Of a stretch of DNA of 64,000 bases, positions 1 to 64,000 are shown one piece after another; the first letter of the stretch is position 1; each line of letters begins with the position of its first letter. The notes under the pieces are model-generated. The model saw only the letters and a program-made list of their open reading frames with translations, did not search any database and was not told where the DNA came from. The DNA is from an uncultured Alphaproteobacteria bacterium (GTDB taxonomy: Bacteria > Pseudomonadota > Alphaproteobacteria > MPNO01 > UBA2964): positions 1,438,335-1,502,334 of the forward strand of contig OX638326.1 of NCBI GenBank assembly GCA_951812775.1, in the 5' to 3' direction. Position numbers and translations under genes: made by a program.

Positions 1-722
1 ATATCGGCATATTCTTTACCGCCCTCGGTGTGCGTTTATTGCAAGGCTATGGTCAGACTGAAAGCGCCCCGGTGATCAGCTGTAACCCGCCCTCCCATAA
101 TCGTATCGAAACCGTTGGCCAGATCATGGCTGATGTTGAGTGCAAGATCGCAGATGACGGTGAAATTATTGTCCGCGGTGAGCTGGTGATGCAGGGCTAT
201 TGGAACAATCCTGAGGCGACCGCCGACGCCATCAAGGATGGCTGGCTGCATACCGGTGATATTGGCGAGTTCGATGATGATGGCCATTTGCGTATCACCG
301 ACCGTAAGAAAGACATCATCGTCAATTCCGGCGGCGATAACATTGCACCACAACGTATCGAAGGGATGCTGACCGCCCAGCCGGAAATCGGTCAGGCAAT
401 GGTTTATGGCGATAAACGCCCCAACCTTGTCGCCCTCATTGTCCCGGATGCGGATTTTGCAGCCAGCTGGGCAACGGAACGGGGTCCCGACAGCACAGGG
501 CTTGACGATGTGATCGAACATCCCAACTTCAAACCTGTAATCAGTGAAGCCGTCGAGCGGGTCAGCAGTGACCTTTCAGTGATAGAGAAGGTTCGGCGCT
601 TTACGTTAACTGCGGAAGCCTTCACGATTGATAACGGGATGATGACACCAACACTCAAAATTCGGCGGCACATGATCCGCGAAAAATATGGCGAAACACT
701 GGAGGCCCTTTATGGACGCTAA
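1..722 (+). CDS. Acyl-CoA synthetase (AMP-binding), C-terminal part; 5' end outside window
   Basis: C-terminal half of an ANL-superfamily adenylate-forming enzyme; the frame is open from base 3, so the start lies upstream. Visible motifs are the A5 signature LLQGYGQTE near the start, the GWLHTGDIG motif (A7) and the hinge RKKDIIVNSGGDNI (A8). A C-terminal lysine region TPTLKIRRH would supply the catalytic Lys. The long-chain or FadD15-like type is the best match. It activates a carboxylic acid as acyl-AMP and then acyl-CoA in the cytoplasm. Its last 11 bases overlap the next gene's start, suggesting co-transcription with the BON lipoprotein and perhaps the SDR. Substrate cannot be deduced. 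Confidence 0.9.
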   Translation, partial: IGIFFTALGVRLLQGYGQTESAPVISCNPPSHNRIETVGQIMADVECKIADDGEIIVRGELVMQGYWNNPEATADAIKDGWLHTGDIGEFDDDGHLRITDRKKDIIVNSGGDNIAPQRIEGMLTAQPEIGQAMVYGDKRPNLVALIVPDADFAASWATERGPDSTGLDDVIEHPNFKPVISEAVERVSSDLSVIEKVRRFTLTAEAFTIDNGMMTPTLKIRRHMIREKYGETLEALYGR

Positions 723-1299
723 CGCAGACAACAATCCCACGACCCGCTTCAGGGCCTCGAAACTCGCGGCGGCATGTTTGATCATCGGTACGCTGGCACA
801 GGGGTGCGCAGTGGTCGAAGACCGACGGCTGGGTCAGGTCGCAACTGATGCGGAGATCCGGCTCGATATCAATAAGCGGGTTTTGAATGGTACAAATCAG
901 GACCTGTTTTTCGATCTCCAGACAAACGTTTATGAAGGTCGCGTCATGCTCACAGGCGCGGTGACGTTGCCAGAAAACCGCAACCGTATCGCGGCCATGG
1001 CAAAAGGCATCCCCGGTGTCCGCACGATCTATAACGACGTACAGGTTACTGGTGCCGGTGGTTTCAAGAACACGGCCAATGATGTCTGGATCAAGACCAA
1101 GATCAATTCACAGCTTCTTGCGGAGAATGGCGTCAACTCCGCAAACTACCAGACCCGGGTGGTGAATTCGGTTGTCTACATCATCGGTCGCGCTCTCTCA
1201 CGCCATGAATTTGGCAAAGTGCTCGCTATCGCCAAACGGACCAAACATGTCAGCAAGGTCGTCCATCACATCGTGATCCGACCGCTCACTCAGAAATAG
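712..1299 (+). CDS. BON-domain lipoprotein (DolP/OsmY-like)
   Basis: 195 aa. The start at 712 is preferred over an in-frame ATG at 688 because it puts a lipoprotein signal at the N-terminus: a hydrophobic run followed by lipobox LAQGC near residue 28. Two BON repeats follow, about residues 45-115 and 120-190, with the usual VxLxGxV pattern (EGRVMLTGAVTLPENR) and a second VVNSVVYIIGRALS copy. Dual-BON lipoproteins such as E. coli DolP act at the outer membrane and help envelope integrity. The overlap with the upstream ligase gene implies translational coupling. The stop is TAG, so TAG works as a normal terminator here. Confidence 0.87.
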   Translation: MDANADNNPTTRFRASKLAAACLIIGTLAQGCAVVEDRRLGQVATDAEIRLDINKRVLNGTNQDLFFDLQTNVYEGRVMLTGAVTLPENRNRIAAMAKGIPGVRTIYNDVQVTGAGGFKNTANDVWIKTKINSQLLAENGVNSANYQTRVVNSVVYIIGRALSRHEFGKVLAIAKRTKHVSKVVHHIVIRPLTQK

Positions 1300-1320
1300 A
1301 TACCAGAGAAGGAAACCATC

Positions 1321-2016
1321 ATGGCTGAAGGCGAAACCGCCCTTATTGTTGGCGTCGGCGCGGGGCTCAGCGCTTCGCTCGCACGGCGCTTCTCATCACA
1401 AGGCGTCAAGGTCGCCCTTGCGGCCCGAAATATCGACAAGCTCGGCGACCTCGTCGCTGAAACCGGCGCCAAGGCCTATGCCTGCGACGCCACGGACCCC
1501 GACGCTGTCGAAGGATTGTTCAGCGCGGTCACCAACGACCTCAGCGAACCGGATATCGTTGTCTATAACGCCTCGAACCGGGTGCGTGGTCCCATCACCG
1601 ACATTGACCCCGACGCTGTCCTCACGGCGATTAAGATCACCTGTTATGGCGGATTTCTTGTCGCCCAGCAGGCTGCCAAACAGATGGTCGCGCGTGGCAG
1701 TGGCGCGATCTTTTTTACCGGTGCTTCCGCCGGCGTGAAGGGCTATCCCAACTCAGCGACATTCGCGATGGGCAAGTTCGGGTTGCGCGGTCTGGCGCAA
1801 TCAATGGCCCGCGAGCTGCACCCGCAGAATGTCCATATCGCGCATTTCGTTATCGATGGCGGTATCAAACAGCCCGGCGACCCGCACACTGATCGTGGAC
1901 CCGACGGGCTGCTTGAGCCCGACAATATCGCCAACAGCTATTACAATTTTTGGCGTCAGCCGCGCGATAGCTGGGCCTGGGAACTGGAACTCCGCCCCTG
2001 GGTAGAGAAATTCTAG
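1321..2016 (+). CDS. SDR-family oxidoreductase with Phe in place of the catalytic Tyr
   Basis: 231 aa, a usual classical-SDR length. The Rossmann motif GVGAGLSASLARRF lies at residues ~11-24, and NAS (from YNASNR) is the usual NNAG-like position. The Ser is in FTGASAGVKG. The position of the catalytic Tyr in YxxxK is Phe (FAMGKFGLRGLAQSMARE). From memory, an SDR subfamily with F at this place and a downstream HxVIDGGI motif is common in proteobacteria, so this is probably a subfamily trait, not damage. It sits 21 nt after the BON lipoprotein gene. Substrate unknown. Confidence 0.85.
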   Translation: MAEGETALIVGVGAGLSASLARRFSSQGVKVALAARNIDKLGDLVAETGAKAYACDATDPDAVEGLFSAVTNDLSEPDIVVYNASNRVRGPITDIDPDAVLTAIKITCYGGFLVAQQAAKQMVARGSGAIFFTGASAGVKGYPNSATFAMGKFGLRGLAQSMARELHPQNVHIAHFVIDGGIKQPGDPHTDRGPDGLLEPDNIANSYYNFWRQPRDSWAWELELRPWVEKF

Positions 2017-2042
2017 GAATCGAGAAAAATACTGTTTCAAAA

Positions 2043-2063
2043 TAACCTTAACCAGGAAGGTTA
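2043..2063. terminator. Possible weak terminator hairpin after the SDR gene
   Basis: Seven-base inverted repeat TAACCTT/AAGGTTA with a 7-nt loop, 27 nt after the SDR stop. There is no good T-run, so this is only a candidate. Confidence 0.3.
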
Positions 2064-2140
2064 ATTGACGGGCAATCCAGCGATTGCTAAAAAGATGCCA
2101 TAATCAGCTAAAAACAATAAATATTAGTAGGTTATGGGTT

Positions 2141-3102
2141 ATGGGGCAGTCCACTAGCTTTTTAAAAACACCCGCATTTTCGAAGATTGCGGGGGTCAGC
2201 GCTTGCCTTGCGGTACTGGCAGGGGGGGGGGGGCTCCTGTCGGAACGGCTCAGGAATCGGTCATGTCTATTGGCGGCCATGACGGAGGATGCGGATCGAA
2301 TGGGGCTCCTGTCGGAACGGCTCAGGAATCGGTCATGTCTACTCTTAAACCTAAGGATTTATTGCAAGCGGCCCAGTCGGGCGATGGCACCCAGGCATTG
2401 GCAAGCGGCCTGTTTCTCGCTCCGCTCTATGAGCGCGCCGAAAGCAACGACTTGATTTTTACGCAAGGCAGTGTTTCCCGATTTGATCGCCGAACGACAA
2501 CGAATATCGGGTTGGGATATCGGCGGCTGGTTTTTGATGAAAAGCTTCTGCTGGGTGTGAATAGTTTCTTTGACTATGAATGGCCCTATAACCATAGCCG
2601 GGTCAGTGTTGGTGCAGAAATTCGGACAACCGTTGGTGAAATTAACTTCAACTATTACTGGGGTATGAGTGGATGGAAAGTTGGCGCCAACGGTTTTGAG
2701 GAACGCGCCTTAGACGGTTATGACATCGAGCTTGGCGTCCCATTGCCTTATATGCCGCGTACCAGGCTATACGGGAAAGTCCTGGAATGGACGGCTCAGA
2801 CGGGGGACTTCAGTGAGAAAGGCATTAGCTATTCCTTTGAAGGCGAGTTCTATAATGGAATTTTCCTTGAAATTGGCCGCCGACATTTTGAAGAGTCCAA
2901 CAACGAAAATTTTGTTGCAGTCCGCGTAAATCTGATCGATCTGATTTTTGGGCCAAAACACAAGAAGCCCTTCTTTGCAAAACAGCCATATCAGCTCGCG
3001 AGTATGGTAAATCATAAATACGATAAAGTTCGCCGAGAGAACCTGATCCGCAAAGAACGGCGTGTCCTGGGTAACTTTTCTGTAACTGCCAGTGGATTCT
3101 AG
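2141..3102 (+). CDS. Inverse autotransporter (intimin/invasin-type) beta-barrel protein, frame broken at a 12-G tract
   Basis: ATG at 2141 gives a signal-like N-terminus (MGQSTSFLKTPAFSKIAG, then ACLAVLA), which runs into 12 G at 2222-2233. The rest of the protein, from GAPVGTAQ to the TAG at 3102, is in another frame. A tract of 13 or 10 G would join them into one ~320-residue protein. The body matches the inverse-autotransporter barrel domain: NIGLGYRRLV, LLGVNSFFDYEW, NHSRVSVGAEIRT, then LDGYDIELGVPLPYMPRTRLYG. There is no passenger domain after the barrel, so it is a barrel-only protein. A secreted protein follows 11 nt downstream. Phase variation by G-tract slippage or a sequencing indel are the alternatives. 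Confidence 0.75.
2222..2233. repeat. 12-bp poly-G tract inside the barrel-protein gene
   Basis: Uninterrupted G12 directly after the signal peptide codons. The current length puts the barrel out of frame. G10 or G13 would restore it. Confidence 0.9.
2230..2340 (+). repeat. 39-bp direct repeat, two copies 72 bp apart
   Basis: Copies at 2230-2268 and 2302-2340 are identical and offset by 72 bp, a multiple of three. They encode two copies of GAPVGTAQESVMS in the linker between signal peptide and barrel. Confidence 0.85.
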
Positions 3103-3113
3103 GAGCTGAACCG

Positions 3114-3944
3114 GTGCGAATAGCTGCGATCATATTTTTATTGTTTGCCGGATATTTTTCTCTCCCACCAGCCTTGGCGCAGAACCTGCCTTCCTGCACG
3201 GTGACCGGCACAACAACCACGTTTCCAACGGGCACCGCCTGTTGGGGCCAACCCGATTTCTATCAAATTCGGATTTATGAACTGGGACTTTGCTCTTCTC
3301 CGCCAACAGCCCCCACTGCAGCAAGCTCGCCAGGCCTCTCAGCCTGTACGACGATTTTCTCGAGTTCTGGAGGATCGCTGGTTAATGTCACCCCGACCAC
3401 GACCTCTCCCCTTTCCGGTTCGTTCACGCGTCCACCGAATGGCAGTTACACGCACGGATACATTCGAATGGACGCCTCGTTCGACATTCAGGCTGTAGTC
3501 GACTTTGGCGTCGCCATTACGGGGGACGCGGGTGGCAATGGCCAGTTCTGCGCAACAATTACCGGCTCGACCTCGGGCGGGACCTCAGCAACATGCGCCG
3601 ACGTCGCCCCAGCTGCCGGAACGCTTCAAATTCCCTTGACCGATTTCGATGGCGGCGCCGGGTTTTCCGCCTCGGCCACAGCAACCTCGACAACGGGTAG
3701 CGGCACCTCCACGGTCGAAGGGTTTCTGATGACCGCTGCCGACCAGCTCGCCACTTCAGCAGCAGGCGTGCAAAGGCTCTTTGGTATCCAGACCTTTGGA
3801 ACACCAGTGTCGATAACAAACTCAACAACTGGCATGGATATCAGCTTCCGCGTGACGACAGGCATGACACTTATCGGAAATGTCGGCCCAACACTCTCTA
3901 TCGAAAGCGGGCCCTTCGTCATCGATATGACGCCACTACCCTAA
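3114..3944 (+). CDS. Secreted Ser/Thr-rich hypothetical protein
   Basis: 276 aa, family not recognised. GTG start, preceded by AGGAG at 3101-3105. The N-terminus is a classical signal peptide ending in PPALAQ. The mature part is rich in Ser, Thr, Gly and Ala, with Cys pairs (CTVTG/CWGQ, CSSPP/CTTIF, CATITG/CADVAP) that could form disulphides. No membrane segment or sorting signal is seen at the C-terminus (FVIDMTPLP). It starts 11 nt after the inverse-autotransporter barrel gene, so the two are probably one operon and it may be a surface partner of the barrel. It overlaps the convergent GST gene by 9 nt. Confidence 0.7.
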   Translation: MRIAAIIFLLFAGYFSLPPALAQNLPSCTVTGTTTTFPTGTACWGQPDFYQIRIYELGLCSSPPTAPTAASSPGLSACTTIFSSSGGSLVNVTPTTTSPLSGSFTRPPNGSYTHGYIRMDASFDIQAVVDFGVAITGDAGGNGQFCATITGSTSGGTSATCADVAPAAGTLQIPLTDFDGGAGFSASATATSTTGSGTSTVEGFLMTAADQLATSAAGVQRLFGIQTFGTPVSITNSTTGMDISFRVTTGMTLIGNVGPTLSIESGPFVIDMTPLP

Positions 3945-4589
3945 CGAGTTCCCAAACAGCACGACATCATCTCCCGGTTTCCATGCGGCGTATTTTTTCA
4001 TCACCGACAGAAACAATTCGCCCTCAATATGACGGTTAAACCACCCCTGCAATAACGGGTACGGCGTATCGTCGAACCACGCCTTATCGACGAAGGCGAA
4101 TTGCCGGACAAACGGAAACACCGCGATATCAGCGAAGGTCGTGCGCAGCGCGCTGAGCCCCTTCCCGTCATGGGCAGCCAGTCGGGTTTCCAGTTCCGCC
4201 AAAAATTTCTCGCCCTGTTCCCGGTAATAGCTTTGCGGATGTTCGGGGAACCGGACGTGGTATTTATAATGGTCCAGACTGTCCTTGAATTCTCCGTCCA
4301 GCCGACTGAGCAACGCCTCAAGATCGCCCGCCGCCTCAAGCCAGCCATCAGGATCATTAGCCGCGAGTGCCCAGCGCATCACATCAAGGCTTTCATCCAC
4401 CACGGTGCCATCCTGCAGCTGCAAGACCGGAACCGTGCCTTTGGGTGATAATTCGATCATTGAAGGCGGCTTGTCGCGCAGCACGACCTCGCGCAATTCA
4501 CACACTGTGCCGGACTGCATGACTGCCATCCGCGCCCGCATGGCATAAGGACAGCGCCGAAAGGAATAGAGAATGGGATAAGAAGTCAT
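3936..4589 (-). CDS. Glutathione S-transferase family protein
   Basis: 217 aa. The N-terminal thioredoxin fold carries the glutaredoxin-like motif RRCPYAMRAR at residues 12-21, as in the GrxB/GST-omega-like group. The cis-proline region is GTVPVLQLQDGTVVDES. The helical C-terminal domain follows (SYYREQGEKFLAELETRL). It likely handles glutathione-dependent thiol or disulphide chemistry in the cytoplasm. It is 6 nt downstream of trhO on the same strand, so the two may be co-transcribed. Confidence 0.85.
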   Translation of the reverse strand: MTSYPILYSFRRCPYAMRARMAVMQSGTVCELREVVLRDKPPSMIELSPKGTVPVLQLQDGTVVDESLDVMRWALAANDPDGWLEAAGDLEALLSRLDGEFKDSLDHYKYHVRFPEHPQSYYREQGEKFLAELETRLAAHDGKGLSALRTTFADIAVFPFVRQFAFVDKAWFDDTPYPLLQGWFNRHIEGELFLSVMKKYAAWKPGDDVVLFGNSLG

Positions 4590-4595
4590 CGCGGT

Positions 4596-5513
4596 TCAGC
4601 CATCCTGAACGTCACGGCCTTTGGCCATGTCGATTTGCCGCTGGCGTTCCTTTAACCCTGCAATCTTTTGATCACTGTGTTTGCCATGGCAATGCGGACA
4701 TGACACCCCAACTTCATAGAGCGGCGACTCCCGATCACTCTCCGAGAGCGGCCGGCGACAGGCATAACATTGCGCGTAAGAGCCCGGCGCGAGGTTTTCA
4801 TCAACCGCTACCCGGTCATCAAACACGAAACACTCACCGCGCCACAGGCTTTCCTCCTTATCAACCGTCTCAAGATATTTCAGGATGCCGCCATTGGGAT
4901 GGTAGACCTCTTCAAAGCCCTGCTTCATCAGATAGTTGGTGGCTTTCTCACAGCGAATGCCACCAGTACAAAACATCGCGACTTTGCGGTGCTTTTGCGG
5001 ATCAAGATTCTCATCCACAAATTTCGGAAATTCGCGAAACGTCTCGGTGTTCGGCAGCATGGCGTTTTCAAATGTGCCGATATCGCATTCATACGCGTTG
5101 CGCGTATCGATCGTTAGCACCTCAGGGTCCTTCACCAATTCATTCCAGCGTTTCGCATCAACCCGCTCACCACAGAGTTCGCCGGGATCAGTATCCGGCA
5201 CCCCCATCGTGACAATCTCGCGCTTGAGCCGGACCTTCATCCGGCGGAACGGCGGCTTCGCGGTATAGGATTCCTTATAGCGCAACGTCTTAAAACGCGG
5301 GTCCGCGCGCAGATAGGTGAGCAGATTATCAATGCCCTGTCGTGGCCCGGCGATAGTACCGTTCAGCCCTTCGCGCGCCAGCAGGATTGTGCCCATGAGA
5401 TTGTTCTCGAGACAAATATCGAGCAGCGGCGGCTTCATCTCCTCGAAATCATCGAGTCCGACAAAGTGGTACATCGCCACCACGACAAACTGATTTTCTG
5501 GCTGAGCGCTCAT
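4596..5513 (-). CDS. trhO: tRNA uridine(34) hydroxylase TrhO (rhodanese domain)
   Basis: 305 aa, the usual length of the YceA/UPF0176 family. The N-terminal acylphosphatase-like part includes GLNGTIAGP. The rhodanese domain contains TIDTRNAYECDIGTF and the active loop CTGGIRCEKA, whose first Cys is the catalytic one. A C-terminal Cys-rich tail (CYACRRPL, CPHCHGKH) is typical of many members. The family makes 5-hydroxyuridine at the tRNA wobble position using O2 and prephenate-linked chemistry. The GST gene follows closely. Confidence 0.9.
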   Translation of the reverse strand: MSAQPENQFVVVAMYHFVGLDDFEEMKPPLLDICLENNLMGTILLAREGLNGTIAGPRQGIDNLLTYLRADPRFKTLRYKESYTAKPPFRRMKVRLKREIVTMGVPDTDPGELCGERVDAKRWNELVKDPEVLTIDTRNAYECDIGTFENAMLPNTETFREFPKFVDENLDPQKHRKVAMFCTGGIRCEKATNYLMKQGFEEVYHPNGGILKYLETVDKEESLWRGECFVFDDRVAVDENLAPGSYAQCYACRRPLSESDRESPLYEVGVSCPHCHGKHSDQKIAGLKERQRQIDMAKGRDVQDG

Positions 5514-5609
5514 TGTTCCAATATGTCAGATACGCAAGCTGCGCGACCCTCTTTTGCGTTCGACGCCAAACCACGTTGAGGCATCAAGCGACGCCCCCAT
5601 CCAGCGATT

Positions 5610-6395
5610 TTACTTCTTGAGAGGCGGCTGCTTCCGAGTGAAGACGAGCTCATGATCCGTTGAGGCGCTCGCATCAAGGGAATAGCCATCGGCATTAAAA
5701 TCCTTAAGACCCTCGGCCTGATCCACGCGGTTTTCCATGATCCAGCGCACCATGCTACCACGAGCATGTTTGGCGTAATACATCAGCGAGCGGGATTTGC
5801 CATCCTTCACATTCAGGAACTTCGCGCCGATCACCGTCCGGCCCAGCGCTTTGGCATCCACCGCCTTGAAATATTCATTTGAGGCCAGATTGACCACGGT
5901 CTTGTCGGCATGACCACCAAGGTCCTTGTTCAGCCGATCCGCGATGCGGTCACCCCAGAATTCATAAAGAGATTTGCCCCGGCCATTCGCCATTTTAGTG
6001 CCCATCTCAAGGCGATAAGGCTGGATCGCATCCATCGGTCGCAACACACCATAAAGCCCAGACAGGATACGCAGATGATCCTGCGCGTAAGTGAGCGTGT
6101 CGTCGGACAGGCTGTCCGCTTCCAGCCCCCAATAAACGTCGCCGTCAAAGGCAAGCCCGGCGGGCTTGGCGGAATTGCTTTTATTGTCGAGGTTGAAAGC
6201 CTGAAAGCGCTCGAAATTCATGGTCGCAAGATTGTTGCTGATATGCATCAGACGTTTCAGGTCATCCGCCGACTGGGCTTTGGCAACAGTCGCGATCTCT
6301 CTGGTATCCTCGCGCTGGCGCGGCTTTGTGACCGGAACCCGCGTTTCGGTGGGGTCCATATTCAATTTTTTGGCCGGGGAGAGTAGTGTCAGCAT
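5610..6395 (-). CDS. yaaA: Peroxide-stress protein YaaA (DUF328)
   Basis: 261 aa, close to the ~258 of E. coli YaaA. Family hallmarks are LLSPAKKLN at the N-terminus, FDGDVYWGLEA, RILSGLYGVLRPMDAIQPYRLEMGT, VVNLASNEYFKAV and MYYAKHARG. YaaA binds DNA and lowers intracellular free iron under peroxide stress. It is read toward trhO with a 96-bp gap, so it may share that transcript. Confidence 0.92.
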   Translation of the reverse strand: MLTLLSPAKKLNMDPTETRVPVTKPRQREDTREIATVAKAQSADDLKRLMHISNNLATMNFERFQAFNLDNKSNSAKPAGLAFDGDVYWGLEADSLSDDTLTYAQDHLRILSGLYGVLRPMDAIQPYRLEMGTKMANGRGKSLYEFWGDRIADRLNKDLGGHADKTVVNLASNEYFKAVDAKALGRTVIGAKFLNVKDGKSRSLMYYAKHARGSMVRWIMENRVDQAEGLKDFNADGYSLDASASTDHELVFTRKQPPLKK

Positions 6396-6644
6396 GATGA
6401 TCCTTTCCTCCTAACATCAACCCGGACAATCCAGGTTTGTATGCGTGGGTCTGAGACCAGATTAACCTAAATCGTTATCACAGAAATTCAAGCCACTTGA
6501 TTCGATTAGCACCCGGATCTTTCGAATATCCGAATATTCTCGCTCAACAAGATTTAGACATAATATGGACGATCGATCCTCAGTGGACTTGCCCTGCTAC
6601 CGTCCATAAAATTTCGTCCGAACAAAGCGGGGAAAAATAATTCA

Positions 6645-7268
6645 ATGCCACGTGACAGCGAAGAACAGCGAACCAAAGGCCTACTCGACAGGGCCGAAAT
6701 TTTCTATCTCGTGCGCTTTGAAAGCCTGTGCCGGGACAACCGGGATTGGGAGGGGCTGACGAGGTCTTATGTCCCGGGCTCACCGGTGCGAACCACCTAG
6801 TTAGACGGCATCATCGAGGATTTTACCGAAGCGCTGAAAGCAAAAACTGCGGCGGGTGGCGTTGCCCGCCATCGGACCTTCCCCGCGAAGCTTCACCAGA
6901 AGGGTGACCGCGACATTTGCGAGAGCCCGGCCAACATCACCGAGCGGCTCACGCTGGACGGCGTCGAGCTGGATGTCAGCGCCCATGTCAGATTTCACTC
7001 GCGCCTCGTCCTCACCGATGTCGGATGGCGCCTCAACAGCTTTGAGGCCATCTACGAAAAGGACAACATCCAGCCCGTGAACCCAACCGACTCCCTGCCG
7101 ATAGACTGGGAAGTCGTAATTGCCATGCGGCCGTCATACCGCTTTTTCGGTTTCTGCGAGGCCAAGCGCAATTATGACGTGAGCCAGAACCTGCTCGGCG
7201 ATGACCGCCCCGATGAGCTGGATACGTTTTACCTCGCCGAACGACATTGGGTCGCAACCGGAGAGTGA
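6645..7268 (+). pseudogene. SnoaL-like/ring-hydroxylating dioxygenase beta-type protein with an internal TAG
   Basis: The frame runs from ATG 6645 to TGA 7266-7268 (207 codons) with one in-frame TAG at 6798-6800, after ...GSPVRTT and before LDGIIEDF. The N-terminal part (GLLDRAEIFYLVRFESLCRDNRDWEGLTRSY) and the remainder (GGVARHRTF, GWRLNSFEAIYEKD) look like a cystatin/NTF2-fold SnoaL protein. W (TGG) or Q (CAG) would fit at the stop. The 250 bp upstream hold nothing I can identify. Confidence 0.7.
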
Positions 7269-7290
7269 CGCCCGGTCAGAGCGAGACGCC

Positions 7291-8412
7291 TCATCCAGCG
7301 GATTGTAACGGCGGTGTTTTGAGACCGAGGTTTCTCAAACGGGGGATGACTTCTTCGGTGATCAGCGGCAATTCATCGACATAGTTGACCAGAGAGAACG
7401 CGATCCCCGAAAGCCCGGCACCGTGCATCCTGGCGAATTTTTCGGTGACATCATCGGGTGAGCCAATAATCGGGTAGCCGACATTCTTCGGCGGTAATTG
7501 CCGCACATATTCATCATAGTCCGGCGTGTTGGCGCGGGTGATGTTCTTAAGTTCAAGAACACCTTCGATGGCTTCAAAATCAACGCCCTCGGTGGTGAGG
7601 TAATGGAAATACTCTTCTGCTTCCTTGCGGGTCGGGCGGCAAACGACATGGCCTTGCGTATAGACATTGGCTTCGCGGCCGAGCGCCTTTGCATCGGCTT
7701 TGAATTTGGCGACAAACTCGGCGGATTTTTTAACATCGGCCTCGCGAAAATTCGTGAAAAAAGCGTGACAATGCCGCAGGGCAAAAGCCCGCCCGATCGG
7801 CGACTGGCCTGCATTGATAATCAAAGGTGACGAGTCGCCATGGAGTTTTGGTTTGGCGACAACATTCTTTAAATGCAGATACTCTTCGTCAAAATCAAAG
7901 GGTTCTTCTTCATTCCACATCTTCTTGATGACCGAGATCCATTCCTCGGCATATTCGTAACGATCACCATGTTCGCGCTGCTGGATGCCGGACATCTGAA
8001 ACTCCGGTTCATTCCAGCCGACAACAATGTTCAGTCCAAAGCGCCCGTGCCCGACATGATCGGCTGTCACGATTTGCTTGGCGACGACCATCGGGTTGAA
8101 AAGCGGCGCATGCACCGTGCCAAAAACAGTGATGTTTTTTGTATGGGCGAGTAGCCCGGTCGCCCAGGTTATGGTCTCAAAGGTTGTCCCCTGAAAATCG
8201 GTCTCACCGCCATAGCCCTTCCAGCGACCGATCGGCAGGATGAAATCCATGCCACCTTCATCCGCCAGCTTCGCCATTTTCTCGCAGCTATCCCAATCGG
8301 CCAGCCAACGCTCCGGCAGCTTGTTGATAGCGCGCCCCGATGAACAATTGGCGCCAAAAAGCCCCAGCTTAAAGGGGTTGTCGTTATACATCTGGCAGCG
8401 ATCAGCACTCAT
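7291..8412 (-). CDS. LLM-class flavin-dependent monooxygenase
   Basis: 373 aa. It has the bacterial-luciferase/SsuD/RutA type pattern: KLGLFGANCSSGRA, EGGMDFILPIGRWKGYGG, VTADHVGHGRFGLNIVVGW, and EFQMSGIQQREHGDRYEYAEEWISVIKKMW. The C-terminal part contains VGYPIIGSPDDVTEKF. Such enzymes use FMNH2 and O2 and commonly oxidise sulphonates, sulphones or pyrimidines. This one resembles the SfnG/RutA group, but the substrate is not clear. It lies downstream of the MFS gene on the same strand with a 126-bp gap, which may point to uptake plus oxidation of one compound. Confidence 0.85.
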   Translation of the reverse strand: MSADRCQMYNDNPFKLGLFGANCSSGRAINKLPERWLADWDSCEKMAKLADEGGMDFILPIGRWKGYGGETDFQGTTFETITWATGLLAHTKNITVFGTVHAPLFNPMVVAKQIVTADHVGHGRFGLNIVVGWNEPEFQMSGIQQREHGDRYEYAEEWISVIKKMWNEEEPFDFDEEYLHLKNVVAKPKLHGDSSPLIINAGQSPIGRAFALRHCHAFFTNFREADVKKSAEFVAKFKADAKALGREANVYTQGHVVCRPTRKEAEEYFHYLTTEGVDFEAIEGVLELKNITRANTPDYDEYVRQLPPKNVGYPIIGSPDDVTEKFARMHGAGLSGIAFSLVNYVDELPLITEEVIPRLRNLGLKTPPLQSAG

Positions 8413-8538
8413 CGATTTTTTCCAGCAAAAACAGGGTGATACCAGGAAATATCATATAGATGATATTCGGCAATCAAGCATCCTACATAAAGAGTTTAAG
8501 GCGACAAAACCAGCGATCTTTGCAGCCCGAATATGCTC

Positions 8539-9771
8539 TTAACCAGGGGTGGGTGCCGTGCGAATAAACGACCCGGTTCTTGGCAGCATCAGCACGGCCG
8601 TTAGAATGGCCGCCGCGCCTGTTGCCAGCACCAGGAACAGGGCCGAGAACCCCCAGCCGCCGTGAATCCAGGCAATCACCGGTATGGCGGAGGCGGAGAT
8701 GGAAAAGGTCACGATATAGCGCAGCGCATACACCCGGCTGCGAAACTCGGATTTGGTCGCGCACGCGATCAGGACATCATTGATCGGGATTTGTCCGAAC
8801 ACCACCAGCATGAAAGCAATCGCCACGACCAGGGCTGCAACACCGGTCAATTGAAACATGACGGCAAGAAAGACCGCCTGCAAACCAGCGACCCAGGCAA
8901 AAACGGTGCGGACCGAATGGTGATCAACCAGATAGCCGACCACCAACTGGGCGACGGCGGCGATGGTGAAAACCAGAAACGCATACCAGCCAACCTGTGT
9001 CGCGGTGACCGCGAAACCCGACAGCCGTTCGTCAAACACCTTGGGCAAGGCAAAGGTGGTGCTCTGAAAAATCAACCCGCCAATCGCCGTGGTAAAGAGA
9101 ATGATCACAAACAACCGAATAAGAATCTGGCGTGGAATCTCTGCCAGGTTGTTGTCACTAATCGGTGTTCTGGCCATAACCGGCGCGGCGGCGTCGCGCT
9201 TTCTGGTGAGGATAAAACCGATATAGGCAAGACCAATCGCGACAGAGAAAACGCCCAGTGCAATAAAAGCCGACGGCCAACCGAAATTGTCGATCAAAAA
9301 CCCGGTAATCAGTGCCGCACTCGCCACCCCGAGATTACCAAACACGCCATTCACCGCCAGCGGCATGCCGGTCTTCTGACGTCCCTGCACCACCATCGAC
9401 AATCCGACCGGATGATAAATCGCCGCAAACAGACCGATGTCAAACAGGCCACAGGCAATCTGCAGCGGCGACTGGGCCATTGCCGTTGCCATGGAACACA
9501 CCCCGATACCGATAAAGAAGATGGCCATCATCCCTTCGCGGCTCCACTTGTCAGCGAGCCAACCCGCCGGAATTGAGGCCGCGGCAAAGGCAACAAGCCC
9601 GGGCGTCGCATAAGGGATCAACTCAGCATAGCTCATCCCCCATTCACGGGTCAGGGTGAGCACCGCGGCTGTCGCGAAAACCAGCATGAATAGGTGATCG
9701 AGAAAATGCCCGATATTGAGAAACAGAAATTCGACTTGCTGTCGGGTCACGATGGTCCCAGGAAAAAGCAA
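8539..9771 (-). CDS. MFS transporter
   Basis: 410 aa with about 12 hydrophobic segments, the standard length for the major facilitator superfamily. The first-half loop signature appears as ASIPAGWLADKWSREG between TM2 and TM3. The second half has QLVVGYLVDHHSVRTVF. It is an inner-membrane permease of unknown substrate. It is divergent from the PPOX gene and upstream of the LLM monooxygenase. Confidence 0.85.
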   Translation of the reverse strand: MLFPGTIVTRQQVEFLFLNIGHFLDHLFMLVFATAAVLTLTREWGMSYAELIPYATPGLVAFAAASIPAGWLADKWSREGMMAIFFIGIGVCSMATAMAQSPLQIACGLFDIGLFAAIYHPVGLSMVVQGRQKTGMPLAVNGVFGNLGVASAALITGFLIDNFGWPSAFIALGVFSVAIGLAYIGFILTRKRDAAAPVMARTPISDNNLAEIPRQILIRLFVIILFTTAIGGLIFQSTTFALPKVFDERLSGFAVTATQVGWYAFLVFTIAAVAQLVVGYLVDHHSVRTVFAWVAGLQAVFLAVMFQLTGVAALVVAIAFMLVVFGQIPINDVLIACATKSEFRSRVYALRYIVTFSISASAIPVIAWIHGGWGFSALFLVLATGAAAILTAVLMLPRTGSFIRTAPTPG

Positions 9772-9897
9772 TAAGGAGGTCTGAAGGCTACTCCTGGTTC
9801 ACCGTTCGTGAAACCGCTTTCGGTCCTGACAGGGTTGCTGGCAGCGTCTACACTGATCGAACACACACTTAAATCCAAACCAAGGAACCGTCCCGCG

Positions 9898-10350
9898 ATG
9901 CTCGATGACGATATGAAAGCCATCATCAAACAGGCCAATCTCAGCTTTGTCGCCTCTGTCAATGAGGATGGCAGCCCGAACCTGTCGCCCAAAAGTACAC
10001 TGCGGCACTATGACGATAACTCGCTGATCTTCGCTAACCTGGCATCACCGGGCACCATTGATAATCTGAAGCGGAACCCAAATACCGAGATCAACTGTAT
10101 CGATGTGTTCTCCCGTCGCGGCTATCGCTTTACCGGCACCGCGACCGTGCATTCTCCTGGCGATGTGCTCTATGTGGAATTTAACGAAACCATCCTGAAG
10201 GAGCTTGGCACATCAACGAAGGTGCATGACGCCGTCCTGATCAAACTCACGGCAGTCAGCCCGATCCTGTCGCCGGCCTATGACAACCCAGCCGTAACAG
10301 AAGAGAAATTGCGGGAAACCTATTTTCGGAAATACGGCGTTACAGCGTAA
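9898..10350 (+). CDS. Pyridoxamine 5'-phosphate oxidase family protein
   Basis: 150 aa from the ATG at 9898, which has AAGGA 11 nt upstream and gives the usual PPOX start (MLDDDMKAIIKQANLSFVASVNEDGSPN). A GTG at 9808 would add 30 residues and looks unlikely. The split-barrel flavin-binding motif is LSPKSTLRHYDDNSLIFANLASPGTIDNL. Members bind FMN or F420 or are heme-binding. Its stop codon directly abuts the convergent PEP-CTERM gene with no spare base. Confidence 0.85.
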   Translation: MLDDDMKAIIKQANLSFVASVNEDGSPNLSPKSTLRHYDDNSLIFANLASPGTIDNLKRNPNTEINCIDVFSRRGYRFTGTATVHSPGDVLYVEFNETILKELGTSTKVHDAVLIKLTAVSPILSPAYDNPAVTEEKLRETYFRKYGVTA

Positions 10351-11091
10351 TCAGACCGAACGTCTGCGGCGCATATAGCCCAGCGCAAACAATCCGAGAC
10401 CAAAGACAGCCAAAGCTCCCGGTTCGCTGATATCCGCTTCATTTACCGTCACGCTGATGGAGTTAATCGCGTAATCTTCCGAGGTGTGGTCACCAAAGAC
10501 TATGATTTGCAAACCGTTACTAATGTTAAGAGCCTGACTAAGCGCGAAATTGGTCACCGACGACCCATCCTCTTCAACGGACAATAACGTCCCTGTTGTC
10601 CCTGCCGACGGCAAGAGAACACTGAAATCAACGGGATCTACCGCCCCTAGGCCCGATAACAATGTGCTACCACTAGGCAAGATTGTAAAACTGGGGTTCG
10701 TAGGAGTTCCACCAACGGTACCTTGAAAGATATTTATTGCCCCAGAGAATCCATCGATCCGGGTCGGCGCCACGACATTTACCCCATCAGTAACACCGAT
10801 AAACAAATCATTATCGGGACCGTTCAATGCAGTATGATCAATATTCACCGCAACCGTCAGATCGTTATAGCTGGAGGCCCCCAGAATATCCCAGGTGAAC
10901 AATGCCCCTCTGGTAACGGAACGGGTGGTGAAATCGAGGCTAGAGCCGTTTACAACACCTGTTTCATGAACAGTGACATTGCCGTCAGTGAGCAGCCCTG
11001 CGCCGGTCAGACTCTGCGAGAAGATCGTCCCGGCATTTGCGGCGCCGCTCATGAACAGGGCGATACAGGTGGTGACAAAGGCTTTTTTCAT
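10351..11091 (-). CDS. PEP-CTERM sorting-domain protein
   Basis: 246 aa. The signal peptide is MKKAFVTTCIALFMSGAANA. The C-terminal sorting signal comprises SEPGALAVFGLGLFALGY and RRRRS: a (P)EP motif, a hydrophobic helix and a basic tail. Exosortase (EpsH/XrtA) cleaves such tails, and the proteins go to the cell surface or exopolysaccharide. No exosortase gene is in this window. The Ser/Thr/Asn-rich middle is not a known domain, but it resembles the 36494-37267 protein, both ending in xxINSISVTV-type strands before the EP motif. A sigma-54-like site lies 61 nt upstream. Confidence 0.85.
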   Translation of the reverse strand: MKKAFVTTCIALFMSGAANAGTIFSQSLTGAGLLTDGNVTVHETGVVNGSSLDFTTRSVTRGALFTWDILGASSYNDLTVAVNIDHTALNGPDNDLFIGVTDGVNVVAPTRIDGFSGAINIFQGTVGGTPTNPSFTILPSGSTLLSGLGAVDPVDFSVLLPSAGTTGTLLSVEEDGSSVTNFALSQALNISNGLQIIVFGDHTSEDYAINSISVTVNEADISEPGALAVFGLGLFALGYMRRRRSV

Positions 11092-11150
11092 ATTCTTATC
11101 ACTAGGACCTTTGGGTCCGCTATTAAAATTACTTCCTCTTGTTAATAACT

Positions 11151-11170
11151 AGGCAAGATTCACGCCAAAT
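11151..11170 (-). promoter_or_regulatory. Sigma-54 (RpoN) type -24/-12 promoter of the PEP-CTERM gene
   Basis: Read on the minus strand it is TTGGCGTG-N4-TTGC, with the invariant GG (11166-11165) and GC (11154-11153) exactly 10 nt apart. Exactly 61 nt separate the GC from the start codon at 11091. RpoN sites ahead of PEP-CTERM genes are described for other bacteria. A second site with the same 61-nt spacing is at 60381-60397. Confidence 0.6.
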
Positions 11171-11331
11171 TGGTTAATATCTATTTTTACCAATAGCTTA
11201 GAGAGTTTTTACCTTGGCAAAGACGATCGAACTGTAAAATCCCCTGACAGTTCGGGCCAGTGGATCGATGTTGTCATTTTTCACGCGATATGGGAATTTG
11301 CTGCCAATGACATCTGACGAAGGAGTTTACT

Positions 11332-12276
11332 ATGACCCCGCTTGATCTTCGCGGCATTAACCCCGCACCCATTACAGCCTTTACACCCGACGGCGCTGTC
11401 GATCATGAAGCCAATGCCCGCGTCGCGCGCTGGCTGGCATCCGTTGATGGCGTAAAGAGCCTAGTCATTCTGGGCCACGCTGGCGAAGGGACGTTTCTGA
11501 CGTCAGAAGAGCAGGTCGCCCTCATTCGGACCTATGTTGAGGCAGCAGGCGATAAGGTTGCGATCATCGCCGGCATCACCCGCGAAGGCACCAAGGTCGC
11601 CGCGGAAGAAGCCAAGCTGGCCGCCGATGCCGGCGCGGTTGGCGCGCTGGTTTATCCTTCGCATGGCTGGTTGCGCTTTGGCTATCAGGATGGCGCGCCG
11701 CAGGATCGCTACAAGGCGATCTATGAAGAGTCCGGGCTGCAAGAAATCCTGTTCCAGTATCCTGACAACACCAAGGCAACCTTTAACCTCGACACCCAGC
11801 TTGAGATTGCTGCCCAGCCGGGCGTGATCGCGACCAAGAATGGTGTCCGGAATATGCGCCGCTGGGATGTTGAAATTTCGGTCCTGCGGCGCGAACGGCC
11901 TGATCTGCAAATTCTGACCTGCCATGACGAATATCTGCTACACACCATGTTTGATGTGGATGGTGCGCTGGTTGGCTATGGCAGTCTCGCCCCCGAAGCC
12001 CTGTTCGAACTTCTCAATGCCGGCAAGGCCCAGGATTACGCCAAGGCAAAAGAAATCCATGAGCGTCTGCTGCCGGTGACCAAATGTGTGTATCATCGCG
12101 GTTCGCACATGGAAGCCACCCCGGCCCTCAAGATCGGTCTGGTGCATCGCGGCATCCTCGATCACGCCACCATCCGGTCGCCGCTGCTGCCGCTTGAACC
12201 GGGCGCGGATAAGGAAATCATCGCGGCGCTTGAATCGGCGGGCATCGGGCCAACGGAAACCTCACTGGCTGCATAA
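11332..12276 (+). CDS. DapA-family aldolase/lyase (dihydrodipicolinate synthase-like)
   Basis: 314 aa, a TIM-barrel of the N-acetylneuraminate lyase/DapA superfamily. The substrate-loop region is LVILGHAGEGTFLTSEEQ, where classical DapA has GTTGE. The Schiff-base Lys is in IATKNGVRN (~residue 169), and the catalytic Tyr is probably that in ILFQYPDN. The altered loop suggests a keto-acid aldolase or dehydratase, not lysine biosynthesis. AAGGAG lies just before the ATG. It stands alone, followed by a strong hairpin. Confidence 0.82.
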   Translation: MTPLDLRGINPAPITAFTPDGAVDHEANARVARWLASVDGVKSLVILGHAGEGTFLTSEEQVALIRTYVEAAGDKVAIIAGITREGTKVAAEEAKLAADAGAVGALVYPSHGWLRFGYQDGAPQDRYKAIYEESGLQEILFQYPDNTKATFNLDTQLEIAAQPGVIATKNGVRNMRRWDVEISVLRRERPDLQILTCHDEYLLHTMFDVDGALVGYGSLAPEALFELLNAGKAQDYAKAKEIHERLLPVTKCVYHRGSHMEATPALKIGLVHRGILDHATIRSPLLPLEPGADKEIIAALESAGIGPTETSLAA

Positions 12277-12302
12277 TCCGGCGGCGTAAGCTAGATATCA
12301 CC

Positions 12303-12337
12303 CTGACCGTTACGGCGGCGTTTTCTGTAACGGTCAG
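12303..12337. terminator. Long hairpin after the aldolase gene
   Basis: Perfect 11-bp stem CTGACCGTTAC/GTAACGGTCAG with a 13-nt loop, 27 nt after the stop codon. There is no T-tract directly after it, so it may be a transcript-stabilising or Rho-assisted end. Confidence 0.45.
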
Positions 12338-12468
12338 GTGTTACACTCTCCAACGTAAAATTTCGTGATGAGACAGGCTTGGTGATTGAGCACGTTTACT
12401 AAACTCGGTCAGCCGCGATAAACTCGCGACCGTCGTAGAGTTCCTCTTTTTGGTTCCAGGCCTTTTGT

Positions 12469-13257
12469 ATGTTGTCCCTTCCCGCGATCGCGATCATCGT
12501 CCTTATCATTGCCCTCGCCGTAGTTGTTCACCTGTTGCTTGGCGAACGCATGCTCAGAAAGCAGCGCGGCTTCCTTAAGGAATGGCCGATCAAACGCGTA
12601 TTGCCGGAAGTTTTTCATCCAATTTTTAAGACAGGGCCGCATGGTCCCACGACGGAGACCGAGATCAGGACGGTGGGTGCCTACCGGGTCTATGGCGGGA
12701 TCAGCGATTTCGAGACCTGGATCATCTGCAATCTGGCCCGTAAGGCGGAGCAGATATTTGAGTTCGGCACGGCGACCGGCAAAACCACCTATCTTCTCGC
12801 CGCCAATGCACCGCAAGCGCAGGTGACCCCCCTCACCCTTTCCCCCGACGATTTGGACACGTACCAGGAATCCGCTGGCGATACTCAAACAGACCGCATC
12901 GCCGCCAAAGACGTGTCACGTTTCGATAGCTTTTATTATCAAGGTACAACGGAAGAGAACCGTATCGTTCAGATTTTTATCGTTCAGATTTTTGGCGACA
13001 ACAAAGAGTTCGATCACGCGTCCCACAAGGGCACCATGGATCTGATATTTATCGATGGTTCGCACGCCAAATCCTATGTCGAAAGCGACACTCAAAAGGC
13101 CCTGGAGATGATAAAGCCGGGCGGGGTCATCCTGTGGCATGACTATCGCGGTCCCAAACGGGCCAAAGATGTCTTTTCGGTCCTCAACAACCTGTCAAAG
13201 CGTCTCGATCTGGTATGGATTGCCAATACCAGCTTTGTCGCCTATCGCCACAGCTAG
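12469..13257 (+). CDS. Membrane-anchored class I SAM-dependent methyltransferase
   Basis: 262 aa. One N-terminal membrane segment (LPAIAIIVLIIALAVVVHLL) is followed by a cytoplasmic domain. Motif I is IFEFGTATGKTT (an E/D-x-G-x-x-x-G SAM site), and the acidic strand is MDLIFIDGSHAKSYVESD. The post-motif is IKPGGVILWHDYRG, as in class I methyltransferases of the MTF_24/CmcI-like kind. Target unknown. An in-frame 15-bp tandem duplication (12964-12993) repeats IVQIF inside the domain and may be harmful or neutral. Confidence 0.75.
   Translation: MLSLPAIAIIVLIIALAVVVHLLLGERMLRKQRGFLKEWPIKRVLPEVFHPIFKTGPHGPTTETEIRTVGAYRVYGGISDFETWIICNLARKAEQIFEFGTATGKTTYLLAANAPQAQVTPLTLSPDDLDTYQESAGDTQTDRIAAKDVSRFDSFYYQGTTEENRIVQIFIVQIFGDNKEFDHASHKGTMDLIFIDGSHAKSYVESDTQKALEMIKPGGVILWHDYRGPKRAKDVFSVLNNLSKRLDLVWIANTSFVAYRHS
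12964..12993 (+). repeat. 15-bp perfect tandem duplication within the methyltransferase
   Basis: Two copies of atcgttcagattttt, at 12964-12978 and 12979-12993. The insertion is in frame and adds five residues. Confidence 0.9.
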
Positions 13258-13379
13258 ATTTGGCCACCGGAACTTAAAACCTTCCCCACTTCCCTTCTGG
13301 TCACTGGTCCTTATATGGTTAGGCAACTGAGGTGATCCTCTAAAAGGGCACCCGCGCCATATTTACGGAGCTGAGCAAG

Positions 13380-14252
13380 ATGTCTGAAACTGAATACGTC
13401 CCCCCCAAAGTCTGGAAATGGGGCGCCGAGAATGGTGGCCCGTTTGCCTCAACCAATCGCCCAATTGCGGGTCCCACCCACGAAAAAGAACTGCCGATCG
13501 GCAAACACCCGTTGCAGCTTTATTCGCTCGGCACACCAAACGGGGTGAAGGTCACGATCATGCTGGAAGAACTTCTGGCACTCGGTCATGAGGGCGCGGA
13601 GTACGACGCCTGGATCATCAGGATAGGCGATGGCGACCAGTTCGGCAGCGGCTTTGTTGATGTGAACCCGAACTCCAAAATTCCGGCCCTAATGGATCAC
13701 AGCACCAACCCGCCAACACGGGTATTTGAATCCGGTGCGATCTTGCTTTACCTCGCCGAAAAGTTTGGCGCGCTCATGCCAGCGGATCCTGCTGATCGCG
13801 CGGAATGCCTGTCCTGGCTAATGTGGCAGATGGGCAGCGCGCCCTATCTCGGCGGCGGGTTTGGTCACTTCTATCATTACGCGCCGGTCAAGATTGAATA
13901 TGCCATCGACCGATTCACGATGGAGACCAAGCGCCAGCTTGATGTGCTGGAACGCCGTCTGTCTGAGAACCGCTATATGTGCGGTGATGAATACACCATC
14001 GCCGATATTGCGATCTGGCCGTGGTATGGCGGGCTGCTGCTGAACCGGCAATATGACGCTGCCGAGTTTGTCGATGCCGAAAGCTATATTAACGGCATGC
14101 GCTGGGCCAAAAAGATCGATGCCCGCGAAACAGTGAAGCGCGGTCGTATGGTCAACAAGCATCGCGGCGAGTTGCATGAACAACTCCACGAACGCCATGA
14201 TGCGTCAGACTTCGACACTAAAACGGCGGATAAGGTCGCAGCGGCGGAATAA
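13380..14252 (+). CDS. yghU: YghU-type glutathione S-transferase / disulphide-bond oxidoreductase
   Basis: 290 aa, the length of E. coli YghU (288). The N-terminal extension, with YVPPKVWKW and FASTNRPIAGPTHEKELP, is specific to the YghU/Nu-class GSTs, which bind two glutathiones. The thioredoxin-fold part is LQLYSLGTPNGVKVTIMLEEL, followed by NPNSKIPALMDH and the ES pair in FESGAILLYLAEKFG. Nu-class enzymes reduce disulphides and organic peroxides. It is transcribed alone, converging on a PEP-CTERM gene through a shared terminator. Confidence 0.92.
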   Translation: MSETEYVPPKVWKWGAENGGPFASTNRPIAGPTHEKELPIGKHPLQLYSLGTPNGVKVTIMLEELLALGHEGAEYDAWIIRIGDGDQFGSGFVDVNPNSKIPALMDHSTNPPTRVFESGAILLYLAEKFGALMPADPADRAECLSWLMWQMGSAPYLGGGFGHFYHYAPVKIEYAIDRFTMETKRQLDVLERRLSENRYMCGDEYTIADIAIWPWYGGLLLNRQYDAAEFVDAESYINGMRWAKKIDARETVKRGRMVNKHRGELHEQLHERHDASDFDTKTADKVAAAE

Positions 14253-14276
14253 AAAAAAGCGGCTTAAATAGCCGCC
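14252..14276 (-). terminator. Rho-independent terminator for the minus-strand PEP-CTERM gene
   Basis: Stem GCGGCT/AGCCGC (14260-14265, 14271-14276) with a 5-nt loop. On the minus strand it is followed by eight Ts (A-run 14252-14259). It lies 24 nt past the stop of the 14301-15125 gene. Confidence 0.8.
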
Positions 14277-14300
14277 CGGTATACCGCTGTAAAATTTCCT

Positions 14301-15125
14301 TTAGGATTTTCTGCGTCGACGCAGATATCCGAGACCGAGAAGGCCAAGGCCAAACACTGCCAAACCGGCTGGTTCGGAAATAACGGGTGCGGTGAGACTA
14401 TTGAACTGGTGGAGATTAGAAATTTCCGTTGTGCTCAAGCCACTGTCGAAAACGTAAATTTCATCGAGCAACCCGTTCATTTTTTGCGATGTACCGCCGC
14501 CGGAACCTTCCGCCCCACCGCTTGTTATATTGCGGCTGCCGATTGCGAAGGCATTGCTGGTATCACTTCCCGAGGCACCACCAATTGTCGATTCCAAAAC
14601 GCCATCAAGGTAGAGTTCCAGTGTGCCACCAATTTTTTGGAAAACGAGGTGATGAAATGCAGTCTCATCATCCGCGGGTGTGGTGGTTGAAACCGCCCCA
14701 CCAACTGTGTCGTTGAGATATCCAGAGAGGCCAGTGGACTGGGAGACGGCATAGCCCAGATTTGAGCTAGAAGAATTTTTTCCAACCAACGGGGAAAATG
14801 ATGATTGCGCGGCCTGATACCAAAGGGAAATCGCGAAATTGCCCGTCGAGAGATTAAACGCGGCATCTGCATTGTAGAAGAAAGAGCCACCCGAAAAACT
14901 TGCCGCACTGCCAAATTGGCCGCCGACCTGAGTCGGTCCGCCACCGCCGGCGATTAATGTATGACCGTTGCCACTATCATCTGTTGTGAGCGTACCATCG
15001 AAGGAATAATGCGCAATCAATGCAGCATGTGCGCCAGGCATGACAAAAAGAGCCAGCAAAGCCCCTAAGGTGGCTTTAGCAGCGGTTTTTCTCAACATCA
15101 CGCTTTTACTGAATTTGCGCGCCAT
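14301..15125 (-). CDS. PEP-CTERM protein with LamG/concanavalin-like domain
   Basis: 274 aa. The basic N-terminus and signal peptide end in MPGAHAA. The LamG-like jelly-roll is marked by LIAHYSFDGTLTTDDSGNGHTL at residues ~37-58, FAISLWYQA and MNGLLDEIYVFDSGLSTTEI, as in LamGL domains that bind carbohydrate. The sorting signal is SEPAGLAVFGLGLLGLGY and RRRRKS. The predicted location is the cell surface via exosortase, probably with exopolysaccharide. No convincing sigma-54 site was found upstream. Confidence 0.88.
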   Translation of the reverse strand: MARKFSKSVMLRKTAAKATLGALLALFVMPGAHAALIAHYSFDGTLTTDDSGNGHTLIAGGGGPTQVGGQFGSAASFSGGSFFYNADAAFNLSTGNFAISLWYQAAQSSFSPLVGKNSSSSNLGYAVSQSTGLSGYLNDTVGGAVSTTTPADDETAFHHLVFQKIGGTLELYLDGVLESTIGGASGSDTSNAFAIGSRNITSGGAEGSGGGTSQKMNGLLDEIYVFDSGLSTTEISNLHQFNSLTAPVISEPAGLAVFGLGLLGLGYLRRRRKS

Positions 15126-15241
15126 TCCGGTATCTCTTTCTTACGCTACTGCAAAGATACCAACCCTGAGGTAGTTATAGAGTTATTGAATGTGCCCGTC
15201 CAGAAAACTCTCGGGAACCAAATTACTGGTAGCGTTGAGTT

Positions 15242-15547
15242 TTACTCTGCCGCGGCGTGTTGGGTTTCTTCGGCGGTGCTAACGTTGGCACCTGATTGTT
15301 CGAGCATGCCAAGGGCGGAGAGATAGGTATCCAGGACATATTCCTGTTCCTGTCTCTGGTCGGGTTCCATTTTCCTGATCCGTACCACTTGTCTCATGAT
15401 TTTGGGATCAAACCCCGTGCCCTTGGCCTCGGCATAAACTTCACGGATATCTTCCATGAGCGTGGCCTTTTCTTCCTCAAGCCTTTCGATGCACTCAATG
15501 AAAGCACGCAGATGGTCGCGTGCAAGGTTACCCGTTCCGTCCGACAT
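15242..15547 (-). CDS. gapR: GapR-like nucleoid-associated protein (DUF2312)
   Basis: 101 aa. The family core [48 protein letters not shown] is almost invariant in alphaproteobacteria. GapR dimers or tetramers clamp overtwisted AT-rich DNA and stimulate topoisomerases ahead of replication and transcription. The extension after residue 75 ([16 protein letters not shown]) is variable in the family. It is a good lineage marker for Alphaproteobacteria. Confidence 0.93.
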
Positions 15548-15671
15548 TTTTTGTGTCTCCCTTTATCTGTCGTAGCGGAGTCAGGATAGAAAAGGGCAGC
15601 GCGAATCGGGATTCAAATGAGTCCGATCGGCAAAAGAAGTTGTGGATAAAATGGATGTCGCGGTCGCGGCG

Positions 15672-15989
15672 TCAGCTGGTCAGGTTGGGGTCCGCCATAA
15701 CCTTTTTGAAAGCTTCCTGCTGTTCCGGCGTTGCATCCTTCTGGTATGTAGACTTCCATTCGTCGTAGGTCATGCCATAGACCTTTTCACGGGCATCATC
15801 CATCGTGATGTGGAGCCCCTTTTCCTCGGCCGCGGCCAGGTACCATTTGCTCAGACAATTCCGGCAAAACCCGGCCAAATTCATAATATCGATGTTCTGA
15901 ACGTCATTGCGTTTAAGAAGATGCGCGGTCAGCGTCCGGAAAGCCGCCGCTTCGAGTTCGATCTGGGTCTGTTCATCAATATCAGCCAT
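15672..15989 (-). CDS. DUF1244 family protein
   Basis: 105 aa. It has the family signature AAAFRTLTAHLLKRNDVQNIDIMNLAGFCRNCLSKWY, including the CxxC pair in GFCRNCL, then GMTYDEWKSTYQKDA. The family is small, conserved in proteobacteria and of unknown biochemical function. It lies 124 nt upstream of gapR on the same strand. Confidence 0.9.
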   Translation of the reverse strand: MADIDEQTQIELEAAAFRTLTAHLLKRNDVQNIDIMNLAGFCRNCLSKWYLAAAEEKGLHITMDDAREKVYGMTYDEWKSTYQKDATPEQQEAFKKVMADPNLTS

Positions 15990-16135
15990 TTTATGCTCCT
16001 TTTTCCGCCTTCGACAATGAAGCGCGGATAATGTTCGTGTCGATGAGGGTAATCTTGGTCAGTTGCAAGATAAAATCTACCCCCAGATTACATAAAATTT
16101 CGTGGATCAAAATATTAGGGTCATTACTTTATTTG

Positions 16136-16387
16136 TTATATAATAAGCCAGCGCCAAATTCCGATAATATCAACGATCAAAAAAGCGGTTTGCAGCACGA
16201 CCAGGCTGTAATCCCGCATCACAGCGCCAGCAATTGTCCAACATAAAGACGAAACACCAAATAAAACCCAGCCCCAGCCACTGACTGGTATATTCAGCGC
16301 CAGCACAAGCGCGCCCGTGACCCCGGTCAATGTACCAAACCATCGAAGTACTGCGAATGATCTGGTTCCCTGTGTAAAGACGTCCAT
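16136..16387 (-). CDS. Small inner-membrane protein, three hydrophobic segments
   Basis: 83 aa. It contains three predicted membrane helices: GTLTGVTGALVLALNI, GWGWVLFGVSSLCWTIAGA, and LVVLQTAFLIVDIIGIWRWL. Short proteins of this shape resemble a half of the PnuC/SemiSWEET-type bundle, but the family cannot be named with certainty. It is oriented away from the glycerate kinase gene. Confidence 0.6.
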   Translation of the reverse strand: MDVFTQGTRSFAVLRWFGTLTGVTGALVLALNIPVSGWGWVLFGVSSLCWTIAGAVMRDYSLVVLQTAFLIVDIIGIWRWLII

Positions 16388-16454
16388 TTATACCCTATCC
16401 CTAAAGGACCGTTGGTCCTTTGCACGATCTGCGGCGCTAAGGTCTAATAGCTGA

Positions 16455-17726
16455 ATGACCGAACGGCCAGACATATTTCTGCAGCATCTGTTTGAAGCCA
16501 CCTTCGAGGCTGTTTCTGCGGATCGGTGCCTTCCCGCCCATCTCCCGGCACCACCAAATGGCAGGACGATAGTGGTCGGCGCGGGCAAGGCGTCCGCTGC
16601 ACTGGCAAAAGTGCTCGAGGCAAGCTGGGTTGGACCGCTCTCGGGCGCCGTTGTTGTTCCGTATGGTCATAAAGCGGACTGCCAATCGATTGACGTGTTG
16701 GAAGCAAGTCATCCGGTTCCCGACGAAGCCGGGCAACGCGCCGCCAATCATATTTTGCAACTGGTTTCTCACCTGACGGAAGAAGACCTCGTTATCGCAT
16801 TGATTTCCGGCGGGGGATCCGCATTGCTCTCCCTGCCAGCGCCGGGCATTACGCTTGCAGACAAACAGCTGGTTAATCGTTCTCTTTTGAGGTCTGGTGT
16901 CGGCATTGCCGAAATCAACACAGTTCGCCGGGCGCTGTCTGTGATCAAGGGTGGGCGGCTTGCCGCCGCCGCACATCCGGCCCGCGTTGTGACGCTGGTT
17001 GTCTCTGATGTGGCCGGCGATGATCCCGCGATTGTCGCCTCCGGCCCGACCTTGCCGCCACCAGAATCCGCTTTCTCCGCCACTCAAATCCTCGCGGATT
17101 ACAAGATCGAGATACCGGACTCTGTCCAACAGCATCTGGATAAAAATATACCGGATATTTCCAGAACCGCGCTCTTTGACGAGGATTCTGTAACGGTCAT
17201 CGCGCGTGCCCGCGATGGTTTGCAGGCAGCCGCCGCCGAGGCAGAACGTCAGGGTTGGGAAGCCCTGGTCCTCGGGGATGACATCGCTGGTGAAGCGAAA
17301 GACATCGCCGCGGATCATGCACGACAGGCACTGGCGGCAGCTCGCTTTCGCCACTCACGCTCACCCCCGCTGGTGATGTTGTCCAGCGGCGAAGTTACGG
17401 TAACGCTCGGTGGCTCGCAGGGCGATGGCGGCCCGAACAGCGAATACCTACTCGCTCTCGGTTTAGCCCTCAATCGCGATCCGAAAATATGGGCGCTGGC
17501 CTGCGATACGGATGGGATAGACGGCAATAGCCAAAATGCCGGAGGCTACCTGACGCCCTATAGCGTTTCGGGTGCCAGCGAGATGGGGCTCGATCCCACC
17601 GGCCTTCTCACCGCGCATCGCAGTGCAACATTTTTTGAGACGCTTGGTCATACAATTGTAACAGGTCCTACGCTAACCAATGTGAATGATTTCCGTGCCA
17701 TCGCGATATGCGCTGGCGCCCATTGA
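16455..17726 (+). CDS. ttuD: Glycerate 2-kinase (MOFRL/DUF4147 family, TtuD-like)
   Basis: 423 aa, typical of the class II glycerate kinases once annotated as hydroxypyruvate reductase TtuD. The N-terminal domain contains VVGAGKASAALAKVLE and ALISGGGSALLSLPAPG. The middle has VSDVAGDDPAIVASGPT. The C-terminal MOFRL domain shows LSSGEVTVTLGG-QGDGGPNSEYLLALGLAL and ALACDTDGIDG. It phosphorylates glycerate to 2-phosphoglycerate. A pyruvate kinase gene follows 22 nt later, the same order as ttuD-ttuE in tartrate/glyoxylate catabolism, so the pair would convert glycerate toward pyruvate with enolase. Confidence 0.88.
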   Translation: MTERPDIFLQHLFEATFEAVSADRCLPAHLPAPPNGRTIVVGAGKASAALAKVLEASWVGPLSGAVVVPYGHKADCQSIDVLEASHPVPDEAGQRAANHILQLVSHLTEEDLVIALISGGGSALLSLPAPGITLADKQLVNRSLLRSGVGIAEINTVRRALSVIKGGRLAAAAHPARVVTLVVSDVAGDDPAIVASGPTLPPPESAFSATQILADYKIEIPDSVQQHLDKNIPDISRTALFDEDSVTVIARARDGLQAAAAEAERQGWEALVLGDDIAGEAKDIAADHARQALAAARFRHSRSPPLVMLSSGEVTVTLGGSQGDGGPNSEYLLALGLALNRDPKIWALACDTDGIDGNSQNAGGYLTPYSVSGASEMGLDPTGLLTAHRSATFFETLGHTIVTGPTLTNVNDFRAIAICAGAH

Positions 17727-17748
17727 AACCCTGATCTATAAGGATTCC

Positions 17749-19173
17749 ATGCGCCGATACCGACAGGCTAAGATAGTGGCAACGCTCGGCCCCGCCAGCG
17801 ATACGCCCGAAATGATCCGCACGCTTTTTGATGCCGGTGCAGATGTGTTCCGGATCAATTTCAGCCATGGCTCGCATGACGATCATGAGGAGCGTATCTC
17901 GACCATCCGCAAGCTGGAAATCGATACTGGAAGGCTGGTGGGCATTCTCACGGATTTACAGGGTCCCAAGCTTCGCGTCGGGGAATTTGCCGACAAATCC
18001 GCTGAACTGGAAGCAGGGTCAACGCTACGTCTCGACCTCGACACCAAGCCGGGAGATGCTAGCCGGGTCTCCCTGCCGCACCCCGAGGTCTTTGCCGCCT
18101 TGTCAGCCGACACTGAGCTGTTGATCGATGACGGCAAATTACGCCTCAAAGTAACAAAGGCCGGTGAGGATTATGCCGAGGCGGAGGTCATTACCGGCGG
18201 TAGGGTTTCAGATCACAAGGGCGTCAACGTGCCCAATGCGGTGCTGCCGATATCCTCTCTTGGCGAGAAAGACCGCGAAGATCTTGAATTCGCACTGGAT
18301 CACAGTGTGGACTATATTGGGCTGAGCTTTGTCCAACGTCCGGAAGACATTGCTGAAGCCCGCAAGATCATAGGCGGACGCGCCGGAGTCCTGTCCAAGC
18401 TGGAAAAACCAAGCGCCATCGAACATCTCGATGAAATTATCACCATGTCAGATGCGGTAATGGTCGCGCGCGGTGATCTGGGCGTTGAGCTACCACCCGA
18501 AGATGTACCCAGCCTGCAAAAACGCATTATTCGTGAATGCCGCGCACAGGGGAAACCCGTTGTAGTGGCGACCCAAATGCTGGAATCGATGATCGAGTCC
18601 CCGACACCGACACGCGCCGAAGCCTCCGATGTCGCGACGGCTATTTATGACGGCGCCGATGCGGTGATGCTGTCAGCGGAAACCGCCGCCGGACAGTATC
18701 CGCTCGAAGCCGTCGAAATGATGAATCGTATTATCCATCGCGTCGAGCTGGACCCGGAATTTTGGGAAAACCTCAATACCTCGCACAGTGACCCGGAAGC
18801 CAATGCTCCGGATGCGATAACGGCCGCAGCACGGCAGGTCGCCCATACGATTTCTGCCGCTGCCATCGTGACCTACACGACATCCGGTTCGACGACTTTA
18901 CGGGCAGCCCGCGAACGGCCGAAAGTGCCAATCCTGTGCCTAACGGAACGCCTGCCAACCGCGCGACGGCTCGCCGTCACCTGGGGCGTGCAATGCGTCA
19001 TCACAAAAGATGTCAGCGATTTTTCAGACATGGTTGGCCGTGCCTGCCATACCGCAAGAGACTTCAACTATGCGGCACCTTCAGAAAGTGTGGTGATCAC
19101 CGCCGGCGTGCCCTTTGGCACACCCGGGGCGACCAACGTGCTGCGCATTGGCTGGGTTGAGCGCAAGACATAA
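17749..19173 (+). CDS. pyk: Pyruvate kinase
   Basis: 474 aa from ATG 17749, which has AAGGA 5 nt upstream; an ATG at 17686 would overlap ttuD and adds non-family sequence. Hallmarks are RQAKIVATLGPAS, FRINFSHGSHDDH, ILTDLQGPKLRVG, the lysine signature LSKLEKPSAIEHLDEI, MVARGDLGVELPPEDVP and KPVVVATQMLESM. It transfers phosphate from PEP to ADP. It is coupled with the upstream glycerate kinase gene, which favours a TtuE-type role in glycerate use. Confidence 0.93.
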   Translation: MRRYRQAKIVATLGPASDTPEMIRTLFDAGADVFRINFSHGSHDDHEERISTIRKLEIDTGRLVGILTDLQGPKLRVGEFADKSAELEAGSTLRLDLDTKPGDASRVSLPHPEVFAALSADTELLIDDGKLRLKVTKAGEDYAEAEVITGGRVSDHKGVNVPNAVLPISSLGEKDREDLEFALDHSVDYIGLSFVQRPEDIAEARKIIGGRAGVLSKLEKPSAIEHLDEIITMSDAVMVARGDLGVELPPEDVPSLQKRIIRECRAQGKPVVVATQMLESMIESPTPTRAEASDVATAIYDGADAVMLSAETAAGQYPLEAVEMMNRIIHRVELDPEFWENLNTSHSDPEANAPDAITAAARQVAHTISAAAIVTYTTSGSTTLRAARERPKVPILCLTERLPTARRLAVTWGVQCVITKDVSDFSDMVGRACHTARDFNYAAPSESVVITAGVPFGTPGATNVLRIGWVERKT

Positions 19174-19243
19174 TTTTGTTATGTAAATTCAATGGCTTTG
19201 GGGGAAGTCATATAAAAACAGTCTGCAGGGATCGGACGATATA

Positions 19244-22200
19244 ATGAACAAACGTCTTTTGAAGACCAGCGCTTCCGTCGCAACACTATTGGTTTCTCTT
19301 GCATTTGGTCCTGCGGCGAACGCTGCCGCGATTACCGCTACATGGCAAGATGGCAATATCGATGACTGGAACAACATCGCAGCCAACGGCACGAACTGGA
19401 ATTTTAGCAGCGCGCCGATAACGGCGGCGTTTCCCAATAATGACGTCAATGACACGTTCGCTGTGCAGATTGATAGTGGTGGTGCAGGAAACTCGACAGT
19501 CAACCTGAATACCGACGTCACCATCGACTCTTTGAATGTTTCAGCAAACGACACGTTAAATTTAAATAACGGCCGCGATATAACGCTCGTAAATGGTACG
19601 CTGACCAATAACGGCGCGATCAATATGAATTCCATCGGGTCCACCAATGATCTGACCTTCACGGCAGGAGGATCGATCAGCGGCACTGGCACGCTGACCC
19701 TGAACAACAATTTCCAGAACCGGGTGGTCATTAACGGGGTGGGGAATATCCTGACGAATGGTGTTGGTCATACCATCCAGGGCGGAGGTCAAATTGGCCT
19801 TAATGCAGGCGGCATTGTTAATAACGGGTCAATTATCCAGCAGGGCACCGCGCAGCTCATCATCGACCCCGATTCAACGGGTAATTTTGTAAATAACAAC
19901 GTGCTCCGGGCTGAGGGTTCGGGTGGATTACAACTGAACGGCGCCCAATACACGAATAACAGCACTATCGAAGCATCCAATGGCTCACACGTCTCACTGA
20001 ATGGGTCAACTGTTAGCATCGTGGGCGGTAACCTTACAACAACAGGCACCGGTGAAATTCGATCGAACGCAAGCACTGTTGGGGTGCTGCTCAATGGTGT
20101 CACGGTAACAGCTGGCTCAAATCTCATACAAAATAACGGTATGGATTTTCGCGTTCAGAACGGCATCACCAATAACGCGAACTGGGAAATGAATTCTTCG
20201 GGGTCGTCAACCGACGTCACCTTCTTCGGGGTCGTCAACCGACGTCACCTTCTTCGGGGTCGTCAACCGACGTCACCTTCTTCGGAACGCAAACGATCGA
20301 TGGCGCCGGTACCATCAAAATGACCAATAATTTCCAAAATCGGATTTTGGCTGATGGCGCGACAGATATCATTACCAACAGTACCACACATACCATCCGA
20401 GGAGCCGGGCAGCTTCTAACCAATGAAAGCAGTTTTATTAACAACGGCACCCTAATTCAGGAAGGTTCTTCAGCCCTTATTATCAACCCAGAGGACACCG
20501 CCAACTTTGTCAACAACAACTCCATGCAGGCCAACGGCACCGGTGGGATAACTTTAAACGATGGTACCTTTACAAATAATACCGCCATCAACGTGGCCAC
20601 CGGATCAAACCTGACGCTCACCAGCGCAAACACCACAATCGTTGGTGGCGACCTGACCACTGCCGGGACAGGGGAGATAAGAACAACGACAAGTACAACA
20701 GGGGCGACCCTGGATAATGTTCGACTAACGTCGGGATCAAATCTCGTCAGTAATAATAGTAATGATTGGCGTATTCAGAATGGTTTCGTCAATGACGGTA
20801 CAGTTAGTATGAACTCGTCGGGTTCATCCACTGACCTTGAATTTGTCGGAAGCCAGACGACCAGCGGCAATGGTGAAATCGTCTTATCCAACAACTTTCA
20901 GAATCGCATTCGTGCTAGCGCTGGAGCAGTCTCTACAGAAGTCCTGACCATCGGCGCCAACCAGGTCATCCGCGGTGCCGACCAAATTGGCGCAAACTCC
21001 GGCGGGATCATCAATAATGGTACAATCCGCCAACAGGGTACTATTGCTCTGACTCTGGATCCCGGCACCCCGGACTTCACAAATAACAACGTTCTTCGAG
21101 CTGAAGGTACTGGCGGCATAACATTGAATATCGGTACCTTTAACAACAATACAGAAATTGAAGTGCTTGCCGGTTCCAACCTGACTTTCGCAAGTTCCGA
21201 CACTGTCGTTGTCGGCGGAGACCTGACCACTGTAGGAACGGGAGATATCCGAACAACCCAGTCTTCGGTCGGTGCAATATTGGACAATGTCCGCCTCGCA
21301 TCAGGCTCAAACATCGTAAGCAACAACGCCCAGGACTGGCGCATTCGCAATGGTTTCGTCAATGACGGCACTATTACGATGAGCTCTTTGGGCTCGTCTA
21401 CGGATCTTGGGTTTATCGGAACTCAAACACTTAGCGGGACTGGCGAAATCGTCTGGACCGACAACTTCCAGAACCGTATTCGCGCGGATGGCGGTGCTGC
21501 ATCGACCGATGTCCTGACGATTGGTTCTGGTCAAACAATCCGCGGCGCCGGACAAATCGGTGCCAATTCCGGCGGAATCATCAATCAAGGAACCATCACT
21601 GCTGATCAGGCGAATATTGCGATCACCCTTGATGGCGGTGTCGCACTATTCCGCAATCAAGGGACAATCCGCGCTACAGGGGCTGCAGGCATTGATATTT
21701 CTGGAACAGCGGATCAGTTTGTTCAAGAAGCTGGCGGGCTGGTAGATGTCCAGGCAGCAAGCCGATTAGATGTCACCGGAGGAAATTACATACAAACCGG
21801 CGGTCAAACGACAGTTAACGGGATCATGACGACCGCAGGGTTCAATAGTACAGTTGAACTTCAGGGCGGCCGGTTTGGCGGTAGCGGCACAGTTCAATTT
21901 AACGGTGCGGGTACTCACAGTTTCAATAACACTAGTGGCACATTGGCCGCCGGCAACTCACCCGGTATCCTGACCATTTCCGATGGCAACTATGTTCAGG
22001 GCGCCGCTGCCAGTTTTGAGTTTGAACTGTTTGGCGCTGTTGTTGGGGTTGGACACGACCTGCTGAATATCCTGAATGGCGATGCTGATCTATCAGGCAG
22101 CCTGGATGTTGTTGCCGATCAGAGTTTTGCCTCAACGCTCACTGTTGGTGATCAGTTTGAAGTCGTCCGGCTCGAAAGCGGCCAAAGCTTTCTCAGCGGT

Positions 22201-22396
22201 TTCTTTGATACACTGACGACCAACTTCGCCGGGCTTGCCTTTAGCCAGCTGTTTATCGGGGACAGCCTGTGGATTGAGGTGACACAGGCCGACGTGCCCG
22301 CACCCGGCGTATCCAGAACCCGGGGCCATGTTGGTCTTTGCTGCAGGGTTGGGAACGCTGTTTATTACGCGTCGCTGTCGCCGCACCATTCACTAA
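19244..22396 (+). CDS. Large repeat-rich PEP-CTERM surface protein, frame broken twice
   Basis: The signal peptide is MNKRLLKTSASVATLL plus SLAFGPAANA. The body is a beta-helix-like array of about four ~188-residue repeats, each with NNFQNR, HTIRGxGQIG, NNGxIxQQG, GGDLTTxGTGEIRT and NGFVNDGT motifs. The frame shifts at 20194-20277, where a 28-bp unit occurs three times; one copy would keep it open. It shifts again near 22300-22320: the sorting signal PEPGAMLVFAAGLGTLFITRR, ending at TAA 22394-22396, is in a different frame from the repeat part. Removing 1 or 16 bp there joins them, giving about 1030 residues. Likely a surface adhesin or matrix protein. Confidence 0.7.
19640..21900 (+). repeat. 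About four degenerate ~565-bp coding repeats
   Basis: The conserved NNFQNR motif recurs near 19706, 20325, 20889 and 21460. That is a period of about 565-571 bp once the 56 extra bases at 20194-20277 are discounted. The last unit is shortened and divergent. Confidence 0.75.
20194..20277 (+). repeat. 28-bp tandem repeat, three perfect copies
   Basis: Copies at 20194-20221, 20222-20249 and 20250-20277, followed by an 8-base start of a fourth. Since 28 is not a multiple of three, copy number sets the reading frame: one or four copies are open, two or three are closed. Confidence 0.92.
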
Positions 22397-22411
22397 TTTA
22401 AATGAAGGGGC

Positions 22412-22966
22412 TTAGACTCCACGCCCTTTGACGATTTCGCGTAATTCCCGGATGTGCGTATCAGCGCCATCCATATGCGGGTGAATTTCAAGCGCCTGTT
22501 CAAACGCATCCAGTGCCTTGCGTTCCTCACCGAGCGCCATATAGACCAGCCCCAATCCCGAATAGGCCCCAAAATGGCGTGGTTCAAGCGTCAGTGTTTT
22601 CTTGATGTCAGCGATTGATAATTCGTGCTCACCAGCGAGATAAAACAGGGTCGCGCGCTTATTCCAGCCTTCCGCGTAGTTAGGGGCCCGCGATACAATT
22701 TCGTTAAAAGCGGTCAGCGCGGTTTCGCCATCGCGATCTGCCATAGCACCTATTCCAATCGTCATGAGTTGATCGATTTCATCATCACCCGACAGACCCC
22801 AGAGGGCCCAGATGCCCGCCTCAAGCTGCTCGGCCTCATCGGGATCGCCAGTTGCCTTCAAAGCGATAAAAAGCGGATCGAGCCGCGGGTCATTCTGACC
22901 ACCAGAAACCGGTACATCGAAGGACAGGGTTGCCGAGCTGGCCATCCAGGAAAGAACGTTTTTCAT
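22412..22966 (-). CDS. TPR-repeat protein
   Basis: 184 aa. At least two tetratricopeptide repeats occur in the C-terminal half: AEGWNKRATLFYLAGEHELSIADI and FGAYSGLGLVYMALGEERKALDAFEQALEIHP. The N-terminal 40 residues may hold a signal (MKNVLSWMASSATLSFDVPV), weakly. ATGA-type overlap with the end of glcF (4 nt) makes it the last gene of the glcDEF operon. Similar TPR proteins are often found there in alphaproteobacteria. Role unknown. Confidence 0.8.
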   Translation of the reverse strand: MKNVLSWMASSATLSFDVPVSGGQNDPRLDPLFIALKATGDPDEAEQLEAGIWALWGLSGDDEIDQLMTIGIGAMADRDGETALTAFNEIVSRAPNYAEGWNKRATLFYLAGEHELSIADIKKTLTLEPRHFGAYSGLGLVYMALGEERKALDAFEQALEIHPHMDGADTHIRELREIVKGRGV

Positions 22967-24279
22967 GATTGTGTCGCGATCATATCAATCATCATTGGTG
23001 GTACGGGTCCGCCTGTTGCCCAGTCCAGCAATTCAACTGTATGGACAATCGGGCACGGCAGATCATCGGAGCCCGCCTGATCCAGTTGCGTCATGCATCC
23101 AATGTTGCCGCTGGCGATTATAACAGGAGAAAGCGCCGAGAGTGATTCAATTTTTTGCTGGCGCAGTGTTTTCGCAATATCAGGTTGCTGAATGTTATAC
23201 GTGCCCGCCGAGCCGCAACAGAGATGTTCACCGACCGGTTCCACCACCTCAAAACCCGTTGCGCGAAGGAGGTTTACCGGTTCTTGTGTAATTTTCTGGC
23301 CGTGCTGCATCGAGCATGGCGACTGGTAAGCGACCTTTAAAGTTTTTCGCTCATCTGTCCCCTCAATTCCGATATGATCCATGAACTCCGTGATGTCTCG
23401 GGCCAGCGAGGATATCCGGGCGGCATGCGTTGCATATTCTGGATCGCTCCTGAGCAAAAACCCGTAATCCTTGAGCATCGTACCGCAGCCGGACGTATTG
23501 GAGATGATGGCGTCGAAGGGTTTTTGCCTGTCTGACGCTGCCCAGGCCGTTACATTGGTTCTTACAGCGTTAAGCGCCTGTTTTTCCTGACCTAGATGAT
23601 GGTTGATCGATCCACAACATCCAACTTCAGGTAAAACGACCACTTCACAGCCATGGCGGGTCAATAATCGGACTGTTGCCTGGTTTATAGCGGGATCAAT
23701 ACCATCCTATACGCACCCGGTTAACAGTGCGACACGATATTTCTGGTTTGTAGCCGCTTTAAATGCATCAGGGGTCACTACTTTATTTTCTTTATGTCTC
23801 TTGCTCGCTAGACGCACCATCTTTCGAAGCCGTCCGGGAAGAAAAACGGCAATAGGACGGACAAACGACGCGAGCCGTTGTGCGAGCTTAAAGTGCTGTC
23901 GGTCGGGTAACACCCACCCAAACACCGATCTATAAAACCGATCAACGAGACCACGATGGTAGGTGGCTGCGATATGGCGCCGACCATGACCGACGAGATG
24001 CATGTAATTCACTCCCGACGGGCAGGTCGTCATACAGGACGGGCAGGAAAGGCAACGATCAATATGTAGGACGTCGGTATCTGACGCCGGACGATCCTGC
24101 TCCAGCATATCCTTGATCAGATAGATACGGCCCCGCGGGCCATCAAGCTCATCCCCTAGCAAGGCATGGGTAGGACAGGTCGCCGCACAAAATCCGCAAT
24201 GTACACAATATCTGAGAATATCGTTAGCGTCCGCAATATTTGGATCGTTCAGCTGGGCAAGTGAGAAGCTAGTCTGCAT
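22963..24279 (-). pseudogene. glcF: Glycolate oxidase iron-sulfur subunit GlcF, interrupted by TAG
   Basis: A single frame of 438 codons with one internal TAG at 23709-23707. The N-terminal part has both 4Fe-4S motifs: CVHCGFCAATCP and CLSCPSCMTTCP. The C-terminal part has both CCG-type cysteine motifs: VGCCGSINHHLG and LCCGSAGTYNI. The stop falls in LLTGCV-stop-DGIDPAIN, where family members usually carry GCxQ, so CAG to TAG is the likely change. If real, the subunit is truncated to 190 residues and the enzyme lacks its CCG domains. It overlaps glcE by 11 nt. Sequencing error is the alternative. Confidence 0.88.
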
Positions 24280-25510
24280 CTGACATGCTCCCGCCAGTCA
24301 AATACATACGGCCGGGATTCAGAATATTTCCCGGATCAAAGCCCTGCTTGATGCGCTGGCCAAGCGCCTGCACCCCACTAGCTTGCGGTTGAAACACACC
24401 CAGGGACGATCGAAGATGATCGTCTGCGCGGATAAGCGTCGCATGTCCGCCACTCTTTTCAACCACCTCCCGTATCACAGCGGCGCCACCATCTTCAGTT
24501 TCTTCAGACAACCGAAGCCAAACTAATCCACCACCCCAATCAAGATAAAATTCTGCTGCCGCCTGATCACAGACCGATTGTACGACTTCAACAGCATATG
24601 AAGGCGGTACTGAAAGCCGCCAGACCACACCAACTTTATCAACAAAAGGGGTGACGTCGCCGATTTCCCGCCAGAACCGATTGGAATTATGGAAATGCAA
24701 TTCTTCCACATCGCCATACACGCCCAGCATATCGCGAAGCGCCTGACATCGTGCCTCCACGGATGGCCCAGGCCCCTCAACACGTATGGCCGTGATCGAA
24801 CTCGCCGCAGCGGAAACATAGGAAACCCCGGATCGCGCACAAAGCTTTTCAGGCACAAACGCTGCACCAGATACATCATGTGGACTGGACAATGCTTTGG
24901 TCATCACCGTCACGGCCGCGGGTTTATCAAGCCCGGCCACCAGGACGGTCCTCGTCTTTTCGCCTGTTGGCAGAACTTTCAAGGTTATATCGGTCGCCAC
25001 GGCAAGCGTTCCGTAGGAGCCCGCAATTAACTTACACAGATCGTAACCGGTCACGTTTTTGACGACACGACTGCCGGTTTTCACTACTTCACCCCGACCC
25101 GTTACCATCGACACACCGAGCACATGATCACGCGCCGCACCAGCCTGGAGCCGGCGAGAGCCAGAAAGATTGGTGGCTATCACACCGCCAACCGTTTGCG
25201 GAATGTCGTTCCCGAGCAACGGACCCCAGTCTGGGGGTTCAAAGGCAAGCTGTTGATTGTTCTCCGTCAATGCCGCCTGAATTTCCGCCAAGGGTGTTCC
25301 AGCCCGCGCCGCAAGCACCAGCTCTTCCGGTTCGTACAAGGAAATACCGGTTAGACCGGACACCGAAACCACCTGGTCAACATCCATCATTTGACCAAGA
25401 GTTTGTTTTGACCCCGCGCCTCTGATTTCCAATCTTCGGTCGTCGGCCAATGCAGCACCGATGACGGCTTCAAGCGCAGATATGTCAGCCGGTTGAACCA
25501 GTTCAGACAT
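24269..25510 (-). CDS. glcE: Glycolate oxidase FAD-binding subunit GlcE
   Basis: 413 aa. It is a shortened FAD-binding PCMH-type protein: LEIRGAGSKQTLGQ, LAARAGTPLAEIQAAL, LAFEPPDWGPLLG, IPQTVGGVIATNLSGSRRLQAGAARDHVLG, and TGYDLCKLIAGSYGTLAVATDITLKV. The C-terminus GFDPGNILNPGRMY is the usual FAD-linked oxidase end. It is one of the three subunits oxidising glycolate to glyoxylate. It starts at the last base of glcD and overlaps glcF, a tight operon. Confidence 0.92.
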   Translation of the reverse strand: MSELVQPADISALEAVIGAALADDRRLEIRGAGSKQTLGQMMDVDQVVSVSGLTGISLYEPEELVLAARAGTPLAEIQAALTENNQQLAFEPPDWGPLLGNDIPQTVGGVIATNLSGSRRLQAGAARDHVLGVSMVTGRGEVVKTGSRVVKNVTGYDLCKLIAGSYGTLAVATDITLKVLPTGEKTRTVLVAGLDKPAAVTVMTKALSSPHDVSGAAFVPEKLCARSGVSYVSAAASSITAIRVEGPGPSVEARCQALRDMLGVYGDVEELHFHNSNRFWREIGDVTPFVDKVGVVWRLSVPPSYAVEVVQSVCDQAAAEFYLDWGGGLVWLRLSEETEDGGAAVIREVVEKSGGHATLIRADDHLRSSLGVFQPQASGVQALGQRIKQGFDPGNILNPGRMYLTGGSMSDAD

Positions 25511-26997
25511 CAGAAACGGGGCAGATCAGGAAACCGCATCTCGCCACCCTGAATATGAACACGCCCAAGCTCGGCGCAACGATGCAGGGTCGGAAATACC
25601 TTTCCAGGATTGAGTAATTGCGTTGGGTCGAAGGCACATTTCACCCGTTGCTGCTGCTTGAGATCAATTTCCGTAAACATGGTTTCCATGAGGTCGCGCT
25701 TTTCAACGCCAACGCCATGCTCGCCTGTTAAAACGCCACCGACTTCCACGCATAATGTCAGGATTTCGGCACCAAACTCTTCCGCTTTCTCCAACTCACC
25801 CGGGACGTTGGCGTCGTACAGGATAAGGGGGTGCAGATTACCATCTCCAGCGTGAAAAACGTTGGCGACCCCCAATCCAAATCGTTCAGAGGCTTCCGAC
25901 ATTCGTTTCAGGACTTCAGGCAGTTTGTGCCGCGGGATCGTGCCGTCCATACAGTAATAGTCAGGGGAAATGCGCCCGACCGCTGGAAACGCGGATTTTC
26001 GGCCTGCCCAGAACAGCAACCGTTCCTGCTCATCCTGACTAACCCGAACAGACGAGGCACCAGCATTTCGGGCGATCTCATCGACCCGACCAACCAGGAA
26101 ATCAACTTCTTCCTCGGGTCCATCAAGCTCGACAATCAAGATCGCTTCTACATCCAGCGGATATCCGGCATGAACAAAACCCTCCACCGCATGTATCGCC
26201 GGTCGGTCCATCATCTCCATGCCTCCCGGAATGATTCCCGCACCAATAATTGCCGCAACACAACGACCGGCAGCCTCGCTGGAGTCGAATCCGATCAGAA
26301 GCGCTCTTGCAGCGGGCGGCTTTGCGAGAATTCGCACGGTCACTTCGGTGATCACGCCCAGCAACCCCTCGGATCCCGTGATAACACCCATCAGATCATA
26401 CCCACCTGCATCCAGATGTTTCCCGCCAAGCCGAATGATCTCACCATCCATGAGAGCCATCTCGACCCCGAGCAGGTTGTTGGTGATCAGGCCATATTTG
26501 AGACAGTGAACACCGCCGGAATTCTCCGCGACATTGCCGCCGATGGTGCAGGCGATCTGGCTCGACGGATCTGGCGCATAATAAAACCCGTCATCTTCAA
26601 CCGCTTGGGTAATCGCCAGATTTGTCACACCGGGCTGCGCAACAACACAGCGATTTTCATAATCGACATCAAGAATGCGATTGAGTTTGCCCAATCCAAG
26701 CGTGATGGCATCCGCCAAAGGCAGGGCACCGCCGGATAGCGATGTCCCTGCACCACGCGGGACGATTTTTACGTCGGCCTCTTTGCAGTATTTCAAAATT
26801 CGTGAGATTTGCTCGGTGGTTTCGGGTAAGACAACGATCAAGGGCAGCTGTCGATAGGCGGTTAAGCCGTCACATTCATAAGCCCGTAGACCTTCTTCCT
26901 CGGCAATAACTGATGCCGCCGGCACAATCTGTCTAAGCGCATCGATTATTGTTGCCCGACGATTTGTCGTCGCGACATCGGGTTCCGGCATTTCCAT
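25510..26997 (-). CDS. glcD: Glycolate oxidase subunit GlcD
   Basis: 495 aa, as in E. coli GlcD (499). Motifs are IVPRGAGTSLSGGALPLADAI for FAD binding, PDPSSQIACTIGGNVAENSGG, CLKYGLITNNLLGVEMAL, GSEGLLGVITEVTVRI, and VFHAGDGNLHPLI-YD near the active site. It ends with CAFDPTQLLNPGKVFP. It is the FAD-bearing catalytic subunit and first gene of glcDEF. The interrupted glcF casts doubt on whether the complex works. Confidence 0.95.
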   Translation of the reverse strand: MEMPEPDVATTNRRATIIDALRQIVPAASVIAEEEGLRAYECDGLTAYRQLPLIVVLPETTEQISRILKYCKEADVKIVPRGAGTSLSGGALPLADAITLGLGKLNRILDVDYENRCVVAQPGVTNLAITQAVEDDGFYYAPDPSSQIACTIGGNVAENSGGVHCLKYGLITNNLLGVEMALMDGEIIRLGGKHLDAGGYDLMGVITGSEGLLGVITEVTVRILAKPPAARALLIGFDSSEAAGRCVAAIIGAGIIPGGMEMMDRPAIHAVEGFVHAGYPLDVEAILIVELDGPEEEVDFLVGRVDEIARNAGASSVRVSQDEQERLLFWAGRKSAFPAVGRISPDYYCMDGTIPRHKLPEVLKRMSEASERFGLGVANVFHAGDGNLHPLILYDANVPGELEKAEEFGAEILTLCVEVGGVLTGEHGVGVEKRDLMETMFTEIDLKQQQRVKCAFDPTQLLNPGKVFPTLHRCAELGRVHIQGGEMRFPDLPRF

Positions 26998-27102
26998 GGA
27001 GATTCTGATCTCACTCAGTCAATCGCGGCATCACATTGGAAAGTAAACTATAGCGGCGATAGGCGGTGCAAGCCCATCCCGAAGACCACGAAACGCAGGC
27101 AC

Positions 27103-27126
27103 AAAAAAACCGCGCCAATGGCGCGG
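27103..27126 (-). terminator. Rho-independent terminator of rpmJ
   Basis: GC-rich stem ccgcgcc/ggcgcgg (27110-27116, 27120-27126) with a 3-nt loop, followed on the minus strand by seven Ts. It lies 24 nt past the rpmJ stop. Confidence 0.88.
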
Positions 27127-27150
27127 CTTCCAGCTCCCGAAAATACGCTT

Positions 27151-27276
27151 TTAGCCTTGGCGTGCCTTGAAACGCGGGTTCTGCTTGTTGATCACATAAA
27201 CGCGGCCCTTGCGGCGAATAACGCGGCAATTCTTATCGCGCAACTTAAGTGTCTTAAGAGAATTTGCGACTTTCAT
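27151..27276 (-). CDS. rpmJ: 50S ribosomal protein L36
   Basis: 41 aa: [16 protein letters not shown] followed by [18 protein letters not shown] and FKARQG. This is the alphaproteobacterial L36 type lacking the full CxxC...CxxxxH zinc ribbon (one Cys, no HRQG). The ATG at 27276 is chosen because homologues begin with MKV; longer frames to 27342 have no support. A strong terminator follows. Confidence 0.95.
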
Positions 27277-27362
27277 CGGATTACTTTCTGCTCTTCCATC
27301 TTGCGAAGGCGGGAACATAGTGAGCAGCGCGCTTTTTGTCAACGCGCTGATAGGAGGAAATA

Positions 27363-28370
27363 TCAGGAGTTTTTCACACCTTCAACGCGGTAATATTTCA
27401 GGACACCGCTATCCAGCGCACTGGTCAGCAGGAGCCAATATTGTGCTTCATGCACCAGCTGTCGTCCAAAGGCCTCGCTAACACTTTGGCCTTTGACTTC
27501 ATTGAGATAGCTAGCTTAGGCGCCGCGGATCATTTCGGAATAGCGTTCACTTTCATCTTCCATAATGCGGGCCAAAACACCATGCGACTCAAGACAGTTC
27601 TTTAAAGCCTCTGCCGTCCACGGATGTACCGGGTTGGGTTGAGTCTGCTTCCACGCCGCAAGCTCTTCGGACTCTGCATTTTCATCGAACAGGAAATCCG
27701 TAATGACAAGATAGGCTTCCCCCTCTTTCAATGAGTCACACATCTTCGCAAGGACGGTTTCTTTGTCATCCATCGTATAGAGGACTTCGCGCATGAGCGC
27801 GGCGCGAAAATAATTGGTTTTAACTTTCGCGAGATCAAAAGGTTCGCCGACGATTTTTACCTTGCTATCGATGTCATATTCGACGGCGGTTTTTTTTGCT
27901 TCGGCGGCCAATTTTTCGTCGTTTTCATAGCCAGTCACGTAGTTTCCGAATTTACCGACGATTGTCGTCGTATTGCCGCCCATTCCGATGCCAACTTCAA
28001 GCATCGTCTCGTCAGAACTGAGGCTGCACCCCGCAACAAGTTCTTCGACATATTCAGAGCCGCCGGGGGAAATAAATCCCGGTGTCCAGAGACCTTTGGC
28101 AATTTCGCATTTCGCTTCTGACCAGGCATCCGGAGAGTCGGATGCCTCTGCGGCGACCTCTTCACCGTCGTCATCAACCTCGACTTCTTTGTACTCACCA
28201 TCATCAAAATCGGGTTCCGCTTCGCGCAGCTCTGTGCCATGCCACCAGGCGGCAAAACGATCCTTGAATGATGCGCCACCACCACCGGACGATTTCTTGG
28301 TCAGGGACAGGCCCACGGCAAATCTCCGCAATAACCGGCGCACAGACGCACCGGTTGCATTCACCCCCAT
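27363..28370 (-). pseudogene. SAM-dependent methyltransferase with an in-frame TAA near the C-terminus
   Basis: The frame is open for 335 codons from ATG 28370 to TGA 27363-27365 except for a TAA at 27518-27516. After that stop the coding-like sequence continues ([40 protein letters not shown]). The main part has a Lys/Ser-rich N-terminus, an acidic linker (EPDFDDGEYKEVEVDDDGEE) and a class I fold with ETMLEVGIGMGGNTTTI and VTGYENDEKLAAEA. It also has DFLFDENAESEELAAWK. The truncated 284-residue product might still fold, with 50 residues lost. CAA to TAA is one possible cause. Confidence 0.7.
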
Positions 28371-28491
28371 TGTGAAAAATCAGAATTAATCCTTCGTTAA
28401 GAAAAACACGGCGATCAGCACTCTTATTCGATGGTGAGCCCGAGATTTGATTGCGTTACAATGATGCTAAATAGACAGGGAAAAATCTGGC

Positions 28492-29703
28492 ATGAGCATC
28501 AAAAAAACTATCGCTGACGCTATTTCGACCGACCGGGTGAAGGAGATTCTGGTTGAGCTCGTCAAAGTGCCGAGTCCGCAAACCGACAAGTTTGAATCTG
28601 AACCGCTGCTCGCCGAATTTATCCGCAATGCCGTCGAGCCCCGTCTACGTGAGATGGGGATTTCCGACATCCGTTATGATGGCATGCACAATCTGATTGC
28701 CACCTATGGCGAAAACACATCCGGCAAATCGCTGATGTTGATCAGCAACGCGATGAACCAGCCGCAATCGACGATGGAAAACGCCTATGACGGCGATGTT
28801 GTCGATGGCGCGCAGTATGATCTCCCGGGGGAGGTTGTCCTCGGCAAGGGTGCTAGCGAGCAGAAAGGCACCATGGCCGCCATGCTCCATGCGATGGAAA
28901 CCATCATAGCCTCCGATCTTCCAGTGAATGGCCAACTGGTATTTCTGTGTTGTGTGTCCGGCGAAACCGGGCGCCACGATGCCATCACCAGTGTCGTCGA
29001 GGGCGAAGGGGTACGCGCCGATATGGCAATTCTCGGTGGCACCAGCCTGAAACTCACCCTCGGCAATCGCGGCCGGATCGATACCTTTGTCAAAGTCAAA
29101 GGCGCGCCCGGACATTCCAGCGCCCCCGGCAAGGCCTGCAACGCGATTACCGGCGCACGCGAGGTCATTGACCGGCTGGAAGACCATCTCGAACTCACCG
29201 GTGAGCATCCTGCGCTCGGGACACCGACTTTCGCGGTCAACCACATCCGCAGCTTCCCGGATTCAACCCACACCATTCAGGGAGAATGCGAGATCACCCT
29301 CGACCGCCGTCTGCTACCGGGCGATGACCCGCATGAGAAATGGGAGGATATCCGCAAGATCGTGATGCAGGTCGATGGTATGGAAGACCCGGCCAGCGGC
29401 CAGAAATGGCAGGTCGAGATGACCGAAGGCCCGTTTATGTACCCGTCACTGGTCGAAATGGACTCGCCCATCGTCCAAGCAGTTTGTAATGCGGCGGAAG
29501 AGATGCTCGACAAGCCGCCCGAAACCTTCTACACCACGACCGCCTTCGATCAGGGTTATCTCAACCATGTCGGTATTCCCTGCGCCAACTATGGCAGCGG
29601 CGAAGATCGGTTCGCCCATACTGACAACGACTGTTCTTCAGTCGACCGCACCCGCGATACCGCCAAAGTGTTTGCCTATATGATTGCCGATTATCTCGGT
29701 TAA
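28492..29703 (+). CDS. M20-family peptidase/deacylase with altered metal-ligand motifs
   Basis: 403 aa, the ArgE/DapE/M20 fold: N-terminal LVKVPSPQTDKFESEPLL, a dimerisation part with KGAPGHSSAPGKACNAI, and C-terminal GEDRFAHTDNDCSSVDRT that retains the last metal His. The first ligand region, normally GHxDxVP, is ISNAMNQPQ. The bridging Asp of GAxDxKG is Glu (GKGASEQKG). The Glu pair region is SGETGRHD. These changes suggest unusual metal use or a different amide-type substrate. AGGGA lies upstream, and it is divergent from the methyltransferase gene. Confidence 0.8.
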   Translation: MSIKKTIADAISTDRVKEILVELVKVPSPQTDKFESEPLLAEFIRNAVEPRLREMGISDIRYDGMHNLIATYGENTSGKSLMLISNAMNQPQSTMENAYDGDVVDGAQYDLPGEVVLGKGASEQKGTMAAMLHAMETIIASDLPVNGQLVFLCCVSGETGRHDAITSVVEGEGVRADMAILGGTSLKLTLGNRGRIDTFVKVKGAPGHSSAPGKACNAITGAREVIDRLEDHLELTGEHPALGTPTFAVNHIRSFPDSTHTIQGECEITLDRRLLPGDDPHEKWEDIRKIVMQVDGMEDPASGQKWQVEMTEGPFMYPSLVEMDSPIVQAVCNAAEEMLDKPPETFYTTTAFDQGYLNHVGIPCANYGSGEDRFAHTDNDCSSVDRTRDTAKVFAYMIADYLG

Positions 29704-29733
29704 CGAGCCAGCCTCGGTTGACCCGCAGCGGAA

Positions 29734-30489
29734 TTAAAAAGCGCGGATAATCATCGCAGCGCCGAGCAACATCAGCGCGATCAGGACCCAGCGCCGAAAC
29801 AGCTCAACCGATAATCTGGCGCGTAGGGCCTGTCCAACAAACATACCGGCGAAGGCAGCTACCACGGCGATAGCCCCGGGAAGGACGACGTCAGACTCCA
29901 GACTGCCATTGAGGCCAAGGCCAACCGCCAGAGCTGCGGAAGCAATCAATGCCGTCAAACCAATCGCCTGCACGAGACCGTCTTTGCCGAGATTCAACGC
30001 CTCAAGATACGGCGCTACCGGGACAACGAATATGCCGGTGGCGCCGGAAATGAGCCCGGTGCTCAACCCCGCCGCCGGACCCAGCACCGGTTCGGCCTTC
30101 CGCGACACGCTAAACCGGTAACCTGCGAGAACGAGTCCCGCATAGATCACCAGGATCGCGCCTAGAAAGGCCCCGTTCAGCGCATTGTTACCACCTGTCA
30201 TGATGCTGGCCGTCAGAAGCGTTCCCAGCACCAGACAGAGCAGCATCGGCCATAATCGGGACAACAGGGATATCAACGCCCCCCCGGCGAGGGACTGCCA
30301 GATATTGGTCAGAAATGCCGGCAGGATCAGAATCGCCGCCGCCTGTTCCACCGGCAGCCAGATACCGAGCAACCCCATGCTCACCGTTGGCAGCCCAAGC
30401 CCTACTGCGCCCTTGACCGAGCCAGCCAGGACATAAATCGCCGCCACGGCCATTAGTTCAGATGGGCTAAACTCCATGAAGGGCGTCAA
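29734..30489 (-). CDS. Sulfite exporter TauE/SafE family membrane protein
   Basis: 251 aa with about eight hydrophobic segments in two halves, each starting with a motif of the family (GSVKGAVGLGLPTVSMGLL and STGLISGATGIFVVPVAPYLEAL). These permeases move sulphite, sulphoacetate or other small organic anions across the inner membrane. It directly abuts the Rieske dioxygenase pair with no gap, so it is probably co-transcribed and may serve the same aromatic or sulphonated substrate. Confidence 0.88.
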   Translation of the reverse strand: MTPFMEFSPSELMAVAAIYVLAGSVKGAVGLGLPTVSMGLLGIWLPVEQAAAILILPAFLTNIWQSLAGGALISLLSRLWPMLLCLVLGTLLTASIMTGGNNALNGAFLGAILVIYAGLVLAGYRFSVSRKAEPVLGPAAGLSTGLISGATGIFVVPVAPYLEALNLGKDGLVQAIGLTALIASAALAVGLGLNGSLESDVVLPGAIAVVAAFAGMFVGQALRARLSVELFRRWVLIALMLLGAAMIIRAF

Positions 30490-31005
30490 TCAAACCGGAT
30501 AAACCATGTCGTTGGGGATCAACAGGCTGTCATAGATACAGTCGCGAGCTTTGAGGCGCAGCACCCCGTCTTCACGAACAAACTGATCGATATACAGCCC
30601 GGCCTGGAAAATACGGCTCTCCTGTTCCATCAAGGTCTCGATGACCAGATAGTTGGATTCAGAATGAATTGTGCCATCAGTATCAACACCGGTGACCCGG
30701 ACATTGCTGTTATAGTGCCGCAGATAGCGCGGCGCATGGACCATAGTGGTTTTCACCGCCGCGGCGCGATCCTGCATCATCGGACGACCATCACACCAGA
30801 CCAGCCCAACGGGCAGGCCCTCATCGTGATTCTCTTTTGCAGTGACCCGGTAAAACCCGTCTGCTGTAAAAAAATCCGGCCAGAAATCAATATCCTGTTC
30901 ATCCAGGATACGGGCATATTCGGTATTGAATTCCTCGATTTCAAAGCGCAACGCACGCGCTTCTTCTGGCGACAGGTTGGTGCCAGCTGGATGTGTCGAC
31001 GCCAT
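30490..31005 (-). CDS. Aromatic-ring-hydroxylating dioxygenase, beta subunit
   Basis: 171 aa, cystatin/NTF2-like fold. Landmarks are EEFNTEYARILDEQDIDFWPDFFTADGFYRVTAKEN, PRYLRHYNSNVRVTGVDTDG, and the C-terminal LRLKARDCIYDSLLIPNDMVYPV typical of the family. It is the structural partner of the Rieske alpha subunit encoded one base upstream, forming an alpha3beta3 oxygenase. No ferredoxin or reductase gene is nearby. Confidence 0.9.
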   Translation of the reverse strand: MASTHPAGTNLSPEEARALRFEIEEFNTEYARILDEQDIDFWPDFFTADGFYRVTAKENHDEGLPVGLVWCDGRPMMQDRAAAVKTTMVHAPRYLRHYNSNVRVTGVDTDGTIHSESNYLVIETLMEQESRIFQAGLYIDQFVREDGVLRLKARDCIYDSLLIPNDMVYPV

Positions 31006-31006
31006 A

Positions 31007-32278
31007 TTATATATCCATCACCTGGCGATAGTGCCGATAGAGCGCCCGCACCGAGGCCTCGGAAATCAGCGTTTCGGTGCTGCCTTCCTTTTCAGGCTCC
31101 AGCTTCACGATGCCTTCCTGGCTGTGCGAATGCTTAAATCCATCTTGCAGATATTTGATCGCCTCATTGTCATCGACGCCGAGATACCCGCTGGGGCCCA
31201 TGAGATTGCCCTGCTTCATTCGTTGGCGCTCCAGCTCTGGCGTATCATCTTCATAGCCAAACATTGTCCAGTACATATCAAGCGCGTGCGGGCCGCGCGG
31301 CACGATATGACGAATCCCCAGCGTATTAAGCTCGCGCTGGACCACCAGATTAGGCCAGATGATCTGCATCGTGACCGTCCACGGGCTGTCAAACTCCTGC
31401 ACATAGTTGAGGAAATCGGGATCGTTCAGCTCCATCCCTTCACGGAACGCCGATTTCATCTGGCTCGCGGTCTCTTCACCGATCTCGATGTTATCGTCCT
31501 TGGCCGAGGCCATGGTTGAATGCCGGCCGGACTCATCACAGATCATCGCCGATTTCTGACCCGCGACCATCAAGCGGAAGGTCGCGAGATACACATGGAG
31601 CAGGGTTGCGTGATAGGGGTCCTTGAGATTCTCGTGATACAGCTTCCAATTGCCCTGAAGGCGGTTTTTATAGAAACCAAGAATTTTCAGCTTGCGGCCT
31701 TTAAACACAACATCGAACTGTTCGAGGTTTTCCGGCCCGAGATACTCTTCCAGGGACTCGACAGATTCCGAAAATGAGGCAAAGACAACGCCGTGCCGCG
31801 TTGTGACGTTGAGGCTTTTGGGGTTGTGATCTTCAAGCTTAAAATCCTTGGGCATGCCGCCTTCACCGTGATCGCCACGGCGGAACGGCACGGCCATCAG
31901 CTTGCCCTTCAGGTCATACATCCATTGGTGATAGGGGCAGGTGAAGTTCTCCGCCTTGCCGCGCAGCGCCCGGCAGAACTCAGCGCCGCGATGGGCGCAG
32001 CGATTTTCGAAGACATGAATGTCGCCGTCTTCATCGCGCGTCACGATGACAGGCACATCACCAACATAGGAGCGTTTAAAACTGCCGGGCTCGGGAATTT
32101 CCGCCTCCAGCGCGACAAAGCACCAGCTCTCGCCAAAGAAAATACGTTCGCGTTCGCGCTGAAACACCTCGTCGGAGGTATAGATCCAGTCGGGAATACG
32201 GGTCAGATCATCATCCGGCCAGCGGAGTTCGCTGAGCGGTACATTACTGCCGTCATCGATAAAAGGTGTGTCGGGCAT
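31007..32278 (-). CDS. Rieske non-heme iron aromatic-ring-hydroxylating dioxygenase, alpha subunit
   Basis: 423 aa. The Rieske 2Fe-2S site is CAHRGAE followed by CPYHQWMYDLKG (CxH...CxxH). The mononuclear iron site is in LYHENLKDPYHATLLHVYL, supplying the D and two His ligands. The ENLKDPYHATLLH pattern is that of the anthranilate/salicylate/benzoate-type oxygenases. It catalyses O2-dependent hydroxylation of an aromatic carboxylate. Electron-transfer partners must be encoded elsewhere. Confidence 0.92.
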   Translation of the reverse strand: MPDTPFIDDGSNVPLSELRWPDDDLTRIPDWIYTSDEVFQRERERIFFGESWCFVALEAEIPEPGSFKRSYVGDVPVIVTRDEDGDIHVFENRCAHRGAEFCRALRGKAENFTCPYHQWMYDLKGKLMAVPFRRGDHGEGGMPKDFKLEDHNPKSLNVTTRHGVVFASFSESVESLEEYLGPENLEQFDVVFKGRKLKILGFYKNRLQGNWKLYHENLKDPYHATLLHVYLATFRLMVAGQKSAMICDESGRHSTMASAKDDNIEIGEETASQMKSAFREGMELNDPDFLNYVQEFDSPWTVTMQIIWPNLVVQRELNTLGIRHIVPRGPHALDMYWTMFGYEDDTPELERQRMKQGNLMGPSGYLGVDDNEAIKYLQDGFKHSHSQEGIVKLEPEKEGSTETLISEASVRALYRHYRQVMDI

Positions 32279-32423
32279 GGTGACCGATCCTTCCCATCAT
32301 AATGGAACCCGGAGTTTACCGAACGATCACCCCTGCGAACAAGCGCCGCCTTAAGACCATAGATTGATCCCCACCGCCGGGAGGGGTACCGTTCACCAAC
32401 AATTCAAACAGGGAGAGACGGAT

Positions 32424-32795
32424 ATGGCACTGGAACCGCTGGCCAAGCTGGGGAATTTCTTTCACGTCTACGATTTCCGGGTAAAGCCCGGCAGCGGGGG
32501 TGAATTTATCCGGCTGTTTAACGAGTTCGATTATGATGACGACAACCCGATGCATAAATCGGACGCGCAGGTCAAAGACGGTGTGCTGTGCCGCGATGTC
32601 GAGGATGAGGATCATTTTTATCTGATCGGCGAATGGCGAGATATCGAGATCCATAAGGAAATTCGCGTCGAGATGGTCGATATGGCACCGGAGTTTGTGA
32701 AGCTGGTCGATAGCGGCCCGTTTGTCCCGGTCTATGCCGAGATCGTTACCGAAACACCGCAGGATATTCTCGATAAAGCGCAAGCAGAGGGATAA
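32424..32795 (+). CDS. Small antibiotic-biosynthesis-monooxygenase-like (dimeric alpha-beta barrel) protein
   Basis: 123 aa from ATG 32424, preceded by GGGAGAG; longer frames lack family support. The pattern FFHVYDFRVKPGSGGEFIRLFNEF, then YLIGEWRDIEIHKEI, matches the ABM/dimeric ferredoxin-like fold. It precedes the nitroreductase gene by 6 nt. It is probably a small oxygenase or binding protein in the same catabolic unit. Function uncertain. Confidence 0.65.
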   Translation: MALEPLAKLGNFFHVYDFRVKPGSGGEFIRLFNEFDYDDDNPMHKSDAQVKDGVLCRDVEDEDHFYLIGEWRDIEIHKEIRVEMVDMAPEFVKLVDSGPFVPVYAEIVTETPQDILDKAQAEG

Positions 32796-32801
32796 ACCGG
32801 T

Positions 32802-33635
32802 ATGGCGACAACGAAAGACCTGCTGACGGCACGCTATGGCAAAGACACCGGCATCGGTGACAGTTCCGTCGTTAGTGAGAAAATAGAGGCGTTGCTCTCT
32901 CGGCGCTCAATCCGGCTCTATAAGGATGAAGAGGTTTCCGACACGTTGCTTGATGTGCTGCTCGGCTGCGCCCAATCAGCGCCGAGTAAATCCAACCTGC
33001 AGCAATATTCGATCATCGTCGTCAAAGACCAGGCCATCCGCGATCAACTCGCCCCCTGGTGTCCGCGCACGACCGGGCTGGAAAGGAAACCGGTGCTTCT
33101 GGTTTTCTGCGCCGATATCCGCCGCAATCAGCGAATTGGCGAATTCCGCAATCGGCCCAACGTCAATAACAACATGGATGCGTTTCTCAACGCGACGGTC
33201 GATGCCGCGCTTGCCATGGGATTTTTCGTCACCGCCGCGGAGGCCGCCGGGCTCGGCACTGCCCCGCTCAGCAGCCTGCGCGACAATATGTATGCCGTCG
33301 CCGATATTCTCGAAATGCCGGATGGCGTATTCCCCATCGCCGGTGTCATGGCGGGCTGGCCGGAAGCCCCCGGCTATGTCAATCAGCGCCTGCCGCAATC
33401 CGTCGTCGTGCATCGTGACCGCTATGACGACAGCAATCTCGAGGCCGGAATCGATGAATATGATCAAACCCGCCACGCCGCCTTCCCCATCCCCGAAGAA
33501 CGCCAGACCCACACGGATTTGTGGGGCGTCGCCGAGTTCTATGGCTGGTCAGAACATATCTCCCGCCAGCTCGGCAAACCGGAACGGCCTGAGTTTAAGG
33601 CATTTCTCCAGAGCCACGGTTTTGATCTGGATTAG
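32802..33635 (+). CDS. Nitroreductase-family protein
   Basis: 277 aa, FMN-dependent NfsA/NfnB-type fold. RRSIRLYKDEEVSDTLLDVLLGCAQSAPSKSNLQQYSIIVV carries the N-terminal FMN phosphate-binding Arg. VDAALAMGFFVTAAEAAGLGTAPLSSLRDN is the central helix and loop. FPIAGVMAGWPEAPGYVNQRLPQSVVVH is the FMN site at the C-terminal side. It is divergent from the Rieske genes across a shared regulatory gap, and could reduce nitro- or quinone-type compounds. Confidence 0.88.
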   Translation: MATTKDLLTARYGKDTGIGDSSVVSEKIEALLSRRSIRLYKDEEVSDTLLDVLLGCAQSAPSKSNLQQYSIIVVKDQAIRDQLAPWCPRTTGLERKPVLLVFCADIRRNQRIGEFRNRPNVNNNMDAFLNATVDAALAMGFFVTAAEAAGLGTAPLSSLRDNMYAVADILEMPDGVFPIAGVMAGWPEAPGYVNQRLPQSVVVHRDRYDDSNLEAGIDEYDQTRHAAFPIPEERQTHTDLWGVAEFYGWSEHISRQLGKPERPEFKAFLQSHGFDLD

Positions 33636-33650
33636 GGGTGAGGTCTGACG

Positions 33651-34109
33651 ATGGATTTGATAGCTAATTTGGCGGATTTAATTGCTGCACTTGGAGTAAT
33701 CGGATCGTTGGTCTTTCTCGCAATTCAGGTCAGGGAAAATACCAAGACCGTCAGAAATACTCACTGGGAGAACCATCTGAACCGACTGGCTAACAATTTC
33801 TCCTGATCGTTGGATCAGTCTGTCGCAGCCGTCATTTGCAAAGGCAATACCAGTTTTTCTGCGCTTGGCGATGAAGACAAAATTGTCTATTCGGCCTAGG
33901 CGAATGAATACATGTTGTCCACGTCATTCTTGCTAGTTTTCCGAGGACAGGCCAATTTGGATGCTGACCTCACCAATACAGCCGAACGCAGGATAAGATG
34001 GTTCTTCAAAGAGCCAGGAGCTATTCAGTGGTGGCATCATGAAATTAGGCATTCCGTTCCTAAAATCGTTGAAGCAGAAGTCGAGCGGTGGCTTACGAAA
34101 AACGCTTGA
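33651..34109 (+). pseudogene. Conserved hypothetical membrane-anchored protein with two internal stops
   Basis: From ATG 33651 the frame runs 152 codons to TGA 34107-34109, broken by TGA at 33804-33806 (in NNFS-stop-SLDQSV) and TAG at 33897-33899 (in VYSA-stop-ANEY). The N-terminal segment (LIAALGVIGSLVFLAIQVRENTKTVRNTHWE) is a membrane anchor typical of a small hypothetical family common in marine bacteria. From memory, homologues have R and W at the two positions, so CGA to TGA and TGG to TAG would explain both. No function known. Confidence 0.7.
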
Positions 34110-34410
34110 TTGAGCTGGCGCCGCAATCTTAATTGACCCCTTTGTAGCGCCCGGCCATTGACGACACAAAATTGGACCCAATGCCTCTAAGTCGGGGCCT
34201 TGAAGGGTCAAAATTCATACAACAATATGTCCGTTCTGGGTCAGTAACGGACATTCTCGGTTGCCGGATTGATGTCCGCAATTAGCCATTAAACGACATA
34301 GCCAGATTTACCGTTGAGTAGATGAATTGAATAATGCAGCTGTTCATCTAGGGTTCAGGATCAACATGTACTACTCTCACAATAATAAAGTTGAATATAT
34401 AGGAATGAGT
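34110..34410. other. Intergenic stretch, nothing identified
   Basis: About 300 bases between the broken membrane-protein gene and the next signal-peptide protein. I see no RNA gene, terminator or clear promoter. Confidence 0.5.
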
Positions 34411-34896
34411 ATGATGTTTCGAACAGTCCTTTGCTGCATAATTTTGGCATTCAGTTCACCTGCTGCCATCGCACAGTCCGGCACGACGGACGATATCATC
34501 CGGGATGTGGTGGATCGCACCCTTGATGCTGCTAGAAACGAAGTTCACCGCGCGACTGGGGGTGACAAAGCGCGGCAAAATCAGCCCCCTCCGGGTAGAT
34601 ATGGTCACGCTCCATCAGGAGTGAACGAGGAAACACGTCGAGAGCTTCGGAAGCCCAACGACGAGCACGCCCGAAAAATCGCCAAGCTTGAACGGGAATT
34701 GGAGCGCAAGCTTGAAAAGGCAAAACGTGAATTCAGGCGGGAAGCTGCAAGGGAGAACAAGCGCGACAAGATTAGGAAGAAACGCAAAAAATTACGCGAC
34801 AAAGTGAACAAGGCGCACCGCAAGTTCGAAAAGAAACTAGCGAAAGAGAATGCCCGTTTTGACGACAAGCAGGCAAAGATTTTGCTAATGAGGTAA
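34411..34896 (+). CDS. Secreted Lys/Arg-rich coiled-coil protein
   Basis: 161 aa from ATG 34411 (AGGA 6 nt upstream; a neighbouring ATG at 34405 is too close to it). The signal peptide is MMFRTVLCCIILAFSS through AAIAQ. The mature C-terminal half is a highly charged helix (IAKLERELERKLEKAKREFRRE, RDKIRKKRKKLRDKVNKA). It is probably periplasmic. It precedes the HupE gene by 29 nt and may belong to that operon. Family not recognised. Confidence 0.6.
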   Translation: MMFRTVLCCIILAFSSPAAIAQSGTTDDIIRDVVDRTLDAARNEVHRATGGDKARQNQPPPGRYGHAPSGVNEETRRELRKPNDEHARKIAKLERELERKLEKAKREFRREAARENKRDKIRKKRKKLRDKVNKAHRKFEKKLAKENARFDDKQAKILLMR

Positions 34897-34925
34897 CCAG
34901 TTCAAAAGAGAAAGCTAGTTCGACA

Positions 34926-35651
34926 ATGAGTGCATGGTGTCATTTCAACCGTTCCCATGCGGTACGAACGCTGATCCTGATGTTTCTTGTCGGGAGTGTC
35001 CCCTTGCTGAGCATGGGTTTTGCCCATGCCCACAATGTCACTGCGGGCGACGCCGGATATATTCAGGAAATATGGGGCGTCAAACTCATTCCATTTACCT
35101 ATCTCGGGGCCAGGCACATGGTGACTGGCTACGATCACACCCTGTTCCTGTTTGGCGTTGTTTTCTTCCTTTACAAGCTGAAGGACGTTGCAATCTATGT
35201 GAGCTTGTTTGCGCTCGGACATTCCGTGACCATTCTCGCTGGCGTCTGGTTCGGCTGGGGCCTAAACGCCTACCTCATTGATGCCATCATCGGTCTCAGT
35301 GTCGTCTACAAGGCACTCGACAACCTTGGCGCCTATCAACGTTGGTTCGGTTTTCAACCGAATACGAAAGCTGCAACGCTGATTTTCGGGTTGTTTCACG
35401 GAACGGGTCTGGCGACGAAAATCCTTGATTACAAAATTGCGGACGATGGTCTGTTGGCGAACCTGTTGGCCTTTAACGTCGGCGTCGAAATTGGCCAAAT
35501 ATTGGCTCTGTTGGTTATCCTTATTGTCATGGGTTACTGGCGTAAGTCGGCCAAGTTTTTCAGCCAAGCCTATTCCGTGAATGTCATAATGATGTCCCTT
35601 GGGTTTATGCTCATGGGCTACCATATAAGTGGCTACTTCGTGGCCGCGTAG
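34926..35651 (+). CDS. HupE/UreJ-family membrane protein
   Basis: 241 aa. Signal-like N-terminus, then several membrane helices. Characteristic residues are GYDHTLFLFGVVFFLYKL (His-Asp-His metal-like motif at TM), ALGHSVTILAG and LIFGLFHGTGLA (FxHG), with ILIVMGYW late. HupE/UreJ proteins are nickel or cobalt permeases, but members like this one also occur without hydrogenase or urease genes, as here. It pairs with the next gene. A divalent-metal role is inferred only. Confidence 0.78.
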   Translation: MSAWCHFNRSHAVRTLILMFLVGSVPLLSMGFAHAHNVTAGDAGYIQEIWGVKLIPFTYLGARHMVTGYDHTLFLFGVVFFLYKLKDVAIYVSLFALGHSVTILAGVWFGWGLNAYLIDAIIGLSVVYKALDNLGAYQRWFGFQPNTKAATLIFGLFHGTGLATKILDYKIADDGLLANLLAFNVGVEIGQILALLVILIVMGYWRKSAKFFSQAYSVNVIMMSLGFMLMGYHISGYFVAA

Positions 35652-35667
35652 CAGAATGGAAAGAGGA

Positions 35668-36291
35668 ATGTTCAACGCAGAGAAACCCAGCCTTGAAAAA
35701 TTGCCGTCTTCGGCCCAACTGCTGCGCTCCACCATCATCGCCATTGTTGGGGCGATATTGATCCTCGTGACGGTCATCCTGCCCGCTGAATATGGGATCG
35801 ACCTGACTGGCGCGGGAAAGGTCATGGGCTTGACCGAAATGGGCCAGATCAAAAAGGTGCTTTCCAAAGAAGCCGAGCGCGACCATCGCTCTTCATTGCC
35901 GGGTCGAGCAGGGCCTGGAATAGCCGCTCGCCTGCTGAACGTCTTTGTTGGGACCGCTCATGCCCAGGATAAATCCACTTGGAAGGATGAAATTCGGTTC
36001 ACGCTTAAGCCGAGAGAAACACATGAACTCAAGTTGGTCATGAAGAAAGGCAAGATCGCGGATTACAAGGTAATCGTTGAGGGAGGCCGCGTGAACTACG
36101 ACCTTCATGCCCACAGCGGCGCCAAAGCGGTGACGTACGATAAAGGCCGAGGCTCCACAGGTTCAGAAGGCAAGCTTGTCGCAGCATTTGACGGAAATCA
36201 CGGCTGGTTCTGGCGTAACCGCGATAAAAAACCTCTGACTGTAACCTTGAAGCTGCGCGGCGCATATAGCGCTATAGAGCGCGGAAAGTAG
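35668..36291 (+). CDS. Membrane-anchored periplasmic protein paired with HupE
   Basis: 207 aa from ATG 35668 (AGAGG 4-5 nt upstream); an ATG at 35656 is also possible. It is a type II anchor (LLRSTIIAIVGAILILVTVILPAEYGI) with a periplasmic remainder rich in beta strands (DEIRFTLKPRETHELKLVMKKG, VNYDLHAHS, HGWFWRNRDKKPLTVTLKL). The family is usually annotated as transmembrane anchor protein and often lies next to HupE/UreJ genes. It begins 17 nt after HupE. Role unknown. Confidence 0.7.
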   Translation: MFNAEKPSLEKLPSSAQLLRSTIIAIVGAILILVTVILPAEYGIDLTGAGKVMGLTEMGQIKKVLSKEAERDHRSSLPGRAGPGIAARLLNVFVGTAHAQDKSTWKDEIRFTLKPRETHELKLVMKKGKIADYKVIVEGGRVNYDLHAHSGAKAVTYDKGRGSTGSEGKLVAAFDGNHGWFWRNRDKKPLTVTLKLRGAYSAIERGK

Positions 36292-36310
36292 TTTCAGCGG
36301 CCATTAACGC

Positions 36311-36330
36311 CCGCTTCGGGTCAGAAGCGG
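36311..36330. terminator. Possible hairpin after the HupE pair
   Basis: Stem CCGCTTC/GAAGCGG with a 6-nt loop, 20 nt past the stop. No T-run, so only a candidate. Confidence 0.3.
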
Positions 36331-36493
36331 AAGTTAGCTTCCTTGTTGTGAAATATCTTGCGTTGATTTCGAATATCGCTTGCTAATAGTTCACATAAAT
36401 GTGAGCTTGCTCGGCAGTATCGACATCGGTCGTGGTTGGCCCCATTTTTGATCACCTGTAACTAAGGTGACACGCGTTGCATTTAAGAGCGTT

Positions 36494-37267
36494 ATGAAAT
36501 CCATCAGATCATATGTAGCCTGCCTGTGTTTGGCCCTGTTCGCCTTTGGGCTGTCAACTAGCGCTGCGCGCTCTGCGGTGTTGTTCGCTGAAACATATGA
36601 CAATATTCGTCTTAACGGCGGTGCCGGAGTCACCCTTACCGGGGACAGGAATGGAACAATCTCAGGAAGTTCCGTCCTCTTTGGCACCTCTCTTTCGACA
36701 ACCAGCCTGGCAAATTACCTCAACATAGACGTTTTTGGCGCCGGCGTTCTATCTGAGGCGACTCAATATAAGGTTACGATTGATGTGGTCGAAGACCGGA
36801 CAACCGGACCAGCAGATAAAGACACACTGGTCGGCATCCAGAACGGAGCTCGATTTCTTACCTCAAACTGGGGTGATAATGGTGGCGGCAGCCATCAGAC
36901 GGCCGAGGCGTCTGTCTCGGCTGGGGCCCTGCAAACACTCTCTGGTTTTGCAAACTTCGTCCCGGCACAAACGAGACTTGGAACGACGGGGGTCGTTTCT
37001 TACTCAGTGTCTTTCGATATTGGTACCATTGACGCTGCCTCATTGCTGTCACCTGTTGCAGTGGGGCCGATCAACACAAGCCAAAACTTCGACGTGACCC
37101 AGGGGCTGACTTTGTCGCTTTTTGGCGCTGACTCGTTCGAAACATATGGCTTTCAGAGTATCTCGGTGACCGTCGAAGACAATGTAGTCCCAGAACCTGG
37201 TTCAATCGCCATTTTCGGCATTGCCCTCATTGGGTTGCGCTGCATACGCCGTCGCGCTGCGGCGTAA
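36494..37267 (+). CDS. PEP-CTERM sorting-domain protein
   Basis: 257 aa. ATG at 36494 gives a signal peptide (MKSIRSYVACLCLALFAFG with an ARS end). The Thr/Ser/Gly-rich middle has no named domain but resembles the 10351-11091 protein in length and in the last strands (YGFQSISVTVED). The sorting signal is VPEPGSIAIFGIALIGLR followed by IRRRAAA. Surface or exopolysaccharide targeting by an exosortase encoded elsewhere is expected. Confidence 0.85.
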   Translation: MKSIRSYVACLCLALFAFGLSTSAARSAVLFAETYDNIRLNGGAGVTLTGDRNGTISGSSVLFGTSLSTTSLANYLNIDVFGAGVLSEATQYKVTIDVVEDRTTGPADKDTLVGIQNGARFLTSNWGDNGGGSHQTAEASVSAGALQTLSGFANFVPAQTRLGTTGVVSYSVSFDIGTIDAASLLSPVAVGPINTSQNFDVTQGLTLSLFGADSFETYGFQSISVTVEDNVVPEPGSIAIFGIALIGLRCIRRRAAA

Positions 37268-37294
37268 ATTCCAACTCCATTTTACAGCCTAGCA

Positions 37295-38075
37295 TCAGTC
37301 AAGAACCTCTTCCGCCACAGCGAGAGCATTGAAGGCCTGGGGAAAGCCGGAATAGGGACCGGTCTGCGCGATGACTTCGAGAATTTCAGTGCGGGAAAGC
37401 CCGACATTAAGGGCCGACCGGAAAAATTTGTTTTGCTGCGACACCAACTCGGTCGCGGTAAACGCCGCGACGGAACAAATCATACGCTGGCGATGGGTGA
37501 TGCCGGGGCGGTTCCAGACCTCGCCATACAGATAATCAATTGCCGTCGCGTAGATACCACTCGCGGCGGATTCCGGCGCGGCATAGCCACCCTCCGACCG
37601 TTCATCATGTAAGGACCGCATGGTTTTCTGGCCCACCACCTCAAGCTCATCGAGATCAACTTCATTTGGGTCAGCTTCTTTAGGGTCAGTTTGGGGTTGC
37701 GATACGCCCTTCTCTTCCAGAACGCCACGAACCACTTGGAGTGAACTCTCCGCTGTGGGAAACCCTGTATACATTGCACAGTGGATCATCACCTCTTGAA
37801 TGAGGCAGGGTGGCATGCCGATGTGCAGCGCCGCCCCGACATAATCGGCAAGCTGTGTCAGGTATTGTTTGGAGGTCAGCGCAGAGAGCGTCGCCAGCAT
37901 CCTGTCCTCCAGCTCCAGACCGGGCCGCGCCCAAACCCGGCCAAACCCGGCCAAACACGATTTCGTCCGTCAGGTTCGCCGCCCCCGGCGCCAGGTCGTC
38001 AGCGATACTCTCTTCCAGCCCCAATCGTTTTCTGATCTCCGCACCGGTCTGGCGCAGCTCCGTTCGTGCCGTCAT
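37295..38075 (-). pseudogene. Tandem-domain carboxymuconolactone decarboxylase-like protein, frameshifted by a 10-bp duplication
   Basis: The N-terminus in frame A (MTARTELRQTGAEIRKRLG to EIVFGRVW) and the rest in frame B (WARPGLELEDR onward) join perfectly if one of two 10-bp units at 37931-37950 is removed. That gives a 256-residue protein with two AhpD/CMD domains: LTSKQYLTQL-EVMIHCAMYTGFPTAES, and then GITHRQRMICSVAAF-TGPYSGFPQAFNAL. As given, the product ends early. Members are peroxidase-like or decarboxylase-like. No activity can be assigned. Confidence 0.78.
37931..37956. repeat. 10-bp tandem duplication causing a frameshift
   Basis: Unit ccaaacccgg at 37931-37940 and 37941-37950, followed by a partial copy to 37956. 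Removing one unit restores the carboxymuconolactone-like frame. Confidence 0.9.
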
Positions 38076-38311
38076 GCTGCCCGTCTCATTTGGCTTCGTC
38101 GTGTCATTCCAACGCTTCCTCAACTCCTGCTAACAGCGAGAGTCTATGCGCCGAGAATGGGGGTGTCCAATGGCACCGAACGACCGCTTTTGGAGATAGA
38201 TGGAGCTAGGGCTTGTCGTTATTTATCGATAAACAGGCATACGCGCGCCATCAAAAAAGGGGCGCAAAGAGGCACCGGTTCGTCCGTCTCTTGATGGTGC
38301 ATTCTCCGGCT

Positions 38312-39016
38312 TTATCGAGCAGCCCGTTTACGCCGGATGACGGTGAGGCCCGCCAGTCCCAAAATCAATAGACCGATCGGTGCCGGAGCCGGAACAGCAG
38401 CAGCCTCCACGGTGATCACATCTGATATTGCGTAGAGCCTCCGAGAGAAGAAATTGGACAGGGTTGTGTCGTTTGTCCAGGTGTTAGATGTGCTGGCGCC
38501 GTTGCCGATGGTCCCTGATCCCGAGCCCAGAGCGGTCGCGGTCGCCGTCCCGGAAATACTGGTTCCGGTCCAAACCGCCTCCGACCCAACGTTCGATGTT
38601 CCATCTTCAAATACATTCAAAGGAGCGTCGAGGGTTCCGTCCCAAAGGTCGGCGTAGTTATCGACTAGCCTCGTGTCATTCACGAGATAAATCGGGATCC
38701 CACCGATACCAATGGAGGTTGACGTGTTATCGATCACATTGACCGTGGCGGTGGATGCGATTGCCGTCCAGGTGGTACCGAGCGCGGCTAATTCCGTCTG
38801 GGTGTTCGCGGAGGCGGTGACGAAGGCGTTATAGTCAGCAATGTTGCTGGACGTGGAATTTCGGCCCGCGGTGGTTAAGAAGACCAGCCGGTATTGTTCA
38901 CCAACGCTGAGGTCTGACGGTACCGTGATGGGTGCGGAAACAACCGAAGATGCTGTCATGCCGAGGACGGCCAGGGTCAGCATGGCGCAGGCCGAAATTG
39001 ATTTAAGTAAAAACAT
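38312..39016 (-). CDS. VPxP-type PEP-CTERM-like surface protein
   Basis: 234 aa from ATG 39016, chosen because it directly starts a signal peptide (MFLLKSISACAMLTLA to SVVSA); upstream extension is unlikely. The C-terminus is AVPAPAPIGLLILGLAG followed by VIRRKRAAR, a sorting tail of the VPxP kind. The body contains FLTTAGRNSTSSNIADYNAF and AALGTTWTAIAST. The partial protein at 63711-64000 has the same YNAFVT and ALGTTWxAxxST blocks, so the two are paralogues. Surface location expected. Confidence 0.8.
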   Translation of the reverse strand: MFLLKSISACAMLTLAVLGMTASSVVSAPITVPSDLSVGEQYRLVFLTTAGRNSTSSNIADYNAFVTASANTQTELAALGTTWTAIASTATVNVIDNTSTSIGIGGIPIYLVNDTRLVDNYADLWDGTLDAPLNVFEDGTSNVGSEAVWTGTSISGTATATALGSGSGTIGNGASTSNTWTNDTTLSNFFSRRLYAISDVITVEAAAVPAPAPIGLLILGLAGLTVIRRKRAAR

Positions 39017-39394
39017 AGAATGGACTCCCGATATAGAGGTAGCTTGTATGTCTTCGAAAATTACGGACTGTGATAATTGTGGGCTGTCGAATTTGGCGGT
39101 GTGACAAGTTGGGGCCCCTACGCCACCGCAGTACCTTTCTGCTCCGCACGGCCAATTAATATTGGCCCAACCCGAAGCACTGCGTTTCACATAGCGCGAA
39201 CGCTCAAGCTAGACGAATAACCCTTCTGTGAATAGGGTTTTTTCGGCAGGCAGGGTTTTATGTAAAGGGACCGCAGATTCTAATTTTCCGCTTGGTTCTT
39301 AATTGAGGCGGTCGTCTTCCGTCAGGTTCGTCGCCCATCCAACAGGCGTCCAACTGTCATCCCAAATTCATGCTGTCGTTTGACCAACCGCGCT
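39017..39394. other. Intergenic region upstream of the surface-protein gene
   Basis: About 380 bases. The only coding-like trace is a short fragment near 39299-39361. No terminator, RNA or sigma-54 site was found. Confidence 0.5.
39299..39361 (-). pseudogene. Possible remnant of an amidohydrolase C-terminus
   Basis: Twenty codons ending in a stop read SWTPVGWATNLTEDDRLN at their end. The tail of the intact amidohydrolase at 40066-41193 is LDLTEEDRLN, so this looks like debris of a related gene. Very short, so weak. Confidence 0.3.
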
Positions 39395-39931
39395 CTATTT
39401 TGTCAGAGGCACGCGGTGGAGCTTCATCGCCATGGCGACCGCTGAGTAGTATCCAAGAAGCGCTAGTACCTCGGCGACCCCTTCGCGACCCAGAAGTTCC
39501 GTCGCTTGATCATAGACCTCATCCGAGCCACCTCCCGGCGCCATAGAAATTTGGCATAGATCATAGACAGCCTTCTCGCGAGCGTCTGGCAGGTCGGGCG
39601 TGCTGTCAGCCTTGATTGCATCCATCGCAGCTTGCGGATAGCCCAGCTCAAGGCAACGCTTTACGTGCGCCGCCTGAACGTAAGTGTCCTGCCAATGTGT
39701 CGCGATGATCACAATGGTCAGTTCGACCTCGCGCTCGGAGAGGGAACCTTTTTTATTGAGGAACGTGCCGGTGGTCTCCATTGCGGCGGCGAGTTTGGGC
39801 GAATGGATCCATATCTTATAGGGCGTGAGCAGCTTTCCGCGCCCAGCCACAAGGTCGTCGAAAACCTTCTGTTGTTCTTCTGTCAGCTCGTCTGCGGGTA
39901 TCTCGCGGATTCGGGTCGGGCCGTCGGTCAT
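39395..39931 (-). CDS. Carboxymuconolactone decarboxylase family protein
   Basis: 178 aa, single AhpD-like domain. EVELTIVIIATHWQDTYVQAAHVKRCLELGYPQAAMDAI carries the helix with the active-site region, here AAH instead of CxxC-H. The later part is SDEVYDQATELLGREGVAEVLALLGYYSAVAMAMKLHRVP. It is probably an AhpD-like hydrolase, peroxidase or decarboxylase of unknown substrate. It lies downstream of an amidohydrolase, cupin and TauD group on the same strand. Confidence 0.85.
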   Translation of the reverse strand: MTDGPTRIREIPADELTEEQQKVFDDLVAGRGKLLTPYKIWIHSPKLAAAMETTGTFLNKKGSLSEREVELTIVIIATHWQDTYVQAAHVKRCLELGYPQAAMDAIKADSTPDLPDAREKAVYDLCQISMAPGGGSDEVYDQATELLGREGVAEVLALLGYYSAVAMAMKLHRVPLTK

Positions 39932-40065
39932 AATGTCCTCTCGGTGTGTTGGCGGGCGAGCGTAGGCGGCGCGAATTCAAGCGTCAATTGCGCATGGCTG
40001 GCGCCCCGACATAACAGGGAACGCCGCATACCCGATACTGCGTGGCGCGACATTGGCCGCAAAAA

Positions 40066-41193
40066 TTAATTCAGGCGATCTTCTTCCGTCAGGTCGAGCT
40101 TGAAGAGATCCATCGCGTTGTCCCATGTGTAGCGGCGGTGCTGCTCTTCAGAAAGCCCATCCAGATGGTGTTCGACGACCTGGCGCGAATGTGGGAAGGT
40201 CATGTTGAAATGCGGATAATCATTTGACCACATGCAGTTCTTTTCGCCCCACCAGGAGAGGAAACGCGTTCCAACATAATCTTCGAGGAAGGTACCGTAG
40301 AAATGCTCTGCGAAGATTTCGCTGGGCTTGCGCTCAATCGGAATTGGGTACGAATTGCGATGACGTTCGAAGTAATAATCCCATTGCTGAAGCAGGAAGG
40401 GAATCCAGCCAATTTCGCTTTCGGCGAGCAGGAATTTGAGTTTGGGATGGCGCTCGAAATAGCCATATAAGATGAAATCAAACAGCGTGTTGGCGGAATC
40501 ATTGGTCTTGGTATTTGGCGAGTCCTTGATCCCTTCAACATTCCGCTTATGCCCGGTTTTCATATAGCCATGCCCGGTCAGGATATGACAGATCACCGGC
40601 TCATCGGCTTCCGCACAGGCCGCGACAATCGGGTCGTAATGTTCTGTGTTGCTGAAGGGCAGTTTCGGATCGGGAACCTGCCAGATCAGGGCGCCCCGCA
40701 TACCTTTGTCAAAGCAACGATGCATTTCCTTGACCGCGCCTTGCGGATCATAAACAGAGATCAGCGGCACACCGATCAGGCGTTTGTGATCGGCGCTGCT
40801 CCAGTCATAGAGCCAGTCATTATACAGCTTGAATGATTCCTGCTGGGTCTCAATGTCATCGATGCCGTAAAGCGCCATGCCGTAATTGGGGAACAGAACT
40901 TCCGCGGCAATGCCGTCATGCTTCTGATCATTCAAACGGTGTTCCGCCTTCAACGCTCCTGACGGCGAGTGCCGGAAGGGCACGTTGGGCAGATGGTCTT
41001 GCAGCCGTTGCGGCAACTCTTTCCACAGCTCATCGGGCTCCATGACATGCGAGTCGATTGAGATCATTCTTGGCATCGTCGCCAATTGATCTTCGGTGAG
41101 ATGAATGCCTTCTACGGTGCGGCGCGGAAAAGTCGCGGCCTGTTCTTCCGACATGCCGGAAAATTTGGAGGCATCTACGGGTAATACGGACAT
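40066..41193 (-). CDS. Amidohydrolase-family protein (ACMSD-like)
   Basis: 375 aa, TIM-barrel amidohydrolase-2 fold. The metal-binding Asp-x-His motif is ISIDSHVMEP. Further His are in VICHILTGHG and the late DYPHFNMTFPHSRQ, where Asp is the likely general base. Members of this subgroup decarboxylate or hydrolyse aromatic or heterocyclic acids. It is followed by a CMD-type gene, as in some aromatic catabolic clusters. Confidence 0.88.
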   Translation of the reverse strand: MSVLPVDASKFSGMSEEQAATFPRRTVEGIHLTEDQLATMPRMISIDSHVMEPDELWKELPQRLQDHLPNVPFRHSPSGALKAEHRLNDQKHDGIAAEVLFPNYGMALYGIDDIETQQESFKLYNDWLYDWSSADHKRLIGVPLISVYDPQGAVKEMHRCFDKGMRGALIWQVPDPKLPFSNTEHYDPIVAACAEADEPVICHILTGHGYMKTGHKRNVEGIKDSPNTKTNDSANTLFDFILYGYFERHPKLKFLLAESEIGWIPFLLQQWDYYFERHRNSYPIPIERKPSEIFAEHFYGTFLEDYVGTRFLSWWGEKNCMWSNDYPHFNMTFPHSRQVVEHHLDGLSEEQHRRYTWDNAMDLFKLDLTEEDRLN

Positions 41194-41213
41194 TTTAAGC
41201 TCCCTGTTTAATC

Positions 41214-41750
41214 TTAATTTTCATTAGCCGCGAAGAACTTGCCTTCGGCGTAAACGCGTTTTTTGGAAGTTTCGCCGTTCTTTTTCGCATCGCCAACTTT
41301 AACCTGTCCATCAGCAAAAGATGTTTTGGCGGTAACGTCCTTGGGCGTACCAAAATGGGTCAGATCGTTGAGGCCGGTTTCGGTACGAACACCGCCACCG
41401 ACTCGCAGCATCACAAGATTTTCTTCCTCGTCTGCTTCGAATTTGTACTTGGCGTTCTTTGGCAGCATTACGCCTTCATATTTGCCGACCACCTGGGTGC
41501 GGCCTTCGTCAAAGGTGAAGGTTGCCTTGCCCTGCAGGATGATGAAGGCGTGGTCTTCACTGGCGTGGGAATGCAGCGCATTTTCGCCGCCGCTGGCATA
41601 GACCTTGAGATTTACCCAGAGATTCTCGGCCGTGGCCAGCGGGTCATATATTGTCCCCTGTTCCAGGAGCGGCGTATCACGAAGCGAGAACAAAACCTCT
41701 TTGTCGGTCGCGATATTCGGCTTTCTTTCGTAAATCGTCGTACCATCCAT
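41214..41750 (-). CDS. Cupin-domain protein
   Basis: 178 aa. Cupin motif 1 is SGGENALHSHASEDHAFIILQGKATFTFDEG with the H-x-H...E ligands. Motif 2 is EGVMLPKNAKYKFEADEEENLVML, where the usual His is replaced in this family. It probably binds a divalent metal or acts as a small dioxygenase-like or isomerase enzyme. It is located between the TauD dioxygenase and the amidohydrolase on the same strand. Confidence 0.82.
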   Translation of the reverse strand: MDGTTIYERKPNIATDKEVLFSLRDTPLLEQGTIYDPLATAENLWVNLKVYASGGENALHSHASEDHAFIILQGKATFTFDEGRTQVVGKYEGVMLPKNAKYKFEADEEENLVMLRVGGGVRTETGLNDLTHFGTPKDVTAKTSFADGQVKVGDAKKNGETSKKRVYAEGKFFAANEN

Positions 41751-41833
41751 TGGATGAACTCCCCGTTATATATTCTTTGAGAAATTAATAGCTCTCACGA
41801 ACCGCCGGTGCAACTGACGCCCAGTGAACCCCT

Positions 41834-42676
41834 TTATTCCGCCCGGGGTCGCTCGGTGCCGCCGACAAACATGCGGAAGCCGAGCCGCTCATTCGGCCAG
41901 TAATCCCAGATCGCGTAGTGCTGGACGGCGCGATTGTCCCAGCACGCGATTGAATGATTGGTCCAGTTAAACCGCATCATCCAGTTCGGTCGCTGCGTAT
42001 GTTGATACAGGAATTCCAGGATATGGCGGCTCTCATCTTCCGGGACGTCGTTTATATGGCTGGTAAAGTTGGGATTGACGTACAGCACCTTGCGACCACT
42101 TTCCGGATGAACTGTGACCATCGGATGCTCCGCGACCAGATGGGTCTCTTTATTGTCCTTGGTCAGCTTCGCGTCGAAGGCCTTCCCCGCCGTATGGGTC
42201 GCTGTCTTGCCCTCAAGGTAGGCCTTCATGCTGGGGCTCAGCTCGTCATAGGCCTTGGCGGCAGACAGGAACATGGTGTTGCCGCCACCATCCGGCGGGA
42301 TGATTTGCTGGTAGAGGACGCTGTACATCGGTGGAACCTCGGCGCAGCTCTGATCCGAATGCCATGTTTCCCCCGAAATACGCGCTGAATCCTTGTTGAA
42401 ATACTGTTTGCGCAGCGCCGAGTAACCATCGACCGGTTTGGAAGCCGTACTCTTGCCCCCGGCATGAACGTGAGGTTCGCCAAAATAGCGGACAAACCGG
42501 TCATGCGATTCCGGATTAAGCTCCTGATCGCGGAAGAAAACCACGCCATGCGCATTAATAGCGTTGCGAATGTCCTCGACTTCCGCCTCAGATAGCGGCT
42601 CCGTTAAATCAACATTACCAATTTCAGCGCCGACGTGCGGGCTCGATTTTGTGACAGTGATATGGTTGTAACTCAT
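41834..42676 (-). CDS. TauD/TfdA-family Fe(II)/2-oxoglutarate dioxygenase
   Basis: 280 aa from ATG 42676 (AGAGGA 10 nt upstream; the ATG at 42685 is too close to it). It has the double-stranded beta-helix fold of the taurine dioxygenase family. GAEIGNVDLTEPLSEAEV is the N-terminal start. The iron motif is TWHSDQSCAEVP (HxD) and the third His is in NRAVQHYAIWDYWP. The 2-oxoglutarate-binding Arg is likely in LGFRMFVGG. Substrate unknown (sulphonates, aryloxy acids and hypotaurine are known for the family). Confidence 0.9.
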   Translation of the reverse strand: MSYNHITVTKSSPHVGAEIGNVDLTEPLSEAEVEDIRNAINAHGVVFFRDQELNPESHDRFVRYFGEPHVHAGGKSTASKPVDGYSALRKQYFNKDSARISGETWHSDQSCAEVPPMYSVLYQQIIPPDGGGNTMFLSAAKAYDELSPSMKAYLEGKTATHTAGKAFDAKLTKDNKETHLVAEHPMVTVHPESGRKVLYVNPNFTSHINDVPEDESRHILEFLYQHTQRPNWMMRFNWTNHSIACWDNRAVQHYAIWDYWPNERLGFRMFVGGTERPRAE

Positions 42677-42886
42677 CACCTTCATTCCTCTGTATTAGCG
42701 AATGGCATAATGGCAGAACATAACATTCTATAATGTGAGATCAAAATTCTGTGGCACATAAATATGCTCGCCACGTAATCGCCAATATGCAGTGACAAAA
42801 GGGTTTTACATGGATAACAGGGATATTCTCCCTTAATCTGAATAAATAGCCCGCTTAGCGCACCGGCAGTCCAAAAGGAAACCTTC

Positions 42887-43570
42887 ATGATACAACAGAT
42901 AAAATCCACCATCGTTGTTTTTTCCATAGTTGCCTTCGCTATAACGGTAACTGTCAGCGCCTTCGCGAACCACCGACCGGAGCACAACCCGCCGGGACAC
43001 TCCAAAGGCCAGAAAAAGTTTCACAACAAATCATACGGAAAACCGAATAATGCGAGACGCGGCGGTCCACCATCATGGGTACCTGCCTGGGGCACCCGAA
43101 AGGGTAAAAAGGTTCGCTACGAAAAGAATGGTGTGGAACATGAAGCGGGTGGGAACGATCTGGTCAAAATCCCGACCGCGGGCATCGGACAGTGTGACCG
43201 CGAAGTCATAGGCGCAATTCTGGGCAGCGTGGTCGGTACAGCTGTCGGTTCAAATATCAGAAGTGGAAGCGGAAAAAAACTCGCGACTATTGGCGGTTCG
43301 ATTATTGGCGGCAGCATTGGCCGTACAATGGACGAGGCCGATCAGAATTGCGTCGGACAGGTTCTGGAACGGACCCCCAACGGCAAGACCGTTATCTGGA
43401 ATAATCCTGACCGAAATGGTCAGTACAAGGTCACCCCGACGCGCACCTATCAAACCCGCGCCGGTACCTATTGCCGTGAATACAAAACACAGATTGTCAT
43501 TGGTGGCCACTTACAAAATGCCTTCGGCAAGGCCTGTCGCCAGTCCGATGGAAGCTGGAAAAAGATTTAA
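42887..43570 (+). CDS. Secreted glycine-zipper 2TM-domain protein
   Basis: 227 aa. The signal peptide ends in AFANH after a hydrophobic start. The linker is basic (HKSKGQKKFHNKS). A glycine zipper GAILGSVVGTAVGSNI and ATIGGSIIGGSIGRTMDEADQNC spans residues ~105-150, as in outer-membrane 17-kDa-type lipoproteins (RcnB or Rick_17kDa families). Expected in the outer membrane or envelope. Cys residues (GQCDRE, QNCVGQ, YCREYK, KACRQ) may pair. Divergent from TauD. Confidence 0.8.
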   Translation: MIQQIKSTIVVFSIVAFAITVTVSAFANHRPEHNPPGHSKGQKKFHNKSYGKPNNARRGGPPSWVPAWGTRKGKKVRYEKNGVEHEAGGNDLVKIPTAGIGQCDREVIGAILGSVVGTAVGSNIRSGSGKKLATIGGSIIGGSIGRTMDEADQNCVGQVLERTPNGKTVIWNNPDRNGQYKVTPTRTYQTRAGTYCREYKTQIVIGGHLQNAFGKACRQSDGSWKKI

Positions 43571-43631
43571 AGACGATAGTGCTCGTGATCCAATAGTTCA
43601 GACATGGTCAGGGCGACTTGTGCCCGCCCCC

Positions 43632-44528
43632 CTAAACTTCCATCAAATCCTCGGCGATGACGACTTCACCGGCGTAGTGTTTCCGAACTTCTTCTGCCCA
43701 GGGTTCATAGTCATCACCGTCGGCGCGGCGGGTGAGATGTGACAGCACCACCTTTTTAATACCGGCCTGGGTTGCCATTTCACCGATCTTGACCAGGTCC
43801 ATATGGCCCATCGTCGCCTGACGCATGATGCCTTCCTGCTCGGCCTCACTCATCGCCTGCCAGCGACCATCTTTGATCATTACATCCCGGCGATCGTCGC
43901 AGGACGATGTCTCTGTGATCAGGATATCTGCCCCTGTTGCCAGTTCGGTAACGTCCTCACTGAAACCGGTATCGCCGGTAAACACAATCACGCGATCTGG
44001 TGTCTCGATCCGATAGGAGTAGGACTTATAAAGTCCAGCGGCGTCTCCCTGATGAAAACTGAAATGCGTATTTTCTGTCGTGAAGACGCGAATATTGTCA
44101 TCTTCAAAAATTTTGCCAACACCGACATCGTGACCGAAAAACATTTTATCCAGCGGGATTGAACGCCCGCCATCCGCGATGCGGATATCCGCGCTTATAC
44201 TGCACAGGCTTACCGTGGCATCGACCAGCTCTTTGGTACGCGGCGGTCCATAGACATTGATCGGGTCCGTGCGGTGCCCATCCCACGCCAATGACATCAG
44301 CGTTCCAAGTCCCGCGGTGTGATCATCATGATGATGCGTGAGGAATATCGTTCCAATATCGCGCACCGTCGCCCCGGCCCGCGCCAGTCGCCGTGCCACA
44401 CCGTCGCCAGCATCAATCACATAGTAAGTGTCGTTTACGGTCAAAAGGTGCGAGGTCTGCGCACGATGCGGTGTTAAAGAGGGCCCCGCTGAGGTGCCAA
44501 GAATGATCAGTGACGATGGTTCTGACAT
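43632..44528 (-). CDS. MBL-fold metallo-hydrolase
   Basis: 298 aa. The HxHxDH motif is FLTHHHDDHTAGLGTL with the upstream Asp in YYVIDAGDGVA. VIVFTGDTGFSEDVTEL gives the bridging Asp and VVLSHLTR the last His. The layout resembles RNase Z-like arylsulphatase, phosphodiesterase or lactonase-type proteins. It abuts the CmcJ-type gene with no gap. Substrate unknown. Confidence 0.88.
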   Translation of the reverse strand: MSEPSSLIILGTSAGPSLTPHRAQTSHLLTVNDTYYVIDAGDGVARRLARAGATVRDIGTIFLTHHHDDHTAGLGTLMSLAWDGHRTDPINVYGPPRTKELVDATVSLCSISADIRIADGGRSIPLDKMFFGHDVGVGKIFEDDNIRVFTTENTHFSFHQGDAAGLYKSYSYRIETPDRVIVFTGDTGFSEDVTELATGADILITETSSCDDRRDVMIKDGRWQAMSEAEQEGIMRQATMGHMDLVKIGEMATQAGIKKVVLSHLTRRADGDDYEPWAEEVRKHYAGEVVIAEDLMEV

Positions 44529-45807
44529 TTAAAAGAACACGTAGGAGCGGACAACAACGTTCTTGCGGCACGGCGCATCGGCAGGCGCCGTCGGGTCTTC
44601 GCAGGCTGCGTGAAAGGACCAGCGCGACACCGAGCCGTCGGTAACACTGTCATAGCATTTCAGCATCGAGACCTCGGTCGGTTTCTGCTGCGGAAACCAG
44701 TACCACTCGTGATCGGGGCTGTAGGTAAACCGGGTGGTCTCGCCAACCCGGTCATCATATATCCGGTAATTATTGATATAGGGCTGATCGGCGAAGGACG
44801 GCCATGCGCAGAGCACGAACGGGTATTGTCCGACCGGTTCCATCGGCTTGGCCAGGTTGATGGACACAAAGCGTCGCGACATTTTTTCGTCGGCTTCTGC
44901 CTCCGTATAGTGCTGTTGTCGCCCGAAATTCCGGAGATTCTTCGTCAATAACTCGCGGCACCGCACACGGCCACTATTATCATTGAGATCGTTATGTACG
45001 CGGTTGGAATAGTTGGCATTCACGCCGGGGTTTTTAGCATCCCGATCTTCCGTGTGATCGCCGGCATAGTCCTTGTCAAAGACATCGTGGTTATAGACCA
45101 GCGCATCAGTCGCCTCCGGGAAGAAATCCAGCAGAAGCTTTTTCAATCTCAGGATAAAAGACACGCTCGACCTCCGCTGAATCATAAACGTTTTTAAGTT
45201 TTGACTCACAATGCGCCACGGCCAAACCAAGCTTGTCCATACATTCTGGGCTGCTCGGCGAAATTCCGGGATGATAGTCTTCAATACGGCGCGCGTCGCG
45301 CATCACGCTTGGGAAAAACAAATTGTAGCGCTTGTTGTTTTCCTCAGCGCGGCGCAAAATTTTTGCCTTGTCCGCCTGTGCCGGGTCACGCCATAGCCTG
45401 TTAGACCGCACGACGGAATAGGTCGGGCGTTCATACACGGTGTAGGCCAGGGGAATGGCGATGCCACCTTCGGGGGCTTCAATATTGTTATCGCGGATAA
45501 AATTGAGGCATTCTTCGTAGCCGCGAAACCCGATCCCCCATTCGGTTTCGATCGGACCGGGCGGGACATTTTCCAGCATCTCAATAACCCGTTCGCCTTC
45601 ACCCTCTGTGGCAAGGGCAAGCGCGTCTTCAATAGCCTTGGATGTCCCGGCATCCCCATCGCGATCAAAGGAATAGTAGGACAGCCCGCCATTTGAGGCG
45701 ACTGGCGGTGGTTGCCCTTCAGTAAGTTGAAGCGGTGGCACATAGGTCGTTGACGGCACGGTGCTATTCTCCGACTGCGGACTGGCTGTCCCTTCAATAT
45801 GATCCAT
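44529..45807 (-). pseudogene. CmcJ/NvfI-family oxidoreductase, frameshifted in a 5-A run
   Basis: The N-terminal frame (45807 to VFYPEIEKASAGF) and the C-terminal frame (from KLLLDFFPEATDALV) join if one base of the T run 45139-45143 (A-run on the coding strand) is removed, giving about 425 residues. C-terminal family features are RFVSINLAKPMEP, TTRFTYSPDHEWYWFPQQ and LKCYDSVTDG with HAACEDPTAPADAP. The family includes 2-oxoglutarate-dependent oxygenases. The N-terminal ~200 residues are an extra region of unknown kind. A sequencing slip is a simple alternative. Confidence 0.75.
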
Positions 45808-45948
45808 GGCAATTCCCCCTTTGAACCAACTCTAGCGCGATGCCTGTCACCGGAAAATGTAAATTTTAAAAGTCTGGTTCAATTCACCGTTTTTAGTAGC
45901 CTGCCATCAGGGTAGCATGATTCAACAATCACACTGAAAGAGGCTGCC

Positions 45949-47031
45949 ATGACCTTGGTTCTCAGCAATGAAGAAATCGACCAAATCCTAACCATGGAAA
46001 TGGCCCTGGAATGTGTCGAAGCCTGCCAGCACGCGGTTGAGGCGGAGGAGGCCATCAATAGCCCGCGTGTTGATACGTTGGCACCGACCAAATTTGGCGA
46101 CACCGAGGGCGTCTATAGTCTGAAATCGATGAGTGGACTCTGGTCTGCCGCGGGTATGGCCGCGCTCCGCATTAACAGTGATGTGCTGATCTGGCCTGAA
46201 GTGGCGGGAAATATAAGACGGGATCGCCTGGCCTCGGCTGATGGTCGGTGGAATGGGTTGATGCTCCTGTTCAGCATGGAAACCGGGGCGCCCGTCATGA
46301 TCTGTCCGGATGGCTATATCTCGCGGATGCGGGTTGGCGCGGCAAACGGGTTAGGGGCACGCTATCTGGCCCGCGAAGACTCGGAGGAAATGGCGCTGCT
46401 GGGAACCGGGTGGCAGGCAGGCGGCCAGCTGATGTCCCATTGCGCGGTGCGTGCTATCAAGGAAGTCCGTGTCTTCAGTCCCAACCCCGACAATCGGGAA
46501 CGGTTTTGCCACGAGATGGCGAACCGGGTAAACGCCAAACTCATTCCCGTCGAGTCTGCGGAAGAAGCCGTTACCAATGCCGATATAGTCGCGACGGGTA
46601 CCAACTCCATGGACCCCGTTCATCGTACTGACTGGTTAAAACCTGGGGTGCATTTTAGTGCCGTGAAGGTGCAGGAGGTTGATGAAACCTTCCTCGACTC
46701 TGTAGACCGGCCGTTTATGTTCTCCAAAAATCCGGCGACAACCCGGCCCCAGCTTTACAAACTGCCGACCGTCGAAACGCCCGAGGGTACTGACGGCTGG
46801 TGGTTCAAGAGGGATGAACCGCTTTGGGACCGCATAGAAGAGCTACCACAGCTCCTAAGCGGCGCGACGCAGGGCCGACAAAATGCCGAACAGACGACCG
46901 CTTTCGTCAATAATGTCGGTCAGGGACTTCAATTTACCGCCGTCGCCCATAAGGTCTATCAGGAGGCGGTGACAAGAGGCATCGGGCATGAGTTACCCAC
47001 CGAATGGTTTACGCAGGACGTGCATCCCTAA
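45949..47031 (+). CDS. Ornithine cyclodeaminase/mu-crystallin family protein
   Basis: 360 aa. Motifs are LVLSNEEIDQILTMEMALECVEACQHAVEA at the N-terminus, GVYSLKSMSGLW, ISRMRVGAANGLGARYLAREDS and the nucleotide-binding LLGTGWQAGGQLMSHCAV, then VRVFSPNPDNRERFC. The family includes ornithine cyclodeaminase, alanine or arginine dehydrogenase and ketimine reductases, all NAD(P)(H)-linked. Divergent from the CmcJ gene and convergent with marR. Substrate not deducible. Confidence 0.87.
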   Translation: MTLVLSNEEIDQILTMEMALECVEACQHAVEAEEAINSPRVDTLAPTKFGDTEGVYSLKSMSGLWSAAGMAALRINSDVLIWPEVAGNIRRDRLASADGRWNGLMLLFSMETGAPVMICPDGYISRMRVGAANGLGARYLAREDSEEMALLGTGWQAGGQLMSHCAVRAIKEVRVFSPNPDNRERFCHEMANRVNAKLIPVESAEEAVTNADIVATGTNSMDPVHRTDWLKPGVHFSAVKVQEVDETFLDSVDRPFMFSKNPATTRPQLYKLPTVETPEGTDGWWFKRDEPLWDRIEELPQLLSGATQGRQNAEQTTAFVNNVGQGLQFTAVAHKVYQEAVTRGIGHELPTEWFTQDVHP

Positions 47032-47042
47032 GGCCTAAAAAA

Positions 47043-47513
47043 TTACGGAACCGCCGTCGCCCGCATCACATTGTCGCGCAGATTGGAGATATTCTTCACC
47101 AATGCTTCGAGCTTTTCGAGATCATAACCGGTGGTCTCGATGATGCATTTGGTGATGTTGGCGGCATGCTTTTGCAACGCTCGCCCACTGGGCGTTAAAG
47201 AAACAAAAACCTGACGCTCATCAATTTCACCGCGTTTTCTTTTGATATGTCCAAGGCTTTCCAGCCGCTTCAAGAGCGGCGTTACCGTGTTGGATTCCAG
47301 ACGCAGCCGGTCGCACAATTCGCCAATATTCAATCCGTCCTCCTCCCACAATATGGTCAGGGCAATATATTGCGGATAGGTGAGATTTAATTCTTTGAGC
47401 ATCGGGCTATAGGCTCGGTTAAAAGCATGTCCGGCTGAATAGATATTAAAACAGATGAACTCTTCGACGCTTTTCGGCAGATCGTCAATCGCAACAGGTT
47501 TAGGCATCGACAC
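47043..47513 (-). CDS. MarR-family transcriptional regulator
   Basis: 156 aa with a winged helix-turn-helix core: LTYPQYIALTILWEEDGLNIGELCDRLRLESNTVTPLLKRLESLGHIKRKRGEIDERQVFVSLT. The recognition helix is about residues 75-90. Cys is present (in EFICFN near the N-terminus), so redox sensing as in OhrR is possible but unproven. It is divergent from the HTHP gene over a 134-bp gap holding two palindromes and is probably its repressor. Confidence 0.9.
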   Translation of the reverse strand: MSMPKPVAIDDLPKSVEEFICFNIYSAGHAFNRAYSPMLKELNLTYPQYIALTILWEEDGLNIGELCDRLRLESNTVTPLLKRLESLGHIKRKRGEIDERQVFVSLTPSGRALQKHAANITKCIIETTGYDLEKLEALVKNISNLRDNVMRATAVP

Positions 47514-47549
47514 GGTCCCGATAGGTTAAAGGTCTGGCTTTCGAAATTT

Positions 47550-47565
47550 ATATCGCAAACGATAT
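47550..47565. promoter_or_regulatory. Candidate MarR operator (16-bp palindrome)
   Basis: ATATCG-CAAA-CGATAT, a perfect 6-bp inverted repeat, 3 nt before the TTGACA box at 47569-47574. The position between two divergent genes fits MarR autoregulation. Confidence 0.5.
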
Positions 47566-47568
47566 GTA

Positions 47569-47599
47569 TTGACATCCAGACAAAAACATTTAATTATAC
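47569..47599 (+). promoter_or_regulatory. Candidate sigma-70 promoter for the HTHP gene
   Basis: A perfect TTGACA lies at 47569-47574, with the AT-rich ttatac at 47594-47599 as the best -10. The 19-nt spacer is longer than ideal, and an 18-nt alternative (attata) is weaker. The -10 region lies inside the long palindrome. Confidence 0.45.
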
Positions 47600-47633
47600 C
47601 GTACACGAATTAATCGTGTACGGTATAATTAAA
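47589..47633. promoter_or_regulatory. 45-bp perfect palindrome (20-bp arms, 5-nt spacer)
   Basis: Arms 47589-47608 and 47614-47633 are exact reverse complements around ATTAA. It ends 1 base before the GGAGGA ribosome-binding site of the HTHP gene. It overlaps the likely -10 and transcription start and would form a strong hairpin in the 5' leader. It may be an operator, an mRNA switch or both. Confidence 0.85.
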
Positions 47634-47647
47634 TGGAGGAACAGCCG

Positions 47648-47872
47648 ATGTCCTGTTTACCGAGTCTAATCACCAACACAGCTGAGGAAGGCTATAAGGT
47701 CGCGATAAAGCTGTCGCGCATGGCCGTGAAGATGACGCAACCGGATGATGCCAGCAGAGAGAAAATGCGTCCCGATTACGCAAACAATGCCGACAGCCTT
47801 ATCCAGGTCTCTCTGGTCGTCGCGACAAATTTTAACACCGTGGCCAAAGCCAATAATTACTGGCGGGATTAA
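47648..47872 (+). CDS. Hexameric tyrosine-coordinated heme protein (HTHP)
   Basis: 74 aa from ATG 47648, chosen because GGAGGA sits 7 nt upstream; the ATG at 47633 overlaps the palindrome. The match to the family is nearly full length: TAEEGYKVAIKLSRMAVKMTQPDD, REKMRPDYANNADSL, VVATNFNTVAKANNYWRD. HTHP from Silicibacter pomeroyi is a heme hexamer with Tyr as heme ligand and peroxidase and catalase activity. Here it heads a cluster with DUF1971 and a truncated haemoglobin behind a MarR gene. Confidence 0.9.
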   Translation: MSCLPSLITNTAEEGYKVAIKLSRMAVKMTQPDDASREKMRPDYANNADSLIQVSLVVATNFNTVAKANNYWRD

Positions 47873-47958
47873 CCACGCGTGCTCCTTTAACGAAGGCCGA
47901 ACATGTTTTCTCTTTCGAACAAATCGGGAATTAATTTGATGCCCAGGAGTACAAAGAA

Positions 47959-48246
47959 ATGACGGCGCAACTTCCGGAACATGCTGAGAAATATGCCGAG
48001 TCTCCGGAATTCACGACAAAAACTGTTCCTGACTCCCTCACCACATCACATGACACGAAGCCAGGTGTCTGGGGGAAACTTATCGTCATCGAGGGCGCGC
48101 TTGATTTCATAATTGAAGGGCCGCCGGAGCAAACAATCCGCTTGGAGGCAAACGCGCATACGGTGATCGAGCCCCAACAGGTTCATCGGGTCCGGCTAGA
48201 CCGCTATACCCGATTTCTGATCGAATTCTATCGCGAACCAAACTGA
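47959..48246 (+). CDS. DUF1971 (YeaR/TehB-like) cupin-fold protein
   Basis: 95 aa. The family signature is PDSLTTSHDTKPGVWGKLIVIEGALDFII, then ANAHTVIEPQQVHRVRLD and FLIEFYRE. The E. coli member YeaR is induced by nitrate and nitric oxide. The ribosome-binding site AGGAG is 8-9 nt upstream. It is placed between HTHP and a truncated haemoglobin, which supports a role in NO or peroxide stress. Confidence 0.85.
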   Translation: MTAQLPEHAEKYAESPEFTTKTVPDSLTTSHDTKPGVWGKLIVIEGALDFIIEGPPEQTIRLEANAHTVIEPQQVHRVRLDRYTRFLIEFYREPN

Positions 48247-48281
48247 GAAACATCGTGACTTCAACCTTCAGAGAAGCTCAC

Positions 48282-48695
48282 ATGGCTGAATTACGGACCC
48301 GCGCCAATGCCGTGGGTGTGGACGAGAATTACATCACTCTCTTACTTGATAACTTTTACAGCCGTGTTCGCAGGCACGAGGTACTCGGCCCGATTTTCCA
48401 GGACACCATTGGTAATGACTGGAGCGAGCATCTTGTCATTATCAAGTCGTTCTGGGTCAGTTTTATCTTTGGAGATGGCAGCTACAAAAGAGATATGGGG
48501 CCGATCCACAAAAACCTGACTGATGTGAAACCCGAGCATTTTGCGATCTGGCTCGAACTATTTCGGTCAACGCTGGAAGATACCGCTCCCCAGCCGGAAG
48601 CCATCGAGTTCTTTATGGCGCGGGCGGGACGCGTCGCTCAAGGATTGCAAACTATCATGTATGGGCGAAAGAAGCCGCCGCAAAGCGCCCCATAA
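48282..48695 (+). CDS. Group III truncated haemoglobin
   Basis: 137 aa from ATG 48282 (AGAGAAG 6 nt upstream); a GTG at 48255 would add 9 residues. ITLLLDNFYSRVRRHEVLGPIFQDTI matches the group III pattern with the B/C region; EHLVIIKSFWVSFIFG and IHKNLTDVKPEHFAIWLELFR include the likely proximal His. Such globins occur in NO detoxification and microaerobic settings. It is 35 nt after DUF1971 and forms one operon with it. Confidence 0.87.
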   Translation: MAELRTRANAVGVDENYITLLLDNFYSRVRRHEVLGPIFQDTIGNDWSEHLVIIKSFWVSFIFGDGSYKRDMGPIHKNLTDVKPEHFAIWLELFRSTLEDTAPQPEAIEFFMARAGRVAQGLQTIMYGRKKPPQSAP

Positions 48696-48715
48696 CATCA
48701 GGCAATTAAACGATT

Positions 48716-49453
48716 TTACGCCACATCAAAGCCGCGTGACGTCAAGTCGGCCTCATCAAGGATGCGTTTTACCTGTCCGGAGGCTTTGGCCTCTTCGACG
48801 AATTCATTCATGAAATCCAGCAGGTCTTGCCTGCCCTTGGCAATAGCGAAGCTGCCAATATTATATCCAAAGCCTTCGGTAAGGATACGAGACCCCGGCA
48901 ATAGCTCGGCATAATCGATGAGCTGTTCCCGCGGCAGGGCAAACGCATCAACATCGCCTGCCTGCACCATCGCAAAGGCTTCATCGGGAATTTCCGTGGC
49001 AACGATCTCGGCATGTTTAATGGTGGCCTTAAGGGCCATCCACGAGGCGTGACCACTCGGTACCGAGATCCGACAGCCCGGTCGATCAACCTCGTCTGTT
49101 TCCTGAATAGCGGAGCCAACCGGCACCAGATAGGCAAAGTCAAACTGGATAACCGGTGGGGTGAAATCAGCGAGCTGCCAACGCAACTCCTCGACCCCCA
49201 GAATGCTCAGATCGCAGCCACCGTCGTTGAGGGTTTTGATCGCCGCGGGCGGCGATGGCTGCTCGATGAGTTCCATCCTGATACCGAGACTCTCAGCAAG
49301 GGTGCCAATTAATGCATTGCCAACAACACCCGCCCCGAGCGGCGTTACGACACCATCCGCTGCCGTCGCATATTGCGGCAGAAACAGAGCGAGCCGTATG
49401 ACGCCGGACTCGATGATATCAGTGATACGGGGATCATCCGCAGCGTTGCTCAT
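48716..49453 (-). CDS. Extracellular-solute-binding-like protein (SBP_bac_3) without visible signal peptide
   Basis: 245 aa. Type 3 periplasmic binding-protein fold: SGVIRLALFLPQYATAADG at the N-terminus, LGIRMELIEQPSPPAAIKTLNDGGCDLSILG, then VPSGHASWMALKATIKHAEIVATE and GDVDAFALPREQLIDYAELL. It begins MSNAADDPRITDI with no hydrophobic leader, so either the true start is missing or the protein is cytoplasmic. Its neighbour is a hydroxyisobutyrate-type dehydrogenase. No permease genes adjoin. Confidence 0.75.
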   Translation of the reverse strand: MSNAADDPRITDIIESGVIRLALFLPQYATAADGVVTPLGAGVVGNALIGTLAESLGIRMELIEQPSPPAAIKTLNDGGCDLSILGVEELRWQLADFTPPVIQFDFAYLVPVGSAIQETDEVDRPGCRISVPSGHASWMALKATIKHAEIVATEIPDEAFAMVQAGDVDAFALPREQLIDYAELLPGSRILTEGFGYNIGSFAIAKGRQDLLDFMNEFVEEAKASGQVKRILDEADLTSRGFDVA

Positions 49454-49463
49454 GCTAATGACC

Positions 49464-50351
49464 TCAGCTCGATTTCGGGTCCTTGCCGTTTATTACGTCA
49501 TAAATATTGCAGGAGATGCCTGTTGCCTCCCAGCCATCATGACCAGTCGCCTGGGCGATGGCGAACATCTGATAGGCGAGCCCGACAAACGGCATCGGTA
49601 CTTCCATCTGACGCGCCATATCCAGCCCGAAGCCAACATCTTTGGGCATCCAGGATTTGCGCGGCTTGAAATCGCCGCTCACGACCTTTTCCATAATATT
49701 GCGGGTGGCTACAGAATCCTGCTGTGAGCTCGCAATGATGCTCTGGATGGTGGATTTTTCCATGCCGCCTTTACCCAACCAGCTGCAAATCTCAATGAGG
49801 CTCATATGCTGCACCGCCGCAAACATCGCCATCGCGTTCTTGACGAGCTTGGCGTTGCCGAGCTCGCCGACATGCAGGACTGATTTTGCCATCGGCTCAA
49901 AAATCGACTGATGCTCGTCGAACAGGTCCTTGGACCCTGAAACCCATAGGGCCAACTGACCAGCCGCTGCTACCTCTTCCACGCCGCCGGTCCCGACATC
50001 GACAACTGTCCAGCCCGACTTCGCCAATTCATCACTGGCATTGACGATGGTCTCCTTATCAATGCTGCTGAATTCGATCCAAAGTTTGGCGCCGCTGGTT
50101 GCCTCTGCGAGCCCACCTTCGCCAAGTCCGACCGCCGTGACAGCATCATTGTTGGGCAGCATGGACAGCACGATGTCACAGGCTTCTGCAACGGCTTTTG
50201 GTGAATCGACGAACGTAGCGCCCTGCTCCTCCAGCCCCTTGGCCTGCTCACGATTGAGATCATTGACGACCAGGCTGTAGCCCGCCTTCATCAAATTGGC
50301 GACCATGCCTTTGCCCATGCCACCAGTACCGATAAATCCCAACGTCTGCAT
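49464..50351 (-). CDS. NAD-dependent beta-hydroxyacid dehydrogenase (3-hydroxyisobutyrate type)
   Basis: 295 aa from ATG 50351 (GGGAG 10 nt upstream; GTG at 50360 is too close to it). The NAD site is LGFIGTGGMGKGMVANLMKAGY. The family substrate motif is VDVGTGGVEEVAAAGQLALWVSG in place of DAPVSGG. The catalytic Lys is in GNAKLVKNAMAMF. C-terminal KDVGFGLDMARQMEVPMP is also typical. It probably oxidises a short hydroxyacid. A second, broken copy of its first codons occurs at about 51580-51650. Confidence 0.87.
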   Translation of the reverse strand: MQTLGFIGTGGMGKGMVANLMKAGYSLVVNDLNREQAKGLEEQGATFVDSPKAVAEACDIVLSMLPNNDAVTAVGLGEGGLAEATSGAKLWIEFSSIDKETIVNASDELAKSGWTVVDVGTGGVEEVAAAGQLALWVSGSKDLFDEHQSIFEPMAKSVLHVGELGNAKLVKNAMAMFAAVQHMSLIEICSWLGKGGMEKSTIQSIIASSQQDSVATRNIMEKVVSGDFKPRKSWMPKDVGFGLDMARQMEVPMPFVGLAYQMFAIAQATGHDGWEATGISCNIYDVINGKDPKSS

Positions 50352-50440
50352 GTCTTTCACTCCCTATTTTGATGTTTATGTATCTAATTTTAGTTTTAGA
50401 CGAGATTGCGAGTTGCGGAAAGTCACAGGCTGGGTGATGC

Positions 50441-50935
50441 CTAGAGCTCAAAAACCATCTTGAGCGTCTCGATAGCCAAATGCTCATTTAGCCGACCACG
50501 TGCCTCGGTCACGACAAAGCCTGCTTGGCGATAAAGATCGATTGCCGATTGGTTGTCGACCGCGACCCACAGCCCAACCGTTTTGAACTCCTCGGTAATC
50601 GCCCAATCGAGAACCGCCTGCAGCAAAGCACGACCAATGCCAGAGCGGCGGCGTGAGGGATCGACCCACATGCCGGTGATCCGTCCTGCAGTTTTATCTT
50701 CCGGATCGCGAAGCCCATAAATCATGCCCAACGTATCTCCGCCCTCGAACGCCAGAAACAGAACGTTCCGATGAGGCTCAGTGACCGCTGCCGACTGATC
50801 GTTCCAATAGGAAGTTGGGCGCCCTGCGATAGCCTCAAAGTTTTCGCCAAACGCATCTGGAGAGTCTCGTAGAGCCCGCAATCTCGTATCACGAAGCACG
50901 GAAACTTCATTTGCGGTTATGGAACGGATTTTCAT
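50441..50935 (-). CDS. GNAT-family N-acetyltransferase
   Basis: 164 aa. The acetyl-CoA motif A is GMWVDPSRRRSGIGRALLQAVLDWA (R/Q-x-x-G-x-G). The downstream motif B region is TVGLWVAVDNQSAIDLYRQAGF. It probably acetylates a small molecule or protein amine. Target unknown. Confidence 0.87.
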   Translation of the reverse strand: MKIRSITANEVSVLRDTRLRALRDSPDAFGENFEAIAGRPTSYWNDQSAAVTEPHRNVLFLAFEGGDTLGMIYGLRDPEDKTAGRITGMWVDPSRRRSGIGRALLQAVLDWAITEEFKTVGLWVAVDNQSAIDLYRQAGFVVTEARGRLNEHLAIETLKMVFEL

Positions 50936-51049
50936 GAGACGGCCCGGGGGTGATCTATACCAAACACGAGGGCAGCTAGCGCGATCCGTCGCATTTCAAC
51001 TACAATAAATTGAAAGACTCAGACGATATGTAATTCAAAGGGTAGGTTA

Positions 51050-51517
51050 ATGCGGAGATCAATTCGAAACAGTGGAATAGTTTGTCTACTCATTGCACTG
51101 GTTGGCTGCAGCACCAGTAAAGTATTTGTAAAGGATGGCATCCAGTTCACAAATTTCGAGGCCGATTTAAAAGAATGCCATAAAAACGCCGCTGAAAGTT
51201 CGAAATATTATTCGTCGCCCTCACCCGGATACTATGGCGGCAGCGGCGGCCTAATAGGGGCCATAGCTGGCGGAATAGCAGTAGGGATTGCCAGTGGTAT
51301 TGCACGCGCGAATAAAGAAACCGAATTGGCCCATACCTGTATGGAAAACCTCGGCTACACCCACACGCCGTTGAACTCCAAAGATGTTGAGGCTTATAAC
51401 GATTTGAAAGAACCGGAGCAGCGAACCGAATTCTTACAACGCGTAAATGCCGAAATTAAAGCTGGAAGATACGTATTCGACAAAAAGCCCGATACATCCG
51501 ACGGTGAAACCAATTAA
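51050..51517 (+). CDS. Lipoprotein with glycine-rich segment
   Basis: 155 aa. Lipobox LVGC at residues 18-21 after a hydrophobic stretch. The middle has LIGAIAGGIAVGIASGIA, a glycine-zipper-like or membrane-associated segment, with EADLKECHKNAAESSKY before it. Cys in ECHKN and HTCMEN may pair. Predicted to be an outer- or inner-membrane lipoprotein. Family not known. Confidence 0.75.
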   Translation: MRRSIRNSGIVCLLIALVGCSTSKVFVKDGIQFTNFEADLKECHKNAAESSKYYSSPSPGYYGGSGGLIGAIAGGIAVGIASGIARANKETELAHTCMENLGYTHTPLNSKDVEAYNDLKEPEQRTEFLQRVNAEIKAGRYVFDKKPDTSDGETN

Positions 51518-51543
51518 TCGAACTCACCTGCGCGCAAATACCA

Positions 51544-51650
51544 ATGACCATCACCCTCGACCCCGCACGCCCGGGCCACTGGCCTGCTCGAGATTGAGAT
51601 CATTGACGATTAGATCATAGTACGCGTTCACCAATTTCCTTGACCTTCCG
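51544..51650. pseudogene. Debris of two other genes joined at ggcctgctc
   Basis: Bases from 51544 repeat the first codons of a GNAT gene like the one at 53136 (atgaccatcaccctc), then switch. About 51580-51650 resembles the 5' region of the hydroxyacid dehydrogenase at 50245-50310 in the same orientation on the + strand. Neither piece is functional. It looks like past recombination between neighbouring copies. Confidence 0.5.
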
Positions 51651-51705
51651 GTGACTGGATGATTTACGATGCAACTCAAATTCAAAGCATCAGCCAAAGT
51701 ACAAA

Positions 51706-53094
51706 ATGGGCAGATTTCCGATCACACGGCGACAATTTCTTTCCAGCCTCGCATCACTGCCTGTCGCGGGATTTTTCACCAACGCCACGTGCGCGGCGCC
51801 GTTTGAAATTCGGGCGACGTCAGGCACGGCGAAACTCGGGCCGGCAGACGCGCCAGAGACTCCAATCTGGGGATATAACGGGGGCGTGCCCGGGCCATTG
51901 CTTCGTGTCAAACAGGGACAGAAACTGTCGCACCGTTTTATCAACGAATTGCCTCAACCCTCGACAATTCATTGGCATGGCATTCGCATCAAGAATTCAA
52001 TGGATGGTGTGCCAGACCTCACCCAAAAGGCCGTCCCACCACAGAAGAATTTCCTTTACGAATTTGAGGTGCCCGATGCCGGCACCTATTGGTACCACCC
52101 GCATAACCGAAGCTGGGAACAGCTCGCCCGGGGTTTATACGGTCCTCTGATTGTCGATGAAGCCAACTTGCCAGAGGTCGATGATGATATCGTCATGATG
52201 CTTGATGATTGGCGTCTTCAACCGGATGGAAAGATTGCAGGCGATTTTGGATCCATCGGAGACTGGTCACACGGTGGAAGACTCGGCAACTGGATCACCG
52301 TCAATGGAAAAAGCGATTTTGACCGAAAAGCGCGCCTGAATGAACGGCTCAGGCTGCGCTTGATCAATACCGCCAACGCCAGAATTTTCTCGTTGGGTTT
52401 TTCCGGGCTGGCCGGCTGGATTGTTGCGCTCGATGGACAGCCTTTGAGAAAACCCATGCCCACAACACACATCGTCTTAGGGCCTGCTCAACGGGTTGAC
52501 CTGATTGTCGATATTGCGGAACCCGTGGAGTCAAAAGCGCACCTCATCTTTTATGAAAATAACCAGGAATATGTTCTTGGCTCTTTCCATGTTAAGGGGA
52601 GCGCCCGCAGTAACAGGCTGCCAAGGTCGGCACCCCTGCCGCAAAACCCTTTACCTCCGCTTGGTGACCTCGATTCCGCACGCCGCGTAAGCCTCAATAT
52701 GGAAGGCGGGGCAATGGGAAGAATGTCCGGGGCCATGATAAATGGCAAAATGACAATGATGCCTTCATTAGTGAAACAGGGGAAAGTCTGGGCCTTTAAC
52801 GGCATGGCTGATTTGCCCGAAGCACCTTTGGTCACCGCCAAAGCAGGAGAAACCGTCCGGATCAAGATCAAAAACAATACCGTCTGGCCGCACGCCATGC
52901 ATTTACATGGACATCATTTCAGACAGGTCATCGATGGCGCGCCTCCCGGTCCGCTGCGAGACACCTTGCTCATCGAAAGCCGTCGTGGCACAGAAATCGC
53001 CTTTGTCGCAGACAACCCAGGAGACTGGCTCCTGCACTGTCACATGGTTGAACATGCAGCGGCAGGGATGACCACCTGGCTCAAGGTCGTTTAG
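51706..53094 (+). CDS. Multicopper oxidase with Tat signal
   Basis: 462 aa. The twin-arginine signal is TRRQFLSSLASLPVAGFF. Copper motifs are HWHGIRIKN, YWYHPHNR, MHLHGHHFRQ, and LLHCHMVEHAAAGM. The layout is like CueO/CopA-type or bilirubin-oxidase-like enzymes. It contains a Met-rich stretch (MEGGAMGRMSGAM followed by MTMMPSL), which in CueO-like proteins binds Cu(I). It is expected in the periplasm, oxidising Cu(I) or phenolics with O2. It stands alone. Confidence 0.92.
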   Translation: MGRFPITRRQFLSSLASLPVAGFFTNATCAAPFEIRATSGTAKLGPADAPETPIWGYNGGVPGPLLRVKQGQKLSHRFINELPQPSTIHWHGIRIKNSMDGVPDLTQKAVPPQKNFLYEFEVPDAGTYWYHPHNRSWEQLARGLYGPLIVDEANLPEVDDDIVMMLDDWRLQPDGKIAGDFGSIGDWSHGGRLGNWITVNGKSDFDRKARLNERLRLRLINTANARIFSLGFSGLAGWIVALDGQPLRKPMPTTHIVLGPAQRVDLIVDIAEPVESKAHLIFYENNQEYVLGSFHVKGSARSNRLPRSAPLPQNPLPPLGDLDSARRVSLNMEGGAMGRMSGAMINGKMTMMPSLVKQGKVWAFNGMADLPEAPLVTAKAGETVRIKIKNNTVWPHAMHLHGHHFRQVIDGAPPGPLRDTLLIESRRGTEIAFVADNPGDWLLHCHMVEHAAAGMTTWLKVV

Positions 53095-53135
53095 CTCAAT
53101 GAATATTTTGCTATGCTAACAATGTGCCTCACAAA

Positions 53136-53661
53136 ATGACCATCACCCTCTCCCCTTTACTCCCCAGCCATTGGCCTAACGTTCAGGCAATCTATGCCGA
53201 AGGGCTGGCCACCGGGCTTGCCGCATTTACCGCCGATACGCGCGACTGGCCTGACTGGGATAAGGCCCATCTGACCACCGGCCGGTTTGTCGCGACATCA
53301 GAGGATGGCAAAATTCAGGGATGGTCTTCTCCGACAGGTACCCGACACCTGAAGCACCGCCGGGGTCGCTGAGGTCAGCGTCTATGTTTCAGAAAACGCC
53401 CATGGTAAAGGGATCGGCACCGCGCTTTTGGCCGGTTTGATCGAGGCATCAGAAGCGGCGGGTTACTGGACCCTGCAGGCGCAAATCATTGCCGGTAATG
53501 CGGCGAGCCGGGCGCTTCATCTCAAATGTGGATTTCGTGAGGTTGGCTTTCTCGAACGCTATGGCCACATCAACGATATCTGGTACGACGTCGTAGTACT
53601 GGAGCGCCGCAGCGAAAAGACCGGTGGGCCGGGTCTGCCGACGCGCACTTGTGACGACTAG
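53136..53661 (+). pseudogene. Phosphinothricin-type GNAT acetyltransferase, frameshifted
   Basis: The N-terminal frame from ATG 53136 reads MTITLSPLLPSHWPNVQAIY, AEGLATGLAAFTADTRDW. A different frame carries GVAEVSVYVSENAHGKGIGTALL, GNAASRALHLKCGFREVGF and ERYGHINDIWYDVVVLER. Deleting one C in caccgcc near 53358-53360 joins them as 174 residues, the usual PAT length. Either a sequencing error or an inactive gene. Confidence 0.75.
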
Positions 53662-53886
53662 TCAGTCGTCCAAATCTTCGGGCAGGATTTCCGAGATAAT
53701 TTCATCGACCCAGTTTTCGTCTTGCATCTTGTTCATCAAAGCCACGAGAAACAGCGTGTGCCGTGGCACTTCATCATCATCTTCGTAATCGGGTAGACAC
53801 AGAGTCGCTTCACCATCCGCCTTAATGACTAGAGCCACCTCATCAGCACCCAGAACCGTGCCATTTTTGCCGTGAGAATCTGCCAT
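53662..53886 (-). CDS. Small acidic protein of unknown family
   Basis: 74 aa: VLGADEVALVIKADGEATLCLP, DYEDDDEVPRHTLFL, an acidic end (DEIISEILPEDLDD). No signal or membrane part. Start and stop overlap or abut its neighbour (53886), so it is translated with it. Unrecognised. Confidence 0.6.
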   Translation of the reverse strand: MADSHGKNGTVLGADEVALVIKADGEATLCLPDYEDDDEVPRHTLFLVALMNKMQDENWVDEIISEILPEDLDD

Positions 53887-54347
53887 TACTTTTGTCCCTT
53901 TTGATGATCTGCGAGCAGCGAAAGCTGCAAGGTGGAGAGCGACGGTTTGGCGCCGGGTTTACTGGCATCAATCCAGTTTTTAACCGGCGTATCGGTTACA
54001 TCCGAAATAACATTGAGCTTTTGCAGTGCACTCAGCTCGTCCCATTTCTTGGGCGTAACTCCGGGAACGGTCGGCACTTTGGCATGGGCAACTTGCCCGA
54101 CTTCAAGCATTGCCGGGTAAAGATTATCGATGACCGTCTGATAGGTGTCGTCATAGGCATGTGCCTCTTCCTGGACACCGCCGCTATGTCTGGCCTGAAA
54201 GGCACTTTCGAGGACCAGCGTTGAAGCTGCAAAGTCGACCTCGGCGCCATTTTCCTGTTCGATATAAACGGTATCGCCATCGATCTCGACGACCTCACCA
54301 ACAATATTGGCAGCCACATTCCGGACCACATCTCCGACGTTAAACAT
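53886..54347 (-). CDS. Hypothetical protein, possible partner of the acidic protein
   Basis: 153 aa, family not recognised. The N-terminal ~50 residues look like a small beta-barrel (NVGDVVRNVAANIVGEVVEIDGDTVYIEQENGAEVDF). The middle and end (DDTYQTVIDNLYPAMLEVGQ, KKWDELSALQKLNVISDVTDTP) are helical. The overlap by one base with the following acidic gene suggests a two-gene unit. No adjacent function links it to a pathway. Confidence 0.6.
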   Translation of the reverse strand: MFNVGDVVRNVAANIVGEVVEIDGDTVYIEQENGAEVDFAASTLVLESAFQARHSGGVQEEAHAYDDTYQTVIDNLYPAMLEVGQVAHAKVPTVPGVTPKKWDELSALQKLNVISDVTDTPVKNWIDASKPGAKPSLSTLQLSLLADHQKGQK

Positions 54348-54502
54348 TACGCCTCCACCGCGCTATAATTCGGCGGCACCATAGCGATATGCGAACGAAT
54401 TCGCACACACCTTTTCTGCATTTCTGCCAAATTGTTGATTGGACCCTGGTTGGCCAAGTCTCTAATCTGACCTGATCGATCGTTCAGCGCACGAGCCCAA
54501 CC

Positions 54503-55126
54503 ATGACCGTCCTTTACGAATTCCCCCCGACCCGATCAAACCGCGCCAAATGGGCCCTTGAAGAGCTCGGTGTTGAGTATGAAGCGGTAAAAATCGATCT
54601 GATGTCGGGTGAACAAAATTCCGAAGCTTATCGCGCTATTCAACCGCTTGGCGCTGTCCCCGCACTCAGGACGGGCAGCTATCTGATGTATGAGTCTGTT
54701 GCCATCGTCCTGCAGCTGATCGACCAGCACGATGATGGAAAGTTTGCGCCGCCTCTCGGGTCGCCGGAACGCGCGCTCTATTATCAATGGTGTCTTTTTG
54801 CCGCCGGTGAGTTGGATCCCGCCACCATGCTGGTGTTTGACAATACAATGCGTCCATTGGAAGCGATGCGACCGCCGGGAACACCGCACGATCCAAACCT
54901 TGCGGACAAAGGTCGGCGCGACTTTGCCGAGCGCGCGACGATTTTGTCAGACGCTCTGACCGATCAAGACTATTTGGTGGGTGACCGTTTCTCCGGCGCC
55001 GACATCGTCGTCGGGCATAGCTGTTTCATGGCTCTATTTGTCGGACTCCTCGACGGTTTTCCGGTTCTAAATTCCTATTGTGATCGCCTCAAAGAACGGC
55101 CCGCCAATCAGCGGGTTTATGGCTGA
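54503..55126 (+). CDS. Glutathione S-transferase family protein
   Basis: 207 aa: LYEFPPTRSNRAKWALEELGVEYEAV (N-terminal thioredoxin fold with Ser in the catalytic region), then IQPLGAVPALRTGSYLMYESVAIVLQLIDQH. The C-terminal helical domain has DYLVGDRFSGADIVVGHS. The standard fold and length indicate a cytosolic glutathione-using enzyme of unknown substrate. Convergent with the TauE gene, one base from its end. Confidence 0.88.
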   Translation: MTVLYEFPPTRSNRAKWALEELGVEYEAVKIDLMSGEQNSEAYRAIQPLGAVPALRTGSYLMYESVAIVLQLIDQHDDGKFAPPLGSPERALYYQWCLFAAGELDPATMLVFDNTMRPLEAMRPPGTPHDPNLADKGRRDFAERATILSDALTDQDYLVGDRFSGADIVVGHSCFMALFVGLLDGFPVLNSYCDRLKERPANQRVYG

Positions 55127-55127
55127 C

Positions 55128-55873
55128 TCAGGCGAGCAAGACAGATACGCCGGTGACCAAAAGAATTACCAGCGCGACCTTTTTAAACCAGGTTTTGGGG
55201 GCGATCACGAACAGTCGCGCCCCACACCACGCGCCAAGCATATAGGCCGGCGTAATTAACAGCGCCCGCGTGACAACAAGCCACGTATAACCATCGCCCA
55301 CGGCAATCGCTGCCATCATTGCGATGATTAACACGACAATGCACATAATAATGTTGGCACGCTGCACCTCTACCGGGAGAGGGGAAGACAGAAAATAGAG
55401 CCCAGGGGCGGACCACCGACGCCGGTAAGCCCGTTGATGCTACCCGCCGTCATACCAACCAGAGCGCTGGGCAAGGCACCACGCTTGCCGCGATAGTTCC
55501 AGCCGCTCAACAGGATCAAGGCGAACAGCACGACAAAACCACCCATGGAACGCCGGACAATTTCGGGATCAATATAATACAGGAACCACGCACCAACCGG
55601 TGTAAAGGCCGCAATCCCGATGCAGATGGGACCAAGCTCCCGCCATCTCACCAGATGCACCGTCTCTCGGGCCAGCTGTGCCGCGCCTAAAATAGTAATA
55701 ATCATCACCATGCCGATCGCTTCGACGGGGCCGAACAGAAATGTCAGAACCGGGATGATGATCAGCGCGCCACCGAACCCGGTATAGCCATGGATCATCC
55801 CGTTAAACAGCGCCACGCCGACGCCAATCGCCAGCGCAACATTGAAAAGATTGGCGAGGGTGAGCTCGTCCAT
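55128..55873 (-). pseudogene. TauE/SafE-family permease, frameshifted in a G-run
   Basis: The N-terminal frame from ATG 55873 (FNGMIHGYTGFGGALIIIPVLTFLFGPVEAI) runs to GGPPLGSIFC and then shifts. The C-terminal frame gives LYFLSSPLP then VQRANIIMCIVVLIIAMMAA. Adding one G to the G-run near 55400 makes a 248-residue protein with a normal TauE layout. A one-base error or a decaying gene. It is one base from the ligase stop, so it belonged to that operon. Confidence 0.78.
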
Positions 55874-55874
55874 A

Positions 55875-56666
55875 TTAACGGACCGCGCTGTCCGAAGCGG
55901 CACGACGATCAATAAATCGCACCGCCTTGATCTGGGCGCCAGCCGTATAGATCTCTTCTATCTCAACAAATTCGACACGCGGTGTAACACTCACCGCACG
56001 GTTGGCCTGCGTCGCAATTTCATCGCCGACCTCGATGCTGGCCCCGGCCTGAAGGGCCACCTTGATCAGCATTTCGTCCATCGATAACGGATCGTTCTCG
56101 TCCTGATGCTGGATCACAACTTGAAATTCGGAAATCTCCGGAATTGCGTCGAGCGCGCCAAGCAGCACATCGGGATTGATCAGCATCCCTTTGACCTTGA
56201 TCAAATCCTTGGTACGCACCACTGGTCCGACGACCCGTTCGCTGGTGCGGCCGCAATGCTGACAGGGCGTTCGATCCAGCGAAACGATATCGCCGACAAC
56301 AAATCGAATGAGCGCCGTACCGCGCTTGTCGAGATGTGTTACCGCGAGCGCACCCCGCTCGCCGTCCGGCAGGCGACGTCCCGTCTCGGGATCGACGATT
56401 TCATGATATTGCAGCTCGGGTGCCGGGTTGTGCTAGTCCCCTTCTTCCTGACATTGCGCAAACGCCCCCAGTTCGGTCGAGCCGTAGCGATTAAAGATCA
56501 CCGGTTGGGCGGCACCCATCTCGCGCAGGCACCGGCGGATGTCCTCACGCAGCGCCGGCGAGGTTGCCTCGCCGGAAATCGCGGAATACATTAGAAAATG
56601 CGCATCGGTCAGTGTTTTGGATGGGCCGGAAAACCGCCGCCCAACATCGGCTTTCGACAAACCCAT
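55875..56666 (-). pseudogene. C-terminal half of a phenylacetate-CoA-ligase-like enzyme with a TAG
   Basis: Only the last ~263 codons of an adenylate-forming ligase remain: GEATSPALREDIRRC, FNRYGSTELGAF, RRLPDGERGALAVTHL, IRFVVGDIVSL, RTPCQHCGRT, VVRTKDLIKVKGMLINPDVLL. The N-terminal AMP-binding half is missing, since the cupin gene ends 9 bases upstream. An in-frame TAG at 56435-56433 interrupts it (EEGD-stop-HNPAP); TGG (W) fits best. Doubly broken, so a clear pseudogene remnant. Confidence 0.8.
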
Positions 56667-56674
56667 CTTGTGTC

Positions 56675-57235
56675 CTAAACCACCTTTTGCTTTTTCGGGT
56701 TTGCGATCCGACAGCTATTATTCGCCGGGTCATAATAATGCCGGTCCAGCTTATAGGGTCCGCCGACAATCGTAACCGACCAGGTATCGTCGGTCTGCGC
56801 CGTGAAGCTGTGAATTTCCGCTGGCGGCGCGACCATCGAAATCTCTCCGGGCTCCAGCACCCGGTCGTCAATGACTTTCAGCTTGGCATAGCCTTCCTTG
56901 CTGCCATCATCCTCGCGGTCATAGACCGTGTGATGGAGTTTTCCGCTATAGATTGCCAGCATTTCCCAGATGCCATGATCATGCGGCGGGATATCCTTGC
57001 CCTCTGGCAGGTGATCAAAGGTGATCGACATCTCGCCGTCATAATAAAGATAGCGCGATTCGTCGATGTGATTGCCTTCGCGCATCACGCCGATCGTACT
57101 GAGATCGCTCGCGAGAATTTTGCCGACAGGCTCGCGAATGCCTTCGAGAATCTTGGCCGCATCCTTTCCGTGGATCGCCATCTGGCCCTGCACCGCCTGG
57201 GCGAGATCGCGCATTGTAAAATTGTCACCCGACAT
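56675..57235 (-). CDS. Cysteine-dioxygenase-like cupin protein
   Basis: 186 aa from ATG 57235 (GGGAG upstream). The core IPPHDHGIWEMLAIYSGKLHHTVYD holds cupin-type HxH...E ligands, and EIHSFTAQTDDTWSVTIVGG carries the last His, as in type I cysteine or mercaptopropionate dioxygenase-like predicted metal enzymes. It lies between a class II aldolase and the ligase remnant on one strand. Thiol or small-acid oxidation is possible. Confidence 0.78.
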   Translation of the reverse strand: MSGDNFTMRDLAQAVQGQMAIHGKDAAKILEGIREPVGKILASDLSTIGVMREGNHIDESRYLYYDGEMSITFDHLPEGKDIPPHDHGIWEMLAIYSGKLHHTVYDREDDGSKEGYAKLKVIDDRVLEPGEISMVAPPAEIHSFTAQTDDTWSVTIVGGPYKLDRHYYDPANNSCRIANPKKQKVV

Positions 57236-57246
57236 CCTGCTCTCCC

Positions 57247-58050
57247 TCAATTCCGGAAGGACGGATCAACACGATCCATCCAGCGCATCAAAGCCGGCCA
57301 GCGCAACTCGCCCGGATTACGACTATTGCGCGTTGTTTGCGCCGCTGCATGTTCCCGAACATCCTCCGGCGGCGTGACATGAATATTGTCGTCTTCGGTG
57401 GTCGCCCCCGCCATGATCTGCGCCTGACACGACCGCTCCAGGTGATACATCAGTACAAAGGCTTCCGAGATTGTCCGGCCGCAGGTCAGCAGACCGTGAT
57501 TGCGCAGGATCAGCACCTTGTTATCGGCCAAACTGTTGCCCAGCCGTTCGCGCTCATCCAAATCAAGCGCGACGCCCTCATAATCATGGTAGCTGGTGCC
57601 GCCATAAAACCGCAGCGCTTCCTGATGCAGGGGCAGCAATCCGCATTTCAGCGTCGAGACCGCAATGCCTGCTGGCGTATGGGTGTGCAAGACGCATTGC
57701 ACATCGGGCCGCGCCCCATGCACCGCACTGTGAATTGTGTAGCCAGCCTGATTGATATTATAGGGCGTGTTCTCATCCAGCACATTGCCCTCAAGATCGA
57801 CCTTCACCAGATTGCTGGCCGTAACCTCGTTATACATCGGGCCATAGGGGTTCAGCAGGAAGTGCTCCTCATCCCCCGGCACCCGCGCCGAAATATGGTT
57901 GAGGTTTAGGTGATGCCAGCCATACTCCCACACCAGCCGGTAACAGGCCGCAAGATTGACCCGCGTCTCCCACTCTTCCTCGCTACAGCGCTCGCGCACG
58001 CCGGGCACCTCGACCAGCTCGTCATATGTCTCGCCCATCTTCGTCGCCAT
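57247..58050 (-). CDS. Class II aldolase/adducin-family protein
   Basis: 267 aa. Zinc-site residues are visible in CVLHTHTPAGIAVSTLK (HxH) and in RNHGLLTCGRTISEAF (third His). The N-terminal part is GWHHLNLNHISARVPGDEEHFLLNPYG. The class includes fuculose-phosphate aldolase and related dehydratases or epimerases. It precedes the cupin gene by 11 nt on the same strand. Substrate unknown. Confidence 0.88.
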   Translation of the reverse strand: MATKMGETYDELVEVPGVRERCSEEEWETRVNLAACYRLVWEYGWHHLNLNHISARVPGDEEHFLLNPYGPMYNEVTASNLVKVDLEGNVLDENTPYNINQAGYTIHSAVHGARPDVQCVLHTHTPAGIAVSTLKCGLLPLHQEALRFYGGTSYHDYEGVALDLDERERLGNSLADNKVLILRNHGLLTCGRTISEAFVLMYHLERSCQAQIMAGATTEDDNIHVTPPEDVREHAAAQTTRNSRNPGELRWPALMRWMDRVDPSFRN

Positions 58051-58432
58051 GAGCGTCTCCTCTCATTGAATAAAGCGTTGCCGGAACGCTAACGCATTTG
58101 GCGCGACAGGGGAAATGGGGAGTGACTCCCAGAGAACGTCACCCCGGTCGACCACCCGGGCTCCAGCCACAAACACGCTCGTCATGCCCGGATGCGATCC
58201 GGGCATCCAGAAAACAAAAAAGACTGGATCCCCGGGTCAAGCCCGGGGATGACAAAAGAAAGAAACCGGTTCCCGCATCAAGTGCGGGATGACGGGTAGG
58301 GGGACTGCGGGATGACAGGTACGACGTATGTGGGGTGACGAATTATTGACCCGGTTACACCTCCCCTAACGCCTTGAGTCGGCGTGGTAATCTCTGTACG
58401 GTCGCGATAGTTGAAAAACAGGGCGTACGCAC
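58051..58432. other. Intergenic region with palindromic repeats
   Basis: About 380 bases between aldolase and radical SAM genes. Apart from the repeats at 58181-58300 I see no gene, RNA or clear promoter. Confidence 0.5.
58181..58300. repeat. Three palindromic GTCATCCCG-type elements
   Basis: Hairpins at 58184-58206 (10-bp arms, loop GCG), 58228-58250 (9-bp arms) and 58271-58289 (7-bp arms), the last two sharing a TCAAG loop and a GATGAC flank, plus a half unit near 58305. Similar intergenic elements are frequent in alphaproteobacterial genomes. Confidence 0.8.
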
Positions 58433-60223
58433 ATGGATGGTTCGCAAATAGCCGCGCAGAAAACCTTTCTGGTTTATCTGATCAAGCCGTCGCATTACGA
58501 CGATGACGGCTATGTCATTCAGTGGCTGCGCTCGGCGATTCCGTCGAACACACTGGCGACGCTCAACGGATTGTTTGTTGATTCCATCGAGCGGTAAATT
58601 CTCGGTCCCGACGTGGATATCGAAGTACGCGCCTTTGACGAAACCAAAACCCGTATCCGTCCCTCTGAAATCATTGCCGAGATTAAGGCCAATGATGGCT
58701 GCGGCATGGTCGGGTTTGTCGGGGTGCAGTCGAACCAGTTCCCGCACACGATGGATCTGGCGCGGCCGTTGCGCGAGGCCGGTATACAGGTCGGCATTGG
58801 CGGGTTTCATGTCTCGGGCTGCCTCGCGATGCTGCCGGAGGTACCTGCCGATATTCAGGAAGCGATGGATCTCGGCATTTCGATCTTTGCTGGCGAGGCC
58901 GAAGGCCGTCTCGACCAGGTGCTGCAGGATGCCTATGCCGGGCAAATGGCCCCAACCTATAACTATATGAATGATCTGCCGGGGCTGGAGAATGCGATCA
59001 CGCCAATGCTGCCACCGACCCGGGTGAAACGCACCGCTGGCGGTATTTCGAGTTTTGATGCCGGGCGCGGCTGTCCGTTCCAGTGTTCGTTCTGCACCAT
59101 CATCAATGTGCAGGGGCGCAAATCACGCCGCCGCTCGCCCGATGATATTGAGCGCATCATTCGTGACAACGCGGCGCAGGGCATTTTCAGCTTTTTCATC
59201 ACTGACGATAATCTCGCCCGTAACAAGGACTGGGAGATGATCTTCGACCGCATCATCAAGCTGCGCGAGGAAGAGGACATTCCGGTACGGTTTATTATTC
59301 AGGTCGACACTTTGTGCCATCAGATACCCGGCTTTATTGAAAAGGCCGGACGCGCCGGCGTACGCCGGGTGTTTATCGGGTTGGAGAACATTAACCCTGA
59401 CAGTCTGATGAGCGCCAACAAGCGCCAAAATCGGATCACCGATTACCGCAAAATGCTGCTTGCCTGGCGTGAGGTCGGTGTTGTGACCTATGCCGGGTAC
59501 ATTCTAGGCTTCACCGGCGACACGCCAGAGACAATCGTCCGCGATATTGAGATCATCAAGCGCGAGCTGCCGATTGATCTACTGGAATTCTTCTGTCCGA
59601 CGCTGCTGCCGGGCTCACAGGATCACAAGGAACTCTCCGCCAAAGGTGTGTGGATGGACCCCGACATGAACAAGTATGATCTTGAGCATGTCACCACCGG
59701 CCATTCCAATATGACACCCGAGGAATGGGGACATGCCTACAAGCTGGCCTGGAAAACCTATTTCAACCCGGAGCATATCAAGACCGTGATGCGCCGTTCC
59801 GCCGCCAGCGGGATGAGTGCCGGCAAAGTCCTGTTCCTGATGCTGTGGTTCCATAGCTGTATCAAGCTCGAAGATGTGCATCCGCTGGAAGGCGGTTATT
59901 TCCGGCGCAAATATCGTCGAGATCGCCGCCCCGGGCTGAAGCGCGAAAACCCGCTAATCTTCTATCCACGCTATGGCTTTGAGATTGTCTACAAACATCT
60001 CTATCTGTTTGCGTTGGTCGTCCGCTATGGCGCCTTCCGTCAGTTCCTCAAAATGAGCAAGTCGACCAAAGACTATACCGATCTGTCGCTGACCCCGGTG
60101 GAGGATGACGAGTATAACGAGCTTGAAATGTTTGCGGTGACTGACTCCGCCAAAGCCGCCGTCGACAAGATGCGCGTCAAGGAAGAACAGCGCGAAAAAC
60201 GCGCCGCCGCTGCCGCTGAGTAA
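58433..60223 (+). pseudogene. B12-binding-domain radical SAM protein with an early in-frame TAA
   Basis: From ATG 58433 the frame is 596 codons, with a TAA at 58595-58597 after codon 54. Downstream, MVGFVGVQSNQFPHTMDLARPL and VGIGGFHVSG suggest a cobalamin-binding-like domain, and the radical SAM motif is CPFQCSFC at ~residue 215. The sequence before the TAA (LVYLIKPSHYDDDGYVIQWLRSAIPSNT) fits the same protein, so the stop splits a true gene. An internal start (ATG 58613) would lose 60 residues. CAA to TAA is a possible cause. Confidence 0.8.
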
Positions 60224-60380
60224 TAATTATCTTACCCGTATTGAGAGTATTTTCTTCCTGCCATTTCTGGCATAAAAATGTCCTTTGTTTTCCTGATAAC
60301 TGTCGGTTTTCTTTACGTTTCTCGAATCATCGTCTCAATTTGCACCAGACAAGTCTCTGATAGTAAACAAAACCTTAAAA

Positions 60381-60397
60381 TCGGCACGATTTTTGCC
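60381..60397 (+). promoter_or_regulatory. Sigma-54 (RpoN) type promoter separated from its PEP-CTERM gene by the IS element
   Basis: TCGGCACG-N4-TTGCC with GG (60383-60384) and GC (60395-60396) 10 nt apart, close to consensus. Without the inserted element and one target repeat, the GC would be 61 nt before codon 63009-63011, the same spacing as at 11151-11170. Confidence 0.6.
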
Positions 60398-60435
60398 AGG
60401 TAAAGGGCATATTACCGGCTGTTTTTAGCCATGAA

Positions 60436-60443
60436 TAATGTTT
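60436..60443 (+). repeat. 8-bp target-site duplication, left copy
   Basis: taatgttt, identical to 62987-62994. Eight bases is the duplication size known for IS1595-family elements. Confidence 0.8.
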
Positions 60444-60467
60444 CACAGTTATAAGTTATAGGCTTGA
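60444..60467 (+). repeat. Left inverted repeat of the IS1595-type element
   Basis: 24 bases that match the reverse complement of 62963-62986 with one mismatch (base 2). The last codons of the passenger gene lie inside it. Confidence 0.9.
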
Positions 60468-62023
60468 ACCTCCTGGCCTAATGGGAGACTCGGTTGCGCC
60501 AACCCACGTCCTACCGCACCGGGCGTAATAAACCACTTTCCATTGAGAACTTCTGAAACTGTCAACATCTGCATACGTGCATAAGGAATGCCATTGACTT
60601 CAATGTCACCTGCCGAAGCCATTTCCTGCCTGAAATTCCTAATCTTACGTTCTCCCAAATCTTCCAGCACAATTAAACTGGCCATCAATCCGTCATCTCT
60701 CTCAAGAACGCCCCGGAGATCGCGCATAACACTGATACCAACATTCTTACCACCTTTGACTTCCAGCACCATACTTTTCAATTCTTCGTAGTCTGGATGA
60801 TTGAAATACAATCTACCATCAATCCCACCATCGCCAGTTTTGCGGGACGTAACGAACCCGTCAACCTCCTCCACGGCCCATTTCTGGAAGTGATACTTGT
60901 CCCGCTCCCAAAGGTCTTTCGCACCTTCCAGCGTGCGAGGAAATCCAGTAACGGTAAAGTCCTCTCCTTCGACCAGGCCAAGCCGGTCCTGAAGGCGGAC
61001 CTTTGCAATGCGTTTGATCGCATGAATCGCAATATCGACCCAACCCACCGCCGACCCAGCTTGTGTGCGGCCTCAATAGTTGTTGCGCAGCTACAGAAAG
61101 GATCGAACACAACATCACCCTCGTTGCTGCTGGCTCGAATTATGCGATCAAGCAGAGCCAATGGCTTCTGCGTGGCGTAACCGAGGCGTTCCTTGCCATG
61201 TGGATGCTTAATGTCTACCCATGTGGCCTGTAAGGGTGTCCCCTTGCTCTCATCAAGGTAGAATTTTCTATTGGCCAGACCGGTCTTCGAATAATGCAAG
61301 CGATTTCGACTTTCCATATCCCGCATTCCATCTATCGGGTATCGCCATACTCTATTATGCCCATTCCATTCGTACTCATAGCCGCCGCCACTAAGTCCCT
61401 CTGCATGGAGCGGGTTCAGACGGTAACGCCTGCCGCCATCATCATAGCGATAGGTGCGCTCTACATAATCCTCTTTCAGTGGCTGGCTAAGCTGGTTCCA
61501 TGTTACTTCGTTTGATTTACCATAGAAAAGAATTCTGTCACTGTCTCTGCCAAACGATTTCATTCCTGAAATTACGATGTCCGAATATCCCATCCATCAT
61601 CACCTTGATGCAGTGTGAAGCAGTTGGGTCGCAGTGCAAATAGATAGAGCCTGTCGGCTTCAGAATGCCGCGCATGGGCAACAGTCGCTCAGTCATGTAG
61701 CTGAGATAAGCCAACAGGCGCGGTTGCGTCTTTCTAAGCGCGTTCATCCAGATTTTCCAAGACTCGGCAATTCCGTCATCTACCCCAGCCTCGCGCATGA
61801 GAACCGGCATGGAGCGGATCGCACGTTCCCGTTCTGCATCCAAGGTCCATAGGTCGCAGAACGCCTCTATTTGATCAGGCAAGGGGCGCCCCGTCTCGTC
61901 CTTGTAAATTGCGTTGTAATCCTGGTTGGAATTGAATGGCGGGTCCAGATAGATCAGATCCACACTGCCGAGCGGCATGTCCTGCATAATGGTCAGGCAG
62001 TCGCCGTAATAGAGCCGGTTCAT
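60449..62023 (-). pseudogene. Beta-class adenine DNA methyltransferase fused to an Mrr-like endonuclease domain, frame broken twice
   Basis: ATG at 62023 overlaps the transposase stop as ATGA. MNRLYYGDCLTIMQDM and LIYLDPPFNSNQ hold motif IV before motif I, the beta order; motif I is DPFCSCATT, where family usually has DPFCGCGTT. The last third contains GDGGIDGRLYF and MVLEVKGG, a PD-(D/E)xK-like core. Two lesions break it: near 61538-61560, where a small deletion fuses EIVW to FGRDSDRI out of frame, and at 61039-61041, where one G is missing (RRWVG to DIAIHAIK). Fusions of this type are single-chain restriction-modification enzymes. Target site unknown. Confidence 0.82.
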
Positions 62024-62028
62024 GCGAA

Positions 62029-62039
62029 CCCCCCCCCCC
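62029..62039. repeat. 11-bp poly-C tract at the transposase/passenger junction
   Basis: C11 on the + strand, i.e. G11 in the coding strand, six bases before the passenger start. Its length decides whether transposase ends at the TGA that overlaps the start codon. Confidence 0.85.
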
Positions 62040-62436
62040 GCATGAAAGCCCCAAAAGCGTTGTCGGACTTGCGCTGATTGTATTTCCAGCAGGTTTCGGC
62101 CACGTAGAGCGGCGTGTAGCATTTACGGTAGTGGTGGTGCGAGCCGTACCAGGCCCGTTTGAGAAGCGACCAAAACTATTGGTGTGCGCCTCACCATCAA
62201 CATATTCCCCGCGGCTGTGGTTGACCGTGGCATGTGCAATAGTTGAACGGACGGCGTTGTATGCTTTGAATTCATCGGTGATGAGCAATGAGCCTTCAGG
62301 ATCAACGCTGTCACGAATGAATTTGAGAACACCTTTTCCAGTTAGGTCGCTTGCGACCCTCGCAACAACTTTACCTCCACGTTCTACCGCGCCGATAACC
62401 GGTGTTTTGCGTGTGCCTCTGCCTCTTGGATTATGC

Positions 62437-62453
62437 GGGGGGGGGGGGGGGGG
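62437..62453. repeat. 17-bp poly-G tract in the transposase gene
   Basis: G17 on the + strand (C17 in the coding strand), in frame as six prolines. Length changes would shift the transposase frame. Confidence 0.85.
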
Positions 62454-62962
62454 TAACGATTTGTTTTCTTTGCGTTTATTCCGCTTACGAGGCTTTCCGC
62501 CGACATAGGTTTCATCTGCTTCGACGATACCTTGAAGCAGAATTTCGCCTTGTTTGGTCGCCATTTGGGCGCGTATCCGCTACTGCATATACCATGCAGT
62601 GGGCTGCGTCAGGTCAAGATCGCGAGCAAGCTGACAGCTTGACAGACTTTTCTTCGCATTCACAATCAGGCCGATGGCCATGAACCATTTTTGAAGGGGA
62701 ACTCTTGTCTTTTCAAAAATCGTACCCGACAATACGTTGAAGCTGGACTTGCAGCCATGACAATTCCATCGACCAATCTTGCGCCCTTCGCTCTTGCGGG
62801 CAACGTGCGTACTTCCACAGTGAGGGCAATGCGGGTCATCGCCCCACCGCACCCCTTCAAAATGCTCAATACAGGCTTCTTGATCTGGATAGCGTGTGAA
62901 GATATTCAAAAGGTTCATGCTCAATCTCCTTATGAACAAGATAAAGAGATCAAGCCACAGCA

Positions 62963-62986
62963 TCAAGCCTATAACTTATAACTGCG
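62963..62986 (-). repeat. Right inverted repeat of the IS1595-type element
   Basis: Reverse complement of the left end except for one base. It is followed directly by the second taatgttt target repeat (62987-62994). Confidence 0.9.
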
Positions 62987-62994
62987 TAATGTTT
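62987..62994 (+). repeat. 8-bp target-site duplication, right copy
   Basis: taatgttt, identical to 60436-60443. Confidence 0.8.
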
Positions 62995-63008
62995 TTTGAG
63001 ACGAAGAT

Positions 63009-63679
63009 ATAAAGAAAAACAATTTAAAAGTGTTTTTATCACTGTTTGGGGTACTCCTTTTCGGTGCTCAAAATGCAGCGGCCGCGCCCATAACGATTGG
63101 CAATCCGATTGTACCGGGCGGTATCACGGATGGCGCCCAAACAACCTATGTTGCCAAAGCGAGTTTCGGCGTTGGCGCTATTGGCAGTGAACTTCAGACA
63201 TGGTCATTGCATGCGCATACAGGTACGAGCGGACGCAGCATCACACCGATCCTGTTAGAGCTGATCAGCGGTGCGAATTATGCGCTGCGGGCCATTGGCG
63301 AAACCCAAACTGTCGGCGGCGGAATTTCTCTCGGCGTCAATACTGGCATCGCCTTTAATGTTCAGGAAGGTAGCGCGGCTATTACCAGTGGAAATTTCTT
63401 TTTCGGCTGGAAAGACGGTGGCCAGACATTTGCCAATGCCGGTGTTATCAATTTCCAGGGGCAGGTAGTTTCAATGTCCGGGCACTGACCGGCAATTCAA
63501 CCCAGAACATTACCAGTGCCGATATCGGTACGTCGCTGGAGTTCGGGAACTTTTTGTCCAATCGCGGTTACTCCGTCGCTGCAACAGCCGACCTCCCGGT
63601 TTCCGAGCCGGGCATGCTTGCAATTTTCGGGCTGGGCCTTATCGGACTGGGGATGGTCCGTCGTAAACATCGCTCATAA
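63009..63679 (+). pseudogene. PEP-CTERM protein with lost start codon and a frameshift
   Basis: The best start is ATA at 63009-63011, in the place where ATG would give MKKNNLKVFLSLFGVLLFG and a signal ending AQNAAAA. A GTG at 63030 is the only alternative. The frame breaks near 63466-63470, where one extra G gives NFQGAGSFNVRALTGNSTQ. The tail SEPGMLAIFGLGLIGLGMV followed by RRKHRS is a sorting signal. Corrected length is 223 aa. The IS1595-type element ends 22 nt upstream, cutting it off from its sigma-54-like promoter. Confidence 0.8.
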
Positions 63680-63710
63680 AGCCAGACACGGCTAAACAGG
63701 GAAGATAACA

Positions 63711-64000
63711 ATGATAAAAACGACTATATTAAAGAGCGTCACAATCGTTTGCAGTTTTTGCCTCCTCTTCGTTAGCACTGTCGCGGTTCAGGCGGCACCG
63801 ATCATTGATCCGGGGCTTGGAGCCGGGAACCAGTACCGGTTGATGTTCCGGACCACGCTTACCCATGATGCGACATCAAACGACATCAGTGTTTACAACG
63901 CCTTTGTGACCAGTGTTTCCAATGCCAACGCAACCTTAGCCGCCCTTGGCACGACATGGATGGCGGTTGGGTCCACTGACACCGTAGATGCCCGCGACAA
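63711..64000 (+). CDS. PEP-CTERM-type surface protein, N-terminal part (runs off window)
   Basis: ATG at 63711, with gggaag upstream. Signal peptide MIKTTILKSVTIVCSFCLLF to AVQAAP. The mature part has GNQYRLMFRTTLTHDATSNDISVYNAFVT and AALGTTWMAVGSTDTVDA, closely like the 38312-39016 protein. It is a paralogue, so a C-terminal VPxP or PEP sorting tail is expected beyond the window. It follows the broken PEP-CTERM gene by 31 nt. Confidence 0.8.
   Translation, partial: MIKTTILKSVTIVCSFCLLFVSTVAVQAAPIIDPGLGAGNQYRLMFRTTLTHDATSNDISVYNAFVTSVSNANATLAALGTTWMAVGSTDTVDARD

Follow-up and report, generated by a model that had tools for sequence, protein, structure and literature searches.

The window, the 64-kb stretch of DNA analysed here, carries a compact group of four genes in which a MarR-family regulator on the minus strand faces three genes on the plus strand, encoding the small tyrosine-ligated heme protein HTHP, a DUF1971 protein and a truncated haemoglobin of group III (trHb3). 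The coordinates and orientations of these four genes (Table 1) are as the initial annotation gave them, and its family assignments were borne out; the three operator copies were not part of that annotation. The MarR, HTHP and DUF1971 products scored above their Pfam cut-offs, and the haemoglobin was identified by its match to the group III truncated haemoglobin of C. jejuni (Ctb, 2ig3; E 1.2e-15); against Pfam Bac_globin it reached 17.8 bits, below the cut-off of 21. The trHb3 heme pocket is kept in the 2ig3 alignment (B10 Tyr, E7 His, E15 Trp, F8 His and G8 Trp). HTHP matched structure 2oyy (E 4.6e-21), again with the ligand tyrosine kept. A start for HTHP at 47633 was rejected in favour of the ATG at 47648, which has GGAGG eight bases ahead and yields the N-terminus MSCLPSL, as in relatives. 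Both HTHP and DUF1971 are present in single copy in the 4.15-Mb genome.

Table 1. Genes and regulatory features of the four-gene locus and its borders (positions in the window).
Feature	Position	Strand	Remarks
Ornithine-cyclodeaminase-family gene	45949-47031	(+)	3' end faces MarR gene
OhrR-type MarR regulator, 156 aa	47043..47513	(-)	C21, C123 (predicted 2-Cys switch), Y25, Y35, Y46
Operator 1, TTATATCGCAAACGATATGT	47548..47567		20.9 bits; directly upstream of -35 box
Promoter-like TTGACA-17-AATTAT for HTHP	47569..47597	(+)	between and overlapping operators; consensus match only
Operator 2a, TTATACCGTACACGAATTAA	47594..47613		16.8 bits; left part of palindrome 47590-47632
Operator 2b, ATTAATCGTGTACGGTATAA	47609..47628		17.2 bits; right part of palindrome 47590-47632, overlaps -10/start region
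HTHP	47648..47872	(+)	PF11534 E 5e-32, 110.4 bits (cut-off 25); conserved Tyr ligand = Y44 from ATG 47648
DUF1971 (YeaR / TehB-N-like), 95 aa	47959..48246	(+)	PF09313 68.3 bits (cut-off 23.1)
Group III truncated haemoglobin (trHb3)	48255..48695	(+)	starts: GTG 48255 or ATG 48282
Solute-binding-protein gene	48716-49453	(-)	3' end faces haemoglobin gene

As the genes on either side run convergently toward the cassette, it is closed at both ends. HTHP and DUF1971 are separated by 86 bp, a gap that leaves room for separate transcription of DUF1971 and trHb3; no plus-strand promoter or terminator was predicted within it, and we infer that HTHP, DUF1971 and trHb3 are co-transcribed as one operon. 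Further along the window, positions 51706-53094 (+) encode a multicopper oxidase with a twin-arginine-like signal (TRRQFLSSL).

The annotation of the regulator as a MarR protein stood (Pfam 49.4 bits, cut-off 24.6) and could be sharpened to a predicted two-cysteine OhrR type with operators to match. Its closest MarR relatives of known structure are the X. campestris and B. subtilis OhrR proteins: X. campestris OhrR 2pfb was the best PDB match (E 4.8e-30), 2pex matched at E 1e-28, and B. subtilis OhrR 1z91 ranked third. The top family match was the NCBIfam OhrR model NF052638 (E 4e-38), but as the score of 130 bits falls under the curated cut-off of 200, we refer to the protein as OhrR-type and not as OhrR. 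2-Cys OhrR proteins use their first cysteine as the hydroperoxide sensor and their second to link the subunits through a disulfide (PMC3469484). C21 of the regulator aligns with the reactive N-terminal cysteine of OhrR, with nearby Y35 and Y46 also kept. C123 sits three residues ahead of X. campestris C127 (the resolving cysteine being Cys126/127), at a place where many OhrR proteins of the same class that adjoin ohr likewise have a cysteine. C21, C123, Y25, Y35 and Y46 were invariant in 17 HTHP-linked homologues, for which mean column identity was 45%. The regulator is predicted to be a 2-Cys OhrR-type peroxide switch rather than a generic MarR protein. No gene for Ohr itself (TIGR03561) was found anywhere in the genome. 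MarR genes that adjoin trHb3-DUF1971 at three other loci (L123, L127 and L128) were set aside, being of another MarR type and weakly similar.

An operator matrix was built from the intergenic regions of 15 relatives, with the window left out. These regions share a 20-bp palindrome of consensus TTATATCGTGCACGATATAA, usually with one copy upstream of TTGACA and one at the -10 region. Within the 64-kb window the matrix found exactly three good sites, all upstream of HTHP, and the next best site scored 9.7 bits; a site with five or fewer mismatches occurred in 0.1% of shuffled intergenic regions. Operator 1 is the sole perfect ATATCGN4CGATAT in the 4.15-Mb genome, and operators 2a and 2b together make up a 43-bp palindrome with 19-bp perfect arms. 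On the minus strand this palindrome resembles a terminator, a reading that was rejected in view of the element's position, ahead of both genes, and of its make-up from two copies of the operator. The TTGACA of the promoter-like element is found at the same position in relatives; sites resembling TTGACA-17-AATTAT arose 2.2 times in the region in shuffled sequence. A wider regulon was considered and rejected: the 46 other operator cores with one mismatch in the genome all scored 10 bits or less, so the regulon looks local. The same matrix returned sites of 20-32 bits between ohrR and ohr at six alphaproteobacterial loci (L199, L200, L201, L207, L209 and L213), and it may serve to predict OhrR regulons across alphaproteobacteria. 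Footprinting has shown a dual-operator layout for EstR, an OhrR-like protein of A. tumefaciens (PMC5201249). OhrR-type operators upstream of HTHP amount to a direct prediction of the signal that would induce it.

The HTHP of Ruegeria pomeroyi is known to have peroxidase/catalase activity. Peroxide electrocatalysis by HTHP has been described (PMC4813847). The structure is solved, and the papers found, in which the protein was used as an electrode or building-block protein, stated no physiological role; no paper on OhrR control of HTHP was found in the searchable literature. We compared the neighbourhoods of HTHP at 80 loci, all in named genomes, of 561 loci found. Cultured relatives with OhrR-HTHP include Ruegeria faecimaris DSM 28009 and Maritalea myrionectae DSM 19524. 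An OhrR-type regulator was divergent to HTHP in 18 of the 80, directly adjacent in 16 and with a catalase-family gene between in two (L053 and L076); the genes downstream at the other OhrR-HTHP loci were different ones, or there were none. A trHb3 gene lay within 7 kb of HTHP in 15 of the 80 loci and within 0.6 kb in seven of these, usually accompanied by an Rrf2 regulator for which NsrR ranked first or second among NCBIfam matches (below its cut-off). One Rhodobacterales arrangement, trHb3 / NsrR - ccoNOP - DUF2189 - HTHP - DUF6522, recurred with variations (L043, L047, L050, L066, L075, L078 and L086) and links HTHP and trHb3 to the cbb3 oxidase and an NO sensor. Another type, which includes R. 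pomeroyi, has a different MarR gene, a hypothetical protein, HTHP and an AhpC/TSA redoxin. As OhrR, trHb3/NsrR and redoxin recur as its neighbours, HTHP often accompanies peroxide and NO genes.

The switch might instead be tuned to sulfane sulfur or hypochlorite in place of peroxides, as reported for some OhrR proteins. The same cysteines serve a number of OhrR/MarR proteins as sensors of sulfane sulfur (PMC11211675). We consider this very improbable for the window, as the genes that accompany the regulator from locus to locus encode heme peroxidases, a redoxin and haemoglobins, and no sulfur-oxidation genes were noticed next to it.

Some further observations on HTHP were made. At L053 (5423-7219) and L076 (5383-7213) the OhrR-type regulator, a secreted-looking catalase-family protein and HTHP lie in a row; the alphaproteobacterial operator matrix found no site at either locus, and this branch of OhrR therefore probably recognises a different sequence. 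HTHP homologues occur on enterobacterial plasmids of E. coli (CP057135.1) and E. albertii (NZ_CP126915.1), one of them annotated as a peroxidase. In a tree of HTHP proteins the window sequence grouped with that of a sister species, G294 (100/90), with too few columns to resolve much else and with one row (L007) probably cut in the wrong frame. The idea that HTHP replaces Ohr fits the window genome, which has no Ohr, but was not borne out across genomes: 4 of 18 OhrR-HTHP genomes had Ohr, against 7 of 32 other HTHP genomes. As these proportions show no difference, there is no statistical support for such replacement as a general rule.

DUF1971 was found in 30 of 385 genomes of the class. At 14 of 28 loci examined it had trHb3 alongside, eight of these with an NsrR-like regulator, and the trHb3-DUF1971 pair is also present on an annotated Sphingobium plasmid. 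Separately from the OhrR-HTHP pairing, DUF1971 and trHb3 thus keep recurring together, in many cases beside an NsrR-like regulator. Such company favours a mainly nitric oxide or nitrite locus, in which trHb3 and DUF1971 would be the core, HTHP would handle NO-derived species and the regulator would answer reactive nitrogen. HTHP too adjoins NsrR/trHb3, including in the trHb3-NsrR-cbb3 clusters, and is followed by a cytochrome P460 gene in the sister species. E. coli yeaR, an NsrR target, ranks near the top of the genes induced under nitrate/NO conditions (PMC5320621). However, the regulator of the window is OhrR-type and its operators are ohr-type, and no NsrR was found in the genome, whose only two Rrf2 proteins best match a SUF regulator and IscR. 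We therefore regard a locus devoted mainly to nitric oxide or nitrite as unlikely.

The sister species (G294) offers a view of how the arrangement may have arisen. Its trHb3 orthologue, 70% identical to that of the window, occupies the syntenic position but is divergent from NsrR. The shared flanks are the gene at 44.5-45.8 kb on one side and, on the other, the acetyltransferase at 50.4 kb and the block at 53-58 kb. In G294 an OhrR-HTHP unit is located approximately 350 kb from trHb3, the two being under different regulators. The simplest account would be that NsrR gave way to OhrR-HTHP(-DUF1971) upstream of trHb3: trHb3 would once have been divergent from NsrR, the OhrR-HTHP unit would have arrived or moved alongside, and NsrR would have been lost, leaving the haemoglobin under the OhrR switch. 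We take the change to have run from NsrR to OhrR because NsrR-trHb3 is the commoner pair. The comparison would provide a natural case of a haemoglobin gene exchanging its NO sensor for a thiol-peroxide one, which suggests that both stresses may be manageable by the same heme proteins. In the sister species a cytochrome P460 gene lies directly after HTHP with the same OhrR-type regulator (L010, 7173-7784). The window positions 44529-45807 (-) hold two overlapping open reading frames in different frames (251 and 233 aa) that correspond to one intact 435-aa frame in the sister species (L187, 11331-12638), reflecting either a broken gene or a sequencing error.

The initial annotation had proposed a single peroxide or reactive-nitrogen locus whose neighbours would be conserved in relatives. 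Conservation was found for each gene pair, with OhrR-HTHP, trHb3-DUF1971 and trHb3-HTHP all recurring, which supports the proposal of a single locus, but not for the set of four: the exact HTHP, DUF1971, trHb3 order under the regulator occurred in one genome only (80 of 561 HTHP loci compared). With the four-gene set seen once, an 86-bp gap in its middle, and HTHP and trHb3 approximately 350 kb apart under different regulators in the sister species, the locus could consist of two transcription units side by side by chance, an OhrR-HTHP peroxide pair and a DUF1971-trHb3 NO pair with its own control. The gap without a predicted plus-strand promoter or terminator and the genome without NsrR argue against chance placement, as does the recurrence of the design in a genome of another family (G354), whose OhrR is the nearest in the class to the HTHP-linked set. 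There (L226, 3538-8304) an OhrR-type regulator faces catalase-family peroxidase - trHb3 - DUF2189 - DUF1971 - COX1, with two like operators that score 26.0 and 25.7 bits. This locus has no HTHP, and a heme peroxidase of a different family occupies its place. As L226 repeats the combination in an unrelated family, it argues that an OhrR-type regulator with a heme peroxidase, trHb3 and DUF1971 is a design and not an accident of one genome. Placement by chance is in our judgement decidedly improbable.

The gene order, protein families, cysteines, operators and synteny, together with the absence of NsrR and Ohr, are direct readings of the DNA. On this basis we consider it probable that the locus is a self-contained OhrR-type peroxide regulon, in which an NO-response pair has been brought under an OhrR-type switch together with a heme peroxidase. 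Reduced OhrR dimers on the three operators over the HTHP promoter would keep both ohrR and the HTHP-DUF1971-trHb3 operon off. C21 would be oxidised by the inducer, likely an organic hydroperoxide or else one of the related thiol oxidants such as hypochlorite, peroxynitrite and sulfane sulfur; a disulfide between C21 and C123 of the partner subunit would then free the operators of repressor. HTHP would be made as a peroxidase/catalase-like peroxide scavenger, trHb3 would presumably act on NO/O2 or peroxide chemistry, and DUF1971 would be made as a YeaR-like member of the NO response. More tentatively, and with somewhat less than even confidence, we suggest that OhrR-type regulators mark out an Ohr-independent defence against peroxide, possibly peroxynitrite, in which HTHP stands in for the thiol peroxidase Ohr and acts alongside trHb3; in this genus, an NO-controlled haemoglobin would have been switched from NsrR to OhrR. 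The component parts are known; their proposed wiring, with HTHP, trHb3 and the YeaR-like protein all under an OhrR-type switch, was not found in the searchable literature.

The proposed regulon resembles several known systems in part. With the OhrR-ohr pairs of X. campestris, C. violaceum and A. tumefaciens it has in common an OhrR-type repressor, in the window with C123 as the putative second cysteine of the switch, a divergent gene pair and palindromic operators at the promoter, and many alphaproteobacteria have the same operator between ohrR and ohr. OhrR-ohr controls the thiol peroxidase Ohr, whereas the window regulator would control the heme proteins HTHP and trHb3 plus DUF1971, with no adjacent ohr. 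In the EstR-estC system of A. tumefaciens, too, an OhrR-type regulator acts through two operators on a target that is not ohr (PMC5201249). The NsrR-trHb3(-DUF1971) units of alphaproteobacteria share trHb3 and DUF1971 with the window, and the trHb3 genes are orthologous and syntenic in the sister species; they differ in having NsrR where the window has OhrR and HTHP, and in placing DUF1971 after trHb3 instead of before it. At the HTHP locus of Ruegeria (Silicibacter) pomeroyi (SPO_RS20685-20710), HTHP is likewise downstream of a divergent MarR-family gene. That regulator, however, is by gene order of another type (c274) with members without the OhrR cysteines, and HTHP is preceded there by a hypothetical protein and followed by a redoxin, with no trHb3 or DUF1971 at the locus. 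The cluster of G354 shares the regulator type, operators, trHb3 and DUF1971 with the window, and differs in its catalase-family peroxidase in the place of HTHP and in the further genes that follow.
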